Positions 1-64,000 of a stretch of DNA of 64,000 nt are shown here, one piece after another; position 1 is the first letter of the stretch; each line of letters starts with the position of its first letter. The position numbers and the translations under genes were made by a program. Under the pieces are notes generated by a model. It was given only the letters and a program-made list of their open reading frames with translations. It did not search any database and was not told the DNA's origin. Source of the stretch: Allomeiothermus silvanus DSM 9946 (GTDB taxonomy: Bacteria; Deinococcota; Deinococci; Deinococcales; Thermaceae); assembly GCF_000092125.1 (NCBI RefSeq), contig NC_014212.1, positions 1,260,001 through 1,324,000 on the forward strand, read 5' to 3'.

Positions 1-1547
1 AACACGCCTGCGCCCAGGATGAGCACCACCCGCTCGGCCTCGCTCCAGCGTGCTTTCGTCCAATTAATGGCCTCTGCCAGCCCTTGGGGGGGCTCGCCTT
101 GGCCCAGAAGAGCGGCCAGCACCGCTGTTTCCTGCCCCGGAGCGTACACGCCCGAGGCTCCGGCCCACTTGAAAAGCTGTGCCGGGTAGGTGTTGAAGTG
201 GGCCAACTTGCGCTTGTCCCGCTCCATCCGCTCCTTGATACTGAGGTCGGCAAAGGGAATGCCGTGGTGGAGCGGGGCTGGAGGCTTGAGGTTTCGGCTG
301 TATTCGGAAAGGCGCAGGTGCAGGGTAGGGGTCTCCTCGCTGGGGTCGCCCAGGATCAGGGCGAACTGGGCTTCGCTCAAGTCTTGGAAGGTAGCGGGAA
401 CAAAGCCAGAGGCCAGCGCCGCCGTCCGGCCCGCGAAGTCTCGGTGGGGGCTGCCCCAGGCATCGGCCAGAAGCGCCGCGGCCAAGCCCTCCTCGAGGGT
501 AGCCATGCCATCGAGGTAGATCCCGATCTCAGCCCCTGGTACTCCATTTAATCCGGCTTTGATCGCGACCGCGGCCTCTTCCCAGGTGGCCTCGACCAGC
601 TTGCCACCCTTGCGTACCCAAGGCCGCAAGACCCGCTCCTGGTTCACCCATTCGTGCCCGAAGCGGGCTGCATCGGAGATCCAAATCTCGTTGGTCTGTG
701 GGCGAAGGGCGGCGCGGATGCGCTCGAGCTTGCCGCTGCGGGTGTCCACCAAGATGCCCGCCCCGGCAGCGTCGTCCATCGAGGTGGTCTCGGTGGTGTC
801 GTACTCCCAGTTGCGGGCGCGGAAGCGAGCGGTAAGATCCAACAGCGCCCCTACCGGGCAGATATCGGTGATGTTGCCGGTGAAGTTCGAGGGAAGTCCC
901 GTATCGTCGGTACCGATAAAGGTATGAACCCCTCGCTCGATAAAGTCCAGCACTTCGTCGCCGGGGATCTCCTCGAAGTAGCGTACGCAGCGCTTGCAGT
1001 GGATGCAGCGCTCGCGGTCCAGTACGATGAACTCCGAAAGCGGATGGTGCTTGTCTTCGTGGCGGCGGGTGAGTTCGAAGCGGGTATAGTGGGGCAGCTC
1101 AGCAGGGTTGGGCTGGTAGAACTTCTCCACTAGCCCGTATTCGTAGCTGCGGTCTTGCAGCTCGCAGGCCCCGCCCTTGTCGCAGGTGGGGCAATCCAAC
1201 GGGTGGTTAGCCAGGGTGAGTTCCACCATCCCCGATTGGGCGTGCTTGACCTCATCGGAGAGGGTGTCCACCACCATCCCCTCGCTTACTGCGGTCACGC
1301 AGGAAGCCTGCAGCTTGGGCATCCAGAAGATCTTGGGCGCCCCATTTTCGTCCAAAATCCAGTTTCCATCTGGCCCCTTGCGCGGGCTGCCTACCCTCAC
1401 CAAGCACATCCGGCAGGCTCCTATGGGTGAGAGGTAGCGCTCGGAGCAGAATAGCGGTACGTCGTCGCCTGCGTGGAAGACCGCGTCCATCACGCTGGTG
1501 CCCGCCGGAACCTCGACGACCTTGCCATTAATCGTCACAGTTGGCAT
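1..1547 (-). CDS. nuoG: NADH-quinone oxidoreductase subunit G (Nqo3), 3' part outside window
   Basis: Large iron-sulfur subunit of the peripheral arm of complex I, which carries electrons from the NuoF/NuoE side toward NuoB. The ATG at 1547 follows GGAGGT; 515 residues are visible and the frame is open at the window edge. The N-terminal 2Fe-2S cysteines (C34, then the GACRMC segment and ASC), the DCPTCDKGGAC segment and CIHCKRC are present, so clusters N1b, N4 and N5 should form. The N7 positions known from Thermus Nqo3 (256, 259, 263, 291) read Ser, Asp, Ala, Ser. It is the last nuo gene seen, 4 nt after nuoF. Confidence 0.96.
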   Translation of the reverse strand, partial: MPTVTINGKVVEVPAGTSVMDAVFHAGDDVPLFCSERYLSPIGACRMCLVRVGSPRKGPDGNWILDENGAPKIFWMPKLQASCVTAVSEGMVVDTLSDEVKHAQSGMVELTLANHPLDCPTCDKGGACELQDRSYEYGLVEKFYQPNPAELPHYTRFELTRRHEDKHHPLSEFIVLDRERCIHCKRCVRYFEEIPGDEVLDFIERGVHTFIGTDDTGLPSNFTGNITDICPVGALLDLTARFRARNWEYDTTETTSMDDAAGAGILVDTRSGKLERIRAALRPQTNEIWISDAARFGHEWVNQERVLRPWVRKGGKLVEATWEEAAVAIKAGLNGVPGAEIGIYLDGMATLEEGLAAALLADAWGSPHRDFAGRTAALASGFVPATFQDLSEAQFALILGDPSEETPTLHLRLSEYSRNLKPPAPLHHGIPFADLSIKERMERDKRKLAHFNTYPAQLFKWAGASGVYAPGQETAVLAALLGQGEPPQGLAEAINWTKARWSEAERVVLILGAGV

Positions 1548-1551
1548 GCAT

Positions 1552-2882
<1,331 letters not shown>

Positions 2883-2886
<4 letters not shown>

Positions 2887-3434
2887 GCCATCACCTCGTC
2901 GCCTGCGTTGTGTACCACGTGCCCCACCTTACCCGGCAACTGGATCTCCTCCAGGCGCTTACCCTCACGCAAGCCCTGCAGCAGGGCCTGAAGCCGGGCC
3001 TTGGTCACGCACTCTACGTAGGGCTCATCGTTGATTTGCACCACCGGGGCAGTGTGGCAACTCCCCAGGCACTCCACTTTCTGGATCGAGAAAAGCCCGT
3101 CTGCCGTTACCTCTCCCGGCAGGATGCCCAAGGTCTGTACCAACTCGTCCCACAGCTCATCGGCCCCGCCGATGGCGCAGGAGAGAGTAGCGCAGACTTG
3201 GATGTGGTGTTTGCCGGTGGGGAGGCTTTGGAAGTAGGTGTAGAAGCTCATCACCCCGGCCACCTCGGTAGCGGTGGTGCCCACGATGTGGGCGATTTCC
3301 TCCTGCCGCTCGGGGCTGATCCAGCCCTCGTCCTGCTGCACTCGGCGCAGCAGGGGCATCAAGGCCGCGCGGCGCTCAGGGTACTGGCTGAAGACCTCCG
3401 CTAGCCATTCTTGTTTATCGTCGAAGAATCCCAT
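2883..3434 (-). CDS. nuoE: NADH-quinone oxidoreductase subunit E (Nqo2)
   Basis: Thioredoxin-fold 2Fe-2S subunit that carries cluster N1a next to the FMN of NuoF. C81 and C86 (VCATLSC) and C122 and C126 (ECLGSC) are the four ligands. The length of 183 residues is usual for the family. The spacer to nuoD upstream is 60 bp and holds an ACGT-rich inverted repeat, while all other nuo junctions except nuoA-nuoB overlap or abut. Confidence 0.96.
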
Positions 3435-3445
3435 TCTTCCTCCGT

Positions 3446-3494
3446 TTTACGTCTTACGCTAGGTGTTGAACGCGTAAGACGTACGACGTACGGC
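3446..3494. repeat. ACGT-rich intercistronic inverted repeat (nuoD-nuoE)
   Basis: An 11-bp perfect inverted repeat, ACGTCTTACGC at 3449-3459 and GCGTAAGACGT at 3472-3482, is followed by GACGTACGG. Similar ACGTCTT/GACGTACG-rich segments lie at 5920-5991 (nuoA-nuoB) and 55513-55583 (aroC-aroK). A related CGCTTGGCG-type tract lies inside glnS at about 21641-21683. There is no T-run, so it is not a normal terminator. Confidence 0.7.
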
Positions 3495-4739
3495 TCATCG
3501 GTCTACATCTCCCATCACCGGATCCAAGGAGGCGATCACCGCCACCATGTCCGGCACCTGGATACCTTTGCAGGCGTAGGGCAAAGCCCGCAGGTTGACG
3601 AAGCTGGGAGCCCGCACCTTGACCCGGTAGGGCATCGAGCCACCATCGGAGATGATGTAGTACCCTAGCTCCCCGCGGGCGCTTTCGGTCGGCACGTAGA
3701 CTTCGCCCAGTGCGGGGTGAAAGCCTTCGGTCACCAGCTTGAAGTGGTAAATCACCGCTTCCATGCTGGTCTCGAGCAGGCTCCTGGGGGGCAACGAGAT
3801 CTGGGGGTTGGGGTCGCGGATGGGGCCTTCGCCCATCCCCTCGAGCCGCTCCACTGCCTGGCGGATGATCTTCACCGATTCGCGCATCTCCTGGATGCGG
3901 ATGACCATGCGGTCGAAGATGTCCCCGTTTTCCCCTAACGGCACGTCGAAGGTGTAGGTTTCGTAGCCCGCGTAGGGGTAGGCTTTACGCACGTCGTAGT
4001 TCACCCCGCTGGCCCGCAGGTTGCCGCCGGTGAGCCCCAGGTTGATGGCGTCTTCAGGGGGGATCACCGCGATGCCCTTAGCCCGTTCGTAGAAGATGGG
4101 GCTTTCCCTGAAGAGCTGCTCGTATTCGTCGATGCGGTGGGGCATGGCCTGCAAGAACTTCTTGACCTCGCCCAAGAACTCTGGGGGCAGGTCTTCCTTG
4201 AGCCCGCCGATGCGGATGTAGTTGTGGTGGAAGCGCTGTCCGGTAACCCACTCAAAGAGGTCCAGTACCGCCTCGCGCTCGCGGAAGGCGTAAAAGAAGG
4301 GGGTGAGTGCCCCGAAGTCGAGCAGGCCCGTCCCCAGAAAGACCAGGTGGCTGGCGATGCGGGAAAGCTCGTTGAGCAAAACTCGGATGGTCTGGGCGCG
4401 GGGGGGGACCTCAGCGCCTACTAGCTTCTCCACCGCCAGGGCGTAGGCCAGGTCGTGGGCGAAGGAGTGCAGGTAGTCCATCCGGGGGGTGTAGGTGATG
4501 TTCTGGAGATAGGTGCGGTTCTCCATGTTCTTCTCGAAGCCGGTGTGGAGATAGCCAATGTGCGGCACCAGCTCGAGTACCTCTTCTCCCGAAAGCGTCA
4601 CCACCACCCGCAACACCCCGTGGGTGGAGGGGTGTTGCGGCCCCACGTTGAGGGTCATGACCTCGCTGCGCAGCTCGGTGGGCAGCTCAGCGGGCTCGGC
4701 CTGTGGAAGTGAGGCCGCAGGCATGCCGACCGGTTTCAT
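3495..4739 (-). CDS. nuoD: NADH-quinone oxidoreductase subunit D (Nqo4)
   Basis: The 49-kDa-type subunit that forms the quinone cavity at the junction with the membrane arm. The conserved [12 protein letters not shown] segment near residues 33-44 carries the histidine that faces the quinone headgroup in solved structures. The protein has 414 residues. The ATG overlaps the nuoC stop by 4 nt, so the two are probably translationally coupled. No cofactor cysteines are expected in this subunit. Confidence 0.97.
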
Positions 4740-5362
4740 TGGCCCTCCTTTTTGCTGACCTGCTGAATTTCTGCATACACATCCTGGTATCCCCGCCGGG
4801 TGCCCCCGCGCCAGCCGGTCATGCCGCTATCTTTGCCGGTCAGACCCGCCCGAAAAGCCGCCGGGTCGATGAAGCGTCCTTCCTTGAACAGGGTGGGGGT
4901 CTCGCCCAGCGGGTAGTCCTTGCGTAGCGGGTGACCCTCGAGGTCTTCGGGGGTGAGGATCTTGCGCAGATCCGGGTGGCCATCAAACCGGATACCGAAG
5001 AGGTCGTAGACCTCGCGCTCGAGGTAGTCGGCGGAAAGCCACAGATCCACCACGGTAGGAATCACCGGATCTTTCTCCGGGACATACACCCGCACGAACA
5101 TCCGGCTGCCATCTCCGTCCTTGTAGCCGGGCAGTGAGACCAGCTCGTAGGCCACCGCCAAGCGCTCGGGTTTAGGTTCGGGGTAGGTGAGGTAGTCAAC
5201 GCCTATCACGTCGGCCAGGTAGTTGAAGCCCATCTCCTGGAAGGCCCGCATCTGCGCTTTGAACTCCTCCCGGGGGAGCACCACCCAGGTGTTGCCGTGT
5301 TGGCTCTCGGTCTTCCAGCCTTTAGCCGAGGCCATCTGAAGTACTTGCTCGAGCCGGGTCAT
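4736..5362 (-). CDS. nuoC: NADH-quinone oxidoreductase subunit C (Nqo5)
   Basis: The 30-kDa-type peripheral subunit, 208 residues, without cofactors; it stabilises the NuoB/NuoD module. The family signature shows in the [20 protein letters not shown] region (about residues 121-140), followed by [12 protein letters not shown]. It abuts nuoB directly (one gene ends at 5363, the other starts at 5362) and overlaps nuoD. NuoC and NuoD are separate here, as in Thermus, and not fused as in Escherichia. Confidence 0.97.
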
Positions 5363-5902
5363 CTATCGCCTCCAGGCCTCGACGGGGGGCAGCTTGCGCC
5401 CCTGGTCGTCGCGGGCTTTGCCCTGGACTTTTTTCTGAAGCTGCATCACCGCGTAGATGAGCGCTTCCGGGCGGGGCGGGCAGCCGGGCACATAGACGTC
5501 TACCGGCACCACGCTGTCCACGTTTTGCACGATGGCGTAGTTGTTGAACATCCCCCCCGAAGAAGCGCAGGCCCCCATGCTGATGACCCATTTGGGGTCA
5601 GGCATCTGGTCGTAGACCCGCCGCATCACCGGAGCCATTTTCTTGCTCAAGCGCCCGGCTACGATCATCACGTCGGCCTGGCGGGGGCTGGCCCGGAACA
5701 CCTCCGAGCCGAAGCGGGCCAGGTCATTTCTGGCGTCGGTGGAGGCCATCATCTCGATAGCGCAGCAGGCCAGCCCGAAGGTGGCGGGCCACAGCGAGTT
5801 AGAGCGCCCCCAGGCCACCAGCTTCTCGAGGGTGGTAAACAAAACCCCCTCGTTCTCGAGTTCTTGCACGTCCTTGCTGAACAGATCAAGCAGTGAAGGC
5901 AT
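5363..5902 (-). CDS. nuoB: NADH-quinone oxidoreductase subunit B (Nqo6)
   Basis: PSST-type subunit with the terminal 4Fe-4S cluster N2, which reduces quinone. C46 and C47 (ACCAIEMM), C112 (GACASSGG) and C141 (PGCPPRPE) are the canonical ligands, including the characteristic tandem cysteine pair. The protein has 179 residues. Its upstream spacer to nuoA (about 90 bp) contains the second ACGT-rich repeat. Confidence 0.97.
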
Positions 5903-5919
5903 TTAGTTCCCTCCGGGAA

Positions 5920-5991
5920 CGTCACACGTCGCACGTCTTAGGCCATAGGCGGATGGTCTTTGGCCGACGTACGGCGTGTAGCGTACGTCTG
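5920..5991. repeat. ACGT-rich intercistronic repeat (nuoA-nuoB)
   Basis: The spacer between nuoA and nuoB contains CACACGTCGCACGTCTTAGG and, after a central part, GGCCGACGTACGGCGTGTAG then CGTACGTC. The two halves are roughly inverted copies. It is related to the element at 3446-3494. No recognised protein-binding site or terminator was identified. Confidence 0.6.
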
Positions 5992-5994
5992 TGG

Positions 5995-6360
5995 CTAGTG
6001 CCACTTCATCACTCCCTTGAACCACTCGTAGAGGAAGCCCACAAACAGCAGCACCGTGAAGATCAGAAGCACGTAGAAGCCGGTGAGGCCCAGGCCGCCT
6101 GCGCTCACGGCGTAGGGCCACAAGAAGGCCACCTCCACGTCGAAGATGATGAAGAGCATGGCCACCGCATAGAAATGCACCGGGAAGCGCTTGACCTCCC
6201 CGGCGGGGTCGTTTCCCGACTCGTAGGCCATCAGCTTAGCTCGGCTGGGGCGTTTGGGGCCCAATACCGCCCCCACCACCACCGCCAGCACCCCGATCGC
6301 CAGCGCTACTGCCAGATAGACCAGCACGTTGATGTATTCCGAGATGGGTGCCAAAACCAT
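5995..6360 (-). CDS. nuoA: NADH-quinone oxidoreductase subunit A (Nqo7)
   Basis: Small membrane subunit with three hydrophobic segments (about residues 10-33, 62-85 and 90-112). The loop between the first two, with AYESGNDPAG, matches the conserved ND3-type loop at the quinone-site entrance. The 121-residue length is typical. AAAGGAGGA directly precedes the ATG. It is the first gene of the minus-strand operon; the promoter must lie in the 175 bp upstream, but I could not fix -35/-10 boxes. Confidence 0.96.
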   Translation of the reverse strand: MVLAPISEYINVLVYLAVALAIGVLAVVVGAVLGPKRPSRAKLMAYESGNDPAGEVKRFPVHFYAVAMLFIIFDVEVAFLWPYAVSAGGLGLTGFYVLLIFTVLLFVGFLYEWFKGVMKWH

Positions 6361-6535
6361 TCCTCCTTTAAGCCTTAACCCCTGCTTAGTTTCTGTCTCT
6401 CGTGCCAGACTTCACATGATTAAGTGTGAGAGATTGCACGAAGGCAGTTATTGTCCGATACATCTTACAACCCTCTCACGATAAGGGGGAGTGGGCTGGA
6501 ATGCGGTCTAACTTTTAGGCTATCAATCGGCGTTA

Positions 6536-7687
6536 TTAAGGGTTTTTGCTGAACCGCCTATCTATCAGGGGAGGCCCCTCAAGGGTCGGGTCGGCCACAA
6601 TCTCATCAAGCTTGATCCCGGTGGCCCGCTGGAGGGCTTCGCCCAGCATCGGGGGAACTGCCTCGGCCTTGATTCGCAGGGTCAGCTTGTCGGTGCCGCC
6701 CTCCTTGCTCTCCACCACCAGCTGCGCGCCACCGCGGGGGTCAATCCCGAAGGCCCCGAGGATCGGCGCGAGTTCGGTGGGGTATAGCTTGACCCCCTTG
6801 ACCTTCACCATCAGATCGGTGCGTCCGAACACGCCCCTGGGGAGGCGCACCCGGCCATTCTCGCGCACCGCAATGGCCAGATCGCCGGTGCGGAAGCGGA
6901 TCATCGGCATCAGGGTGCGGGAGAGCGCGGTCACCACCAGTTCGCCCTTCTCGCCGTCGGGGGTGGGCTTTAAGGTCTCTGGGTCCAAGACCTCCAGAAT
7001 AGCCATCTCCTGGGCCTCGAGCAGCCCATTCTTGTGCAGATCCTCCCCTGCTACGATGCCGAGTTCGCTTGTCCCGTAGGCATCCAAGGCGACCCCACCG
7101 ATGGCCTGCTCGAGCTTCTCACGGTAGCCGGGTACGCTAGTAAAAGGTTCACCCCCAGCCAACAGCAGCCCGAAGCGGCCCCCGGCCTGGGCGATCTTCA
7201 GGGCGAAGGAGGGATTGCACACCAGCACCTCGAAGCCATACACCTGGACGAGCTGGGCAATGCGCTCGGCCTCGCCGGGGCCGTGGGGGAACACCACCGC
7301 CCCGGCTTTTTGCAAGGCCTCGTGGAAGAGCCAGCCCCCAGCAAAAACGTGGTAGCTGAAGGCTACCAGCACCCGCTTCCCGGCTACCCCTAGCCGCCCG
7401 AAGTGCGCGGCTAGGGCCTGGGATTGGTATTCCAGATCGTCTTGGGAGAGGTACTCCGGCATCCAGCCTAGGGCGGGGCTGGGGGTAAGGTGCACCAGTG
7501 CGCTGCCCGCGGGAGGGTAGGGGTTGGCTCGCATGTAGGCGATCCACTCCTCGCGGGTGGTGAGCGGGAGCTGGGCGATGGTCTCGGGGGTGATCGTCCC
7601 CAGGTCTATGCCCTCGAGCTTGTGGGCATAAACCGGGTGGTTGCGGGCGTGCTCAAGTATCTGACGCAGCCGGGCGGTACGGTCCAT
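6536..7687 (-). CDS. AMP-forming acyl-CoA ligase-like (PaaK-related)
   Basis: Adenylate-forming enzyme resembling phenylacetate-CoA ligases. Recognisable parts are YGTSELG (about 233-239, adenine/substrate pocket), the RFRTGDLA hinge-side motif (near 290-297) and FGRTDLMVKVKGVKLYPTEL in the C-terminal subdomain. The start is placed at MDRTARLR because AAGGAGGCCCC precedes it; the frame is open 33 codons further up without an SD. The resulting 383 residues are shorter than typical PaaK (about 430). The catalytic lysine-bearing P-loop is not obvious. The substrate cannot be told and no pathway genes lie nearby. Confidence 0.75.
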   Translation of the reverse strand: MDRTARLRQILEHARNHPVYAHKLEGIDLGTITPETIAQLPLTTREEWIAYMRANPYPPAGSALVHLTPSPALGWMPEYLSQDDLEYQSQALAAHFGRLGVAGKRVLVAFSYHVFAGGWLFHEALQKAGAVVFPHGPGEAERIAQLVQVYGFEVLVCNPSFALKIAQAGGRFGLLLAGGEPFTSVPGYREKLEQAIGGVALDAYGTSELGIVAGEDLHKNGLLEAQEMAILEVLDPETLKPTPDGEKGELVVTALSRTLMPMIRFRTGDLAIAVRENGRVRLPRGVFGRTDLMVKVKGVKLYPTELAPILGAFGIDPRGGAQLVVESKEGGTDKLTLRIKAEAVPPMLGEALQRATGIKLDEIVADPTLEGPPLIDRRFSKNP

Positions 7688-7878
7688 GGGGCCTCCTTGT
7701 CTGGACAAAGTATATCGGCTATACGGTCTCCAAAACCCCCTCCTTGTCCTACGGCGGGTCGCCCTGGCCTTAAAGCAGAGCAACATAGCGCTGAATCCGG
7801 CCCCCTAAGGTAGAGGGGTATTGGGCGGTGGCTTTCTTCGGATAGCACCCTTCGTAGAAGCAGGGGTTAGCCGCTTGC

Positions 7879-9009
7879 TTAGGGGATTACCAGCCGGGTT
7901 CCCGGCAAGATCTGGTCGGGGTTTTCGATTTGAGGGTTAGCGGCTAGGAGGTCTTTGGGGCTTACCCCGTAGCGGCGGGCGATTCGCTCGAGGATGTCAT
8001 TTTCCTGCACCACGTAGGTCTGGCGGGGGGGCTGAGCAGCACCCGGCACGGTGAGGGTGAGGGCGGCTAGCACCGGCCCGGAGGGGTCACCCCGCTTCCT
8101 GAACTCGTAGCGGAAAGTACCCACCCCAGGATCTGAGGTCATGCCCCAAGCGCAGCGGTTATTGACCCGCACGTACCAACGGGGCCGCCCATCGATGAAC
8201 ACCGTGTACTCGCTGCCTTCGGGGCCGCCGGTGCCGGTGAGCCTAAAGTTCCGCGAGACGGTGGCCCCATCCTGCGGAGCGGTGACGGTGAAGGGGCCGG
8301 TACACAGGGCTCGAGGCTTGGGTGGTATCGCGTTATTCGTCAGCGGTTTCTCCACCGGCTGTTCCGCGACCCGCACACTCACCGACGGCCCTACCGGCTC
8401 CCCTACCCGGCGCACCTCATAGCGGGGGGTTCCGGCTTTGGCGGTGACCGTGAACCGCCAGCGTCCCTCCGCGTTGATGGTAGTTCTGCCCAGGCTTTGT
8501 GCGCCGATGAAGACCTCTAGCTCCTCGCCAGGGGTTCCGCTGCCTTCCAAGTCCAACCGGCCGGGCTTGACCAGGCTCCCAACCGGGGGAGAGGTGATCA
8601 GCAGCGGCGGGGCAGGGGGAGGTGGGGCTTTGACCTCGAGCTGTAACGCTTCCGAAGCCGCACCCGCGCTCCCGTCCGGCTTCAAGGTCCGGACAACGAT
8701 GCTCTCTTGGCCGGGCCCATTCAGGGTGAGGGGGAAGCTCCAACTTCCCGTCGCCGAAACCTCGGCGATGCCTACCGGCTGCCCGCCCACCAAGACCTGA
8801 ACCTTGCCGTGCGGATCACCCAGACCGGTCAGAATGAAGGGAACCCCGGCCAACGCCTCGCTCCGGCTGCCTACGATGCTAGGGGGAAGGGGCTGGTCGT
8901 TCTGACGGAAGAACCATAGCCCACCCACGCCCAGGGCGAGCAGCAGCGCCACCGCGAATTTGAAGAGGTCATAGGCCCGCACCTCGGCGGGGCTGCGGCC
9001 TCGGATCAC
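7879..9009 (-). CDS. Membrane-anchored Ig-like/LysM domain protein
   Basis: A single hydrophobic helix near residues 16-34 follows a short charged N-terminus, so most of the 376 residues should face the periplasm. Two to three repeats of about 90 residues resemble bacterial Ig-like folds (recurring patterns such as LTGLGDPHGKVQVLVGG and LEGSGTPGEELEVFIG). The last about 45 residues are a LysM module (YVVQENDILERIARRYGVS...NPDQILPGTRLVIP), which would bind peptidoglycan. The GTG start overlaps the stop of the upstream gene by 4 nt, so the two are cotranscribed. The molecular role is unknown. Confidence 0.8.
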   Translation of the reverse strand: MIRGRSPAEVRAYDLFKFAVALLLALGVGGLWFFRQNDQPLPPSIVGSRSEALAGVPFILTGLGDPHGKVQVLVGGQPVGIAEVSATGSWSFPLTLNGPGQESIVVRTLKPDGSAGAASEALQLEVKAPPPPAPPLLITSPPVGSLVKPGRLDLEGSGTPGEELEVFIGAQSLGRTTINAEGRWRFTVTAKAGTPRYEVRRVGEPVGPSVSVRVAEQPVEKPLTNNAIPPKPRALCTGPFTVTAPQDGATVSRNFRLTGTGGPEGSEYTVFIDGRPRWYVRVNNRCAWGMTSDPGVGTFRYEFRKRGDPSGPVLAALTLTVPGAAQPPRQTYVVQENDILERIARRYGVSPKDLLAANPQIENPDQILPGTRLVIP

Positions 9010-9287
9010 GTTTCCTCCCCAGCACGGAGACGCTGGGCCCTTAGGCGCTCAATCTCGGCCTGGGCCTGCTCGAGCCGGTTTCGCAGATGGGATAGATCGC
9101 GCAGCTTGAGTCGCATGGTGTCGAGTTCGGCTTGCAGACGTCCTAACTCTGCCTCGAGCAACATGACCTGGTGGCTGGCCCGCTCGTCACCCTGCCGCCA
9201 GTAGGCGCGATCCATGAGCCATTCCACCAGCCACCCCAGCAAAAACCCCAGCACCAATCCGATGACCAGGTTGAGATCGAAGACCAT
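9006..9287 (-). CDS. Small membrane-anchored coiled-coil protein
   Basis: The start at MVFDLNLV is supported by AAAGGAGGTGAGG just upstream. The 93 residues comprise one transmembrane helix (about 4-23, LVIGLVLGFLLGWLVEWLM) and a charged helix of heptad type (about 38-90, LEAELGRLQAELDTMRLKLRDL...) that should form a coiled coil. It overlaps and precedes the LysM protein gene, so the products may act together at the envelope. No family was recognised. Confidence 0.75.
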   Translation of the reverse strand: MVFDLNLVIGLVLGFLLGWLVEWLMDRAYWRQGDERASHQVMLLEAELGRLQAELDTMRLKLRDLSHLRNRLEQAQAEIERLRAQRLRAGEET

Positions 9288-9342
9288 CCTCACCTCCTTT
9301 CGGCTGTCGCCGCGCATGCCGTACCAAGATACGTGCTCAACC

Positions 9343-9510
9343 TCACTCTAAACCATTGTCGCCCAGGTATGCTTCTGCTTCGATCTCCACGAGCATCCGG
9401 GAGTCAATGAGGCGGGAGACCTCGACCATCGCCGTCGCAGGCTTCACCCTACCGAAGAACTCCCCTTGGGCACGCCCGAGAGATAACGCTGCCTTTCCAT
9501 GCTTTATCTT
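9343..9510 (-). pseudogene. Remnant of a RidA/YjgF-family gene (3' part only)
   Basis: Reading the minus strand back from the TGA at 9343 gives a frame containing GRVKPATAMVEVSRLIDSRM, then LVEIEAEAYLGD. This matches the C-terminal third of RidA (reactive intermediate deaminase) proteins, with the typical PAT-MVEV and MLVEIEA segments. The first part of the protein is absent and no start codon with SD is visible, so this is a decayed fragment. The gap between the genes at 9287 and 9632 holds only this and a terminator. Confidence 0.6.
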
Positions 9511-9579
9511 ATCCAGGCTAGGGCGGCTGCGGTAACTTCTGCGCCGGGTCGGAGTCGGAGAGCCCTGCGGGGCAGTAAG

Positions 9580-9603
9580 AAACGCCCGGATTGCCTCCGG
9601 GCG
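9580..9603 (-). terminator. Rho-independent terminator after the zinc-ribbon gene
   Basis: CGCCCGGA (9583-9590) and TCCGGGCG (9596-9603) form an 8-bp stem. On the minus strand it is followed by TTTCTT. It lies 29 bp beyond the stop of the gene at 9632. Confidence 0.75.
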
Positions 9604-9631
9604 CTTGGCGTAGTGCGTTTGGCCTCGAGCC

Positions 9632-9949
9632 TCAATCGAAGATGTCGAACAGTTGGCTCAGTTTGCTTTTCTTCTTCCGCTTGTAGCCGTCCTCGTCGTA
9701 GCCGTGGTCGGTGTCGTAGGGGTTGCGCGGCTTGGCGTAGGGCGGTTGGGCGGGCTGGCCCTGGGGTCGGTAGCCTGCTAGTTCGTCTTCATACTCGCGC
9801 TCTACGGTGCGCAGTTGGCCCAAAAGCTTCTCCAGCTCACCCCGGTCCAGCCAGACCCCGCGGCAGGTAGGGCAGATGTCCAGTTCTACCCCACCGCGCT
9901 GGACCACTTGCATGGGTGTGTTGTCATTCGGACAAGTCAACAGGGGCAT
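9632..9949 (-). CDS. Zinc-ribbon (TFIIB-type, zf-TFIIB) protein
   Basis: A 105-residue protein whose N-terminal half is a zinc ribbon: CPNDN near residue 5 and CPTCRGVWLDRGELEKL near 26-42, the signature of the widespread zf-TFIIB family. The tail is charged, ending in a Lys-rich KRKKKSK segment and SQLFDIFD. The start at MPLLTCP follows GGGAGGT; the longer open frame upstream has no SD. The function of the family is not established. Confidence 0.8.
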   Translation of the reverse strand: MPLLTCPNDNTPMQVVQRGGVELDICPTCRGVWLDRGELEKLLGQLRTVEREYEDELAGYRPQGQPAQPPYAKPRNPYDTDHGYDEDGYKRKKKSKLSQLFDIFD

Positions 9950-9992
9950 AAGGTGTACCTCCCACCTCAGAATGCCCGAATCTGACCCGACC

Positions 9993-10020
9993 GACATAGA
10001 GCTATCCGCTAGTCTTGCAA
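9993..10020 (-). promoter_or_regulatory. Candidate promoter of the zinc-ribbon gene
   Basis: On the minus strand TTGCAA (10015-10020) and TATGTC (9993-9998) are separated by 16 nt, a sigma70-type arrangement about 44 nt upstream of the ATG at 9949. Confidence 0.4.
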
Positions 10021-10131
10021 GCCGGGATGGCCTATAGTGGTGAATAAAGTTTTCCTGTCCAGGACTCAGAAATCTCACTTGAGCCAGGCTGCGGGGCATA
10101 CCGCCATGCGCTATGCGCCGAACACGACAGG

Positions 10132-11298
10132 CTATACCGCCTCGAGCGCCTGCATTAAGTCGGCTCGCAGGTCCTCAAGGCGTTCGATCCCCACCGACAT
10201 CCGCAAGAAGCCGTCGTGCAGGCCCAAGGCTTCGCGCTCCTGGGGTGAGAGGAAGCGGTGCGAACTGGTGGCGGGGTGGGAGAGGGTGGTGTTGGCCCCG
10301 CCCAAAGAGAGGGCCAGCTTGATGTATCGGAGGTGGTGCAGCAGGGCGTTCACCGAGGTACGCGAGGGCTCGAGTTCGAAGGAGAGCATCGCGGCGAAGC
10401 CGTTGCGGAGTACCTTTCGGGCCGTTTCGTGATCGGCGTGCGAGGGGAGGCCGGGGTAGTGTACCCGGCGCACCTTAGGGTGGCGCTCAAGAAATTGGGC
10501 TAGCTCGAGGGCGCTCCTCGAGGCCCGCTCCATCCGCAGCTCGAGGGTCTCGGCCCCCCGCACCGCCAGCCAGCACTCGTAGGGGTTGGAGACCAGGCCC
10601 ATCCGCACGGCTACGGTGCGGATTTTTTCGATCAGATCTTTTTTCCCCGCCACCGCCCCCAGCATCACGTCGGAGTGGCCGTTGATGAACTTGGTCAGGC
10701 TTTCCATAACCAGGTCTACGCCGTGCTCGAGCGCCCGGCAGTGGTAGGGCGAGGCGAAGGTGTTGTCTACCACCACCATGGCCCCCGCCTGGTGGGCTAA
10801 AGCGGAAAGTTTGGGCAGGTCAGGCACGCGCAGCCGGGGGTTGGAAGCGGTCTCGAGCAGCAGCAGTTTGGCCCCCTTCAGCGCGCGCTTCACTCCGGCC
10901 ACGTCGCCGATGTCTATGGTCACGGTTTGCACCCCGAAGCGCCCCAGATCGCGCAGCACGTTCAGGGTCGAACCGTAGAGGTCTTGCGAGGCCACCACCT
11001 TGTCGCCGGAGCCCAAAAGCCCCAGGAAAGTCGCGCTCAGGGCACTCATCCCACTAGCGCAGGCCACGGCGGATTCGGCCCGGTGCAAGGCGGCGAAGAG
11101 GGCCTCGAGGGCACGGTGGTTGGGTGTACCGTTGCGCCCGTAGATGGCTCCTGCTTCACGCCCCTCGTAGACTGCATCTACTTCGTCCAGGTCGCGAAAC
11201 GTCCAGGAGGCCGATTGGTAGATGGGCGAGGAGACCGGCTCGTTTTGGGGCTTTTCGGCCTTGGCGCCGTGGACGGCGAGGGTGGCGAGGTCATCCAT
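10132..11298 (-). CDS. Cys/Met-metabolism PLP-dependent enzyme (cystathionine gamma-synthase/lyase family)
   Basis: Fold-type I PLP enzyme acting on sulfur amino acids or O-acyl-homoserine. Visible are YGRNGTPNHRALEALFAALH (PLP phosphate region), ASGMSALSAT, VVDNTFASPYHCRALEHG with the PLP-ring aspartate, and SLTKFINGHSDVM with the Schiff-base lysine. The C-terminal part has SLGGANTTLSHPA. The start at MDDLATLAVHG (11298) gives about 388 residues, normal for the family; no clear SD precedes it. Sequence alone cannot separate gamma-synthase, gamma-lyase and methionine gamma-lyase. Confidence 0.85.
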   Translation of the reverse strand: MDDLATLAVHGAKAEKPQNEPVSSPIYQSASWTFRDLDEVDAVYEGREAGAIYGRNGTPNHRALEALFAALHRAESAVACASGMSALSATFLGLLGSGDKVVASQDLYGSTLNVLRDLGRFGVQTVTIDIGDVAGVKRALKGAKLLLLETASNPRLRVPDLPKLSALAHQAGAMVVVDNTFASPYHCRALEHGVDLVMESLTKFINGHSDVMLGAVAGKKDLIEKIRTVAVRMGLVSNPYECWLAVRGAETLELRMERASRSALELAQFLERHPKVRRVHYPGLPSHADHETARKVLRNGFAAMLSFELEPSRTSVNALLHHLRYIKLALSLGGANTTLSHPATSSHRFLSPQEREALGLHDGFLRMSVGIERLEDLRADLMQALEAV

Positions 11299-11380
11299 GC
11301 AAGGATTCTCGAACGTTATGAGCCGAACGTCAAACCATGAGCGTGAAACGCCAGACGCTAGACGCAAATTGAATACCTTT

Positions 11381-11470
11381 CGCGTTTCCCACCATTACGC
11401 CTCCCACGGCGAGGCGTACTGTACTCGGCCCAGCAAACCCCGCTGTACCGAGTATTCGTGGGAACCGCTC
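11381..11470 (+). repeat. 90-bp multi-hairpin repeat, copy 1
   Basis: 88 of 90 positions match the reverse complement of 13785-13874. The unit contains TACGCCTC/GAGGCGTA (8-bp stem), TACTCGG/CCGAGTA (7-bp stem) and an outer TTCCCAC/GTGGGAA (11386-11392 with 11458-11464), so one strand can fold as a three-way junction. It lies between the PLP-enzyme gene and the 3' end of the GrpB fusion gene. Confidence 0.92.
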
Positions 11471-11515
11471 TTGATGTCCCACTCCTACACCCACTCGATA
11501 GAGGTGGACGTGAAG

Positions 11516-11540
11516 GGTAGGGACGCAAGGCGTCCCTACC
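11516..11540. terminator. Strong hairpin after the GrpB fusion gene
   Basis: GGTAGGGACGC and GCGTCCCTACC form a perfect 11-bp stem with an AAG loop, 10 bp beyond the stop at 11550. There is no T-run on the minus strand, so termination is inferred from position and stability only. GGGACGCAAGGC recurs near 36978. Confidence 0.5.
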
Positions 11541-11549
11541 GATAAGTTG

Positions 11550-12677
11550 CTACTCGAGCGACAGTAACCACGGGTGTTCCGGCATCCAGATCTCGAGCGC
11601 CCTCCGCACCCAGGCTCTTTGCTCCGCGCTCAGAAGGGGAAGCACCCGCTCGAAATCCGCCTGGTCCTTAGGTCGCGGGTCTTTGCCCGAGGTGCGGGAC
11701 TTGAACAGCAAGGTGATCGCCGGGTTCATGACGCGAATCCCCTGCGCCTCGAGGATCACCTCTTCCATCGGCATTGTGATCTCGGGCTTACGCCGATACC
11801 ACCAGTTTTGTTCATGGTGTTCGGAGAACATCACGTCGAGCAGATCGAAGGGCATGTCGGCGCGGCGGGCGTGAACCTGGGTGACCTCGGGATAGGAGAG
11901 CCACTCGTTCTCGTCCCAGGGGCGGTACTGACCCTGGCCGTAGACCACTTGCAGGTTGAATCCCTGCTCCCTGAGGTGAAGCAAGATTTCGCGCTGATCC
12001 TTGCGCCAAACCGTGAGGTCGAGGTCGTGGTGGTAGCGGCTCGGCTCCCCCGTCCACAGGTCGAGCCCCCAGCCGCTCGCCACCCACCAGGGAACCTCGA
12101 GCCCTTCCAACTCTCGTGCCAGCCACTCTACCGGCCCGAACCCGGTCTGCCGAACGTGCCAGGTGTAGGCTTCCTGTAAAAGCTCGTGGACGAGCGAGGC
12201 CTTCCCATAGGTGTAGGCTATGCGGTCATCCCGGTACTTTCCCGCGAGTTCGTACTTCAGGGCCTGGTAGCGCGCTCGAGCCGCCGGGTTCGCCCGCAGA
12301 TAATCTCGGAACACCGAGAAATCGGCGATCGGGTCGGCCCCGGCCTGGAACACGTGGAGGTGAACCTGGTGCGGGCCGCGCCGGAAGTATTGCCGTGCGG
12401 GGATGTTGTTCTCGCCCTTGTACTCGTAGCCCAGCCCCTCGAGCGCCCGGATGTACCGCTCCTCGAGCGGAAACGGGTGTACCCCAGCGGTGATGTCAAT
12501 GCAGGGTTTTGCAGCGAGCCCCGGTACGCTGGTGCTGCCGATGTGCTCGATGAGATAGGCCACCCCGCCGGTTTCCCAGGCCCAGCCGCCTAGGGCCTCG
12601 AGGAGTCGGGTTCGTTCAGCCTCGAACCGCGCGGGCCAGCTCGGGTCGTACTCGAGCAACTCGATGGGCTCGGTCAT
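11550..12677 (-). CDS. GrpB-domain / nucleotidyltransferase fusion protein
   Basis: Residues 1 to about 170 are a complete GrpB (UPF0157) domain, with IEHIGSTSVPGLAAKPCIDI and the HLHVF segment. Residues about 175-375 are a second nucleotidyltransferase-like domain resembling aminoglycoside 2''-adenylyltransferase/LinB-type proteins: WWVASGWGLDLWTG, then HHDLDLTVWRKDQ, whose DLD pair is the likely metal site. Both halves belong to the polymerase-beta-like superfamily. No substrate is known. The gene follows purK by 6 nt, so the two form one transcription unit. It lies between inverted copies of the 90-bp repeat. Confidence 0.8.
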   Translation of the reverse strand: MTEPIELLEYDPSWPARFEAERTRLLEALGGWAWETGGVAYLIEHIGSTSVPGLAAKPCIDITAGVHPFPLEERYIRALEGLGYEYKGENNIPARQYFRRGPHQVHLHVFQAGADPIADFSVFRDYLRANPAARARYQALKYELAGKYRDDRIAYTYGKASLVHELLQEAYTWHVRQTGFGPVEWLARELEGLEVPWWVASGWGLDLWTGEPSRYHHDLDLTVWRKDQREILLHLREQGFNLQVVYGQGQYRPWDENEWLSYPEVTQVHARRADMPFDLLDVMFSEHHEQNWWYRRKPEITMPMEEVILEAQGIRVMNPAITLLFKSRTSGKDPRPKDQADFERVLPLLSAEQRAWVRRALEIWMPEHPWLLSLE

Positions 12678-12683
12678 AAGGTA

Positions 12684-13769
12684 TTAGAGGATACCCGATA
12701 ACGCCTCGAGCCGCTCCTCGAGTTCCTCTCGGCTCTCCGCCCGCAGGGTCACGTGCCCTAGCTTGCGCCCTGGGCGGGGTTCCTTGCCGTAGAGGTGGAG
12801 GTGGGCCCCCGGCACGGCCAGCACGTCTTTGGGCTCGGGGAGCTTGCCGATGAGGTTGAGCATGGCGCTGTACTCGCGCGGGGCGGTCGACCCCAGTGGC
12901 AGCCCGCAGACTGCCCGCAGGTGGTTCTCGAACTGGCTGGTTTCGGCTCCCTCGATGCTCCAGTGGCCGGAATTGTGCACCCGGGGGGCCATCTCGTTGG
13001 CCAGAAGCTGCCCCTGCACCTGGAAGAACTCGATGGCTAGCACCCCCACGTACTCGAGATTGAGCAGCACCCGCCGGGCGTACTCCTCGGCTTGGGCTTG
13101 CAAGGCCTGGGTAAGGCGCGGGGCTGGGGCCAGGCTCCGCCGCAGGATGCCCTGCTGGTGTAGGTTTTCCACCAAGGGGTAGAAGACCATCTCCCCGCTT
13201 CGTCCCCGCACCGCCAGGATCGAGACCTCGCGTTCGAACGTGACCCAGGCCTCGAGCACCAGCGGCGTGCCCCCTAGTTCCTCCCAGGCTTTATCGGCGT
13301 CGGCAGGGGTCGCTATTTTCGCTTGTCCCTTGCCGTCGTAGCCGAGGGTGCGGGTCTTGAGAAGGGCTGGGTACCCGACCTGCTCGAGGCCTTGTAGAAG
13401 GTCGTTCTTGGTGAGTACCGGGTAAAAAAGCGGGGTGGGGATGGAGAGGCTTCGGAAAAAGGTTTTCTCAACCACCCGGTCCCGGGCGGCTTCCAGAGCT
13501 TGGGGGGGCGGGTACACCGGGGCCAGGCGTTGCAAAAACCGGGCTGTTTCCACCGGCACGTTCTCGAATTCATAGGTGATGAGGTCGAGCCCCTCGGCAA
13601 AGCGCTCGAGCGCCTCCGTGTCGTCGTAATTTCCTACCCCAAGCTCGGCCAGGTGCCCAGCGGGGGCATCTGCCGCCGTGTCGAAGAAGCGGAAGCGCAG
13701 CCCCAGCGGGTAACCAGCCAAGGCCAGCATCCGCCCCAGCTGGCCCCCGCCTAACACGCCGATCTTCAT
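12684..13769 (-). CDS. purK: 5-(carboxyamino)imidazole ribonucleotide synthase
   Basis: ATP-grasp enzyme of purine synthesis that carboxylates AIR to N5-CAIR with ATP and bicarbonate. Its 361 residues start with KIGVLGGGQLGRMLALAGYP. The ATP-grasp core is seen in LLKTRTLGYDGKGQ and LVLEAWVTFEREVS, and NEMAPRVHNSGHWSIEGAETSQ is the C-terminal metal/nucleotide segment. The partner purE lies at 15218-15718 on the same strand, separated by the divergent sbtAB pair. Bicarbonate is a substrate, so the adjacency of a bicarbonate transporter may be meaningful. Confidence 0.96.
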   Translation of the reverse strand: MKIGVLGGGQLGRMLALAGYPLGLRFRFFDTAADAPAGHLAELGVGNYDDTEALERFAEGLDLITYEFENVPVETARFLQRLAPVYPPPQALEAARDRVVEKTFFRSLSIPTPLFYPVLTKNDLLQGLEQVGYPALLKTRTLGYDGKGQAKIATPADADKAWEELGGTPLVLEAWVTFEREVSILAVRGRSGEMVFYPLVENLHQQGILRRSLAPAPRLTQALQAQAEEYARRVLLNLEYVGVLAIEFFQVQGQLLANEMAPRVHNSGHWSIEGAETSQFENHLRAVCGLPLGSTAPREYSAMLNLIGKLPEPKDVLAVPGAHLHLYGKEPRPGRKLGHVTLRAESREELEERLEALSGIL

Positions 13770-13784
13770 GTTTTCACCTTATCA

Positions 13785-13874
13785 GAGCGGTTCCCACGAA
13801 TACTCGGTACAGCGGGGTTTGCTGGGCCGAGTACATTACGCCTCACCGTGGGAGGCGTAATGGTGGGAAACGCG
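13785..13874 (-). repeat. 90-bp multi-hairpin repeat, copy 2 (inverted)
   Basis: Reverse-complement copy of 11381-11470 with two substitutions (C/T in the CCACGG(C/T)GAGG loop region and C/A after GGCGTA). It lies between the purK start and the sbtA promoter. The two copies enclose the GrpB-fusion and purK genes as a 2.3-kb inverted-repeat-bounded block. Confidence 0.92.
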
Positions 13875-13895
13875 ATCAGAAGTCCGGGGCCGGAC

Positions 13896-13924
13896 TTGGC
13901 ACACATCGTACGCGATTGTATCAA
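13896..13924 (+). promoter_or_regulatory. Candidate promoter of sbtAB
   Basis: TTGGCA (13896-13901), a 17-nt spacer and TATCAA (13919-13924) lie 22 nt before the sbtA ATG. The spacer contains CGTACGCGA. The region upstream of icd has a similar string (TTGGCCCAAATTGTACGCGA at 15757-15776). Confidence 0.5.
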
Positions 13925-13946
13925 ACCCCACGCCCGTGCTAAGACC

Positions 13947-14915
13947 ATGGGCATGGACATCTCGGAGCTGCTTAGGCTTAACCTGTTGTCCCCCATGGTA
14001 TTAGCGTTTTTCTTGGGAGCGTTGGCGGTGTGGCTCAAGAGTGACCTCACCTTCCCCGAGGGGCTCTACGCCACGCTCTCGCTGTACCTATTGTTTGCTA
14101 TCGGTTTTAAGGGAGGGGTAGAACTTTCCCATACCTCGGTACAAGCCATTGCGCTGCCCGCCTTGGCCACCTTGCTCTTGGGCTTGCTGACCCCGGTGGT
14201 GGCCTATTTCACCGCGCGGCGCTATTTAAGGCTGGATGAGGCCAACGCAGCCGCCTTGGCGGCTCACTACGGCTCGGTCTCGGCGGTGACGTTTTTGGCA
14301 GCCCTCTCGTTTGTCCAGGCTTCCGGGCACCGGGCTGAGGGGTTCATGCCCACCCTGGTGGCTTTGCTGGAAGTGCCGGGGGTGATTCTCGGCATCCTCT
14401 TGGCCCGCCGCGCTAGCAGAGGGGGCCGGTTGGGGGAAGCGATCCGAGAAGTCTTGACTGGAAAGAGCGTGTTTCTCATGGTGGGGGGGCTTTGGGTGGG
14501 GGTACTCTCCGGCGAAGAGGGCATGAAGAAAGTAGAAGCCTTCTTCGTTGCTCCGTTTCAGGGAGCGCTTACGTTGTTTTTGCTCGAGCTGGGTATGGTG
14601 GCGGCCCGGCGCTTGGCCGATCTGAGGCGCCTGGGGGTGCGCTTGGTCCTCTTTGGCATGGCAGTGCCTTTACTGCACGGGAGCGTGGGGTTAGTCTTGG
14701 CTAAGTGGGCAGGACTTTCCTTAGGGGGTGCGGTGGTACTCGCCACCATGGCGGCCAGCGCTTCGTACATTGCGGCTCCAGCAGCGGTGCGCCTGGCTTT
14801 GCCCCAGGCTAACCCATCCTTGTATTTGGCGGCGGCTTTGGGGGTTACGTTTCCCTTTAATCTGCTACTGGGAATACCGCTGTACTACGCCACAGCACTG
14901 CGGCTTTGGGGGTGA
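13947..14915 (+). CDS. sbtA: SbtA-family sodium-dependent bicarbonate transporter
   Basis: Inner-membrane permease of the SbtA family (DUF897), 322 residues, about ten hydrophobic segments in two inverted halves. Family-like parts are LLFAIGFKGGVELSHT after the second helix, AAHYGSVSAVTFLAAL (substrate-binding region) and MAASASYIAAPAAVRLALPQANP near the C-terminus. The start at MGMDISELL puts the first helix at about residue 16; a longer open frame begins at 13848 inside the upstream repeat. It precedes a PII-like gene by 3 nt, the usual sbtA-sbtB pair. The SbtA call is firm; the transported ion is inferred from the family. Confidence 0.85.
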   Translation: MGMDISELLRLNLLSPMVLAFFLGALAVWLKSDLTFPEGLYATLSLYLLFAIGFKGGVELSHTSVQAIALPALATLLLGLLTPVVAYFTARRYLRLDEANAAALAAHYGSVSAVTFLAALSFVQASGHRAEGFMPTLVALLEVPGVILGILLARRASRGGRLGEAIREVLTGKSVFLMVGGLWVGVLSGEEGMKKVEAFFVAPFQGALTLFLLELGMVAARRLADLRRLGVRLVLFGMAVPLLHGSVGLVLAKWAGLSLGGAVVLATMAASASYIAAPAAVRLALPQANPSLYLAAALGVTFPFNLLLGIPLYYATALRLWG

Positions 14916-14918
14916 AGT

Positions 14919-15221
14919 GTGGAACTGGTGCGGTTGAAGTTGGTCACCATTGTAGCCGAAGCGATACTGGAAAAGCGCCTGCTCGAGGAAGTACGGCGCC
15001 AGGGGGCCAAGGGCTATACGCTCACCGATGCGCGAGGGGAGGGCTCGAGGGGTTTGCGCACCATGGACTGGGAGGGGAAAAATATCCGCCTCGAAGTCAT
15101 CGTGGGCGAGGAGGTGGCGGAGCGCATCCTGCGTACGCTGCAGGAGAATTATTTTCCCTACTACGCTGTGATCGCTTTTGTGGAAAACGTAGAAGTGGTG
15201 CGGGGCTATAAGTACGTCTAG
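14919..15221 (+). CDS. sbtB: PII-like regulator of bicarbonate uptake (SbtB)
   Basis: A 100-residue PII-superfamily protein starting with GTG three nt after sbtA. The beta-alpha-beta pattern [20 protein letters not shown], then [14 protein letters not shown] leading into the T-loop, and the closing [16 protein letters not shown] fit SbtB. In characterised SbtA/SbtB pairs the trimer binds adenyl nucleotides and blocks the transporter. The C-terminus lacks the CGPxGC redox motif found in some cyanobacterial SbtB proteins. Gene order supports this partner role. Confidence 0.85.
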
Positions 15222-15718
15222 CCGCGGGGGTCAGGCTGGGCCAAGACGCTTTGGGTCTGTTGCTGTCGGTAGGCCTCGAGCCTGGCCGCCACTTCTGGGT
15301 ACTTGTTGGCCAGGATGCTGGCCGCCAACAAGGCCGCGTTTACCGCTCCGGCCCGCCCGATGGCCAAAGTCGCCACCGGGATTCCGGCGGGCATCTGCAC
15401 GATCGAAAGCAGGGAGTCCAGCCCCTTCAGACTGTGGGACTCCACCGGAACCCCCAGCACCGGCAGGGGGGTTTTAGCGGCGGTCATGCCGGGGAGGTGA
15501 GCCGCACCCCCGGCCCCGGCGATGATGACCTCGAGCCCCCGCTCTTTTGCGCTCGCGGCGTACTCAAACAAAAGATCCGGGGTACGATGGGCCGAAACCA
15601 CCCGAACCTCGTGGGCGATGCCCAGCTGCTCCAGCGTGAGGGCGGCGTGGCGCATGGTCTCCCAGTCGGACTTAGAGCCCATAATCACCCCGACCTTGGG
15701 CAAAGCGCTCTCGCTCAC
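15218..15718 (-). CDS. purE: N5-carboxyaminoimidazole ribonucleotide mutase
   Basis: Converts N5-CAIR to CAIR, the step after Pur[15 protein letters not shown] at the N-terminus (substrate phosphate loop), [14 protein letters not shown] (catalytic histidine) and [28 protein letters not shown] are hallmarks of class I PurE. The GTG at 15718 gives a normal length of about 166 residues; another GTG at 15748 would add ten. The gene overlaps sbtB by 4 nt tail to tail and is divergent from icd. Confidence 0.93.
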
Positions 15719-15756
15719 GGCCCCTTTATACACCAAGCTTGCTCGCACGGGCTAAT

Positions 15757-15787
15757 TTGGCCCAAATTGTACGCGAGTATACCAGCT
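15757..15787 (+). promoter_or_regulatory. Candidate icd promoter region
   Basis: TTGGCC followed by CAAATTGTACGCGAG and TATACC resembles the sbtA promoter string (TTGGCA...CGTACGCGATTG TATCAA). It lies about 100 nt upstream of the icd start and overlaps the purE upstream region. Only the similarity is certain; box assignment is tentative because the spacer here is 15 nt. Confidence 0.35.
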
Positions 15788-15882
15788 TTTATCGGTAAGC
15801 AGAAGGGGATTCTGCTCCCGCAGTATTTCCTAGCATTGGCGGGTAGTGGTAGGCTTTCGCCCGCCATAAGGAGAAGCTTGAT

Positions 15883-17325
15883 ATGAGCAAAACCCCCATT
15901 ACGGTTGCGTACGGTGACGGGATCGGCCCGGAGATCATGGAGGCGGTGCTGAAGATTTTGGACGCCGCTCAAGCCAGAATCGCTCCCGAGGTCATCGAGA
16001 TCGGCGAGAGCGTGTACTTACGCGGGCACACCAGTGGCATTGAGGAATCCGCCTGGGAGAGCTTACGTCGCACCAAGGTCTTTCTCAAGGCTCCCATCAC
16101 TACCCCGCGGGGCGGGGGATACAAGAGCCTCAACGTCACGGTGCGCAAAACCCTGGGCCTCTACGCCAATGTGCGCCCGGTGCAGTCGTACGAGCCCTTC
16201 GTCACCACCAAGCACAAGTCCATCGACTTGGTGATCGTGCGCGAGAACGAGGAAGACCTCTACGCAGGCATCGAGCACCAGCAGACCGACGAGGTGGTGC
16301 AGTGTTTGAAGCTCATCTCCCGCCCCGGCACCGAGCGGATCGTGCGCTACGCCTATGAGTTCGCCCGGCGCAACGGGTGCAGGAAGATCACCTGTATCAC
16401 CAAGGACAACATCATGAAGCTCACCGATGGGCTTTTCCACCGGGTCTTCGACGAAGTCGGCCAAGAGTACCCCGAACTGCAGAAAGAGCACATGATCGTG
16501 GACATCGGAGCCGCCCGGCTGGCCGAGATGCCCGAGCGTTTCGACGTGATCTTGGCCCCCAACCTTTACGGCGACATCCTCTCCGATATCGCCGCCGAGG
16601 TGGCCGGTTCGGTAGGGTTGGCGGGCAGCGCCAACGTGGGTGACGAGGTAGCGATGTTTGAAGCGGTGCACGGTTCGGCTCCGGATATCGCCGGGAAGGG
16701 TATCGCCAACCCCTCGGGGCTGCTGCAAGGAGCGATCTTGATGCTGGTGCACATCGGCCAGTCGGAGGTGGCGGCCCGGATCAAGAACGCTTGGCTGAAG
16801 ACCCTCGAGGACGGCATCCACACCCCCGATATCTACGACGAGCGCGTAAGCGAGAAAAAAGTGGGAACCCAGGAGTTTGCCCAGGCAGTGATCGAGCGGC
16901 TGGGGCAGGAGCCGGAACGGTTGCGCCCGGCGCGCTTCGGTAAGCCCAGCCCGGAGCCGATGGTTCCCAAATTGGAGCGCAAAACCCCGGCCCAGAAGGA
17001 ACTGGTGGGGGTAGATGTCTTTTTTAACTGGCGGGGGCAGAAGCCCGAGGAGTTGGCCGCCATGCTTGAGCCTTTGGCAGGGCAAAACCTCGAGCTGGTG
17101 ATGATCACCAACCGCGGGGTAAAGGTCTGGCCGGGGGGGTTCCCCGAGACCTTCCGTACCGATCACTGGCGGGGCCGGTTTATGGGCCAGGGGCGGGAGG
17201 TACGACACTCCGACGTGGTAGCCCTATTGGGCCGGCTCGCGGAGGCGGGCCTGGACTTCATCAAGACCGAGCACCTCTACACCTTCGATGGGAAACCGGG
17301 GTACTCGCTCGGTCAAGGGCAGTAA
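15883..17325 (+). CDS. icd: NADP-type isocitrate dehydrogenase, Thermus form with C-terminal extension
   Basis: TCA-cycle enzyme that converts isocitrate to 2-oxoglutarate. Core features are VAYGDGIGPEIM at the N-terminus, VRENEEDLYAGIEHQ (substrate arginine region), NLYGDILSDIAAEVAGSVGLAG (metal aspartates) and [19 protein letters not shown] (nucleotide site). The protein has 480 residues, about 140 longer than short isocitrate/isopropylmalate dehydrogenases; the extra part (from about 345) has VDVFFNWRGQKPEELA and is typical of Thermus IDH. AAGGAG precedes the ATG. It converges with the TerC gene, with only 5 bp between the ends. Confidence 0.95.
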   Translation: MSKTPITVAYGDGIGPEIMEAVLKILDAAQARIAPEVIEIGESVYLRGHTSGIEESAWESLRRTKVFLKAPITTPRGGGYKSLNVTVRKTLGLYANVRPVQSYEPFVTTKHKSIDLVIVRENEEDLYAGIEHQQTDEVVQCLKLISRPGTERIVRYAYEFARRNGCRKITCITKDNIMKLTDGLFHRVFDEVGQEYPELQKEHMIVDIGAARLAEMPERFDVILAPNLYGDILSDIAAEVAGSVGLAGSANVGDEVAMFEAVHGSAPDIAGKGIANPSGLLQGAILMLVHIGQSEVAARIKNAWLKTLEDGIHTPDIYDERVSEKKVGTQEFAQAVIERLGQEPERLRPARFGKPSPEPMVPKLERKTPAQKELVGVDVFFNWRGQKPEELAAMLEPLAGQNLELVMITNRGVKVWPGGFPETFRTDHWRGRFMGQGREVRHSDVVALLGRLAEAGLDFIKTEHLYTFDGKPGYSLGQGQ

Positions 17326-17330
17326 TTGCT

Positions 17331-18068
17331 TTAACCGCCAGCGGTCGGGATCCTAGGCCGCTGGCTCATGGCCCAGATTGTTCCTAAGATGAGCACACCC
17401 AGGATGAATAGCGAGAACTGGGTTTTATCGATGCCCGTGACCCACTCGGGGCGGCTCAGTAGCTCCTTGGCGAGCTTGTCCCAGCTGCCGATAGCCAGCT
17501 TAACCCCGGCGAAGCCCACCACTGCGAAGGCTACCGCCTCGAAGCGGGGATATTTTTCCAGGAGCCCCACGAATACCCCAGCCACCAGCCGCAAAGCCAG
17601 AATACCGATAAAGACCCCGGTGAGGATGATCCAGAAGTTATCCGAGAGGGCCACCGCCACCAGCACCGAGTCCACCGCAAAGGCCAGGTCGGCCAGTTCG
17701 ATCTGGGCCACAATGCTCCAGAACTGCCGTGGGGTGACGTTTTTAAGCACCCCCTCGGCGGTGAGTTCGGCGGTTTCACCCTCGAGCTTTTTCTTCCGCC
17801 TTGCGAAGTGCTTGACCGCGATGTAGAGCAAGTACACTGCCCCCATGGCCTGTACCCACCAGAACTCGATCAGCACCGCGGCGAAGACCAACGCCAGCCC
17901 GCGCAGCACGTAAGCCCCAGCGATTCCGTAGAAGAGGGCTCGAGCCCGCCAGGGTTGCGGCAGCTTGCGCACCATTACCCCTAAAACCATGGCGTTATCC
18001 GCCGAGAGGATAGCCTCGAGCACCACTATGATCCCGATAACAACGAGCACTTGTCCGACGTCCACCAT
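17331..18068 (-). CDS. TerC-family membrane protein, paralog 1 (riboswitch-linked)
   Basis: Integral membrane protein of 245 residues and about seven helices. The two acidic membrane motifs of the family are present: EAILSADNAMVLGVMV in helix 1-2 and ELADLAFAVDSVLVAVAL midway. Members include Alx/MeeF-type manganese exporters and TerC. AGGAGGATT precedes the ATG. A terminator hairpin and a probable manganese riboswitch lie just upstream, so expression is expected to rise with Mn2+. Two further paralogs follow upstream in the same orientation. Confidence 0.88.
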   Translation of the reverse strand: MVDVGQVLVVIGIIVVLEAILSADNAMVLGVMVRKLPQPWRARALFYGIAGAYVLRGLALVFAAVLIEFWWVQAMGAVYLLYIAVKHFARRKKKLEGETAELTAEGVLKNVTPRQFWSIVAQIELADLAFAVDSVLVAVALSDNFWIILTGVFIGILALRLVAGVFVGLLEKYPRFEAVAFAVVGFAGVKLAIGSWDKLAKELLSRPEWVTGIDKTQFSLFILGVLILGTIWAMSQRPRIPTAGG

Positions 18069-18083
18069 AATCCTCCTAGCTCA

Positions 18084-18119
18084 TAAAAAAACGCCACCAC
18101 GACGTTTGTGTCGTGGCGG
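18084..18119 (-). terminator. Intrinsic terminator between riboswitch and TerC paralog 1
   Basis: On the minus strand, CGCCACGAC-ACAAAC-GTCGTGGTGGCG forms a strong stem, followed by TTTTTTT, 15 nt before the SD of the gene. Its position between aptamer and SD fits an expression platform that controls transcription into the gene. Confidence 0.85.
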
Positions 18120-18250
18120 TCTGACCCAGGCTTCCTTGGCCCCAGCCAACCGGGAGCCTAAATACGGGTTTGCCCTATGGGCAAAGCAACGGGCTCCGTA
18201 CTGACGGTTGGCCGTCTCGCAGCGCGCGAGGGGCTACTCCCCAACCGAGG
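18119..18250 (-). ncRNA. Probable yybP-ykoY (Mn2+) riboswitch
   Basis: The minus strand carries GGGGAGTAGCCC (5' signature, at 18230-18241), then CGTCAGTACGGAGCCCG and a hairpin GTTTGCCCTATGGGCAAAGC-like arm. It ends at the terminator before a TerC-family gene, the classic target of this manganese-sensing class. I judged it from the 5' consensus and gene context; it was not folded or scored. Confidence 0.7.
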
Positions 18251-18300
18251 ATAGGGTAGCATCTCCCTGGGCCGCCATCCAGGTTTAGGTCACGATTTTT

Positions 18301-18412
18301 GCCGGAGGCTGGAGCCTCCAGAGAGCGGGTGAAGGCGGCGAGGAGCTAATATACCCGCCCGAAGCGTACCGCAAAGGTTTGGCGGGCTTCTCCTGCCGGT
18401 GCTTCGGGCGGG
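18301..18412. other. Structured intergenic segment between TerC paralogs 1 and 2
   Basis: CCCGCCCGAAGC (18354-18365) pairs perfectly with GCTTCGGGCGGG (18401-18412), a 12-bp stem around a 35-nt loop that itself pairs (GGCGGG with CCTGCC, one G-U). GGAGGC/GCCTCC at 18303-18318 forms a second small hairpin. The location is downstream of paralog 2 and upstream of the riboswitch. No T-run follows on the minus strand. Confidence 0.6.
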
Positions 18413-18472
18413 GATCCCAACGGCACGACGAATCCTGTGGACTTCTAATACTGGCCACAACCGTGCGGCAAC

Positions 18473-19180
18473 CTACTCCGTGCCGCTCTGGTGACGTAGG
18501 GCCCACAAACTACCCAGCACCAAGATGGCCAGGGTTACGCCCAAAAAGAGCTCTTGCGGCAGGTGCAAAGCCAGCTCGGGACGGTGCAGCCAGGCCTCGG
18601 TGCCGTGATCCCAGCCCTCCAGGGTCAGCTTGAGCCCCGCCCAGCCCACCACCGCATAGGCCACCTGCTCCAGCCTGGGGTAGCGCTCCATCACCCGCAC
18701 CATCCACCCGGCGGCCAGACGGATGAGCAAGATGCCCACCGCCACCCCAGTAAAGATCACCCAGAAGTTCTCGCTAAAAGCGATCACCACCAGCACTGAG
18801 TCCACCGCGAAGGCCAGGTCTACTACGTTGATTATCACCACGATCCGCCAAAATGACGCTGCTGCGGCCTGGATCGCCGCAGCGGTATGGTGCGGGTCTT
18901 GGTGGCTTGGGAGCTTACGGAAGTGGTTGAACGCCAGATAGATCAGATATAGCCCGCCCAAAAGCTGGATCCACCAGATCTGGATGATGAGGGTAGCAAA
19001 CAACAAAGCCAGCCCCCGCAGCACGTAGGCCCCGATCAGCCCGTAAAGCAAAGCCCGTTGCCGCAGGTGCTCGGGCAGGGGCCGCACCATCACCGCCAGC
19101 ACCATGGCGTTGTCTACCGAAAGGACGGCCTCGAGCGCCACGATGACTAAGATTGCCAGGATTGCTTCAGTAAGTTCCAC
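18473..19180 (-). CDS. TerC-family membrane protein, paralog 2
   Basis: Multi-pass protein of about 235 residues starting at GTG 19180 (VELTEAIL), preceded by GGAGAG. It has the family motifs EAVLSVDNAMVLAVMV and NVVDLAFAVDSVLVVIAF. A Ser-to-Asp context change (SVDN where paralogs have SADN) is the only difference in the first motif. No riboswitch-like sequence is seen in the 120 bp upstream. It lies between the other two copies on the same strand, which implies tandem duplication. Confidence 0.86.
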   Translation of the reverse strand: MELTEAILAILVIVALEAVLSVDNAMVLAVMVRPLPEHLRQRALLYGLIGAYVLRGLALLFATLIIQIWWIQLLGGLYLIYLAFNHFRKLPSHQDPHHTAAAIQAAAASFWRIVVIINVVDLAFAVDSVLVVIAFSENFWVIFTGVAVGILLIRLAAGWMVRVMERYPRLEQVAYAVVGWAGLKLTLEGWDHGTEAWLHRPELALHLPQELFLGVTLAILVLGSLWALRHQSGTE

Positions 19181-19303
19181 AGCCAAGGCTCTCCTTAATG
19201 CAACAAGATTCCGGACTAGAACTGCGCCACACGGACTACCCGGATCTATAGGGCGCAACCCAAAAGGTTATACCAAGTTTCGGGCTCGAGCTTATAGGGT
19301 GGG

Positions 19304-20044
19304 CTATTTGGGGTGTCGCTCACGGTTGGATTCGCTGCGGGCTTCGGCCAGGTGGCCTTTACCGATGGCGTAAAAGCTCCCCAGCAGAAACAGAAGGCCG
19401 GTTACCCCTAGGAAAAAAGCTTGGCTCAGATGTACCGTCCACTCGCCATGGTGGGCGATCTGCTCAGCGAAGCCATCCCAGCCTTCCAGGGCCAGCTTGA
19501 GCCCCGCCCAGCCCACCAGTAAGAAAGCCACCGACTCCATCGCCGGGTAGCGGTCCAAGAGCCGTACCAGCCAACTCGCCGCCAGCCAGATCAGGGCCAT
19601 ACCGATAAAGGCCCCGCCGACTACCAGCAGATACTCCTTGGTCACCGCTACCACCACCAAAATCGAGTCGATGGAGAAAGCCAAATTGACCAGGTTGAGC
19701 TGCAGCACCACCGGCCAAAACCCCGCTACTGCGGAGGTGGGAGGCGACCCAGCATCCCCCCCGCCCGCCTGCCTGAGCCGGATGAAGTGGCTGAGGGTCA
19801 GGTACATCAGGTATACCCCCCCCAACACCTCCACCCACCATAGCCGGATTAAGTACACTGCTAAGGCGATGGCCACCGCCCGCAGGAAGAACGCCCCGAT
19901 GAGGCCCCAGAACATTGCCCGAGGTCGCTGCCGCAGGGGAAGCGGTCGCACAATAACCGCCAGCACCATAGCGTTGTCGGCGGAGAGCAACGCCTCGAGC
20001 GCGACGATGGTGAGGAGGATAGGGATGGCCATCGCCAGGTCCAT
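19304..20044 (-). CDS. TerC-family membrane protein, paralog 3
   Basis: 246 residues, about seven helices, with EALLSADNAMVLAVIV near residues 16-31 and NLVNLAFSIDSILVVVAV midway. The second motif has Asn in place of the acidic residue of paralog 1 (ELADLAFAVDS to LVNLAFSIDS) but keeps the key aspartate. A Gly/Pro-rich cytoplasmic loop near residue 95-105 is longer than in paralog 1. No regulatory RNA was recognised upstream. Its role, metal export or another, is unknown. Confidence 0.86.
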   Translation of the reverse strand: MDLAMAIPILLTIVALEALLSADNAMVLAVIVRPLPLRQRPRAMFWGLIGAFFLRAVAIALAVYLIRLWWVEVLGGVYLMYLTLSHFIRLRQAGGGDAGSPPTSAVAGFWPVVLQLNLVNLAFSIDSILVVVAVTKEYLLVVGGAFIGMALIWLAASWLVRLLDRYPAMESVAFLLVGWAGLKLALEGWDGFAEQIAHHGEWTVHLSQAFFLGVTGLLFLLGSFYAIGKGHLAEARSESNRERHPK

Positions 20045-20117
20045 AGCGCTTTACTATACGCGAAAAATGCCCTAAATACCGGGAGCTGGGGCCTTGCTAA
20101 CAGGTGGGTAAGCCTGC

Positions 20118-21089
20118 CTAAAGTCCAAAGAGGAACCGCAACCCCGGAGCCAGCCCTTGCCGCCAGGTCATCCAGTTATGCCCGCTCTTGCGCTCGTGGT
20201 AGGCGTGGGGGTACCCCTTGTCGGCCAGCATAGCCGCGAAGCGCCGGTTGGCCGCGAGCAGCCACTCAATCTGCCCGGTCTCACAGTAAAAGCGCAGCGG
20301 TAAGCGCTCGGATTGGGCATACTGGGCAGTGAGCCACTCGGGGGCCGTGTAGCGATCCTGGTTACCCGGCTCGGCGGTAAGACAGGCTGATTGGGTGCCC
20401 ACTTTCTGAAACCTATCAGGGTTGCGCCAGGCGATCCAGGCTGAGACCAGACCTCCTAGCGAGGCCCCCCACAGGGCTCGCTCGGGGGTTGGGCCATACT
20501 GAGATTCCACCGCAGGGAGGATCTCCTCGAGCAGAAACTCCTCATAGCGTTCGTCGAAGGTGTACTCGCGGGCGCGGTCTTCCGGCTCGACGAACACCAT
20601 CCGCACCGGCTGGATCTCGCCCCGCTCGCATAGGGCCTCGGCGACATCGGCAAACTGGGCGGTGCGGTAGTAGGCCACCCCGTCTTGCACATACAGGGTG
20701 GCCGATGGCGCGCGGGAGGGCTCGTAGACGTAGTAGCGCCTGGGGCCTGGGTATACCTTGGACTCGAGCCGGTGGCGGTGTACTCCCGGGCCCTCGCCGT
20801 GGGGCAGAGGAGGGGCCTCGAATTGGAAACCCGGCAGCTCGATAGCTCGAGGATAAGTCCACCAGGGGTTTTGCGCCTTGTGGGGGTTATCCGGGTCGGG
20901 GAAGGGCTGCCCCGATGCGTCCATGAAGGCGTACTCGAGGTACGCCTCAGCGGGGAACTCGAGCGTGATGGGTTTCGAGATCGGCATAGGTTTTTTGTCC
21001 CAGTCGGTAAAGTCACCGATGAGAAAACGGGCCTGGGCTGGGGGGATGAAGGTCACGTAGCGGCCTTGAACCTCGACCATAGCCATCAA
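20118..21089 (-). CDS. Alpha/beta-hydrolase, esterase D/enterochelin-esterase type
   Basis: A 323-residue esterase with an N-terminal beta-sandwich region of the CBM48/E-set type (residues about 1-90, RFLIGDFTDWDKKPMPI) and a C-terminal alpha/beta hydrolase domain. The nucleophile is S210 in WGASLGGL; H304 in SGHNWMTWR is the likely catalytic histidine. This arrangement fits Fes/IroD-like esterases or carbohydrate esterases. There is no signal peptide. No siderophore genes are near, so the substrate is open. The stop of glnS lies 6 bp upstream of its start. Confidence 0.82.
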   Translation of the reverse strand: MMAMVEVQGRYVTFIPPAQARFLIGDFTDWDKKPMPISKPITLEFPAEAYLEYAFMDASGQPFPDPDNPHKAQNPWWTYPRAIELPGFQFEAPPLPHGEGPGVHRHRLESKVYPGPRRYYVYEPSRAPSATLYVQDGVAYYRTAQFADVAEALCERGEIQPVRMVFVEPEDRAREYTFDERYEEFLLEEILPAVESQYGPTPERALWGASLGGLVSAWIAWRNPDRFQKVGTQSACLTAEPGNQDRYTAPEWLTAQYAQSERLPLRFYCETGQIEWLLAANRRFAAMLADKGYPHAYHERKSGHNWMTWRQGLAPGLRFLFGL

Positions 21090-21095
21090 ATTATG

Positions 21096-23477
<2,382 letters not shown>

Positions 23478-23511
23478 CATACCTATATGCGAAGCATACA
23501 CCGCGGTCTTT

Positions 23512-23548
23512 TAAACAAAAGAAGGCCAACCCTCTGGGCAGAGGGCTC
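23512..23548 (-). terminator. Terminator after the 50-residue membrane protein gene
   Basis: On the minus strand CCCTCTGCCCAGAGGG is a hairpin followed by TTGGCCTTCTTTTGTTT. It lies 17 bp beyond the stop at 23565 and upstream of glnS. Confidence 0.7.
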
Positions 23549-23564
23549 GAGGAGTTGCCTGCCG

Positions 23565-23717
23565 CTACACCTGGCGGCGACCGGTGAATAGCCCGATGAT
23601 AAAGAGTACCACCCCGATGATAAGCGCCCAATAGATGAGGATTCCCCCGACCTTGAGGATCAGCCCCAGCAGCCACAACAAGATAAAAATGCCAGCAATG
23701 TAGTACAGAACGGACAT
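23565..23717 (-). CDS. Small two-helix membrane protein (lmo0937/DUF5670-like)
   Basis: A 50-residue open frame starting MSVLYYIAGIF. Two hydrophobic segments (about 5-22, AGIFILLWLLGLILKVGG, and 26-44) are separated by a Gly-rich turn; the end is GRRQV. This pattern matches the short lmo0937-type membrane proteins common near stress genes. It ends at a clear terminator, which supports a real gene. The function of the family is unknown. Confidence 0.75.
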   Translation of the reverse strand: MSVLYYIAGIFILLWLLGLILKVGGILIYWALIIGVVLFIIGLFTGRRQV

Positions 23718-23818
23718 CAAGCACCTCGTTTCTTAAAGCAGTCCGGTGCTGCCAGAAGATGGCGGCCCCCGGCTCACCTGCTACGGTAGAGCGTTCCCGC
23801 CTTATCGGTGTGGGCGAC

Positions 23819-23836
23819 ACCACACCGAAGGTGTGG
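23819..23836. terminator. Hairpin after the GH13 gene
   Basis: CCACACC and GGTGTGG with a GAA/TTC loop form a 7-bp stem just past the GH13 stop at 23841. No T-run is present, so this is a weak call. Confidence 0.35.
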
Positions 23837-25407
23837 CACCTCAGGAGCGCCGGATGTAAATTTTCGCCGAGGAGGCCGGAAAGTCCTCGCTGAGCTGGGC
23901 ACTGCTGACCTCGAGGTCGTAGCCGAAGGAGAGCTCGCGCCAGGCCCCCTCAGGGAAGGGCAGGGTGAGGGTCTGGTCGGCATCGCGCAGGTTTGCTACC
24001 ACGACGACTTCTCCTCCGCCGCCACGCCGGTAGGCGATCACCCCAGCCTGGGCGTCTAGGTGGAGGGGCTCGAGGTCTTCGCTGCGGAGGGCGGCAGTCT
24101 CCCGCCGTAGACGGGCCAGAAAGGCATAGTGCTCCTTCAGGTGGAGCCCGTAGTCGTGCTCGAGCAGCTCCCATTGCAAAGGCCGTATCTCCAAATCGCG
24201 GGGGCGGTGCCCACCGAATTCCTGGCCTTGGTGGATCATGGGGTTGCCCACCGCGGTAAAGAGCAAGGTGGCTCCCAGTTTGTTTTTACGGAAGGCCTTG
24301 TCCCCGGTGATCCCGGCTTCGGCTAGCACCCGCATCAGGGTGTGTTCGTCGTGGGACTCGAGGTAGTTGACCACCCGTGCTGGGGAGATATAGCCGTGGT
24401 TACGTGGCTGCAAGGCCTCGAGCGCGGCTGCCGGTTCGCCCACCTCGCATAGGGCGGGTACCACTTGCAGCTCAAACGCCTGGTGCCAAGCTCCATCGGC
24501 AGGGCCAGTAGGGGTAGCGATGGCCGGGTTCTCCGGGAGCTGCTCGGCTACGATGTAGAAAGGCTTGCCCCCGGCTTTTTCCTTGCATAGGTCGCGCACC
24601 GCTTGGACGAACTCGAAGTTGTTTAAGACCGCGGTGGCATCGAGGCGGTAGCCGTCTACGTGGTACTCCTCCACCCAGAAGGCCGCCACCTCGAGGCCGA
24701 AGCGGAATGCGGGCCGCACCCCCAGGGTGTCATCTATGCGCTCGTAGTCAAACTTGGGGCCGTAGGAAGGCTCTCCCTCGCGAGCGTCCCGGTACCAGTA
24801 GTAGAAGTCGATGTGGTTGAGCGGGGCTTCGGTATCGGAGTGGTTGAAGACCATGTCCAAAATAACCCGCATCCCCCGCGCGTGACACTCGTCCACCAGC
24901 CGTTTGAAGTCCTCGGGGGTGCCGTAGCCGGGCTCGAGGGCGAAGAAGTGGCGGGGTAGGTAGCCCCAGGAGCGTTCGCCCGGGAAAGCCTGCACCGGCA
25001 TCAGCTCCACCGCGTTCACCCCCAGGTCGCGCAGGTAGTCGAGCCGCCTTACCAAGCCCTCGAAGGTGCCCGGCTTATCCCCCTCCCAGGCAAACTCGCC
25101 CACGTGCAGCTCGTAGATCACCAACTCGTCGTCCTGGGGCAGCGGCACCTGATCGTGCTGCCAGGGGTAGTCGGGGGCGGTGGTCCGGTCTTGGCCATCG
25201 CGGAGAACGATTACTGAGGCCTCGCTGTTTTGGGGGTCTATCCTGCGAGCTTGAGGATCGGTGACCTCCACCACCCGGCCTTCCATGAAGGGCGAGAGCG
25301 ACTTCAGGCGGAACTTGTAGCTATGTTGCCCATCCGGCAAATCCACCTCGGCCCGCCAGGTGCCGCTTTGGTCCTTGTGCATCGTAATGGGCTTATCGCT
25401 CCACGAG

Positions 25408-26800
25408 GAGATACCATCAAGGGGTGTGGAAATACGCTGAGGGCGGTGTATCCTTCCTCCTGGCAAAAAAGTGAGGGCTTGAAGCCCGAGGGAGGAGGCA
25501 CACCGCCATGGGGAAGCGTACCAAAGTGGCTGCTTCGCCGATAGGCGAACACCTTGAGGCCCGTTCGTCATCTCCCACCTGGGAGACGTTGCGGGATTGG
25601 CTGAGGGGGAAGATCCGGGAGTTGATGCAGGGGCTGCTGGAGGAGGAAGTGACGGAATTTCTGGGCCGTGCCCGGTATGAGAGGCGGGCGGCCGTCGATG
25701 CGTGCGGTTACCGCAACGGCTACGGCAAGCCGCGGAAGCTGACGACCTCCATGGGCACCATCGAGGTGCGGCGGCCCCGGGTCCGGGGGGTGGAGGAGCG
25801 GTTCGAGAGCCGGATTCTCCCCCTGTTCGCCCGGCGCACGAGGGAGGTCTCGGAGCTGTTGCCCGAGCTGTACCTGCACGGGCTGGCCGAGGGCGACTTC
25901 GACCTGGCCCTGCGGGGGCTGCTCGGAGAGGAGGCGGCGCTTTCGGCCCGGACGGTAGCCCGCCTGAAGGAGCGGTGGCAGGCGGAGTGGGAGGCCTGGC
26001 GCACGCAGCGGCTGGACGACCGGGCGGTGGTCTACCTGTGGGTGGACGGGGTGTACGTGAAGGCGGGCTTGGAGCGCGAGCGGGCGGCGCTCTTGGTGGC
26101 CATCGCCGCCTTGTCGGATGGCCGCAAGGTGGTGGTGGCGGTCGTACCCGGGTACCGGGAGTCGGTGGAGAGCTGGTCGGAAGTGCTGCGGGACCTGCGG
26201 GAGCGGGGGATGAACGCGCCGCGGCTGGTGATCGGGGACGGGCACCTGGGGATCTGGGGGGCACTGCGCAACGTGTGGCCGGAGGCCGACGAGCAGCGGT
26301 GCTGGAACCACAAGGTGCTCAATGTGCTGGAGCAGTTGCCGCGCCACCAGCAGGCCGTGGCCAAGCCCATGCTGGGGGCCATCGCCTACGCGCCGACCCG
26401 GGCGGAGGCGGAACGGAAGGGCAAGGAGTTCGAGGCCTGGTGTCACCGGCACGGCTACGGCAAGGCGGCGCAGACGCTGGGGCGGGACTGGGAGCGGATG
26501 GTGACCTTCTACCGGTACCCCAAGGAGCACTGGCGCCACCTGCGGACCACGAACGTGATCGAATCGCCCTTCGCCGCACTGCGGCTGCGGACGGATGCGG
26601 CCAAGCGGTTCAAGAAGGTGGAACGGGCCACGGCAGTGATCTGGAAGATGCTGATGGTGGCCCAAAAGAGGTTCCGGCGGTTGAATGCCCCGGAGTTGCT
26701 GGCCAAGGTCCACGCCGGGGTGCGCTACGAGGACGGCATCGAGGTCACCCAGGAGGAGGTCGCTGCCTGAGCAGGTTTACACACCTATTGACGGAACCTC
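25408..26800 (+). mobile_element. IS256-family insertion sequence (about 1.39 kb)
   Basis: Bounded by imperfect terminal inverted repeats: left GAGATACCATCAAGGGGTGT, right (reverse complement) GAGGTTCCGTCAATAGGTGT, similarity continuing about 30 bp. CTCCACGAG occurs directly on both sides (25399-25407 and 26801-26809), a 9-bp target duplication close to the 8-9 bp known for IS256. It carries one intact transposase gene and sits inside the GH13 gene. Confidence 0.93.
25508..26770 (+). CDS. IS256-family (Mutator-type) transposase
   Basis: A complete 420-residue DDE transposase. Landmarks are the N-terminal GLLEEEVTEFLGRARYERR, VVYLWVDGVYVKAG with the first catalytic Asp (near 177), LVIGDGHLGIWGAL with the second, and RTTNVIESPFAALRLRT with the catalytic Glu near residue 353. 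The IS256 signature RRTTNxxE is therefore intact and the element is likely still active. Codon use is more GC-rich at third positions than in the interrupted host gene. Confidence 0.95.
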   Translation: MGKRTKVAASPIGEHLEARSSSPTWETLRDWLRGKIRELMQGLLEEEVTEFLGRARYERRAAVDACGYRNGYGKPRKLTTSMGTIEVRRPRVRGVEERFESRILPLFARRTREVSELLPELYLHGLAEGDFDLALRGLLGEEAALSARTVARLKERWQAEWEAWRTQRLDDRAVVYLWVDGVYVKAGLERERAALLVAIAALSDGRKVVVAVVPGYRESVESWSEVLRDLRERGMNAPRLVIGDGHLGIWGALRNVWPEADEQRCWNHKVLNVLEQLPRHQQAVAKPMLGAIAYAPTRAEAERKGKEFEAWCHRHGYGKAAQTLGRDWERMVTFYRYPKEHWRHLRTTNVIESPFAALRLRTDAAKRFKKVERATAVIWKMLMVAQKRFRRLNAPELLAKVHAGVRYEDGIEVTQEEVAA

Positions 26801-26992
26801 CTCCACGAGCCGACCAGCTCGACTTTATCCAGGTGTGGCGCAAACAGTTTAAAGTCCATATTCGTGCCTCAATTCGGCCTCCCGCATATACGCTGCCGTC
26901 CGTGAAAAAGGCGCGGCCTGGCCTCGGTTTATATAAAGCCATCCGCCTAATTACAGTCTGTGGCCGCGCTTAAGAAGGGCTGAACTCCACCA

Positions 26993-27021
26993 ACCCTAAG
27001 GAGGGTTTAGCCTCCTTAGGG
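26993..27021. terminator. Hairpin at the end of the GH1-like gene
   Basis: CCCTAAGGAGG and CCTCCTTAGGG form a perfect 11-bp stem around GTTTAG, overlapping the last codons of the gene at 27016. No long T-run follows, so terminator activity is inferred. Confidence 0.5.
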
Positions 27022-28161
27022 AGCGACTACCGGCTCGAGCAGCCCCTGCTGCCGGGCTAGCTTTTGGGTTAAGGGTGGGTATACCGGGCGCTGCCCCTGT
27101 GGGTCAGGATATCCCAAAAGCCCCACCCGGCAGCGCCGCCCATCGTCCCAGGCCGGATAGTCAGCCACCGGGTAGAGGCAGATGCCCTCCACCGGAATTC
27201 CGGCCTTGATCGCGGCTTGCACCTCGCCCGCTACATAGGCCAGCCAGGGGGCCCGTGCTTCGTTCTCGGCACCGGTCTCCGCCACGAACAAAGGCCGCCG
27301 GTAGCGCCCGTAGACCTCGCGCAGGATCTCCCGAAAGGGGCAGTAGAGGGCGTCGCCGGGGCGCAAGGGGCGCAAAGCCTCGCCCTTCTCGACGTGGATC
27401 CACTCGTTAGCCGAATAAAAGTTGAGCCCCAACACGTCCAGAAAGCGCTCGTGTCCGCCCAGCTCAGGGCATAGCCGCCCGGCGATCATGTCCCAGGCCT
27501 GGAACATCGAACGGCGGTAGGCCTCGGCTGCCGGGGCATCCCAGGGGCGCTCAGGGGCTGGGGCGATGTGGATGACCGGCTCCGGGCTAACGATCCTGGC
27601 TTGGGGGAGCACCTCCCACACCGCCTGGGTCGCGGCGATAAAGGCCCGGACCAGTTGGCGCTTGAGTTCGTCCCCCCGGCCCACCGCGAAGGGGTTGAAA
27701 AATCCCTCGTCCCCGCCGCCCCAGGCCAAGAAAGAGATCTCGTTGACCGGGCTCACCATCACCGGGCCCCTGGGCTCCCGGGCCAGCAAAAGGGCGAAGG
27801 CTCGAGCCAGCCCGGCGAAGTGCTCCACGAAAGCTGGGGAGAACACCTCCACAAAATCCGGCCAGCCGTAGTGGAACAAATCCCAGATGACCTGGGTATT
27901 GGTTTCGCGGGCGGCCCGGAGCATCGGCAACTCCGAGCTGAAGTCGTAGACCCCCGGCTCCCGCTCGACGCGGTGCCAACGGATGCCGCTGCGTACGGTG
28001 CGGATTCCCAGGCTGTGCAGTTGGCGGAAATCCGCGGCTGCCTGGCGGTCGTGGCCGGTCTCGGCTAAAAGATCGCGCCGCTCGCCTTCTCGGGTACGGA
28101 ACGAAGAACACTCGAAGCCGCCTAAGAAAAAACTAGCGAACAAGGGGCGTGACTTGATCAC
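27016..28161 (-). CDS. GH1-like glycoside hydrolase / beta-glucosidase-like protein
   Basis: About 381 residues from GTG 28161 (VIKSRPLFASFFLGGFECSS), preceded by GGGAGGGTGATGCT. The pattern is a TIM-barrel glycosidase: SGIRWHRVEREPGVYDF, VIWDLFHYGWPD, VSPVNEISFLAWGG (acid/base Glu of the NE motif) and LFVAETGAEN (nucleophile Glu). Shorter than most GH1 enzymes (about 450). It stands beside glf and a glycosyltransferase and points the same way, suggesting exopolysaccharide or glycolipid metabolism. There is no signal peptide. Confidence 0.78.
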   Translation of the reverse strand: MIKSRPLFASFFLGGFECSSFRTREGERRDLLAETGHDRQAAADFRQLHSLGIRTVRSGIRWHRVEREPGVYDFSSELPMLRAARETNTQVIWDLFHYGWPDFVEVFSPAFVEHFAGLARAFALLLAREPRGPVMVSPVNEISFLAWGGGDEGFFNPFAVGRGDELKRQLVRAFIAATQAVWEVLPQARIVSPEPVIHIAPAPERPWDAPAAEAYRRSMFQAWDMIAGRLCPELGGHERFLDVLGLNFYSANEWIHVEKGEALRPLRPGDALYCPFREILREVYGRYRRPLFVAETGAENEARAPWLAYVAGEVQAAIKAGIPVEGICLYPVADYPAWDDGRRCRVGLLGYPDPQGQRPVYPPLTQKLARQQGLLEPVVAP

Positions 28162-28236
28162 AGCATCACCCTCCCAAATACTTTTTGAGGAGTGGCCGAT
28201 ACGTCTTCGAAACGGAGAAGCCCCCACCCGGTCCTG

Positions 28237-29370
28237 TCACTGCGGAAGCGCGCGGAGAGGATCCGCGGACTCATCAGCTAGCTCGAGCTTGATCTTTTCG
28301 AAGGTCGCTAGGGCCTGCCCCACGATCTGGTCCATGTTGTAGTACTGGTAGGTGGCCAGCCGCCCCACGAAGCGCACCTTGGTTTCGCGCTTGGCTTCCT
28401 CCTCGTACTTCTTGTAGATGGCCTTGGGCTCGCTGGCGGGGATTGGGTAATAAGGGTCGCCCTCGGCGCGGGGGTATTCGTAGACGATGCTGGTGAACTC
28501 GTGGCGCTGCCCGGTGAGGTGTTTGAACTCGGTGATGCGGGTGTAAGGCTGCTCGTTGGGGTAATTGACCGTGCCCACCGGCTGAAACCACCCCTGTGGT
28601 AGGGTCTCGTGGGCGAACTCGAGGCTGCGGTAGGGGAGCTTGCCATACTTGAAGTTGTAAAAAGCGTCGATCGGCCCGGTGTAGATCATCCGCCGCCAGG
28701 GAACCAGGTTCACGATCTCGCGGTAGTCGGTGCCCAGCATGACCTTGATGTTTGGGTGGTGCAACATGTTCTCGAACATTCGGGTGTAGCCGTAGAGGGG
28801 CATAGCCTGGTACTTATCGGTGAAGTAGCGGTCGTCGCGGTTGGTGCGTACGGGTACCCGGGCGGTCACGGTGGCATCGAGCTGAGAAGGGTCTAAATCC
28901 CACTGTTTGCGGGTATAGCCTCTGAAGAACTTCTCGTAAAGCTCTCGCCCTACCTTAGAAACCACCACATCCTCACTGGTAAGGATGCGCTCTTTCTTCT
29001 CGGCTCGGGCTGCAAACCAGCTCTCGAGCTCCTCCGAGGTGAGGTTCAGGTTATAGAGCTTATTCACCGTGTCTAGATTGATGGGAATGGGCAGCAGTTG
29101 CCCATCCACACTGGCCAGCACACGGTGTTCGTAGGGCCGCCACAGGGTGAAGCGCGAGAGATACTCGAAGATCTCCCGCGAGTTGGTGTGGAAGATATGC
29201 GGTCCGTAGGGGTGGATCAGGATGCCGTGCTCGTTGTAGGTGTCGTAGGCGTTGCCGCCGATGTGGTGGCGCTTATCCACGACCAACACCTTAAGCCCTA
29301 GCTCGTTGGTGATCCGCTCGGCCAGCACGCTTCCTGCGTACCCCGCCCCGACAATGAGGTAATCGAACAT
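28237..29370 (-). CDS. glf: UDP-galactopyranose mutase
   Basis: FAD enzyme interconverting UDP-galactopyranose and UDP-galactofuranose. YLIVGAGYAGSVLAERI (residues 4-20) is the FAD fold. HPYGPHIFHTN (about 53-63) holds active-site histidines, GYTRKQW near 172 and PYEHRVLASVDGQLLPIP are conserved substrate-binding parts. The protein has 377 residues. It supplies galactofuranose for a surface glycan and is flanked by a glycosyltransferase, 23 bp upstream, and by the GH1-like gene. Confidence 0.95.
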   Translation of the reverse strand: MFDYLIVGAGYAGSVLAERITNELGLKVLVVDKRHHIGGNAYDTYNEHGILIHPYGPHIFHTNSREIFEYLSRFTLWRPYEHRVLASVDGQLLPIPINLDTVNKLYNLNLTSEELESWFAARAEKKERILTSEDVVVSKVGRELYEKFFRGYTRKQWDLDPSQLDATVTARVPVRTNRDDRYFTDKYQAMPLYGYTRMFENMLHHPNIKVMLGTDYREIVNLVPWRRMIYTGPIDAFYNFKYGKLPYRSLEFAHETLPQGWFQPVGTVNYPNEQPYTRITEFKHLTGQRHEFTSIVYEYPRAEGDPYYPIPASEPKAIYKKYEEEAKRETKVRFVGRLATYQYYNMDQIVGQALATFEKIKLELADESADPLRALPQ

Positions 29371-29393
29371 TAGCTTCCCCCCTCTCAGCGCGG

Positions 29394-30662
29394 TTAAGGC
29401 TTGCGGGCCACCCTGGCCTCCCCGCTGCGCGGCGAAAGAAGCGTCTCCCCGCTATGCGGCGAAAGAAGCGTCTCAGCAGCCCGTGCGAGCCCGGCCGGGG
29501 TCGGGACGTGGTTGGCTTTGGGGAGGCTGGCCAGTTGTTTGCGCTCGAGCGCCTCTTCGATGAGCTGCTCCATCTTGGCCCAGGTGTAGTCCCAGGACAT
29601 CGCCGCCAAGAAGGCATCGGCCTGGCGCTGGCGCTTGGTCTGGTCCTCGAGTAAGGCCCGCCGTATGGCTTCGGCGAAGCCTGTAGCATTATCGGCAATG
29701 TAAACCAGATCCTTCTCTCCATAAGGCTTTACCACATCCTGAATCGGTGTGGAGACGACGGGCTTGCCTGCCGCCAGGTATTCCGGGGTCTTGGTGGGGG
29801 AGATGAAACGGGTAGAGTCGTTGAGCGCGAAGGGTAATATCGCTACGTCCCAGTGGGCCAAGTAGTAGGGCAACTCGGCATAGCTCTTCATGCCCAGGAA
29901 GTGCAGGTTCGCTAGCTGCGGCATCTCGGCGGGGTCCACCTTGGCGAAAGGCCCCACCATCACGAACTCGCAGCCGGGGAGCCGTCGGGCTACTGCCTCG
30001 AGCAACTCGGTGTCCATGCGCTCGTCAATAACCCCGTAAAAGCCCACCCGGGGGCGACCCAGTGGAGCTAGGTCGCGCGGCTCGGGCAGGGGGCGGCGGG
30101 CCTGGGCGAAGTGGGCTACCTCCACCGAGGAGGGGAAGCAATGGCAGTTGGGGTGGTGTAATCGCTTAGCCTCATAGAGGCTCCGGCCGCCGGTAAACAC
30201 CGCATCAGCCCAGCGGAAAAGCTGCTGCTCGCGCTCGCGCAATACCGGCGGGGCAAAGCGGAAGTTAGCCAGTTCGTCCATGCAGTCGTAAACCACAGCT
30301 TTGGGCTCGAGCCCGCGCAAGTAGGGTAAGAACATCGGGCTATATAGCCACATCGCGAAGTCGCGAACCCCCAACTCCTCCAGGAAATCCTTCACCAACC
30401 TGCGGATCAGGCTGCCTACCCGATCCTCGCTAAGGCCCTCGGGCAGGTGGGGGATGGCCACGTGGACCCCGCCATCCCGGTAGGTCTCCAGGTGGGGGAT
30501 CGGCATGGATTCGCTTGCACAGAAAAAGATTGGCTCTTCCACGAACACTACCCGGTGGCGCTGGGCGGCGCGGCTCATGAGGTGCTGGGGGCGCTGGTAG
30601 ACAAAGTTCCAACGGAGATGAGAGAAACAAACAATATCGTAGGTGCTTTGGGTTTGGCTCAT
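29394..30662 (-). CDS. Glycosyltransferase (GT4-like) with repeat-derived C-terminus
   Basis: A 422-residue GT-B glycosyltransferase beginning YDIVCFSHLRWNFVYQRPQHLMSR, the start typical of TuaH/BshA-like enzymes found beside glf. The C-terminal donor domain shows RVGFYGVIDERMDTELLEAV, PFALNDSTRFISPTKTPEYL (UDP-sugar binding) and AAGKPVVSTPIQDV. The last about 26 residues (ETLLSPHSGETLLSPRSGE...) come from two 27-bp direct repeats and look like a graft. The likely role is adding sugar, perhaps galactofuranose, to a surface polymer. Confidence 0.88.
   Translation of the reverse strand: MSQTQSTYDIVCFSHLRWNFVYQRPQHLMSRAAQRHRVVFVEEPIFFCASESMPIPHLETYRDGGVHVAIPHLPEGLSEDRVGSLIRRLVKDFLEELGVRDFAMWLYSPMFLPYLRGLEPKAVVYDCMDELANFRFAPPVLREREQQLFRWADAVFTGGRSLYEAKRLHHPNCHCFPSSVEVAHFAQARRPLPEPRDLAPLGRPRVGFYGVIDERMDTELLEAVARRLPGCEFVMVGPFAKVDPAEMPQLANLHFLGMKSYAELPYYLAHWDVAILPFALNDSTRFISPTKTPEYLAAGKPVVSTPIQDVVKPYGEKDLVYIADNATGFAEAIRRALLEDQTKRQRQADAFLAAMSWDYTWAKMEQLIEEALERKQLASLPKANHVPTPAGLARAAETLLSPHSGETLLSPRSGEARVARKP
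29419..29472. repeat. 27-bp tandem repeat in the glycosyltransferase 3' end
   Basis: Two direct units, 29419-29445 and 29446-29472, differ at two positions; each contains GGCGAAAGAAGCGTC. Related text occurs inside nrdJ near 39579-39603 and between genes near 39213-39233. Confidence 0.85.
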
Positions 30663-30963
30663 CCGATATTCCTTTCTAGGTACAGGTGGCCGAGGGAGAC
30701 CCCTGAGGCGTCACTTGGTTTTGGGGGGGTTCCTGGGCGGTGTAGATCTGGGGCTCGTTACGGTTCAGGAACCGAGCTGAATGGGGGGTGTTGGAAGTAG
30801 ATCATCCACCCAGGGGGTGGATGAGCCTGTCTTTGCCACGCACTCTAGGATGCCCCCGGCGCTTGATCCCCTCCTGAGTCGAGTCTGAGAGCCGGCTGAA
30901 TAGCGTCCTGAACAGCGAAAATGGGAGGCTAAGGCCAGCCTCCCCAGCTGGAATTGGGTCTAG
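30663..30963. other. Intergenic region with two hairpins
   Basis: Between the glycosyltransferase start and the Crp-type gene. CATCCACCC/GGGTGGATG (30803-30823) is a 9-bp stem without T-run. GGGAGGCT/AGCCTCCC (30923-30944), followed on the minus strand by ATTTTCG, is a likely terminator for the Crp-type gene. No open frame or clear promoter was recognised. Confidence 0.5.
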
Positions 30964-31863
30964 TTATATGTTGACTGCTAGCCTCGAGGAGGCGGCTACC
31001 GGGATGCGGGAAGATAGATCGGCGGTTTTGGGACAGCCGTACAACGCTCCCTCACTCGCTAAGAAACGCGGCATTCGCTCCGTATCCACCACTACGTCCT
31101 TGCCGGTGCGCTGAATCACCCCTTCGCATTCAAGCTCCGTGAGGCTCAAGCTTACGGTCTCGCGCCGCACCCCTAGCAAGAGGGCCAGATCGTATTGGGT
31201 AAAGGGCATGCGGATATAAAGCCCCTTTTTGGTAGGTTGGCCCTCCTCGAGCGCGTAAAGGTAGAGGACGCGGGCCAGCCGAGCTGGAACTCGGGTGGAC
31301 TGGTTGAGATAGCGCAGATTGCTCTCTTCCTCGATCTGGTCGGCTAGCAGGTGCAAGAAGCAGCGGGTCAACTCGAGCTCACGCTCCACCAGATCCTGCA
31401 CCAACTCGAAAGGCCACACCGTGATCTCGCCCGGGGCGATCGCCACTACCTCGGGGGCAGCATTGCGAGGATGGGTAAGGGTCTCCAGACCGATGAAAGA
31501 CCCTTTACGCCGTACCGCTATCAGCTGCTCATCCCCATACTCGGTAAAGCGCATCAGCTTGAACCAACCCTTGTGCACGTAGGCTACCAGCGGCTCACCC
31601 ATCGAGCTAGCCATTTCGCCGGTACGCAGGGTTTTATATCGTCCCTGGGCTTTCAGGATCTCCTGTACACTCGGCGATAGGCATTCCAGTAGGCGATTGA
31701 TATCGAGCGCAGAGAGACTCCAGGTATGCATGGGGATTTGTGGGCTGGGGTTCCAGGGACTATGCGGTTTCATGGGATTCAGGCTAGGGCGAGCGTCTGA
31801 CCTCAAACTGACGCGAAGCTGAGGCAGGGCTGAGCTGGATACATCGCGTGTTAGATTTCTCAC
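30964..31863 (-). CDS. Crp/Fnr-family transcription regulator
   Basis: Cyclic-nucleotide-binding-like sensor domain (about 50-190; GSFIGLETLTHPR) followed by a winged helix: TQYDLALLLGVRRETVSLSLTELECEGVI near 215-243 is the helix-turn-helix. The GTG start at 31863 has AGGGGGAAGATC before it; homology begins only near MHTWSLSALD (about residue 46), so the first part may be extra. The C-terminus (SRIPVAASSRLAVNI) is also atypical. The sensed signal and targets are unknown; an NRAMP-like gene lies upstream. Confidence 0.82.
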   Translation of the reverse strand: MRNLTRDVSSSALPQLRVSLRSDARPSLNPMKPHSPWNPSPQIPMHTWSLSALDINRLLECLSPSVQEILKAQGRYKTLRTGEMASSMGEPLVAYVHKGWFKLMRFTEYGDEQLIAVRRKGSFIGLETLTHPRNAAPEVVAIAPGEITVWPFELVQDLVERELELTRCFLHLLADQIEEESNLRYLNQSTRVPARLARVLYLYALEEGQPTKKGLYIRMPFTQYDLALLLGVRRETVSLSLTELECEGVIQRTGKDVVVDTERMPRFLASEGALYGCPKTADLSSRIPVAASSRLAVNI

Positions 31864-32023
31864 GATCTTCCCCCTAAAAGGTGGAGCGTTCTAGCTTTAA
31901 GACGCTGCAGGGAGTTGTAAGCTCGAGGTGACACAAAAGTAAGCTTGACGAAAGCCTATCTCGCCCCCCGCCGCCCGTTCATCTTGGGCGCGCTGTTTTC
32001 GATACCAAAAGCAGGTGATCATC

Positions 32024-33313
32024 TCACTTCCCCCAGGTGCTGAAAAGACCGATGGCAGCCAGCACCATAGCCAGGGTGGCCAGCCAGCCCAGGATTTTGA
32101 GCCGAGGCGAGAGCGTAAACTCGCCCATCACCTTGGGGCTCGAGGTCAACAGCATCATCAGCACCATCACCGGCACCGCTACCAGCCCATTGATCACCGC
32201 CGCCCAGATCAAAGCATGGATGGGGTTGATGGGGGTGAAGTTGATCGCCAGCCCGACCAAGGTGGCCAGGGCGATGATGCCGTAAAAACCCCGGGCCTTG
32301 AGCGGTTTGCGCTCGAGGCCGGTAGGCCAGCGCAAGGCTTCGCCCAGCCCGTAGGCGGCGGAACCGGCCAGCACCGGCACCGCCAAGAGCCCGGTTCCGA
32401 TCACGCCCGCCGCGAAGAGAAACTTGGCAAAAGGTCCGGCCACCGGCTCGAGGGCCGCCGCGGCCTCGGCTGCCGAGCGGATCTCGGTCTTCCCGGCGGC
32501 GTGCAGGGTTGCGGCGGTGGTGAGCATGATGAACCAGGCGATCAGGTTGGAGACCCCCATGCCCAAGTAGGTGTCGGCCTTGATCCGCCAAAACTGCGCC
32601 GGGGCCTGCTCCGGGGCGTGTTTGAGGGGTTGATCGGCGGGCTCTTGGCGCAACTCCTCGACCTCGGTGGAGGCCTGCCAGAAGAACAGGTAGGGGCTGA
32701 TGGTGGTGCCCAGTACCGCCACAATCATAGCCAGATAGCCAGGATCCCACCGTAGCGAAGGAACCACGGTGTTTTTGAGGGCTTCACCCCAAGGAACCTG
32801 CACGGTGAAGGCCGCCACCACGTAGATGAACAGCGCCAGGGTGAGCCACTTGAGCAACCCCGCGTAGCGGTGGTAGGGCACGAAGACCTCCAAGGTCAGC
32901 GAGACGAAGGCGAAGACCGCGGTGTAAAGCAGCGCCGGACCGCCCAGCAAGAGCTTGGCCGCCGCGCCCATCGCCCCTAAGTCGGCCCCGATGTTGATGA
33001 TGTTGGCGACGAGCAAGAGCCCTACCACCAGGTACAAGAGCCAAGGAGGATAAAACCGGCGCAGGTTCCCGGCGATCCCCCGCCCGGTCACGCGTCCAAT
33101 CCGGGCCGCGACCTCCTGAATGGCTCCCATCAGCGGGTAGGTAAAGAGCAGGGTCCATAAGAGGCCGTAGCCCAATGCCGCTCCGGCTTGCGAGTAGGTG
33201 GCGATCCCGCTAGGGTCATCGTCGGAAGCCCCGGTGACCAGGCCCGGCCCCAGAGCTTTGAGAATATTACGTTCTTGGGGCTTACTTTCCTGGGCGTCTA
33301 GTTGTTGGGCCAT
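32024..33313 (-). CDS. NRAMP-related membrane transporter with atypical metal-site motifs
   Basis: A 429-residue LeuT-fold protein with about eleven helices. Overall it matches the NRAMP family: LKALGPGLVTGASDDDPSGI (helix 1), IQEVAARIGRVTGRGIAGN, and NLIAWFIMLTTAATLHAAG. Helix 1 reads DPSGIATY instead of DPGN, and helix 6 reads TISPYLFFWQ instead of the Met-Pro-His motif, so the methionine used for transition-metal selection is missing. It is therefore a relative with a different ion preference, perhaps Mg2+. The pair with the Crp regulator could be functional. Confidence 0.85.
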   Translation of the reverse strand: MAQQLDAQESKPQERNILKALGPGLVTGASDDDPSGIATYSQAGAALGYGLLWTLLFTYPLMGAIQEVAARIGRVTGRGIAGNLRRFYPPWLLYLVVGLLLVANIINIGADLGAMGAAAKLLLGGPALLYTAVFAFVSLTLEVFVPYHRYAGLLKWLTLALFIYVVAAFTVQVPWGEALKNTVVPSLRWDPGYLAMIVAVLGTTISPYLFFWQASTEVEELRQEPADQPLKHAPEQAPAQFWRIKADTYLGMGVSNLIAWFIMLTTAATLHAAGKTEIRSAAEAAAALEPVAGPFAKFLFAAGVIGTGLLAVPVLAGSAAYGLGEALRWPTGLERKPLKARGFYGIIALATLVGLAINFTPINPIHALIWAAVINGLVAVPVMVLMMLLTSSPKVMGEFTLSPRLKILGWLATLAMVLAAIGLFSTWGK

Positions 33314-33614
33314 ACGGTTTCAGCCAGGTGGGGTCTACCCTTCGACCCTCTAGGGCTCGAGCGCAGCCTGAACCCCCTGGCTGAAGAGAGATTGAGAGAT
33401 GACTGAGTTAGGGCTGAAAGGATGGCCCGTAGAGGATAGCTCGAGCCTAAAGTGTAGCTGCTGATAGGTGTAATCGAACTAACACGCCCCTGACAGACCC
33501 GCGGCAAGATGTAGCTCGTTAGAGTAGCGGTAGCACAATTCCGGGTGCTGTAAGGCGGGCTCATCCTAAGGTGGATCCGCGGTCAAAACCCAACCAGGAA
33601 GGCGAGGTGGCAGG
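33314..33614. other. Divergent intergenic region
   Basis: Between the NRAMP-like gene (minus) and the thioredoxin-like gene (plus). A possible minus-strand promoter is TTCGAT (33473-33478) and TACACT (33451-33456) with a 16-nt spacer. The plus-strand gene has GAGGTGGCAGG before its ATG. No repeat or conserved frame was seen. Confidence 0.35.
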
Positions 33615-34010
33615 ATGTTGATGCGGGGTGTGCGGCCTCCGGTGTTTAAGGTTAGGGATGATCAGGGCCGGTGGTTTGACCTATGGGAGCATTTGGGCTT
33701 CAAGCGTATGCTGATCGTATTCGAGCCAGACCTCAACTATCTCAGGCGGGCTCACCTGGGTAGCCTGGCCGAGCAGGATTGGTTGGTGATCTTGGTGGTT
33801 GCGCGGGGAGACCCTCTGGCTGCTGACCGGATAGTGATAGAGGGGCTAAAGGTGTTAGTAGACCACGACGGTACCTTGCGGCTACGTTACCAGGCCGCGC
33901 CAGGAACCAGCTACGTGGTGGAGAAGAATGGCCGCATCAAGCAGATCTGGTCCTCCCCACCTACCCCGGCGGACATCCTCGAGCGCCTCCCCGCGGCTCC
34001 GACCGCTTAG
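33615..34010 (+). CDS. Cys-less thioredoxin/peroxiredoxin-like protein
   Basis: A 131-residue protein whose beginning (PPVFKVRDDQGRWFDLWEHLG, then RMLIVFEPDLNYLRRAHLG) imitates AhpC/TSA folds, and whose end (YVVEKNGRIKQIW) fits the last strands. There is not a single cysteine, so it cannot be a redox enzyme; it may be a structural or sensing derivative. GAGGTGGCAGG precedes the ATG. It begins a plus-strand group ending with the PHP gene. The fold assignment is inference. Confidence 0.6.
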   Translation: MLMRGVRPPVFKVRDDQGRWFDLWEHLGFKRMLIVFEPDLNYLRRAHLGSLAEQDWLVILVVARGDPLAADRIVIEGLKVLVDHDGTLRLRYQAAPGTSYVVEKNGRIKQIWSSPPTPADILERLPAAPTA

Positions 34011-34149
34011 AGCCGCCATAAGTCTAGCCTAGGGGTTGCAGAGCGTTACCCTTGGGATGAGCACTGGAAAAACCCTCAGCTAAGGCTAAGAAATACCACA
34101 GGATACGGTCAGTTGCCCTTCCTATCGTGACTGCGGGAGGGGGAAGAGT

Positions 34150-34728
34150 ATGTACAAAGCCGAAGCCAGCATCAGGGTGCCCGCCGACCAACAGCAGGTT
34201 TGGGAGTATATCTCTAAGTACGAAAACTTTGACCAGTTCATGTCCCATGTGGAGGAAGTGGAGATGGAGGATAGCCGCATTTCGGCGTGGCGCTTGCGTG
34301 GGCCGCTGGGCATCCCGGTTACCTGGAAGGCCGTGACTACAGTCATGAACCCGGCCCGTGAGTTGGCCTGGCAATCGGTGGAGGGCTCGATCAAAACCCA
34401 GGGCCACATCCGTGTCGAGCCGGAGGGGGACCAAACCCGCATAGAAGTTTGTGTCGAATACGTCCCGCCCGGCGGTGCGGTGGGAGAGGCTTTCGCCAGC
34501 CTGTTCAAGAACCCTCAGAAAATGCTCGAGCACGACCTGGAGAACCTGCGCGAGATCATCGCGAGCTGGCCCGCGCACGAGCCCGCCCGGCCCGGCCCGG
34601 CGGTGGACTCGGTGGCCGACTCCTCCGAAACCGACGAACTGGCACCACCAACTACTTCGTCTACTCCCAACCCGCTTGAGTCGGAGCTGGTGAAAAAAAA
34701 GACAGCTGAAGGCTACCCTGATCCATAA
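34150..34728 (+). CDS. SRPBCC (START/PYR-PYL-like) domain protein
   Basis: Residues 1 to about 142 form an SRPBCC helix-grip domain: YKAEASIRVPADQQQVWEYI, the KYENFDQFMSHVEEVEM segment and WQSVEGSIKTQGHIRVEP, as in polyketide cyclase/coenzyme Q-binding proteins that bind hydrophobic ligands. The 50-residue tail is Pro/Ala/Glu-rich and low in structure. GGGAGGGGGAAGAGT precedes the ATG. The stop lies downstream of an A8 tract at 34693-34700, and the next gene starts in another frame there. One A less would fuse the two frames. Confidence 0.85.
   Translation: MYKAEASIRVPADQQQVWEYISKYENFDQFMSHVEEVEMEDSRISAWRLRGPLGIPVTWKAVTTVMNPARELAWQSVEGSIKTQGHIRVEPEGDQTRIEVCVEYVPPGGAVGEAFASLFKNPQKMLEHDLENLREIIASWPAHEPARPGPAVDSVADSSETDELAPPTTSSTPNPLESELVKKKTAEGYPDP
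34693..34700 (+). other. A8 homopolymer at the SRPBCC/lipid-kinase junction
   Basis: GTG at 34690-34692 is in frame with the SRPBCC protein and is followed by eight A. The kinase frame carries TGA at 34691-34693, overlapping this GTG. Deleting one A would turn GTG-AAA-AAA-AGA-CAG-CTG into either a kinase start or a read-through fusion. Confidence 0.8.
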
Positions 34729-35662
34729 TCCCAACGCTGGGGGAGCAGGGGCTATCTCGAGCGCCGAGCTCGAGGCTCTGTTGATCGGGGCCGGGTATGC
34801 GGCCCGGCACGTTCCCACCGAGAGCCTGGAGGACTTGGACCGAGCACTGTCGGACCCTGGCGACTTGGTGGTGGTAGCCGGAGGGGACGGTACGGTGCGG
34901 GCTACCGTAGCGCGGTTGGCTGGACGAGGTGTCCCGCTGGCCATCGTGCCGATGGGCACCGCTAACAACATCGGAGGAGCCTTGGGCCTGGTGGGAGACC
35001 CGGCTGAGCTGCTGGGCGGACTGGCTGAGCCAGAGCGCAAAACCTACGACTTGGGATGGGTACGCGGACCTTGGGGAGAGGACTTCTTCCTCGAGGGGGC
35101 AGGTTGGGGCCTCTTCGCCGCCACCATGGCCGTCTACGACCCCGAGGCCGGAAAGAGCCCCTTTCGCGCCCTTACGTCCTTCGTCCAGGCCGTTTCGATC
35201 TTCCAGCTCTGCCCTTTACGGATATCCCTAGACGGCGAGGAACTGGATGAACCGGTAGTACTCTTGCTGGAGGTAATGAATACTCCGGCGCTAGGCCCCC
35301 GGCTGCGCCTGGCCCCCGAGGCTAGCCCCTGCGACGGCTGGCTCGATGTGGTGCTGATTCGCGAGGATGGTCGGGTGGGCCTCACCCGTTATCTCACGGG
35401 GTTATTGCAAAACCGGCTGGAGGAGTTGCCCAACGTGACCGTGCACCGATGCAAGCGACTACAGCTCGAGTGGGACGGCTCACCCTTCCACCTAGATGCA
35501 GAGATCCGTACCGCCGAACACCCTGCGCTGATCGAACTCGAGGTTCGGCCCGCAGCCCTCGAGCTTTGGCTGCCTGCTGGGATCCAACTCCCAGAAGAGA
35601 CTCCACCCCCAGCGGTGCAGGACGGAAAGACCCAGCCTGGGGCTACCCCCCAGACCCCCTGA
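34694..35662 (+). CDS. Diacylglycerol-kinase-family lipid/sphingoid kinase, start uncertain
   Basis: Catalytic DAGK domain: TLIHNPNAGGAGAI (conserved N-terminal motif), VVVAGGDGTVRATVA (nucleotide-binding GGDGT) and IVPMGTANNIGGALGLVG. The C-terminal beta domain carries the usual DGWLDVVLIREDGR. It transfers phosphate from ATP to a lipid. No ATG or GTG lies in this frame before the conserved NPNAGG; the frame opens at 34694, and a TTG at 34781 would remove the motif. A GTG at 34690 fits only if one A of the A8 tract is lost or slipped. The PHP gene follows by 9 nt. Confidence 0.85.
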   Translation, partial: KKRQLKATLIHNPNAGGAGAISSAELEALLIGAGYAARHVPTESLEDLDRALSDPGDLVVVAGGDGTVRATVARLAGRGVPLAIVPMGTANNIGGALGLVGDPAELLGGLAEPERKTYDLGWVRGPWGEDFFLEGAGWGLFAATMAVYDPEAGKSPFRALTSFVQAVSIFQLCPLRISLDGEELDEPVVLLLEVMNTPALGPRLRLAPEASPCDGWLDVVLIREDGRVGLTRYLTGLLQNRLEELPNVTVHRCKRLQLEWDGSPFHLDAEIRTAEHPALIELEVRPAALELWLPAGIQLPEETPPPAVQDGKTQPGATPQTP

Positions 35663-35671
35663 GGTGATCCT

Positions 35672-36466
35672 ATGGATCAACCGGAAAAAACTCCACAGCC
35701 GCCGGTAGAGCCCCCCGAACCTACCAAGCCTACCGCCGAGGAAGTGGCAGCTTCGGGGGCTACCCCCGCTCCGGCCGGGGTGGTGCCCAAGGGGATGATG
35801 CGAATAGATCTGCACTGCCACAGCGAGGCTTCGGCTGATTGCCGTACCCCGCTGGCGGCTTTCCCCGGGCGCTGTAAGGCCCGGGGCATTACCGTACAGG
35901 CCATCACCGACCACAACGAGATTTGGGGAGCTCAGCAACTGCAGGAGATGACCCTGGGTAGCGAACTCACGGTGATCGTGGGTGAGGAGGTCTCGAGCCG
36001 CGACGGTGAGATCATCGGGTTGTTCCTCTGCGAGAAGATCCCAGCGGGCCTGAGTGCCGAGGAGACCGTCGAGCGGATCAAGGCCCAAGGCGGGCTGGTG
36101 CTATTGCCCCACGGCTTCGACCCGCTCAAGCGCTACCGGCTCACCCGCCTGGCGCTCGAGCGCATCGCGGGGCAAATCGACATTGTAGAGAGCTTCAATG
36201 CCCGCATCTCCCGCCCTACTTGGAACCGCACCGCCGCGCAATGGGCCGACGAGCGGGGCCTGCCCAAGAGCGCTGGCACCGATGCCCACACCCTGGCCCA
36301 CGTCGGCGAGGCCTGGGTGCAGACCCCCGAGCGCCCGATCCGCACCCCCGAAGACCTCCTGGCTGCACTGGGCGAAGGCACCGTGATGGGGGAATGGACC
36401 CACCCGGCCCTAGCCTTCGTACAGAAGCTTTGGGATATGGGGCGCAGGCGGCTGATGGGGGCCTGA
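35672..36466 (+). CDS. PHP-domain metal-dependent phosphoesterase
   Basis: The PHP core starts near residue 46: RIDLHCHSEASADC (HxH metal motif), then ITDHNEIWGA and IVGEEVSSRDGEI, PHGFDPLKRY and SAGTDAHT late in the domain, so all metal-ligand motifs are seen. The first 45 residues are Pro-rich and similar to the tail of the preceding gene product. The 264-residue protein resembles TrpH/YciV-like phosphoesterases. It closes the plus-strand group; its substrate is unknown, perhaps a nucleotide or lipid phosphate. Confidence 0.87.
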   Translation: MDQPEKTPQPPVEPPEPTKPTAEEVAASGATPAPAGVVPKGMMRIDLHCHSEASADCRTPLAAFPGRCKARGITVQAITDHNEIWGAQQLQEMTLGSELTVIVGEEVSSRDGEIIGLFLCEKIPAGLSAEETVERIKAQGGLVLLPHGFDPLKRYRLTRLALERIAGQIDIVESFNARISRPTWNRTAAQWADERGLPKSAGTDAHTLAHVGEAWVQTPERPIRTPEDLLAALGEGTVMGEWTHPALAFVQKLWDMGRRRLMGA

Positions 36467-36497
36467 AGCCGTTCAGCTACCACTTCCAAGATGATCA

Positions 36498-36523
36498 AAC
36501 CCCCGGTCAGGATCGACCGGGGG
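36498..36523. terminator. Bidirectional terminator-like hairpin
   Basis: CCCCCGGTC and GACCGGGGG form a perfect 9-bp stem between the convergent PHP gene and the outer-membrane-like frame. The minus strand has GTTTGAT after it; T-runs are short. Confidence 0.55.
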
Positions 36524-36545
36524 AGATGCCTGGGCTTCGCGGTAG

Positions 36546-36920
36546 CTACATCCGGTAGTTGATCCCCGCAGCTAGCCCGAAAGCCGAGGCCCCGCCACCA
36601 AACAGCACCCGAGCCTCAGTGAATACCGAGACCGGGCTGCTGATCTCGAAGTCGGCGCCCGCCACCAGGTTCCCGCTAAAGCCAGGGGCGATGTTGAGCG
36701 CAGTCTGGCCGTAGAGCATCAACTCTGGGCTAAGGTTGTACTCTATGCCCCCTAGCACGCCGAACCCGAAGGAGGCTGCCCCGCCGCCGAAGCCCACCCC
36801 TATTGAGGGCCCCACGAATACCCCGCCGTTGGTGATGTCAAAGGTAGCGACCGGGGCTACCGTTAGCACTCCAACGGCGGTCCCGGCGAAGGCCAAGTCG
36901 AGGCTGGCTCGAGCCCCCAC
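36546..36920 (-). CDS. Glycine-rich beta-barrel-like fragment
   Basis: A 124-residue frame of alternating hydrophobic/Gly residues (TFDITNGGVFVGPSIGVGFGGG..., YNLSPELMLYGQTALNIAPG) ending GLAAGINYRM, a C-terminus of outer-membrane barrel type. It opens at GTG shortly after an in-frame stop. No signal peptide is coded upstream and no SD is seen, so the gene may be 5' truncated or frame-shifted. It could be a decayed surface protein. Function cannot be assigned. Confidence 0.5.
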   Translation of the reverse strand: MGARASLDLAFAGTAVGVLTVAPVATFDITNGGVFVGPSIGVGFGGGAASFGFGVLGGIEYNLSPELMLYGQTALNIAPGFSGNLVAGADFEISSPVSVFTEARVLFGGGASAFGLAAGINYRM

Positions 36921-37043
36921 AAGAGCCAGGGAGCGGTTGGTCCTTCACGGCAGCTCTACTCATGTCGAAAGGGGGACCTAGGGACGCAAGGCCCGAAGCG
37001 CTTTGCGCTTGCATCCCCACTAGGCTTTTCTCGGTTTTCGTAG

Positions 37044-37049
37044 TAAAAT
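37044..37049 (+). promoter_or_regulatory. -10 element for a leaderless Rad52/DdrA-like mRNA
   Basis: TAAAAT ends 6 nt before the ATG at 37056, the spacing that makes transcription begin at or next to the start codon. No SD is present. The same geometry occurs at 38855-38860 (TATAGT) and 50960-50965 (TAAAGT). Confidence 0.6.
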
Positions 37050-37055
37050 ATTGAT

Positions 37056-37595
37056 ATGAATATGTCTAAGACAGAAAACACGCCTAAGAGCCCGCTCGAG
37101 ATCCTGACTTCCCCCCTGCGAGCCGACGAGATTGAGTGGAAGGTGCAGGCCAGCAAAAACGGTAAGACCCTGATCGCCCCCTATATTGATTCCCGCGCGG
37201 TGATGAGCCGCTTCGACGCGGCTTTTGGGCCGTTTGGCTGGCAGAACGCCCTCAAGGAGGTGGGTAACGGCGAGGGCATGGCTTGGCTATGTGGGATTGG
37301 TGTCAAGGATGAGAGCGGCGAGTGGATCTGGAAGTGGGACGGCTCCGGCCTTTCCGACATCGAACCGGTCAAAGGGGGCATCTCTGGGGCCATGAAGCGC
37401 GCCGCGACTCAGTGGGGGGTAGGGCGTGAACTCTACAACTACCCCAAGGTCTACCTCACCGGCGAGCACAAGTTCATCCCCTTGGACGTGCTGAAGCGGC
37501 TCGAGGGCCTACCCACGGCCATCGCCAAAGGCGTGCGCCTGCCCGAAGTCATCACCCTCAACCCCAATGGCAGCGACGTACGTAAGGTAGCCTAA
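37056..37595 (+). CDS. Rad52/Rad22-family single-strand annealing protein, DdrA-like
   Basis: A 179-residue protein with the Rad52_Rad22 core: LTSPLRADEIEWKVQASKNG, IDSRAVMSRFDAAFGPFGWQ, WIWKWDGSGLSDIEPVKGGI and SGAMKRAATQWGVGRELYNY. The same segments define DdrA of Deinococcus, which protects and anneals DNA 3' ends. The C-terminus after about residue 150 is short. No ParB-like or SSB gene is adjacent. The mRNA seems leaderless. A perfect palindromic terminator follows. Confidence 0.87.
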   Translation: MNMSKTENTPKSPLEILTSPLRADEIEWKVQASKNGKTLIAPYIDSRAVMSRFDAAFGPFGWQNALKEVGNGEGMAWLCGIGVKDESGEWIWKWDGSGLSDIEPVKGGISGAMKRAATQWGVGRELYNYPKVYLTGEHKFIPLDVLKRLEGLPTAIAKGVRLPEVITLNPNGSDVRKVA

Positions 37596-37614
37596 GCCTG
37601 CACCAGCCTTTCCC

Positions 37615-37641
37615 AACGGGCCCATGGGCCCGTTTTTATTT
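37615..37641 (+). terminator. Terminator after the DdrA-like gene
   Basis: AACGGGCCC and GGGCCCGTT form a stem around AT, followed by TTTATTTT, 20 nt after the stop. Confidence 0.9.
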
Positions 37642-37738
37642 TGCGTGTGCTGACTTATCGGATCCTTGATCTATCCGCTTCGAGCAGAGCCAAGCCGAGC
37701 GTAACGGCTTTCAGGGCGAGAGAAGCCAGCGCTACTCC

Positions 37739-38848
37739 CTACCCTTCCTCGTATAGGCGGCTTTTGAGGTAGTAGTCCTGGATCAGGATTTTGGCAAACG
37801 CCGCCGTAGGCACCATCAGCAAAGCCCCCAGCAGGCCGAATAGGCTGGCTCCTATCAGGATTGCCGCGATCACCGTAACCGGGTGCAGGTTGGTAGTCGA
37901 ACCCAGGATGCGCGGAGAGAGCAGGTGCCCTTCGAGCTGGTTGGTCAGCCATACTACCAGCAACGTCAGCAGCACCGTCGGCCAGCCTACCGTAGCGGCT
38001 AGAAGCAAGGCCGGGACCGTGGAGACGATCACCCCCACGTAGGGGATCAGGTTGAATACCCCGGCCAGCAAGCCTAGCCCTCCCGCCAGCGGAACCCCTA
38101 CCAGAGCGAGGCCCACCCCTATGGTGAGCCCCACCCAAAACGCCACCTGCAGCTGGCCACGAATATAGCCACCGAAAGCCAAGTCGGCTTTGCGGGCGAT
38201 CTCCAGGGTGCGGGACTGGTAGGGTTTGGGGATGAGTTGCAGCAGCGCGCTAGCGATCCTGGGTAGGTCGTAAAGCAGATAGATGGAAATTACCAGCGCC
38301 ACCAGTGCCTGCGCCACCCCGCCTACCAAACCAATGAGAAAATCGACCAGCCGCCCACCTTGCGAGAGTAGGTTTTGCAGGGTGCCCAACAGGCTTTGGC
38401 CAAACCCCTCGAGGATGCGCTGCAGGTTCAGCCCGAACTCGGAGAGCAACGAGCGCACCTCCTCCGGGAGCGGAACGGCCCCCAGGTTGGCCGGGGTATC
38501 GTGCAGCCATTGTAGCGCCACACCCATGGTGGCTGGGAGCTTGCCCACCATCTGGGAGAAGCGCCCCACCGTCTCCGCCAGCAAGGCCGAGGCCAGGGCC
38601 AGGAAGACCAGAAGCCCCACGTACACGGCCAAAACCCCTAACCAGCGGGGTAGCTTGCGCCGCTCGAACCAGCGCACCACCGGGCTGGTCAGGTAGGCGA
38701 AGCCAAAGCCGATGGCCAAGGTAACAATCGCCGCTCGGGCCTGACTTAGTAGGTGGAGTAGCAAGAGAAGCACCAACAGGCCGATCCCCAGATAGGCTGC
38801 TGCGCGGACCCAGGGGTTTTTCCAAACCTCTCGAAACGTTGCTCGCAT
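37739..38848 (-). CDS. AI-2E-family (PurR-linked/YhhQ-like) membrane permease
   Basis: An approximately 369-residue multi-pass protein with N-terminal helices (VRAAAYLGIGLLVLLLLLHL), a long periplasmic part and C-terminal helices including VAFWVGLTIGVGLALVGVPLAG and NLIPYVGVIVSTVPALL, which is the family signature. AI-2E members export signalling molecules or Na+. The start at MRATFREVW has TATAGT six nt upstream, so the message seems leaderless. No linked quorum gene is seen. The transported substrate is unknown. Confidence 0.83.
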   Translation of the reverse strand: MRATFREVWKNPWVRAAAYLGIGLLVLLLLLHLLSQARAAIVTLAIGFGFAYLTSPVVRWFERRKLPRWLGVLAVYVGLLVFLALASALLAETVGRFSQMVGKLPATMGVALQWLHDTPANLGAVPLPEEVRSLLSEFGLNLQRILEGFGQSLLGTLQNLLSQGGRLVDFLIGLVGGVAQALVALVISIYLLYDLPRIASALLQLIPKPYQSRTLEIARKADLAFGGYIRGQLQVAFWVGLTIGVGLALVGVPLAGGLGLLAGVFNLIPYVGVIVSTVPALLLAATVGWPTVLLTLLVVWLTNQLEGHLLSPRILGSTTNLHPVTVIAAILIGASLFGLLGALLMVPTAAFAKILIQDYYLKSRLYEEG

Positions 38849-38854
38849 GGCCCA

Positions 38855-38860
38855 ACTATA
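38855..38860 (-). promoter_or_regulatory. -10 element for a leaderless AI-2E permease mRNA
   Basis: TATAGT on the minus strand is followed by six bases and then ATG (38848). No SD is available. Confidence 0.5.
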
Positions 38861-39005
38861 TTGTGGCGCTGGCAGGCTTGGAGTGGCGAGACAAACCCCC
38901 GCTTGCATCGGCCCGTCCCTTATAACCCAGGTTTCGATGTAGCTTTCAATCAGGCAGGGTGATCAGTGCTAGAGTAAAGGGGCCAAACCAGAAAGGTGGT
39001 GAACT

Positions 39006-39164
39006 ATGAATAGCCAACTCGGGTATGTGTTGGGCGGCATTTTTGTGCTTTTGGGGCTTTACGTCTGGTTTGCCGGCCCCCATAGCTTACTGTGGGGAAT
39101 CGTCTTGATCGTTCTCGGTGCCTACTTTGCCTATAGCCTCCGTCTGAAGCGGAAGGCTGGCTAG
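39006..39164 (+). CDS. Small two-helix membrane protein
   Basis: A 52-residue frame, MNSQLGYVLGGIFVLLGLYV then WFAGPHSLLWGIVLIVLGAY and a basic end (RLKRKAG). Two transmembrane segments are joined by a short Gly-Pro-His turn. AAAGGTGGTGAACT precedes the ATG, so translation is likely. No family was recognised. Confidence 0.65.
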   Translation: MNSQLGYVLGGIFVLLGLYVWFAGPHSLLWGIVLIVLGAYFAYSLRLKRKAG

Positions 39165-39255
39165 AAAGGCCCTCGAGCCCATATCGTAAGCCAAGCCCTC
39201 ACCTCCACCCCTCACTCCGCTCGGCGAAAAAACGCCACCGCAGCTCACAACACGA

Positions 39256-39283
39256 AAACCCCCAGGCCTTGGCCTAGGGGTTT
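39256..39283. terminator. Terminator (bidirectional) at the end of nrdJ
   Basis: AAACCCCCAGGCC and GGCCTAGGGGTTT pair around TT; on the minus strand GGTTTTCG follows. It sits 20 bp past the nrdJ stop and can also end the small membrane protein message. Confidence 0.75.
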
Positions 39284-39303
39284 AGATATGACGCTAGCTT
39301 ACT

Positions 39304-42300
39304 TCACCCGCACTTGCTATATCCACAGCTATAGCACTTCATACAGCCCTCTTCCCGCACCAGACTAGCCTCTCCACACTCCGGGCAGGCCCCCGCTCCC
39401 GCCCCCTGGGGCTGCGCCGGGAAGATCCCCCGGGGAACGGGCTGGGCTTCATGGGCAACGGGGATGTGGATGGAGGAGCTGTCGCCGTCGAGGTGTTTGG
39501 CGGTCTGGACAAAAGGGGCATCTGCGGCCCGCGCCTTGGCGGGTTTCTCTTCTTTAGGGGGGGTGGTCACCGCGCCTGTCGGCGGGGAAAAAAGCGTCTC
39601 CAGTGCCACCGCGATCAAATCGGCCTTAGAGGTAACGAAGCGGCCCTGGTAGTTGCCGTAGAGCCCGCCATTAATGCCGCGCAGGGTCTTCACTAAGGCT
39701 TCAGCAGGAACACCGTACTGCAGGGCAATCGAAACGATGCGGCCCAAGGCTTCGCTATCGGCGTTGGCTTCGTCGCCTGCCTTGCCGCTGGTCAGGATCA
39801 CTTCCACAGGGTGCTCGCCTTGCATGTTTACCGTCACCAAAAATCCCCGGCGGGTGCCATCGGCGCTAGTGAGCTTGACCATGTCGGTATAGCCGACCAG
39901 ACGTCCGGTGCGCTCGAAGACAGGTTGGCCGGGCTTGGGTTGGGTTGACGGAGTCCCCGCGTAAGCGGTGGCTGGGGTAGGAGGCTCGAGGAGCGCAGGC
40001 TGCACCACGGTATGAGTGCTCTCGTTGGTTTCTTTCTTTTCGCTTTTGCTCACCGAGAGCACCTGGAGGTCGCGGCTGCCGTCGCGGTACACGGTGATGC
40101 CCTTGCAACCGGTTAGGTAGGCCTCGGTGTAGGCGGCCTCTACGTCGGCTACGGTGGCCTGGTTGGGTAGGTTGATGGTCTTGGAGAGCGAGTTGGCGGC
40201 TAGCCCAAAGGCGTCGAAGGCGCGCTGTACCACGCCTTGCATCCGCACGTGGTCCAGGGGAGGAACGTCGTGGGCTCCCTCGAAAACGGCCTGGATTTCG
40301 GTGGGAATACCTTCTATCCCCCGTACCGAGCCGTGGTGGGCCTGGATAGCCTCGATGAGCTTGTCCCAGTCCCAGGCTCCCTCCTTCTCGAACGGTGGGG
40401 TGGGTGGATATTTCTCCATCTGCTCGACGAAGAGAGGGTGCAACAGGGCTTTATACTGCCCGCCGATGCGCCGCCACATGAAGGGCGAGAACATCGGCTC
40501 TATGCCGCTCGAGACCCCCATCAGCATCGAGGTGGTGCCGGTGGGGGCCACGGTCAGCACCGCCACGTTGCGGCGGGGCCGGATCTCGGGGAACTTCTCC
40601 GGGTGCTGGGCATAGATGGGGAAGACCCCGCGCTCTTCCCCTAGGCGCTCGGAGGCCAGGATGGCCTCTTCGCGCATGGCGTTCATGATCTTAGCCACGG
40701 CCTGGCGGCCCTCCTCGGAGGAGTAGGGTAGGCCCATCTTGATCAGGGCATCGGCCAGACCCATCACCCCCAACCCCAACCGGCGCAGGCTCTGTGAGGC
40801 AATGCGGTTGTCCTCGAGGGCGAAGACATTCACATCGAGCACGTTATCCAGGAAGCGGATGCAAGTGCGCACGTCAGCGCGAAAAGTAGCATAGTCAAAG
40901 GTCTTGTCTTCACGCACATAGGCAGCCAAGTTAATAGCGCCCAGGTCGCAGGGCTCGCCCACGGTGAGCGGGATTTCCCCGCACGGGTTAGTCGCGCGGA
41001 TCCGGTAGCGCTCGCCCAGATGCTTGAGCGCGGAAAGCTCGTTGATCCGATCCACGAAGATCAGGCCCGGTTCGCCGGTGGCCCAGGCGTGCCAGGCGAT
41101 TTCGTGCCACAGCCACTTGGCCGGAACCTTGCCCTCATAAACCGGAATCGCCCGGGCCCCGTCTACCTCCCGATCGGGTAGCTCAGGAAGGGCGCCGGTA
41201 TACTCGCCCTGCACCAAGTAGGGATAGTATTTGCCCGGGACCTCGGCGGGCTCCACCGCCCACAGTCCGTCGGCCTGCAGGGTGTTCCAGAAAGCCTCGG
41301 TGACCAGGATCGAGATGTTGAAAGTGCTGATGTCGCCCTCGGCAGCCTCACGATCTAAGTCCTTGGCGGTGAGGAAATCCAGCAGGTCGGGGTGGTCGAT
41401 GGAGAGGGTAGCCATGCCTGCCCCACGCCGGGTCCCCCCCTGCCTCACCACCCTGAGCACCGGCGAGTACACGTAACGCAGCGTTGCCACCGGGCCGCTT
41501 TTCTCCGCTCCCAGGTTGCCCCACTCCAGGAAGTTATCGAATATCTCCAGCAGGAAACTGACCGGGCCGCTGCTGGTCCCGCCCGAGCCCTTGATGGGAG
41601 TTCCTTCGGGGCGCAGGAGGGAGAAGTCCACGTGAGGCTCCTGACCCTTGCCGGCCATGGCCACCGCGTCGCGGGCGGTGTCAATAATGCCACCCATGTC
41701 ATCGGGGACCTCGAGCACCCCCTGGGGCCGCTCACGCACGGTGAGCACCCCGTGACGTCGGGCCAACGCGGCCAGCTCGGGGCTCACCAGCCCGTACACC
41801 ACCCGAGTCCAGTTCCTGACGGTGATGGGTTCTTTTTCTCCGTCAGGGTTGATGGGGGGGCGCATCATCCCCTGGATGAAGTCTTGCACGTCGGGGTGGT
41901 CGGCCCGTAGGTAGGCGAAGCCGCGCACCGTGCGGCGGGGGCCGGCAGCCTTGCCCGCCCCGCCATGGCGAGGCGGGTAGGGGTCCAGGTTGACCCCGTT
42001 ACCCCCGCCGACCTTGGTGACCAGCGCCAGCTTCTTGGCGACCTCGAGTACCCCGTTAAAGGAAGAAGGGTCGTTCTCGGTTGCTCCCTGAACAAAGCAG
42101 TTAAGGACGTTCCCGTGTCGGGTCCCGGCCCCGGCCAGCACTCGCCCGCCGGGGCAGAAGCGCTTGGAGGCCATGAGCCGGAAGAATTCCTCGCTCCAGT
42201 AGGCACGGGCTTCAGGTTTTTCGGCACCCGCCACCCAATCCGCTACCCGGCGGAACATCCCCAAAACGTCTCCGTCGCTTTCTTGCAGGTATTGGCGGCG

Positions 42301-42348
42301 GGCAATCGCCTGCGCATGGTCGTCGAAATGTCCTGGTTTGAACTCCAT
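39304..42348 (-). CDS. nrdJ: Adenosylcobalamin-dependent ribonucleotide reductase (class II)
   Basis: Makes deoxyribonucleotides with B12 as radical generator, so no NrdB partner is needed. NPCGEIPLTVGEPCDLGAINL contains the active-site Asn-x-Cys-x-Glu, RHGNVLNCFVQGATEND the redox cysteine, and QGGTRRGAGMATLSIDHPDL a conserved nucleotide part. The C-terminal about 230 residues carry a swinging-arm zinc ribbon ending CPECGE...CMKCYSCGYSKCG. Length 1014, no intein. A short repeat-like stretch (ETLFSPPTGAVTTPP) lies in the linker. A cobalamin riboswitch is upstream. Confidence 0.95.
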   Translation of the reverse strand: MEFKPGHFDDHAQAIARRQYLQESDGDVLGMFRRVADWVAGAEKPEARAYWSEEFFRLMASKRFCPGGRVLAGAGTRHGNVLNCFVQGATENDPSSFNGVLEVAKKLALVTKVGGGNGVNLDPYPPRHGGAGKAAGPRRTVRGFAYLRADHPDVQDFIQGMMRPPINPDGEKEPITVRNWTRVVYGLVSPELAALARRHGVLTVRERPQGVLEVPDDMGGIIDTARDAVAMAGKGQEPHVDFSLLRPEGTPIKGSGGTSSGPVSFLLEIFDNFLEWGNLGAEKSGPVATLRYVYSPVLRVVRQGGTRRGAGMATLSIDHPDLLDFLTAKDLDREAAEGDISTFNISILVTEAFWNTLQADGLWAVEPAEVPGKYYPYLVQGEYTGALPELPDREVDGARAIPVYEGKVPAKWLWHEIAWHAWATGEPGLIFVDRINELSALKHLGERYRIRATNPCGEIPLTVGEPCDLGAINLAAYVREDKTFDYATFRADVRTCIRFLDNVLDVNVFALEDNRIASQSLRRLGLGVMGLADALIKMGLPYSSEEGRQAVAKIMNAMREEAILASERLGEERGVFPIYAQHPEKFPEIRPRRNVAVLTVAPTGTTSMLMGVSSGIEPMFSPFMWRRIGGQYKALLHPLFVEQMEKYPPTPPFEKEGAWDWDKLIEAIQAHHGSVRGIEGIPTEIQAVFEGAHDVPPLDHVRMQGVVQRAFDAFGLAANSLSKTINLPNQATVADVEAAYTEAYLTGCKGITVYRDGSRDLQVLSVSKSEKKETNESTHTVVQPALLEPPTPATAYAGTPSTQPKPGQPVFERTGRLVGYTDMVKLTSADGTRRGFLVTVNMQGEHPVEVILTSGKAGDEANADSEALGRIVSIALQYGVPAEALVKTLRGINGGLYGNYQGRFVTSKADLIAVALETLFSPPTGAVTTPPKEEKPAKARAADAPFVQTAKHLDGDSSSIHIPVAHEAQPVPRGIFPAQPQGAGAGACPECGEASLVREEGCMKCYSCGYSKCG

Positions 42349-42369
42349 CGTTGCCTCCTGGCGGACCGG

Positions 42370-42545
42370 CGTGGCCAGTCCTGATAAGGAATCCCCTTTC
42401 CGCGAAGGTCTGGGTGAAGGCCTGACCTCGAGATGATGCCCTCCTGACAGTTGCGGCGCAGTAGGAAACGACGGAGCAGTCCCTGGTTCCCTAATTGCCG
42501 CCTTCAGGGCGAAAGCTCCCCAGCCGGAAGGCCCCGGCCCCTATA
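42370..42545 (-). ncRNA. Cobalamin riboswitch upstream of nrdJ
   Basis: Minus strand: GCGGCAATTAGGGAACCAGG (5' conserved A-rich/GGAA part), then GCGCCGCAACTGTCAGGAGG (the B12 box, near 42440-42459) and GGTCAGGCC. The order and spacing match the cobalamin class. A GACTGGCCACGCCGGTC hairpin next to AGGAGG before the ATG could mask the SD. Not folded or scored. Confidence 0.8.
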
Positions 42546-42685
42546 TATTGGGGTAGCTGAGGAAGAGGCTACTACAACTAGCGGTTTTGGTCAAAGGGTT
42601 TCAATCACTTTCCGGGAAGAACATTAAGCCCGCCCAGCCCCCCAATCATGGGGCCACCCGCCATAGGGCAAGCCAAGGGGAAAGT

Positions 42686-44146
42686 TTACTCAAGCGCCCA
42701 CACCCCCAAGCTGAGGGGCGGCAAGGGATGGATAGCCTCCAGGTTGCCCCGGTGACAGATGGCAGGCGTTCCGCTCAGGAGGTCGCGGGCCTCCTGACCC
42801 CTGGCCCAGACCCCGTGCAGGGGGATCACCGGCTTCCAAGGCTCGTCCAAGGTGTTCACCGTGACCACCAACGCCTGGTGCTCGTGGATTCGGGCGAAGG
42901 CCAGGTGGCCGTCTTGGGCGTAAAGCCGCTGATACTTGCCACGCCGCAACACGGGCTGACCCTGGCGCAACCGGGCCATATGGCGAATGGAGTCCAGGAT
43001 CGGCTTTTGCCAAAGTTCTTCTCGCCAGATCATGCCCCGCCGGTTGTCGGGGTCGTGACCTCCCTCTAGTCCTATCTCATCGCCGTAATAGACCATCGGG
43101 GCGCCAGGCAGGGTGTACAGCAGCGAGAGGGCCAGCCGGGTGCGCTTGAGGTCTTTGCGCAGCAGGGTAATAAGCCGGGGGGTATCGTGGCTGGTGAGCA
43201 GGTTCATTTGAGCGGTCACGATATCCCAGTGATACCGATCGAACATGTCCTCGAGGCGGTGACTAAAGGCTAAGGCTTGCAGGCTCTCTATCCGGCCTAG
43301 CCCACTTTTAGCCGCCAAGTCCTTGTCTAGGGTCTCGCCCCCCACGAAGCCCAGCACTGCTCTTCCCAGCGGGTAGTTCATTACCGCGTCGAACTGGTCG
43401 CCTTGCAACCAACGGCGGGCGTCGTCCCAGATCTCACCCACGATGTAAGCCTGTGGGTTCTTGGCCTTGACCCGCCGCCTGAACTCCTGCCAGAAGGAGT
43501 CATCGTTGATCTCGTTGGGCACGTCCAGCCGCCAGCCGTCGATGCCGAATTCGATCCAGAACTCGGCCACCCGCAAGAGGTAATCCCGCACCTCCTGGGT
43601 GCTGGTGTTGAACTTGGGTAACTCGGGGTTGTCCCACCAAGCGGCGTAGTTGGCTTTGCCCGAATAGGCGTTGAGCGGGAAGCCATAAACGTGGAACCAC
43701 CGGAGGTAGGGGGAAAAGCGCCCGTTCTCGAGGATATTTTGAAACGCGAAGTGCCCCCTGGAGCAGTGGTTGAGCACCGCGTCCAGCACCACTCGGATAC
43801 CCCGCTGATGGGCCTCTTCGATCAGCCGCCGAAGGGCTTCATTGCCGCCCAGCATGGGGTCTACTTGGAAGTAATCGGTGGTGTGGTAGCGGTGGTTGGC
43901 GGTGGAGGCGAAGATCGGGCAGAAATAGATCGCATTGAAGCCCAACTCCCGGATGTAATCGAGTTTCTCGATCACCCCCCAGAGGTTGCCCCCTTTGAAG
44001 CCACGTAAGGTGGGAGTGGCTTCCCAGGGTTCGAAGTCCTGGCGTAAGGGGGCGGGCATCCCCATCGGTCCGGCCCCCTGGCGGAAGCGGTCGGGGAAGA
44101 TTTGGTAGAAAATGGCGTCTTTGACCCAGTCGGGGGTAAGGGACAT
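42686..44146 (-). CDS. GH13 glycosidase (neopullulanase/cyclomaltodextrinase-like)
   Basis: A 486-residue alpha-amylase-family enzyme without the usual N-terminal beta domain. YQIFPDRF near residue 14, VLDAVLNHCSRGHFAF, FGIDGWRLDVPNEI (nucleophile Asp), AYIVGEIWDD (acid/base Glu) and LLTSHDTPRLITLL show the four conserved regions. HDPDNRRGMIW and the C-terminal beta domain follow. No signal peptide, so it likely degrades short maltodextrins in the cytoplasm. It lies downstream of the nrdJ leader but is opposite to nothing else. Confidence 0.92.
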   Translation of the reverse strand: MSLTPDWVKDAIFYQIFPDRFRQGAGPMGMPAPLRQDFEPWEATPTLRGFKGGNLWGVIEKLDYIRELGFNAIYFCPIFASTANHRYHTTDYFQVDPMLGGNEALRRLIEEAHQRGIRVVLDAVLNHCSRGHFAFQNILENGRFSPYLRWFHVYGFPLNAYSGKANYAAWWDNPELPKFNTSTQEVRDYLLRVAEFWIEFGIDGWRLDVPNEINDDSFWQEFRRRVKAKNPQAYIVGEIWDDARRWLQGDQFDAVMNYPLGRAVLGFVGGETLDKDLAAKSGLGRIESLQALAFSHRLEDMFDRYHWDIVTAQMNLLTSHDTPRLITLLRKDLKRTRLALSLLYTLPGAPMVYYGDEIGLEGGHDPDNRRGMIWREELWQKPILDSIRHMARLRQGQPVLRRGKYQRLYAQDGHLAFARIHEHQALVVTVNTLDEPWKPVIPLHGVWARGQEARDLLSGTPAICHRGNLEAIHPLPPLSLGVWALE

Positions 44147-44365
44147 ACCGCATAAGTTTACGCTGGGATGGCCCCGGAGGGAATGTGGTGTGGCCGCTAC
44201 TCAGGTCCATACTGGCTTACCCCAGCGGTACTCACCCCCCGCGAAGCCCGTACAGCGACCATCCTGTGCTGGGTCAGGCCCCGCCTCCCTCGTTGTTGTG
44301 ATGGCTATAGACATCTAGTTGTGGTGCTGCGTGTGATACGATGCCGGGGTTAGAGGGTTCGAGGA

Positions 44366-45040
44366 ATGCCAAGAGGAAATCTCATCGTCATGACCGGGGC
44401 CTCCGGGGTGGGCAAAGGTACCATACGGGCCAGGCTCCTAGAGTACATCCGCCCCTTGTACTACTCTATCTCTATGACCACCCGCCCGCCGCGGCCGGGT
44501 GAGCGGCACGGGGTAGATTACTACTTTGTGAGCAGGCCCGAGTTTGAGGCCAAGATCGCCCAGAACGGTTTCTTGGAGTACGCTCAGTATGTCGAGGACT
44601 ACTATGGCACTCCCCGCGAGCCGGTGGAAAAAGCCCTAGCCGAGGGCACTGACGTGCTGCTGGAAATTGAAGTACAGGGGGCCTTACAAGTGGCTCAGCA
44701 GGTCCCCGAGGCCATTTTGGTTTTCATCATTCCTCCCTCCCTTTCCGAGCTGCGCCGCCGGCTGCTGTTGCGCGGGACCGATAGTCTCGAGAAGATCCAC
44801 CAACGCCTCAAACGGGCCGAGGAGGAACTGCGCGAGGCCCACCACTTTGACTACGTGGTGGTCAACGACCAACTCGACCGGGCGGTCTCGGACTTCTCTA
44901 GCATCATCAAAGCCGAGCGCCTCAAGACCGAACGCATGGGGGATGCGCTGGAGCGCGCGCTCCAGCGCGAGCCAGCCCTGGAAGCAGAGCTGGATGAACT
45001 CGAGCGCAAACTGAGGGGCAATGGACCTCAGGGGGGCTAA
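44366..45040 (+). CDS. gmk: Guanylate kinase
   Basis: Phosphorylates GMP to GDP. LIVMTGASGVGKGTI is the P-loop (about residues 6-20), and TTRPPRPGERHGVDYYFVS the GMP-binding part. The length of 224 residues slightly exceeds the usual 205 because of an extra C-terminal helix (ALQREPALEAELDELERKL). It starts 88 nt ahead of rpoZ, the usual gmk-rpoZ neighbourhood. Confidence 0.95.
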   Translation: MPRGNLIVMTGASGVGKGTIRARLLEYIRPLYYSISMTTRPPRPGERHGVDYYFVSRPEFEAKIAQNGFLEYAQYVEDYYGTPREPVEKALAEGTDVLLEIEVQGALQVAQQVPEAILVFIIPPSLSELRRRLLLRGTDSLEKIHQRLKRAEEELREAHHFDYVVVNDQLDRAVSDFSSIIKAERLKTERMGDALERALQREPALEAELDELERKLRGNGPQGG

Positions 45041-45128
45041 GCAACGATCCAAACCCCTATAAGGCAGCTTGGGCCCTATCCACTTGGGTCTTTTCGCGTT
45101 ACACTGCTTCTTTGGAGATAGGAGGACT

Positions 45129-45455
45129 ATGGCTGAACCCGGAATCGATACCTTGCTCACCGTCACTGACTCTAAGTACCGCCTGACGGTAGTGGTGGCC
45201 AAGCGCGCCCAGCAATTGCTGCGTTACCAGTTCAAAAACACCGTGCTCGAGCCCTCCGAGTGGCCCAAGATGCGCACGCTCGAGGGGGAGAAGCCTGATC
45301 CCAACCCCGTCACCTGGGCTATGCAGGAACTTCGCACCGGGCGGCTTGTGATTGGCGAGAACTTGGTGCCCGAGGACCGACTTTCCAAGGTGCTCGATCA
45401 GATGTATCCCCGCGAAATCCCCGAGCCCCAACCGCAGGAACGGGACCGCGACTAG
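45129..45455 (+). CDS. rpoZ: RNA polymerase omega subunit
   Basis: A 108-residue omega subunit: [20 protein letters not shown], then [13 protein letters not shown], the region that wraps the beta-prime C-terminus. Thermus omega has a similar extension ([17 protein letters not shown]). The start ATG follows TAGGAGGACT; the in-frame upstream region is not coding. The C-terminus is rich in Pro/Gln/Arg. Confidence 0.95.
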
Positions 45456-45507
45456 AACGAAGCCCCAGGTCGCCCGGACGGCAGGGGCCGCCGCAGCTTC
45501 TTTAATG

Positions 45508-45544
45508 AATAACTAATCTGCATATACGTATTGTATATTCGTCG
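45508..45544. promoter_or_regulatory. AT-rich candidate promoter/ARG-box region of argR
   Basis: AATGAATAACTAATCTGCAT and ATACGTATTGTATATTCG are near-palindromic AT-rich segments just upstream of argR in otherwise GC-rich DNA. They resemble ARG boxes and would allow autoregulation; TATATT may be the -10 element. Confidence 0.45.
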
Positions 45545-45578
45545 ACCGCCTGCTGGCTGAGCGGCGAGAGGTGGGTTT

Positions 45579-46037
45579 ATGGCGAGCAAAGACCAACGTC
45601 ACCGAGCTATTCAAGAGATCATCAGCCGCGAAAATATTTCTACGCAGGCCGAGCTGGTAGATCGCCTCCGCAAGCAGGGGTATAACGTTACCCAGGCCAC
45701 GGTGAGCCGCGATATTAATGAACTTCGCTTGGTGCGGGTTCCCCTGGGACGGGGCAAGCACAAATATGCGCTCACCCAGTTCGAGCTAGCTGAGGATGTG
45801 ATGGACGAACTCAAGCGTATCTTCCGTGGGTTCGTTCACGACGTGGATCGGGGGGAGAACCTATTGGTATTGCGTACTGCCGAAGGCCACGCTTCGGGGA
45901 TTGCCCTTCTGTTAGACCGCCTGCGTCGCGACGACATCGTGGGGACCATTGCTGGCGAAGACACTATCCTGGTGGTGGCCCGCAGCACCGCAGACGCCGA
46001 GAAGCTCCAGGACGAGATGGAGGGGTATCTCGTCTAA
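45579..46037 (+). CDS. argR: Arginine repressor
   Basis: A 152-residue ArgR/AhrC protein. The N-terminal winged helix ([20 protein letters not shown], then [13 protein letters not shown]) binds ARG boxes; the C-terminal domain has [20 protein letters not shown]-type text with the arginine-binding GTIAGEDT segment. It represses arginine synthesis and usually itself. GGTGGGTTT precedes the ATG. Confidence 0.94.
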
Positions 46038-46100
46038 GGAGCAAAGTGCTGCTCCATCCGGTGCCCGCTCGCCTATGGTGGGCTAGCCTGAACCCGGACA

Positions 46101-47217
46101 AACACATGTGAGACTCTAAGCTGGGATAAAAAGAGGGGAACCGACCAGGAAAGGAGGTTCCCCAGGTGCAGTTTACCACCGTTGGCCGAGAGATATGGAG
46201 AGGCGCTAGACAAGCACAGAGGCTGGCCGAGGCCAACGCAAGCGACCCAGAGGTCCAGGAACGTCTGCGCAAGCTCCGACTGGTCAAAGCCCTGCGTGAA
46301 AGTAAAAAGAGCTGGAAGGAGATCCAGGACCTGGTCGGGATCAGCCGGGCCACCTACCACCGCTGGCAAAAAGCCCTAAAAGAAAAGGGCCTGGCTGGAC
46401 TCAAACCCCGCTCCCGCCGCCCTAAGCACCTGCGCACAAAGGTCCACTGGACCCCAGGGCTGCTCATTAGAATAGAAACTCTCCGCAAGGAAAACCCCAC
46501 CTGGGGACGCTGGTCCATCTGGCTTACCCTCCGCAAGGAGGGTTTCCAGATGAGCGAACGCACGGTGGGGCGCATCCTGGCCTACCTGGAGAAGCACCGA
46601 CGTATCGAGAGCGTGGCCGGCTACCTGGCCCGGACTCAAAGAGGGAAGCTAAAGCGAAGGGTAAACCGGCCCTACGCCAAAAGGAAGCCCCGAGGATACG
46701 AGGCCAGGGCTCCTGGGGACCTGGTCCAGGTGGACACCCTCACCCTGACCTTAGGACCGGGAAGCATGGTCAAGCACTTCTCGGCGATTGACCTCCATAG
46801 CCGGTTTGTCCTGGCGGAGGTGCACAGCCGGGCCACGGCTAAGCTTTCTGAGGGGTTCTTGTCCTTGCTTCTGGCCAGGGCCCCTTTTCCCATCCGGGCC
46901 ATCCAGGTGGATGGGGGCAGCGAGTTCATGGCCGAGTTTGAGGAGGCCTGCTGTGCTCTGGGGATTGCCTTGTTTGTGCTACCGCCGAGGAGTCCTAAAC
47001 TCAATGGTCACGTGGAGCGGATGCAGCGGACCTTCAAGGAGGAGTTCTACACCCGGCCTTTGCCCACCCCGCTCAGCGAGCTGCAGGCAGAGCTGGATAC
47101 CTACCTGGACTACTACAACCGCCGAAGGCCTCACATGGCCCTGGGGGGTCTTGCTCCGCTGGAGTTTTTGGCTAAGATGCAAGAGGAGTCGGTTCCTCAA
47201 AGAGTCTCAAATGTGTT
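46101..47217 (+). mobile_element. IS481-like insertion sequence (about 1.1 kb)
   Basis: Terminal inverted repeats AACACATGTGAGACTCT (left) and AACACATTTGAGACTCT (right, reversed) match 16 of 17. The element lies between argR and marC. No clear target duplication is seen at the ends. It holds one intact transposase frame whose stop lies outside the element. Confidence 0.88.
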
Positions 47218-47353
47218 GACCGATTACATAGCCTGGAGTAGAGGCGCTGCTATAAGCTATGCTCGAGTTCTCCTTGCAGGCCTTCCTGACCCTCCTGGTG
47301 GTGGTGGACCCCATCGGGTTGGTGCCGATCTTCATCGCTTTGGCAGGAGGTAG
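46166..47353 (+). CDS. IS481-family transposase
   Basis: N-terminal helix-turn-helix (KSWKEIQDLVGISRATYHRW), a second HTH-like part (GFQMSERTVGRILAYL) and an rve integrase core: LVQVDTLTL (first catalytic Asp), IQVDGGSEF (second) and LNGHVERMQRTFKEEF (catalytic Glu). GTG start after GGAGGTTCCCCAG. The frame reads through the right end of the element and stops 136 bp into flanking DNA, overlapping marC by about 95 bp and adding about 45 foreign residues. Confidence 0.9.
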   Translation: MQFTTVGREIWRGARQAQRLAEANASDPEVQERLRKLRLVKALRESKKSWKEIQDLVGISRATYHRWQKALKEKGLAGLKPRSRRPKHLRTKVHWTPGLLIRIETLRKENPTWGRWSIWLTLRKEGFQMSERTVGRILAYLEKHRRIESVAGYLARTQRGKLKRRVNRPYAKRKPRGYEARAPGDLVQVDTLTLTLGPGSMVKHFSAIDLHSRFVLAEVHSRATAKLSEGFLSLLLARAPFPIRAIQVDGGSEFMAEFEEACCALGIALFVLPPRSPKLNGHVERMQRTFKEEFYTRPLPTPLSELQAELDTYLDYYNRRRPHMALGGLAPLEFLAKMQEESVPQRVSNVLTDYIAWSRGAAISYARVLLAGLPDPPGGGGPHRVGADLHRFGRR

Positions 47354-47873
47354 ATCGCACCTCGAGCAGCGCTACCTGGCCCGCAAAGCGGTGTTGGTGG
47401 CTGGGGTGGTGATACTGGGGTTTGCGGTGCTGGGCAAGCCAGTGCTCGAGTACCTGGGCATCACCCTGGGCGCGCTCAGGATTGCCGCGGGCATCCTGCT
47501 TTTCAAAATTGGCTTCGATATGATTTTTGCTCACCTCGAGCGCGAAACCCCCGAGGAATACGAGGAAGCCCAAACCCGGCTAGATTTCTCGGTGTTTCCT
47601 CTGGCTATCCCGCTCATTGCGGGTCCTGGCACCTTGGCCAGCGTGCTGATCTTGACCAGCGAGGCGCACAAGGCCCCCTATGGCCTGGGCATAGTGCTGG
47701 GGATGGCCGGAGTGGTACTGTTGCTTACTTACTTGTTCCTACGAGCAGCAAGCCCCCTGTCCCGGCTGCTACGCCGCACCGGGATCAACGTCGTCACTCG
47801 GGTGCTGGGTATTCTACTGGCCGCGTTGGCGGTACAGTATGTGGTGAACGGGATTCGGGCGCTGGGGTTTTGA
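47259..47873 (+). CDS. MarC/UPF0056-family integral membrane protein
   Basis: A 204-residue protein with six helices, starting LEFSLQAFLTLLVVVDPIGL and having LAIPLIAGPGTLASVLILTS, both family signatures. The function is unresolved despite the MarC name. The start lies inside the tail of the IS transposase frame, and the IS ends only 41 bp upstream, so its original promoter may have been displaced. Confidence 0.85.
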   Translation: MLEFSLQAFLTLLVVVDPIGLVPIFIALAGGRSHLEQRYLARKAVLVAGVVILGFAVLGKPVLEYLGITLGALRIAAGILLFKIGFDMIFAHLERETPEEYEEAQTRLDFSVFPLAIPLIAGPGTLASVLILTSEAHKAPYGLGIVLGMAGVVLLLTYLFLRAASPLSRLLRRTGINVVTRVLGILLAALAVQYVVNGIRALGF

Positions 47874-47879
47874 GCCGCC

Positions 47880-49193
47880 TCAGCGCTGCCTGGGTTTATC
47901 CCGGTACATGGCCGCATCGGTTTGGAATAAGGCTTCTTCCAAGCTCATTTCCGGGTCAATGGCTGCACTTCCCGCGCTCACCCGCACCTGGAGGTTTCCC
48001 CGCACCCGCTCGATCAGCTCTTGAGCCTCGCTCACCGGCAGGTTGAGGTGTAGGCTCACGAACTCATCGCCCCCGACCCGAAAGGCTGCGTCGCCTTGAC
48101 GCGAGAAAGCCTGGAGCGAGTCGGCCAGCCGCTTTAGGGCCTGATCCCCGGCCGCGTGGCCCTGGGTGTCGTTGAGCCGTTTGAGCCCGTCCATATCCCA
48201 GTACAGCATGGTGAGGGGAAGGCCTAGCCGCTTGGCTTGGGCCTGAAGCTTGGGGAAGGCATCCTCGAGCGCCCGGCGGTTGCCCAGCCCGGTGAGGGGG
48301 TCGGTGAGGGCTTGGCTGGTGAGGCTTTTGCGGGCCAACTGGCCGTAGAGAAGCCCGGCGGTCTGGATGCCGAAGGCCTGGGCGATGGGCAAAGCTTCCG
48401 GCGGGAATCCATCGGGGTTTCGCAGGTTATCGAGGTTGATGGTCGCTAGCACTTCGCCTTGGAGCACCACCGGCACGCAGATGCTGGCCTGGATTTCTCT
48501 TACCCGCCCATGTTTTTTCAATAGCTCAGCAAGCTCACCGGCCTGCGCCGCACTCCGTTGCTGTATCTCTGAGCCACGGATCAGCCGTGGGCGCCCCAGA
48601 TGCCAAGCGGTTTCCCCCTCTCCGTACCAAAGCAGCTCGAGATCGGCGGGGAAGAAGTGGCCGATCAATGCCTCATCAAACCCCACCTGGGCCACAAAGC
48701 GAAAAGAATCGCCTTCGCGCAGGGAGATGCTTCCCGCGTCACAACCCGGCACCACGGCTACTGCGGTCTCGAGTACCTGCCTTAAGAGGTCGGCAAGGTT
48801 CTCTTCCTGGCGCACTAGCCCCGAGAGCACCTCCAAAGTAGTGCGGTAGGCCATGGCCTGCTGCTCGAGGTCGGTGATGTCGGCCAAAAGACATAGCCGC
48901 CCTTCTCCTAACGGGTGGCAGCTGACCTGGAACCAGCGCTGATCTACGTGGATCAACGCGAAAAGACCTTGGGCAGCTCCCTCTGCGGCTAGGGCGCTGT
49001 GCTCACGGGGAACAGGTCGCCGCGAAGCGTCGTAAGGGCTCAGCAGCTTGGATAAGGAAACCCCCATCAGATCCTGTCCCAGCAGGGCTTGGGCGGCAGG
49101 GTTGTACCAGCGCACCCGACCGCGCTTATCCAGCCACACCGCGCCCTGGGGTGAGCCAAAGAGTACCTGAAGCTGGGCGGGGGGCGGGGTCAT
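47880..49193 (-). CDS. PAS-GAF-GGDEF diguanylate cyclase
   Basis: Makes cyclic di-GMP. Domain order: PAS-like (about 1-110, AVWLDKRGRVRWYNPAAQAL), GAF (about 115-270, SISLREGDSFRFVAQVG) and GGDEF (about 275-437) with intact FRVGGDEFVSL. RQGD, five residues before GGDEF, is an inhibitory I-site. The protein lacks transmembrane segments and EAL/HD-GYP domains, so it is a cytosolic sensor cyclase. A TACAAT box at 49222-49227 could be its -10. Confidence 0.9.
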   Translation of the reverse strand: MTPPPAQLQVLFGSPQGAVWLDKRGRVRWYNPAAQALLGQDLMGVSLSKLLSPYDASRRPVPREHSALAAEGAAQGLFALIHVDQRWFQVSCHPLGEGRLCLLADITDLEQQAMAYRTTLEVLSGLVRQEENLADLLRQVLETAVAVVPGCDAGSISLREGDSFRFVAQVGFDEALIGHFFPADLELLWYGEGETAWHLGRPRLIRGSEIQQRSAAQAGELAELLKKHGRVREIQASICVPVVLQGEVLATINLDNLRNPDGFPPEALPIAQAFGIQTAGLLYGQLARKSLTSQALTDPLTGLGNRRALEDAFPKLQAQAKRLGLPLTMLYWDMDGLKRLNDTQGHAAGDQALKRLADSLQAFSRQGDAAFRVGGDEFVSLHLNLPVSEAQELIERVRGNLQVRVSAGSAAIDPEMSLEEALFQTDAAMYRDKPRQR

Positions 49194-49235
49194 TGGGGGC
49201 CTTTAGCTGCATTGTCGGAGAATTGTACGAAGGGG

Positions 49236-50825
49236 TCAACCTCGCCTTGGGGGGATCAACGGAGTTTCGGCCAGCAGCTCGCGGGCGTGCTCGAGAGCGG
49301 CTTGCGAGTATGAGCCGGAAAGCATCCGAGCCAGCTCGCGTACCCGCTCCTCCCCCTCGATGGCATGTACCTGTACCCGTCCTTTCTCTTTGACCACCTG
49401 GAAGTGGCGCTGGGCCCGGGCGGCGATTTGGGGCAGGTGGGTTACCACCAGCACCTGGCGGGTTTGGGCGAGCCGAGCTAAGCGCTCAGCTACTTGCCAG
49501 GCCGCCTCTCCCCCCACCCCGGTGTCTATTTCATCGAAGATCACGGTGGCGGCCTCTACTCCGGTAAGGAGTACCAGCGCCAACATCACCCGTGAGAGCT
49601 CACCCCCGGAGGCCGCCTTTTCGAGGGGGGCTTCATGGATACCGGGATTGGCGCTAAAGAATAGATAGACTTCCTCGAGCCCCTCCGGACCCGGCTCGCT
49701 CAAGGCCGCTAGCTCCACCCGGAAGCGGGCTTCGGGCATCCCCAGGGCCCGAATCTCCCGCGTGGCCTCCCGGGAAAGCCACTCGGCGGCTTCAGCGCGG
49801 GCTTTAGAAAGGGTTTGCCCCCGCTGCCAAAGCTCTTGCCGCGAACCCTCGATTTCCCTTTCCAGCAGGGCTAGGCGTTCGTCGGCTCCCTCAAGCTCGG
49901 CTAGCTCCCGCCGCACCGAATCCGCGAAGGCCAGCACCTCCTCCAGGCTGTCGCCGTACTTGCGCTGCAACCGCTCGAGTAGGGCCAGCCGGGCTTCCAC
50001 GGTCTCTAGCCGGTGGGGGTCAGCCTCCAGGCTCTCCAGGTAATCCTCGAGTTCGCGGGCTATCGCCTTGAGGCTATCCAGGGCGGCCTCGAGGTCGCGG
50101 CCAAGGTTCCACAGTCCCTGGTCATACTTGGCAGCGGTCTTGAGTTCCTTGAGGGCCTGGGCTATCTGTCCTACGCTATCGTGTTCCCCGCTCAGCAGGC
50201 TCGAGGCCAGCCCTACCCGCTCACGCAAGCTCTCGGCGTGGCGCAACTTCTCGGCTTCGCGCTTGAGTTCGGTTTCTTCGCCGGGGACGATTTTCGCCGC
50301 GTCGATTTCCTTGATCTGAAAGGAGAGCACGTCCAAACGGCGCTCGCGCTCACGGGCGGCGGCCTCGAGCCGCTCCTGCTCGGCGAGCAGGGTTTGGTGG
50401 TGGGTGTAGGCCTCACGGTAGGCCTGGAGCAAGGCCGGATCCACCAGGGCATCCAATAGCGCCCGCTGGGCCTTGCGCCCTAACAGCGTAAGCGCGGCGT
50501 GTTGGGCATGGATAGTGAGGTGCTGGCTGGTCTCCTCGGCCAGTTCGCGCAACGAGACCACTTCGCCGTCTACTCGGGGGATGCTGCGGCTATTGGTGAC
50601 CCGTCGTGAAAAAACCCGCCCGTCAAACCAGGCCGTCACGAGAAGAGCTTCTGCGCCCTGGCGGATCATCCCCTCCGCCCGCTCTCCCAGCAGCAGCGAG
50701 AGCGCGTCCACCAGCACGCTCTTGCCCGCTCCGGTCTCCCCGGTCAACACGGTCAGACCAGGGCCGAACTCAAGCGTGACCTCCTCGAGAACGGCTAAGT
50801 TTTTTACCTCCAAACGTTCGAGCAC
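49236..50825 (-). CDS. recN: DNA repair protein RecN
   Basis: SMC-like ATPase for double-strand break repair. LTVLTGETGAGKSVLVDALS (about 25-44) is Walker A. A long coiled-coil middle (about 150-370) and the Walker B/signature parts ASGGELSRVMLALVLLTGVE and VIFDEIDTGVGGEAA complete the ABC head. At 529 residues it is slightly shorter than usual (about 550). No SOS box was recognised. Confidence 0.94.
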   Translation of the reverse strand: MLERLEVKNLAVLEEVTLEFGPGLTVLTGETGAGKSVLVDALSLLLGERAEGMIRQGAEALLVTAWFDGRVFSRRVTNSRSIPRVDGEVVSLRELAEETSQHLTIHAQHAALTLLGRKAQRALLDALVDPALLQAYREAYTHHQTLLAEQERLEAAARERERRLDVLSFQIKEIDAAKIVPGEETELKREAEKLRHAESLRERVGLASSLLSGEHDSVGQIAQALKELKTAAKYDQGLWNLGRDLEAALDSLKAIARELEDYLESLEADPHRLETVEARLALLERLQRKYGDSLEEVLAFADSVRRELAELEGADERLALLEREIEGSRQELWQRGQTLSKARAEAAEWLSREATREIRALGMPEARFRVELAALSEPGPEGLEEVYLFFSANPGIHEAPLEKAASGGELSRVMLALVLLTGVEAATVIFDEIDTGVGGEAAWQVAERLARLAQTRQVLVVTHLPQIAARAQRHFQVVKEKGRVQVHAIEGEERVRELARMLSGSYSQAALEHARELLAETPLIPPRRG

Positions 50826-50959
50826 AGGTCAAAACCCCGTATGGGCACCCTGTTTCAATCTTACACATAAACCCCGTTTATCTGTTGTAGGGCGAATCCT
50901 AGAGGGACTCCTGTAGATAACCTAAAGAACCCACGCTTCGAGCCATCGCCGGAGAAAGG

Positions 50960-50965
50960 TAAAGT
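50960..50965 (+). promoter_or_regulatory. -10 element for a leaderless sulfurtransferase mRNA
   Basis: TAAAGT is followed by six bases and the ATG at 50972; TTCGAG lies 17 nt upstream at 50937-50942. GGAGAAAGG is too far for SD use, so the message is probably leaderless. Confidence 0.5.
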
Positions 50966-50971
50966 AAATCT

Positions 50972-51823
50972 ATGGCCGAGCTTCAGCTTCCTACCCCCTT
51001 GGTCAGTACCGCGTGGCTGATAGAGCATCTGGCGGATTCTAAGTTGCGCATCGTGGACGTGCGCTTCTCCCTGGCCGACCCGCTGGCTGGGTACATGGCC
51101 TATCGCGAGGGGCATATTCCCGGCGCGGTTTACCTGAACCTCGAGGCCGACCTCTCCGCCCCTCTCCGGCCCGACCGTAAGGGAGGCCGCCACCCCCTGC
51201 CCACCCCGGAAGCCTTTGCCCGCACGCTCTCCCAGGCGGGCATCGGTAACGAGCACGGGGTGGTAGTCTACGACGACAACGGCATGGTAGCCCCCCGGCT
51301 ATGGTGGATGCTGCGCTGGTTAGGCCACGACGCGGTCGCAGTGTTGGACGGCGGGGTGAGGGCGTACCTGGAGGCCGGGGGAAAGCTCGAGCCGGGCAGT
51401 TCCACCTATCCCCCCACGACCTTCACCCCCCACCCCCGCCCCGAGATGCTCTTGGATGCCGAGGCGGTAGCGGGCCGCTCAGCCGATACCGTCTTGATTG
51501 ATTCTCGAGCCCCGGAACGCTACCGCGGCGAGGTCGAACCGCTAGATCCGGTGGCCGGGCATATTCCCGGGGCTATCAACCGCAACTGGGCCGATAGTTT
51601 AGACACCAGTGGCCGCTTCAAACCTGCCCAGGCGCAACGGGCGCGTTTCGCTGAGGTCGAGGGTAAAGACCTCATCGTCTACTGCGGTTCAGGGGTAAGC
51701 GCTACGGCCAATCTGTTGGCCCTCGAGGTCGCTGGGATCAAGGGCGCTAGGCTCTATGCCGGTTCTTGGAGCGACTGGGTGAGCGACCCCTCAAGGCCTG
51801 TTGCCAAGGGGGAAGAAGGCTGA
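50972..51823 (+). CDS. sseA: Two-domain sulfurtransferase (thiosulfate/3-mercaptopyruvate type)
   Basis: Two rhodanese domains in 283 residues. The C-terminal one has IVYCGSGVSATAN with catalytic C238; the N-terminal counterpart (VVYDDNG) has Asp instead of Cys, as normal for the inactive domain. RVVDVRFSLADP-like and GHIPGA motifs recur in both. The CGSGVS loop resembles the mercaptopyruvate type. Substrate specificity is not proven. Confidence 0.9.
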   Translation: MAELQLPTPLVSTAWLIEHLADSKLRIVDVRFSLADPLAGYMAYREGHIPGAVYLNLEADLSAPLRPDRKGGRHPLPTPEAFARTLSQAGIGNEHGVVVYDDNGMVAPRLWWMLRWLGHDAVAVLDGGVRAYLEAGGKLEPGSSTYPPTTFTPHPRPEMLLDAEAVAGRSADTVLIDSRAPERYRGEVEPLDPVAGHIPGAINRNWADSLDTSGRFKPAQAQRARFAEVEGKDLIVYCGSGVSATANLLALEVAGIKGARLYAGSWSDWVSDPSRPVAKGEEG

Positions 51824-51903
51824 GTACCCCCTACCGTAGAGCCGTTCGCTCTCCTGGGCTTTCCGAAAGGGCCCGAAGCGGACAAATCAGCGGGAAGGCA
51901 CGC

Positions 51904-52278
51904 CTACCCCATCTCCAGCGTTTCTAAAATCACTACCGCCAGGGCGTGCTCTTTTTCATGAGAAAGCGAAAGATGCGCCCGCCAGCCCTCAGAGACCATC
52001 CGCTGGGCGATCTTGGCGATGTAGCCGAGCCGGGGCCGTGCCCCCTCTTTCTCCACCCATACCTCGCGCCAGCCGAAGCTATGCGGCCAGCACTTCTGAA
52101 AAGCCTCCTTGGCGGCAAAGCGGGCCGCCAGCGCGGGCAGGGGGTCGGCCTGGGCCAGACAGTAGGCCACTTCCTCCGGGGTGAAGTGGCGCTCGAGGAA
52201 ACGCTCTGAGTGCCGCTCGAACACCCCGCGCAAGCGCTCTACAGATACGATGTCGGTTCCAATGGCTACGATGGGCAT
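51904..52278 (-). CDS. acpS: Holo-[acyl-carrier-protein] synthase
   Basis: Transfers 4'-phosphopantetheine from CoA to the serine of ACP. IVAIGTDIVSVERL has the metal Asp (D9), and FAAKEAFQKCW has the Glu/Lys of the CoA site, while HLSLSHEKEHALAVVI is the C-terminal family part. The 124 residues are usual for the trimeric AcpS type. It is divergent from the rsmF gene. Confidence 0.94.
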   Translation of the reverse strand: MPIVAIGTDIVSVERLRGVFERHSERFLERHFTPEEVAYCLAQADPLPALAARFAAKEAFQKCWPHSFGWREVWVEKEGARPRLGYIAKIAQRMVSEGWRAHLSLSHEKEHALAVVILETLEMG

Positions 52279-52306
52279 GGTTTACTCGGCGTAGATATAT
52301 CCCTAG

Positions 52307-54802
<2,496 letters not shown>

Positions 54803-54806
<4 letters not shown>

Positions 54807-55462
54807 GAGCTCTCCTTATCCACGGAATCGGAGAAGGAAGGCGGGTTGATCTCCTCCTGGTGGGGTTCGCTTTCGCCCGGCGGTTGGGGCGAAGCAGGGC
54901 GGGGGGGTAGGGCGAGCCGGGGATGAAGCTTGGTGTACTCCCAGAGCTTTTCGATGATCTCCTTCACCACCTCCTGTACCCGCCTTCCGTCAGTGGAGAC
55001 GTGGATGTGGGCCTGGCGGTAGATCGGCTCGCGCTGGAGGAACATCTGCTGAATACGCCCTAAAGGGTCTTCACCTTCGAGCATAGGGCGCTTGCCCGGC
55101 TTGCGGCCCACCCGCTCGAAGATGGTTTCGGGGCTGGCCCACAAGGCCACCACGATGCCCCGGTTCAGGAGTTTTTCACGGTTTTCTGGGCTGACGAAGG
55201 TCCCACCGCCCAGCGAGAGCACCATGAAGTCTTTCTGCACTAGTTCGCCCACCGCCTCAGCCTCGAGCCTACGGAACGTCTCTTCGCCCAGGTGGCGAAA
55301 GATATCGGCAATGGTGAGCCCAGTCTCGCGTTCGATGTAGCCGTCCAAGTCGATGAAGTGCAGCATCAGCTCGTGCGCTAGCTCCCGCCCGATGCGGCTT
55401 TTACCCACCCCCATGAAGCCAGTGAGCGATACCCAGGTAGTGGGGCGGTCAATGTGCAGCAT
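54803..55462 (-). CDS. aroK: Shikimate kinase
   Basis: Phosphorylates shikimate. VSLTGFMGVGKSRIGRELAH is Walker A (about 11-30), FIDLDGYIERETG the substrate Asp motif and VLSLGGGTFV the GGG motif near 80. The start at MLHIDRPTTW gives about 219 residues; the upstream extension lacks an SD. The C-terminus (about 45 residues beyond the family) is Pro/Ser/Glu-rich and disordered. It overlaps aroB. Confidence 0.93.
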
Positions 55463-55512
55463 AGTCAGGGGGTAGGGCCTGAGGGGTGGGGTGTGGAAGG
55501 TTGAGCAGCTGC

Positions 55513-55583
55513 ACGCCATACGCGCTACGTCTTCCTGAAAAGTTGCTGGCGTAGGGCGTACGGCATACGACGTAAGGCGCTGA
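55513..55583. repeat. ACGT-rich intercistronic repeat (aroC-aroK)
   Basis: CGCCATACGCGCTACGTCTT at one end and GGCGTACGGCATACGACGTAAGGCG at the other are roughly inverted. It belongs to the same group as 3446-3494 and 5920-5991 and lies inside the aro operon. Confidence 0.6.
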
Positions 55584-55589
55584 CATGGC

Positions 55590-56741
55590 TCAATACGTCC
55601 GGGCGTGCTCTTTGTACCGTTCCACGCGCTCGACGAGTTCTTCCAGGGTGTCGCCGCCGAACTTTTCCAAGTAGGCCTGGGCCAGCACGATGCCGGTAAG
55701 GGCCTCGAGGATCACGCTGGCTGCGGGCACTGCGGTGGTGTCGGAGCGTTCGCGGGCGGCATCGGCGGGCTGGTGGGTCACCACGTCTACGGTCGGCAGG
55801 GGGGTCATCAAGGTGGCGATGGGTTTGAGGGCCGCCCGCACCACCAGTTCTTCGCCGGTGCTCATGCCCCCCTCGGTGCCCCCGGCCCGGTTGGTCTGGC
55901 GGTAGTAACCGCGCCCCTCTTCCCAGTAGATCGCGTCGTGAACCTGTGACCCCGGCTTCATGGCGTTTTCGAAGCCAGTACCGATCTCCACGCCCTTCAC
56001 CGCCGGAATGCTTAGGGCCACCTGGGCCACCCGGCCATCGAGTTTGCGCTCCCAGTGCATCTGCGAGCCCAGCCCTGGCACCAGCCCCTTGAAGCGGGCC
56101 TCGATGATTCCGCCCAAGGTGTCGCCCCTGGCTTTGGCTTCGTCCACCCGGCGGATCACCTCGGCTTCAGCCTCTGGGTCGGTCATGCGTACCGGGCTTT
56201 CCTCGATGCGGCTGCGCAGTTCCCAGTCGAAGGGGACCTTGCTCCACACCCCGGCCATGCCCGCCACGAAGCCCACGCTCTCCACCCCGAAAAAAGAAAG
56301 GAGCTTGTGGGCTACTGCCCCCACCGCTACCCGCATGGCCGTTTCGCGAGCGCTGGCCCGCTCGAGCACATCCCGCAGATCCTTGTGGTGGTACTTGATC
56401 CCCCCGGCGAGGTCAGCGTGGCCTGGGCGCGCCGCGGTGAGGGCCTTTTTGCGCGGCTCGTTTCCCGGGGCTGGGTCCATGATCTCGCTCCAGTTGCGGT
56501 AGTCGGCGTTTTTGATGACCAGGGTCACCGGAGCCCCGGTGGTGCGCCCGGCCCGCACCCCGCTTACGATCTCCACCGTGTCGGTCTCGATCACCATCCG
56601 CCTGCCGCGCCCGTAGCCGCCCTGGCGCTTGCGAAGCCAGGGGTTGATGTCTTCGACGCTGAGGGGGAGCCGGCTCGGCAGCCCCTCGATGATCCCGGTA
56701 AGTTGTGGGCCATGGGATTCGCCCGAGGTTAGAAACCGCAT
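55590..56741 (-). CDS. aroC: Chorismate synthase
   Basis: FMN-dependent conversion of EPSP to chorismate. RFLTSGESHGPQLTGIIEGL at the start, TAARPGHADLAGGIKYHHKD and RASARETAMRVAVGAVAHKL are the three family signatures. 383 residues, normal. It opens the aroC-aroK-aroB transcription unit; the ATG is preceded by a weak SD. Confidence 0.95.
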   Translation of the reverse strand: MRFLTSGESHGPQLTGIIEGLPSRLPLSVEDINPWLRKRQGGYGRGRRMVIETDTVEIVSGVRAGRTTGAPVTLVIKNADYRNWSEIMDPAPGNEPRKKALTAARPGHADLAGGIKYHHKDLRDVLERASARETAMRVAVGAVAHKLLSFFGVESVGFVAGMAGVWSKVPFDWELRSRIEESPVRMTDPEAEAEVIRRVDEAKARGDTLGGIIEARFKGLVPGLGSQMHWERKLDGRVAQVALSIPAVKGVEIGTGFENAMKPGSQVHDAIYWEEGRGYYRQTNRAGGTEGGMSTGEELVVRAALKPIATLMTPLPTVDVVTHQPADAARERSDTTAVPAASVILEALTGIVLAQAYLEKFGGDTLEELVERVERYKEHARTY

Positions 56742-56793
56742 AGCAAGAGCCTAGCACAACTGCCTCTTTGAAGAGCTCGGGTCCGCCTACCGG

Positions 56794-56829
56794 AAAAAAC
56801 AGCCCCCCTCGAGGCTTCCCAGGGGGGCC
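56794..56829 (-). terminator. Terminator after pilQ
   Basis: On the minus strand GCCCCCC and GGGGGGC form a 7-bp stem (56802-56808, 56822-56828), then TGTTTTTT. It follows the pilQ stop at 56846 and ends the pil operon. Confidence 0.85.
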
Positions 56830-56845
56830 CGAAGGTATTGGGGGG

Positions 56846-59161
56846 CTACTGGCCGGTGGCGGCTTGCTGCTCTTTGACGATGTTGGCGGTGATAATCACG
56901 ATCAGCTCTTCTTGCTTGTTCTCGGCGGTGGTTTGTTTAAAGAGGGCTCCGATGATGGGGATGTCGCCCAGCAGGGGAACCTTGTTCTCGGTGTTGGTGG
57001 TGGTGGTCTGGACCAACCCACCCATCACCACGGTCTGCCCGTCTTTGATACGGAAGCTCGAGAGGGTGCTGTTGACGGGCAAGAAGGTGCGGTCGGGGGC
57101 CAGCACCTGGGGCTGCTCGCCGGTCTGGGTGTAGACCTCGAGGATGATCTGACCGTCCGGGGTGATGCGGGGGCGCAACCTGAGGGTGAGGCCCACATCG
57201 AACTCTCGTACGCTTTGCTGTCCGCCTCCCTGGCTAGTGCTAGCGGTAGTCGTTACAATGAGGAGCTTGCCCCCCGCTTTCAGCTCGGCTCCAGCGGCGT
57301 TGGCTTGCCGCAGGTCGCTGGTGTCGTTACCGTAGCCGCTCTCGACGAGCAAGTTGGCGTCGGAGATGCGGCGGGAGAGGTTTTGGCTCTCGAGGGCGTT
57401 CAGGGTGGCCCGGATGTTCAAGGAGGCCAGGCTGCGGGTTGCATCGAAGATCAGGCTCAATCCCTTCTCAAGGATCGAAGCCACTAGATTGCCGCCCGAG
57501 ATGGTCTCCCACTTGAGACCTAGCTCGCGGATCACGCTGCTGTTGACCGCTTGGATGCGCACCTGAAGTTGCACTTGCTGCTTGGGAACGTCGAGCTGGG
57601 CCAGCGTCACCTCGAAGTTGCGAATCTGCGCGTCGCTACCCACGGCGATGATGCTGTTGGTGCTGGGATCGGCGACCAGGCTCGGCAACCCAGGGGAAGT
57701 GGAGGGCTGGGTACCGCCGGTGGTCGAACCGCCTCCTGCTTTGCTCAGTGCTTCCGCCAGGGCCGGAGCGTTGGCGAACTTCAGCTTGTAGACCCGCTGG
57801 GTGCGCGAAGCGGCGGCGGCTTGCTCGCTGGTGGGTTTGTCCAGGTTGGTGATGAGGTCCGCCACTTCCTGCTGCTGCTTCTCGGTGCCGCGCACCACTA
57901 CTATCGGCTGGCCCTCGATGACCTCGGCGCTAATCCCCTTGACCTCTTTGCGTAGGAAGTCGGCGATGCGAGCGGCGTTAGCAAAGTTGAGGGTATAGAT
58001 GCGGCGGACAACGGGTTCGCTGGTTGGAGCCTGGACGATGGGGGTATCTACGGCCTTGAGGATCTCGGCGAGCTGGGTGTGCTGGGCTTCGGTGGCGTTG
58101 GCGAAAAGCCCGTTGGGGTTGCCCGGGATGGGCTCGAGGCCGACTCCCTTGAGGTCGCCGGTCAGGAGGGGCTGGAGCCTTTGGCTGGCCTGCTCGAAGG
58201 TGAGGTTTTGCAGGGTGTAGGGCCGTTTGAAGGCACGGGCTAAGTCGGCGGTCTTGAGGAGTTCATCCAGTTTTTTCAGTTCGGCATCGGTTCCGCGGAT
58301 GTAGGCAGCTTTAGGGTTGGTGGGTACTACTGAGATCTCGAGGCTAGGTAACTGCCCGAGGAGAAAGTTCTGTAGATCGGCAAAGGAGACGTTTTGCAAC
58401 GTGTAGAGGCGCTCGGTTTTGTTGACCTGGGCCTGTTGCCCGACCGGGGTAGCCCCCCCCGCCAGCACCTCGTAGATATAGCGGCCTTTGGCGAGCGTGT
58501 CCTGGAAGCGGTTGTGCTGGGCAGTAGTACCTACGATGGAGGAGAGGGCGGCCAAGGTGTTGCCCTGCTGCACCACAATCCAGTTCACCGAGAGGCTGCC
58601 GAACTCAGTGGTGGCAAAGGGGATGAAGTTGTCTTTGACCCAGGCCTTGGCCTTCTCGTAGTCGATCTTGCTGCCGTCAATGTAGACCACCGGGGGAATG
58701 CTCACCAAGTAGAGCACCCGGCTGCGGTCTCCTACCCGCTGCTGGGCCTCGGAGAGCGAGGTGATGAGCGCACTGGGGGCCACCACGATGGTGTTGGTTC
58801 CAATGAGCTGATAGTCCAGGCTCAACTGGACTCCGTAGGTGTTGAAGATCAGGTCCCACACCTGACGGAAGGGCCGCCCCTCAAAGTCGAGCTTGATGTT
58901 GGGCAGGGCGGGTTTGGCGTTGGCGGCGTTCCCGTCTGTAGGGAACTCCCGGTAGATAAGGGGCTGGAGCCCGACGGATTTGGCGAGGGCCTCGAGCACC
59001 ACATCGAGGGGGAGGGTGGGAACGGTCTGAGAGTTTGCGATATTCGCGATATTCAACCGCACCGGGGCGTCGAAGCGGCTGTCGGTAGGGAGGCTACCCG
59101 CCCAGCCAAAGCTCGCCAAGCCGAAGCTGAGCAGGGCCAGCGTTGCCAGCAGTCGTTTCAT
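56846..59161 (-). CDS. pilQ: Type IV pilus secretin PilQ
   Basis: Outer-membrane secretin through which pili and, in Thermus, DNA pass. A signal peptide (MKRLLATLALLSFGLASFGWAG) is followed by several N0/N1/KH-like STN ring domains with repeated YTLQN-VSFADLQNF / RIYTLNFANAARIADF patterns, and a secretin barrel (about 560-770; QVQLQVRIQAVNSSVIRELG, VPLLGDIPIIGALFKQT). The frame also has an ATG at 59182, but MKRLLA fits the signal sequence. About 771 residues. Confidence 0.93.
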   Translation of the reverse strand: MKRLLATLALLSFGLASFGWAGSLPTDSRFDAPVRLNIANIANSQTVPTLPLDVVLEALAKSVGLQPLIYREFPTDGNAANAKPALPNIKLDFEGRPFRQVWDLIFNTYGVQLSLDYQLIGTNTIVVAPSALITSLSEAQQRVGDRSRVLYLVSIPPVVYIDGSKIDYEKAKAWVKDNFIPFATTEFGSLSVNWIVVQQGNTLAALSSIVGTTAQHNRFQDTLAKGRYIYEVLAGGATPVGQQAQVNKTERLYTLQNVSFADLQNFLLGQLPSLEISVVPTNPKAAYIRGTDAELKKLDELLKTADLARAFKRPYTLQNLTFEQASQRLQPLLTGDLKGVGLEPIPGNPNGLFANATEAQHTQLAEILKAVDTPIVQAPTSEPVVRRIYTLNFANAARIADFLRKEVKGISAEVIEGQPIVVVRGTEKQQQEVADLITNLDKPTSEQAAAASRTQRVYKLKFANAPALAEALSKAGGGSTTGGTQPSTSPGLPSLVADPSTNSIIAVGSDAQIRNFEVTLAQLDVPKQQVQLQVRIQAVNSSVIRELGLKWETISGGNLVASILEKGLSLIFDATRSLASLNIRATLNALESQNLSRRISDANLLVESGYGNDTSDLRQANAAGAELKAGGKLLIVTTTASTSQGGGQQSVREFDVGLTLRLRPRITPDGQIILEVYTQTGEQPQVLAPDRTFLPVNSTLSSFRIKDGQTVVMGGLVQTTTTNTENKVPLLGDIPIIGALFKQTTAENKQEELIVIITANIVKEQQAATGQ

Positions 59162-59165
59162 AGCT

Positions 59166-60146
59166 TCATTCACCGCCTTCAAGTTTGATGGCTAAGGACT
59201 CATTGCCGCGCACCAGGGTTGCTTCGTTTGCGGTCATGGTTTTGACCAGGACTTCGGTACCGGGGATCTTCTCTCCCACCGGAACCACGACATAGCCTTC
59301 CTTGGTCTGGAACACCGCTACGCTAGTCGGCCCGAGGGTGGTCATGGCCAGCTTAATGCCCTGCTCCTGCACGAACCCGGCTAGCCCAGTGGGGGCCGCT
59401 GGGGTTTGCGGTGCGGCAGGCTGAGAAGCCGTAGAGGTCTGGGGAGTAGGAGTAGCGGGACGGGGAGCGGGCTGGGCCACCTCGCGCTCGAGGGGGCTAA
59501 GCCGCAAGGGAAGCGCCCCGCCGGAGAGGGTGGCCATCCCCGACAAGGAAGCTGGAACTCCTGCGGCCCGTGGCGCTGCGACTTGGGGGCGGGGGGTGAG
59601 CGGGGTGGGTGTCGGATTGCTCGGGGGCAGCGGTGTGCTCGGCAGGGGAACACTGGGTTGGCGAACCTGGACCCGGGCCGAGGTGCTGGGGATGGAAGTG
59701 GGCTGCGGAAGGCTGGCCGTGGCCTGGTTGGGTGGCGCGGCAGTCTCGATGATCAGCGGCACGAAGGGGTTCGGCGGCGCCTGTCCCTGCACCCGCCCGG
59801 GCACCCGGGGGCCAGGAGTACTGGTCTGGCCCCCGGTCTCCGGCTGAGCTGGAGCCTGAGTCGCCAGGAAGGGGATCGGCAGCACCTCGAGGGGCCGAGC
59901 GGGCACCGCGGTTCCCAGTGAAGGGCCATCGGCCCCCGGCTGGCGCCGGTACTCAGGGGCCGGGGAAGTTTCCATCGGGGTGGTTCGGGGTGGGGAGGTA
60001 GTCTCGCTGGTCGGTGGGAGGGGGCTAGCCGCCTGGTTCTGCCCCGGCAGGAAGAACAGCACATACCACAGGGTGACTCCCAAAGCCAATAGCGCTACCG
60101 CGATCAGCACCTTAGTGGACTGAGGGAGCTGTCTGAGCCAGTTCAT
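59166..60146 (-). CDS. pilW: Pilus assembly protein PilW (PilP-like position)
   Basis: In the place that Thermus PilW occupies between pilO and pilQ. One N-terminal membrane helix (about 15-33, VLIAVALLALGVTLWYVLFF) is followed by a long Pro/Thr/Ser-rich linker (about 40-220) and a C-terminal region of beta type (ALKLAMTTLGPTSVAVFQTK-like, VVPVGEKIPGTEVLVKTM), PilP-like. It should link the inner-membrane PilMNO to PilQ. Sequence conservation is weak; the call relies on context. Confidence 0.8.
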   Translation of the reverse strand: MNWLRQLPQSTKVLIAVALLALGVTLWYVLFFLPGQNQAASPLPPTSETTSPPRTTPMETSPAPEYRRQPGADGPSLGTAVPARPLEVLPIPFLATQAPAQPETGGQTSTPGPRVPGRVQGQAPPNPFVPLIIETAAPPNQATASLPQPTSIPSTSARVQVRQPSVPLPSTPLPPSNPTPTPLTPRPQVAAPRAAGVPASLSGMATLSGGALPLRLSPLEREVAQPAPRPATPTPQTSTASQPAAPQTPAAPTGLAGFVQEQGIKLAMTTLGPTSVAVFQTKEGYVVVPVGEKIPGTEVLVKTMTANEATLVRGNESLAIKLEGGE

Positions 60147-60847
60147 GGCCGACCTCCCGGGGCCGGGTTGCCGCTGCCTTGCGGAGCCTGGTTAGCGGGC
60201 TGGGGCGCATTTCCGGGTGCTTGGTAGACGTATACCGTCATGGTCAGGCTGGTGTTGATGATAGGGTTGGTGGTCTGCTCGGTGGTCCCGCCCAGGCTCA
60301 GGTTGAGCCCGGAGATGGTGCTGAAGCGCTGCAGCTCCTCGAGTCGGCGCAAGAAGACGTATAGCTCGGAGAAAGGCGATTCGAGCTGGAGGGCCAGGCT
60401 TACGCTGCGCACGCCCTGTACATCGGTCTGGGCTACCGGCGAGCGCTGGATGCTGCGCACCGTGACCCCGCTTTGGCGGGCTTGCTGAGCTAGTGAGGCC
60501 AGCACATCGGCCAGGCGTTCTTGCGGCGGAAGCTCGCGCAGGAACTGCTGTTGGCGGGCCTCGAGTTCGGCGATGGTGTTACGGAGTTGCCCCAGTGCGG
60601 CCTGGGCCCGACGGCCCCGATCACGGGCCGCCTGTAGGTCATCGATGCCCAAGTCCTCCGGCAGCGGGCCGTTCACCGGGATAGTAGGCGCTACGGTCTC
60701 GCCGTTGCTGCCCAGCCGGACGAACTCGGCCTGTTGGCGCAGAGGCTGCACGATCAGGTAGAACCACAGCACCCCCACCAGGATGGCCGCCACGATGGCG
60801 ATCAAGGACCACTCGCGCTGTCCGAGTCTAGCGAGCACCTTGCTCAC
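60143..60847 (-). CDS. pilO: Type IV pilus inner-membrane protein PilO
   Basis: 234 residues; a membrane helix near 14-32 (IAIVAAILVGVLWFYLIVQPL), a coiled coil (about 70-105, ARDRGRRAQAALGQLRNTIA) and a ferredoxin-like fold C-terminus (SLALQLESPFSELYVFLRRL). It ends in a Pro/Gly-rich tail. It overlaps pilN by 20 nt and pilW by 4 nt, so expression is coupled. Confidence 0.9.
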   Translation of the reverse strand: MSKVLARLGQREWSLIAIVAAILVGVLWFYLIVQPLRQQAEFVRLGSNGETVAPTIPVNGPLPEDLGIDDLQAARDRGRRAQAALGQLRNTIAELEARQQQFLRELPPQERLADVLASLAQQARQSGVTVRSIQRSPVAQTDVQGVRSVSLALQLESPFSELYVFLRRLEELQRFSTISGLNLSLGGTTEQTTNPIINTSLTMTVYVYQAPGNAPQPANQAPQGSGNPAPGGRP

Positions 60848-61463
60848 CTCCTTGAGGTGCTTCGACCATGCCCACGGTGGCGCTAAAGGTGTAGAGGCCG
60901 CGGTTTGGGTCGAGGGTGGCTTGTTGGAAGTTGATTCCGAAACGGGGGGAGGATTCGAAGGCCTCGATGAAGCGGACCAGTTGGGCCTGGCCCAAGGCTT
61001 CGCCCTGCAGGCTGAACTCCACCTTCACCGGTTTGCCGTCATAGAGATTTTCGCCTCCAGGGGCGGGTTGGTTCCCCTGACCCCGCAGGCTGGCCCCGAT
61101 ACTGCGCAGGGCTACCCCGAAGCGGCCATTCTCGCGGGGGATTTGATTGACGAAGGTGGCGATATTGTCCGACCAGCGCACCCGGCGGTTTTCCAGCTGA
61201 GTCCGCACCTGCTCGAGGGGCTGAAGCTCTTGTTGACGGCGCAGCAGGTCTTGCTGCTCGCGGATGGCAGGCCGCAGTACATCCACCTCTAAGCGCAGCT
61301 GGTCGCGTTCGTCCTCGAGGGCCTGGAGCTGGCTCCAAGCGGAATAGTGCAGATAGCCTACAATGCCCAGTACCGCCGCTACGAAGAGGATCGCCACCAG
61401 CCGCCACCAACCGGGCTCGATCCGGCGGCGCAGGTTTTTGGGGAGGAGGTTGAGCCTAATCAA
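60828..61463 (-). CDS. pilN: Type IV pilus inner-membrane protein PilN
   Basis: 211 residues; the cytoplasmic N-terminus MIRLNLLPKNLRRRIEP is the conserved PilM-binding INLLP-type motif, then a membrane helix near 21-40 and a coiled coil (about 48-90, EDERDQLRLEVDVLRPAIRE). The last about 90 residues form the paired fold with PilO. It overlaps pilM by 8 nt. Confidence 0.92.
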   Translation of the reverse strand: MIRLNLLPKNLRRRIEPGWWRLVAILFVAAVLGIVGYLHYSAWSQLQALEDERDQLRLEVDVLRPAIREQQDLLRRQQELQPLEQVRTQLENRRVRWSDNIATFVNQIPRENGRFGVALRSIGASLRGQGNQPAPGGENLYDGKPVKVEFSLQGEALGQAQLVRFIEAFESSPRFGINFQQATLDPNRGLYTFSATVGMVEAPQGGEQGAR

Positions 61464-62595
61464 GCGGGTTCACCCCCCGTAAAGCCAGCCCTAGCGGGAC
61501 GGTGAACTCGGGGGCCAGGCTACGCAGGTAGTCCCCATCAAAGCGGTTTTTGTCGAAGGAGATGTTTTGCCAGGGGTCGGCGGGCTCGAGCGGGATTCCC
61601 AAGGTGTCCGATAGCAGCGGAACCAGCCCGCGCAGCTTGCTGCCCCCCCCGGCCACAAAGCCCTGCTCGATGCCCAGGTCGCCCACTTGCACCCGGAAGA
61701 ACTCCAGGCTACGCCTTAGCTCGGTGGTGAGCTCTACCAGCACCGGACGAATGGCGTCGTACATGCGGGCTGGGTTGAAGCGCTCGCGCTCGGCATCGAA
61801 GTCTAAGAGGAGTTCTTCATCTTCGGTGGGGATGGTGGCCAGGCCGTAGCTCTTCTTGGCTTCCTCGGCAGCCACTGGGTCCAAGTTGAAAGCCCGCCCG
61901 ATGGCGGCGGTGAAGTCCTTGCCGGAGAGGTTGATGATGCGGTTTAGCAAGAGCCGCTCGCCCCGGGTTAGCACTAGGGCGCTGGACTCGGCCCCGACCT
62001 CCAGGAAGAGCGTTACCGGGGCCTGCCCGTTCTCGCCTTTGAGCTGGTGCTCCATCGGCCTGAGCCCGGCGAAAGGTTTTACATCGATGACCAAGGGCTC
62101 GAGCCCCGCGGCCTTGATGGCCTCAACCAATCCCGCTACCGTTTCCTGGCGGGCTGCCCCGACTACTACTTCCATCTGCTCCCCGTCTGCGATGGTCTCT
62201 GGATCATCCAAAGGAGCAAAGTCCAGCACCACCTCGTCAATGGGGAAAGGGATGTACCGCTCGGCTTCCCAGCGCACGGCCTCCTCGAGCTGCTTGGGCA
62301 GCATCTTGGGCACCTGGATGGTACGGGTGATCACGGCCAGGTTGCTGGCGGCAGCCACCACGTAGCGTTTGCGGGTGCGTAACTCGCCCAGCATATCGCG
62401 CAACTCCCCGGCCAATACCCCCGGCTCCACGATGGCTCCGTCCTGGATGGTGCCTGGCGGTGTAGGACGGATGGCCAAACCGCGGAGGGTGGGAGGGTAG
62501 CCGGATAGCTCCACCAGCTTGAGGTTGGCCGAACCGATCTCGAGGCCCAATGCCTCGACCCGTGGCCGTAACAAGCTGCTTAATAGCTCTCGCAC
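61456..62595 (-). CDS. pilM: Actin-like type IV pilus protein PilM
   Basis: Cytoplasmic actin-fold ATP-binding protein that holds the PilN tail. LGLEIGSANLKLVELSG is the phosphate-1 motif, PQLEEAVRWEAERYIPFPID the interaction part and GFVAGGGSKLRGLVPLLSD the adenosine motif. Start at GTG 62595 (VRELLSSLLRPR) after AAAGGGGGCAGA; a longer frame lacks support. TATACT about 24 nt upstream is the probable -10. About 379 residues. Confidence 0.93.
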   Translation of the reverse strand: MRELLSSLLRPRVEALGLEIGSANLKLVELSGYPPTLRGLAIRPTPPGTIQDGAIVEPGVLAGELRDMLGELRTRKRYVVAAASNLAVITRTIQVPKMLPKQLEEAVRWEAERYIPFPIDEVVLDFAPLDDPETIADGEQMEVVVGAARQETVAGLVEAIKAAGLEPLVIDVKPFAGLRPMEHQLKGENGQAPVTLFLEVGAESSALVLTRGERLLLNRIINLSGKDFTAAIGRAFNLDPVAAEEAKKSYGLATIPTEDEELLLDFDAERERFNPARMYDAIRPVLVELTTELRRSLEFFRVQVGDLGIEQGFVAGGGSKLRGLVPLLSDTLGIPLEPADPWQNISFDKNRFDGDYLRSLAPEFTVPLGLALRGVNPLD

Positions 62596-62672
62596 TCTGC
62601 CCCCTTTCAACTCACTGGAGTATAACAAGCTAAAACCGCTACCCTGTGGCTAATCGTCACATCCGGTCGTAC

Positions 62673-62813
62673 GTGGAAAAAATAAGGCTTAACTTGGCGT
62701 CTTCTCTCCATCACGGCGCGCAGAAAACCCTGACCCCTAGCGAATATGCCCGCATCTTACCTCCATTTCCTGGGGTTTCTGAGGGAGATCTGAAAAAGAT
62801 TAAGGACGACTAA
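62673..62813 (+). CDS. Small hypothetical ORF (46 aa), uncertain
   Basis: GTG-initiated frame encoding VEKIRLNLASSLHHGAQKTL and ending GVSEGDLKKIKDD. The composition is protein-like (Pro-Pro-Phe-Pro-Gly turn, acidic and basic end), but there is no good SD and the strand opposes both neighbours. It may be a gene remnant. Confidence 0.25.
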   Translation: MEKIRLNLASSLHHGAQKTLTPSEYARILPPFPGVSEGDLKKIKDD

Positions 62814-62814
62814 A

Positions 62815-62922
62815 GCAGGGGCGATGGAGCAGGAAAATACGCTGGAATCCTACCAAGATCTCCAGGGAGGTGACCGCATAGGTTAGCAGGTGAGTTGTCC
62901 TACCTCACCAAGCTGCCCCTGC
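62815..62922. other. Structured intergenic segment closed by an 8-bp stem
   Basis: GCAGGGGC (62815-62822) pairs with GCCCCTGC (62915-62922). Inside, CTGG/CCAG and GGTGAG/CTCACC form two further arms, giving a possible three-way fold of 108 nt. It sits upstream of pilM on the minus strand; no class of riboswitch or RNA was recognised. Confidence 0.5.
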
Positions 62923-63000
62923 GAGGGTTGACCCCCTAGAGCGGTACCCACGGAACGATTTCCATACCCCAAGCAAGCAGGGCAACCGCGCGGGGTGGCT

Positions 63001-64000
63001 CTAAAGCGCAGCAGCGACGGCCTTGGCGAACTCGAGCGTGCCTGCTTTGCCCCCCAAGTCAGGGGTAAGGGGGCCTTGCTCGAGGGTTATGTCTACGGCT
63101 TTCTCGATGCGGCGAGCGGTTTCGTGCTCCCCCAGATAGTCAAGCATTATGGCCGCTGAGAGGATGGCGGCGGTAGGGTTGGCGACCCCCTTCCCGGCGA
63201 TGTCCGGGGCGGAACCATGTACCGGCTCGAAGATGGCGGCCTGCTCGCCGATGTTGCCCGAGGGCGCGATACCCAGGCCACCTACCAGCCCCGCGGTGAG
63301 GTCGGAGAGGATATCGCCAAAGAGGTTTTCCATTACCAGCACGTCGAAGCTCTGTGGGTTGCGCACCAGCCGCATGGCGCAGGCGTCCACAATCACCTCG
63401 GAAACCTGGATATCGGGATAGTGTTTGGCGGCGTCGTAGGCGGCCTCGAGGAAAAGCCCATCAGAAAGCGGCAGGACGTTGGCCTTGTGCACCAGTGCCA
63501 GTTGCTTGCGGCGGGTGCGGGCCAGCTTGAGGGCGTACTCCACGATCCGATAGCTGGCGTCGTAGGTGATGACCCGGTCGGCGATCGCCACCTTGCCTTT
63601 GGCGTAGCGGCGCTCCTGCTCAACATAAAGCCCCTCGGTGTTCTCGCGCACCACAACCAAATCGGTTCCCGGGGTGGAGCCTTTAACCGGGTGGTGCTTG
63701 GCCGGACGCACATTGGCGAAAAGGTCTAGCCGGCGGCGCAGGTAGCGAATAGCCCCGAAAAAGCCCTCTACTTTCTTGGTAGGGCTGGTAGCGGCTCCGA
63801 AGAGGGTGGCGTCGGCGGATTTGACAATCTCTACGGTCTCCTCGGGCACCGAGGTACCTCTTCGCTCGAAGGTCTCCCAGCCTGCCTCAGCCTCCACGAA
63901 CTCACACTTGAGCCCGGTAGCCTCGAGCACGTGCCTGGCTGCCGGGACTACTTCGTGGCCGATACCGTCGCCTTCAATTAAGCAGATTCGATAAACTCGA
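63001..64000 (-). CDS. hicd: Homoisocitrate dehydrogenase, 5' end outside window
   Basis: Beta-decarboxylating dehydrogenase of the alpha-aminoadipate lysine pathway that oxidises homoisocitrate to 2-oxoadipate. [40 protein letters not shown] and [20 protein letters not shown] follow the Thermus enzyme closely; [18 protein letters not shown] includes the substrate loop. [20 protein letters not shown] carries metal Asp, and [20 protein letters not shown] the NAD site. The frame at the edge reads [20 protein letters not shown], so only a few residues are missing. Confidence 0.93.

Follow-up and report, generated by a model that had tools for sequence, protein, structure and literature searches.

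How is a conserved lipid kinase translated when its reading frame has no standard start codon, and is the run of eight adenines at the upstream edge of that frame involved? The question arises from a 64,000-nucleotide stretch of DNA (hereafter the window, G000:C1:1260001-1324000) from the heat-loving bacterium Meiothermus silvanus DSM 9946, a species now often assigned to Allomeiothermus. The sequence-only reading of this DNA had suggested that the run may switch the locus between separate proteins and a fusion of the two. The features of the locus, all on the plus strand, are:

34150..34728, plus strand: SRPBCC (START-like, Polyketide_cyc2) lipid-binding ORF, 192 aa as encoded, ending in LVKKKTAEGYPDP and the stop codon
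34580..34692, plus strand: Pro/Ser/Thr/Glu-rich tail of the SRPBCC ORF, reaching the tract
34691..34693, plus strand: TGA closing the kinase frame upstream, overlapping the tract
34693..34700, plus strand: A8 tract, candidate for slippage, with A9 at the same place in the sister species
34694..35662, plus strand: frame of the YegS/DagK-type lipid kinase, 322 codons plus stop, lacking a standard start
34706..34708, plus strand: CTG in place of the ATG or GTG of most orthologs (ancestral kinase start, now lost)
34781..34783, plus strand: TTG, the first standard in-frame start, located past the NPNAGG motif
35672..36466, plus strand: PHP-domain phosphoesterase, the next gene in the apparent operon, conserved in the sister species

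The kinase frame and its missing start codon

The first ORF contains the Pfam domain Polyketide_cyc2 (1.4e-15; 58.3 bits versus a gathering score of 27.4), which places it among the SRPBCC proteins, and its nearest solved relative is the SRPBCC protein DR_A0006 (PDB 3ggn, 2kcz; 2.9e-13), a 155-residue chain which differs in lacking a kinase. Its frame reads across the tract as GTG AAA AAA AAG ACA and stops at the TAA at 34726-34728. The second ORF belongs to the YegS/DagK lipid kinases, with a DAGK_cat domain (5.6e-18) carrying the NPxxG and GGDGT motifs and a YegS_C domain (8e-17), while the exact subfamily is not assignable because the NCBIfam cut-offs were not reached. The kinase fold is predicted with confidence (mean pLDDT 84) and has its first beta strand at residues 6-11, and N12, G16 and G63-G66 are invariant in the kinase alignment. 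The kinase domain is shared with the DgkB, YegS and BmrU lipid kinases (PDB 2qv7, 3t5p, 2bon; best match DgkB, 9e-13); those kinases have their own start codon and are not known to carry an SRPBCC domain.

The kinase frame opens as TGA (34691-34693) AAA AAA AGA CAG CTG AAG GCT ACC CTG ATC and continues with CAT AAT CCC AAC GCT GGG GGA. No ATG, GTG or TTG is present in this frame between the TGA and the TTG at 34781, which bears out the earlier observation that the frame opens at a stop codon overlapping the tract and has no standard start before NPNAGG. The unslipped A8 message contains no standard kinase start, which speaks against a separately made kinase. A protein begun at the TTG at 34781 would lack N12 and G16, both invariant, as well as the first beta strand, and this start was ruled out because the codons upstream of it are constrained as protein. 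Between 34706 and 34780, before any standard start, comparison with the sister species gave 10 changes, all of them silent (p about 2e-6 in a simple site-count binomial), and since this segment also holds N12, G16 and the first strand, we conclude that it is translated; it is reachable solely by a frame transition or from a non-standard start. Over the whole kinase, dS was 0.81, dN 0.057 and omega 0.07, compared with an omega of 0.08 for the PHP gene and 0.17 for SRPBCC; together with the intact 322-codon frame, the low omega also ruled out a plain pseudogene. The downstream ORF is therefore conserved as a protein despite being unreachable in the encoded frame, as expected of a gene expressed through slippage. 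The absence of a standard start under such strong purifying selection makes it most likely that the kinase is reached through a change of frame at the tract.

With regard to the ancestral start, the codon two before the TLI.N-type motif is ATG or GTG in eight of ten distant orthologs (L003, L004, L005, L006, L007, L009, L010, L111), and it corresponds to the CTG at 34706 in the window and to CTC in the sister species, a codon not known to be usable as a start. The remaining two orthologs are L008, with an ATG further upstream, and L110, from a draft genome (G109), with ATC at the start position. In L110 (1483-1510 of the reverse complement) there was no ATG, GTG or TTG start, the ATC lies behind the Shine-Dalgarno-like GGGGAGAGGTGA, and no A-tract was seen near the kinase start; it is possibly a genuine ATC start or a draft-genome error, and because of the preceding GGGGAGAGGTGA it appears that a non-standard start can occur in this kinase family. 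From the ortholog comparison, the ancestral start codon of the kinase is lost in both M. silvanus and its sister species. A separate promoter for the kinase matching the sigma-70 consensus was not found.

The A-tract in two species

The tract at 34693-34700 is indeed present and is the sole A8 of the window, but with approximately 0.6 such runs expected by chance in 64 kb it is by itself unremarkable. What is above chance is that in both species the tract is where the frame changes from one conserved ORF to the other: there are 34 A/T runs of at least eight in the whole genome and 20 in the sister genome, and when all of these were scored by coding potential, the SRPBCC/kinase locus was the only strong frame switch on a sense A-run in both genomes. 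Coding potential likewise flags as a frame switch a T8-sense run of the second replicon (G000:C2:197279-200286, L090). On the minus strand of the locus, positions 34719-34699 match a terminator-like sequence ending in the T-tract, and no minus-strand gene was seen for it to end.

The sister species, the one other member of the genus compared (G001), has the same SRPBCC-kinase-PHP order and a kinase that is 91% identical. In it the tract is A9, SRPBCC and the kinase are once more in different frames, and the codons from the upstream stop to the tract (TAA CCC GCT CGA GTC GGA GTT GGT GAA AAA AAA) and onwards to the kinase include no ATG, GTG or TTG. A homopolymer run of slippage-prone length thus lies at the frame junction in both species, and both tracts are out of frame, by different amounts. 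Run length in relatives had been proposed as a check on the switch, and it gave this A9, out of frame and without a start codon like the A8. The arrangement was found in these two species only, and none of the phylum-level kinase orthologs examined was a ready-made in-frame SRPBCC-kinase fusion. In the distant lineage of G036, the kinase L010 is overlapped by its own SRPBCC-like gene through an ATGA, apparently an independent pairing, which hints that the SRPBCC and kinase activities belong together.

The tail of the SRPBCC ORF is the other conserved element next to the tract. Its last 12 residues, SSTPNPLESELV, are identical in the two species, and in the kinase-linked SRPBCC copy it extends right to the lost kinase start codon, while stand-alone SRPBCC paralogs end shortly past the domain without a long tail (e.g. 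with ISGWPTEASPGPSVTRKD in the sister species). Given its absence from the stand-alone paralog of the sister species, this Pro/Ser/Thr/Glu-rich tail is probably the interdomain linker of a fusion protein. The N-terminal 50 or so residues of the SRPBCC protein in the window (34150-34310) are closer to a second SRPBCC paralog of the sister species (C1:423250-423720, minus strand, L178) than to the positional ortholog, which the remainder of the protein matches; this mosaic N-terminus has possibly arisen by gene conversion.

Predicted slippage at the tract and the dnaX precedent

Translation of the window locus with different tract lengths gave SRPBCC-kinase fusions of 503-505 aa with 7, 10 or 13 A's, SRPBCC with a short tail with 8 or 11, and an immediate stop with 9 or 12, and in the sister species 7, 10 or 13 A's likewise gave fusions. 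From the encoded A8, one A fewer or two more lead to a fusion of 503 or 504 aa; the shift needed to reach the kinase is thus -1 or +2 from A8 and +1 or -2 from A9. As A8 and A9 need opposite shifts, slippage by RNA polymerase fits both species and no single ribosomal frameshift does.

We propose that RNA polymerase transcribing the tract, A8 in the window and A9 in the sister genome, would yield mixed messages of differing tract length. On messages with 8 A's, and also those with 9, 11 and so on, translation would end just past the tract, so that most transcripts would make the SRPBCC lipid-binding protein alone, while on messages with 7 or 10 A's the ribosome would enter the kinase frame and produce an SRPBCC-linker-lipid-kinase fusion of about 503-504 residues, in an amount set by the slippage frequency. 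It is fairly likely that the two genes constitute one such slippage-coupled gene, with the fusion coming from slipped messages, and the fusion would probably act as a kinase of membrane lipids attached to a lipid-binding domain. With its own start codon lost, the kinase would have the fusion as its main or only source; for the stricter version, in which the kinase is made only as a fusion dosed by slippage and the tract lengths (A8, A9 and the A10 of dnaX) have drifted, we see an even chance. The encoded length could have drifted out of frame in both species because slippage would restore the frame.

The fusion by slippage suggested in the sequence-only reading has gained support from these comparisons, namely the lost starts, the A8 versus A9 tracts, selection on the kinase and the A10 of dnaX discussed below, while we infer from sequence comparison that slippage occurs, that RNA polymerase is its agent and what the ratio of products would be. 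The companion idea, that the locus might switch to making the kinase unfused and on its own, was not supported: a GTG at 34690 is preceded by GGAG as had been described, but at only 3 nt, which is close for a ribosome-binding site, and in an A7 message this GTG is in frame with SRPBCC. A separate kinase from this GTG in an A7 message is hence possible but weakly supported.

Slippage on A-runs has a published precedent in this bacterial family, in Thermus, from which the present host, M. silvanus, is distinct: on the A9 of Thermus thermophilus dnaX, transcriptional slippage is efficient (PMC1088944), with about half of the product full length and messages with one or more extra A's (PMC1088944, PMC5009743). 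As at the SRPBCC-kinase locus, a sense A-tract lets one gene give two products, but in T. thermophilus dnaX it is the long product that is encoded in frame and the short one that comes from slippage, the reverse of the arrangement proposed here. In a literature search we found no paper linking Meiothermus with transcriptional slippage. The E. coli polymerase does not slip on fewer than 8 A's (PMC6260861), which by analogy puts A8 at the edge, as the lower limit for slippage. It also counts against the proposal that published slippage on A-runs mostly inserts, whereas A8 needs -1 or +2.

The dnaX gene of M. silvanus itself contains the longest run of the genome, an A10 at G000:C1:400262-400271 (L068, L184), whose length puts the gene out of frame: as encoded, the product stops at 486 aa, and the tau tail with its conserved DPRFQKLLRTFGGR.RKLVQDTPKAPDAEGA block is in another frame. 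The sister species has an in-frame A9 and a dnaX product of 638 aa, and among 30 Thermaceae dnaX loci read, 24 had A9, two had A10 and four had no run. Since A10 replaces the usual in-frame A9, no single frame of this genome encodes tau, and its synthesis should require slippage. Out-of-frame tract lengths thus appear to be tolerated in the Thermaceae, dnaX included, which is what mending of the frame by slippage would predict. The dnaX of G020 (L212) also has A10, and in those of G019, G015 and G021 (L196, L197, L198) an open frame of approximately 470 aa ends directly after A9, so that a longer product, if there is one, may itself depend on slippage.

Other routes into the kinase frame and wider significance

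Ribosomes, too, can slip on the A-tract, and in both species A AAA AAG is preceded at approximately 9 nt by a GGAG placed like an internal Shine-Dalgarno, so that the fusion could be made by ribosomal frameshifting, with a shift of +1 or -2 in the window and, for the sister species, of -1 on A AAA AAA G. The two species would need different shifts, since the -1 frame of the window stops at once (GAC AGC TGA) and only in the sister species does the -1 frame open the second ORF, as in programmed frameshifting of the E. coli dnaX type. There was no notable RNA structure around the tract (z -0.78), and a small hairpin there is not conserved in the sister species in a pairwise alignment, so that no sign of a conserved downstream structure as frameshift stimulator was seen; with the Thermus dnaX precedent being transcriptional, we regard frameshifting as decidedly unlikely. 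Separate translation of the kinase from the CTG at 34706, coupled to the end of the SRPBCC gene, would use the ancestral start position and would find parallels in the apparent ATC start of L110 and in the coupled, ATGA-overlapping pair of L010. The matching codon of the sister species is CTC, however, and unlike in L110 there is no Shine-Dalgarno at a usable distance, the GGAG being 20 nt away, while a start at the alternative CTG, 34718, would remove part of the first beta strand (residues 6-11). This route, which also leaves the kept A-tract and linker unexplained, is unlikely.

Two further explanations concern the DNA itself. Phase variation, in which replication alters the tract and cells with A7 or A10 make the fusion, is in line with the difference of one A between the two species and with the frequency of homopolymer switching in bacteria (PMC3711429), but would require both sequenced strains to be off while the kinase is under a constraint similar to that on the neighbouring PHP gene; since dnaX, which cannot be off, drifts likewise in this genome, we consider it very improbable. 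A sequencing error hiding an in-frame A7 or A10, and thus a plain fusion gene, has to be considered as 454 data were used and homopolymers are the usual 454 error. The DSM 9946 genome was, however, finished with Sanger and Illumina correction to a stated error below 1 in 100,000 (PMC3035272), and both independent genomes would need to be wrong, making this extremely unlikely.

The predicted slippage-made fusion has likenesses beyond dnaX. In Citrobacter rodentium tssM1 (A11) and Shigella mxiE and spa13, an ORF also ends soon past the tract and slipped messages give a longer protein (PMC4256274, PMC1088944), but there slippage restores one protein, while here two ancestrally separate genes would be joined on a shorter tract. 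Slippage in orfA/orfB of IS elements likewise joins two overlapping ORFs via an A or T run (PMC1088944), but these are transposase genes, in contrast to a host operon with lipid-related domains.

Few host genes depend on polymerase slippage, and the one published Thermaceae case we found is dnaX. Gene callers are likely to annotate a kinase such as this one as truncated (from the TTG at 34781) or as a pseudogene. If the proposed slippage is true, the SRPBCC-kinase locus would be a second slippage gene of the Thermaceae, in which, within a lipid-related operon, slippage joins two genes that were once separate, and it would offer a direct way to test the tolerance of this family for out-of-frame tracts.
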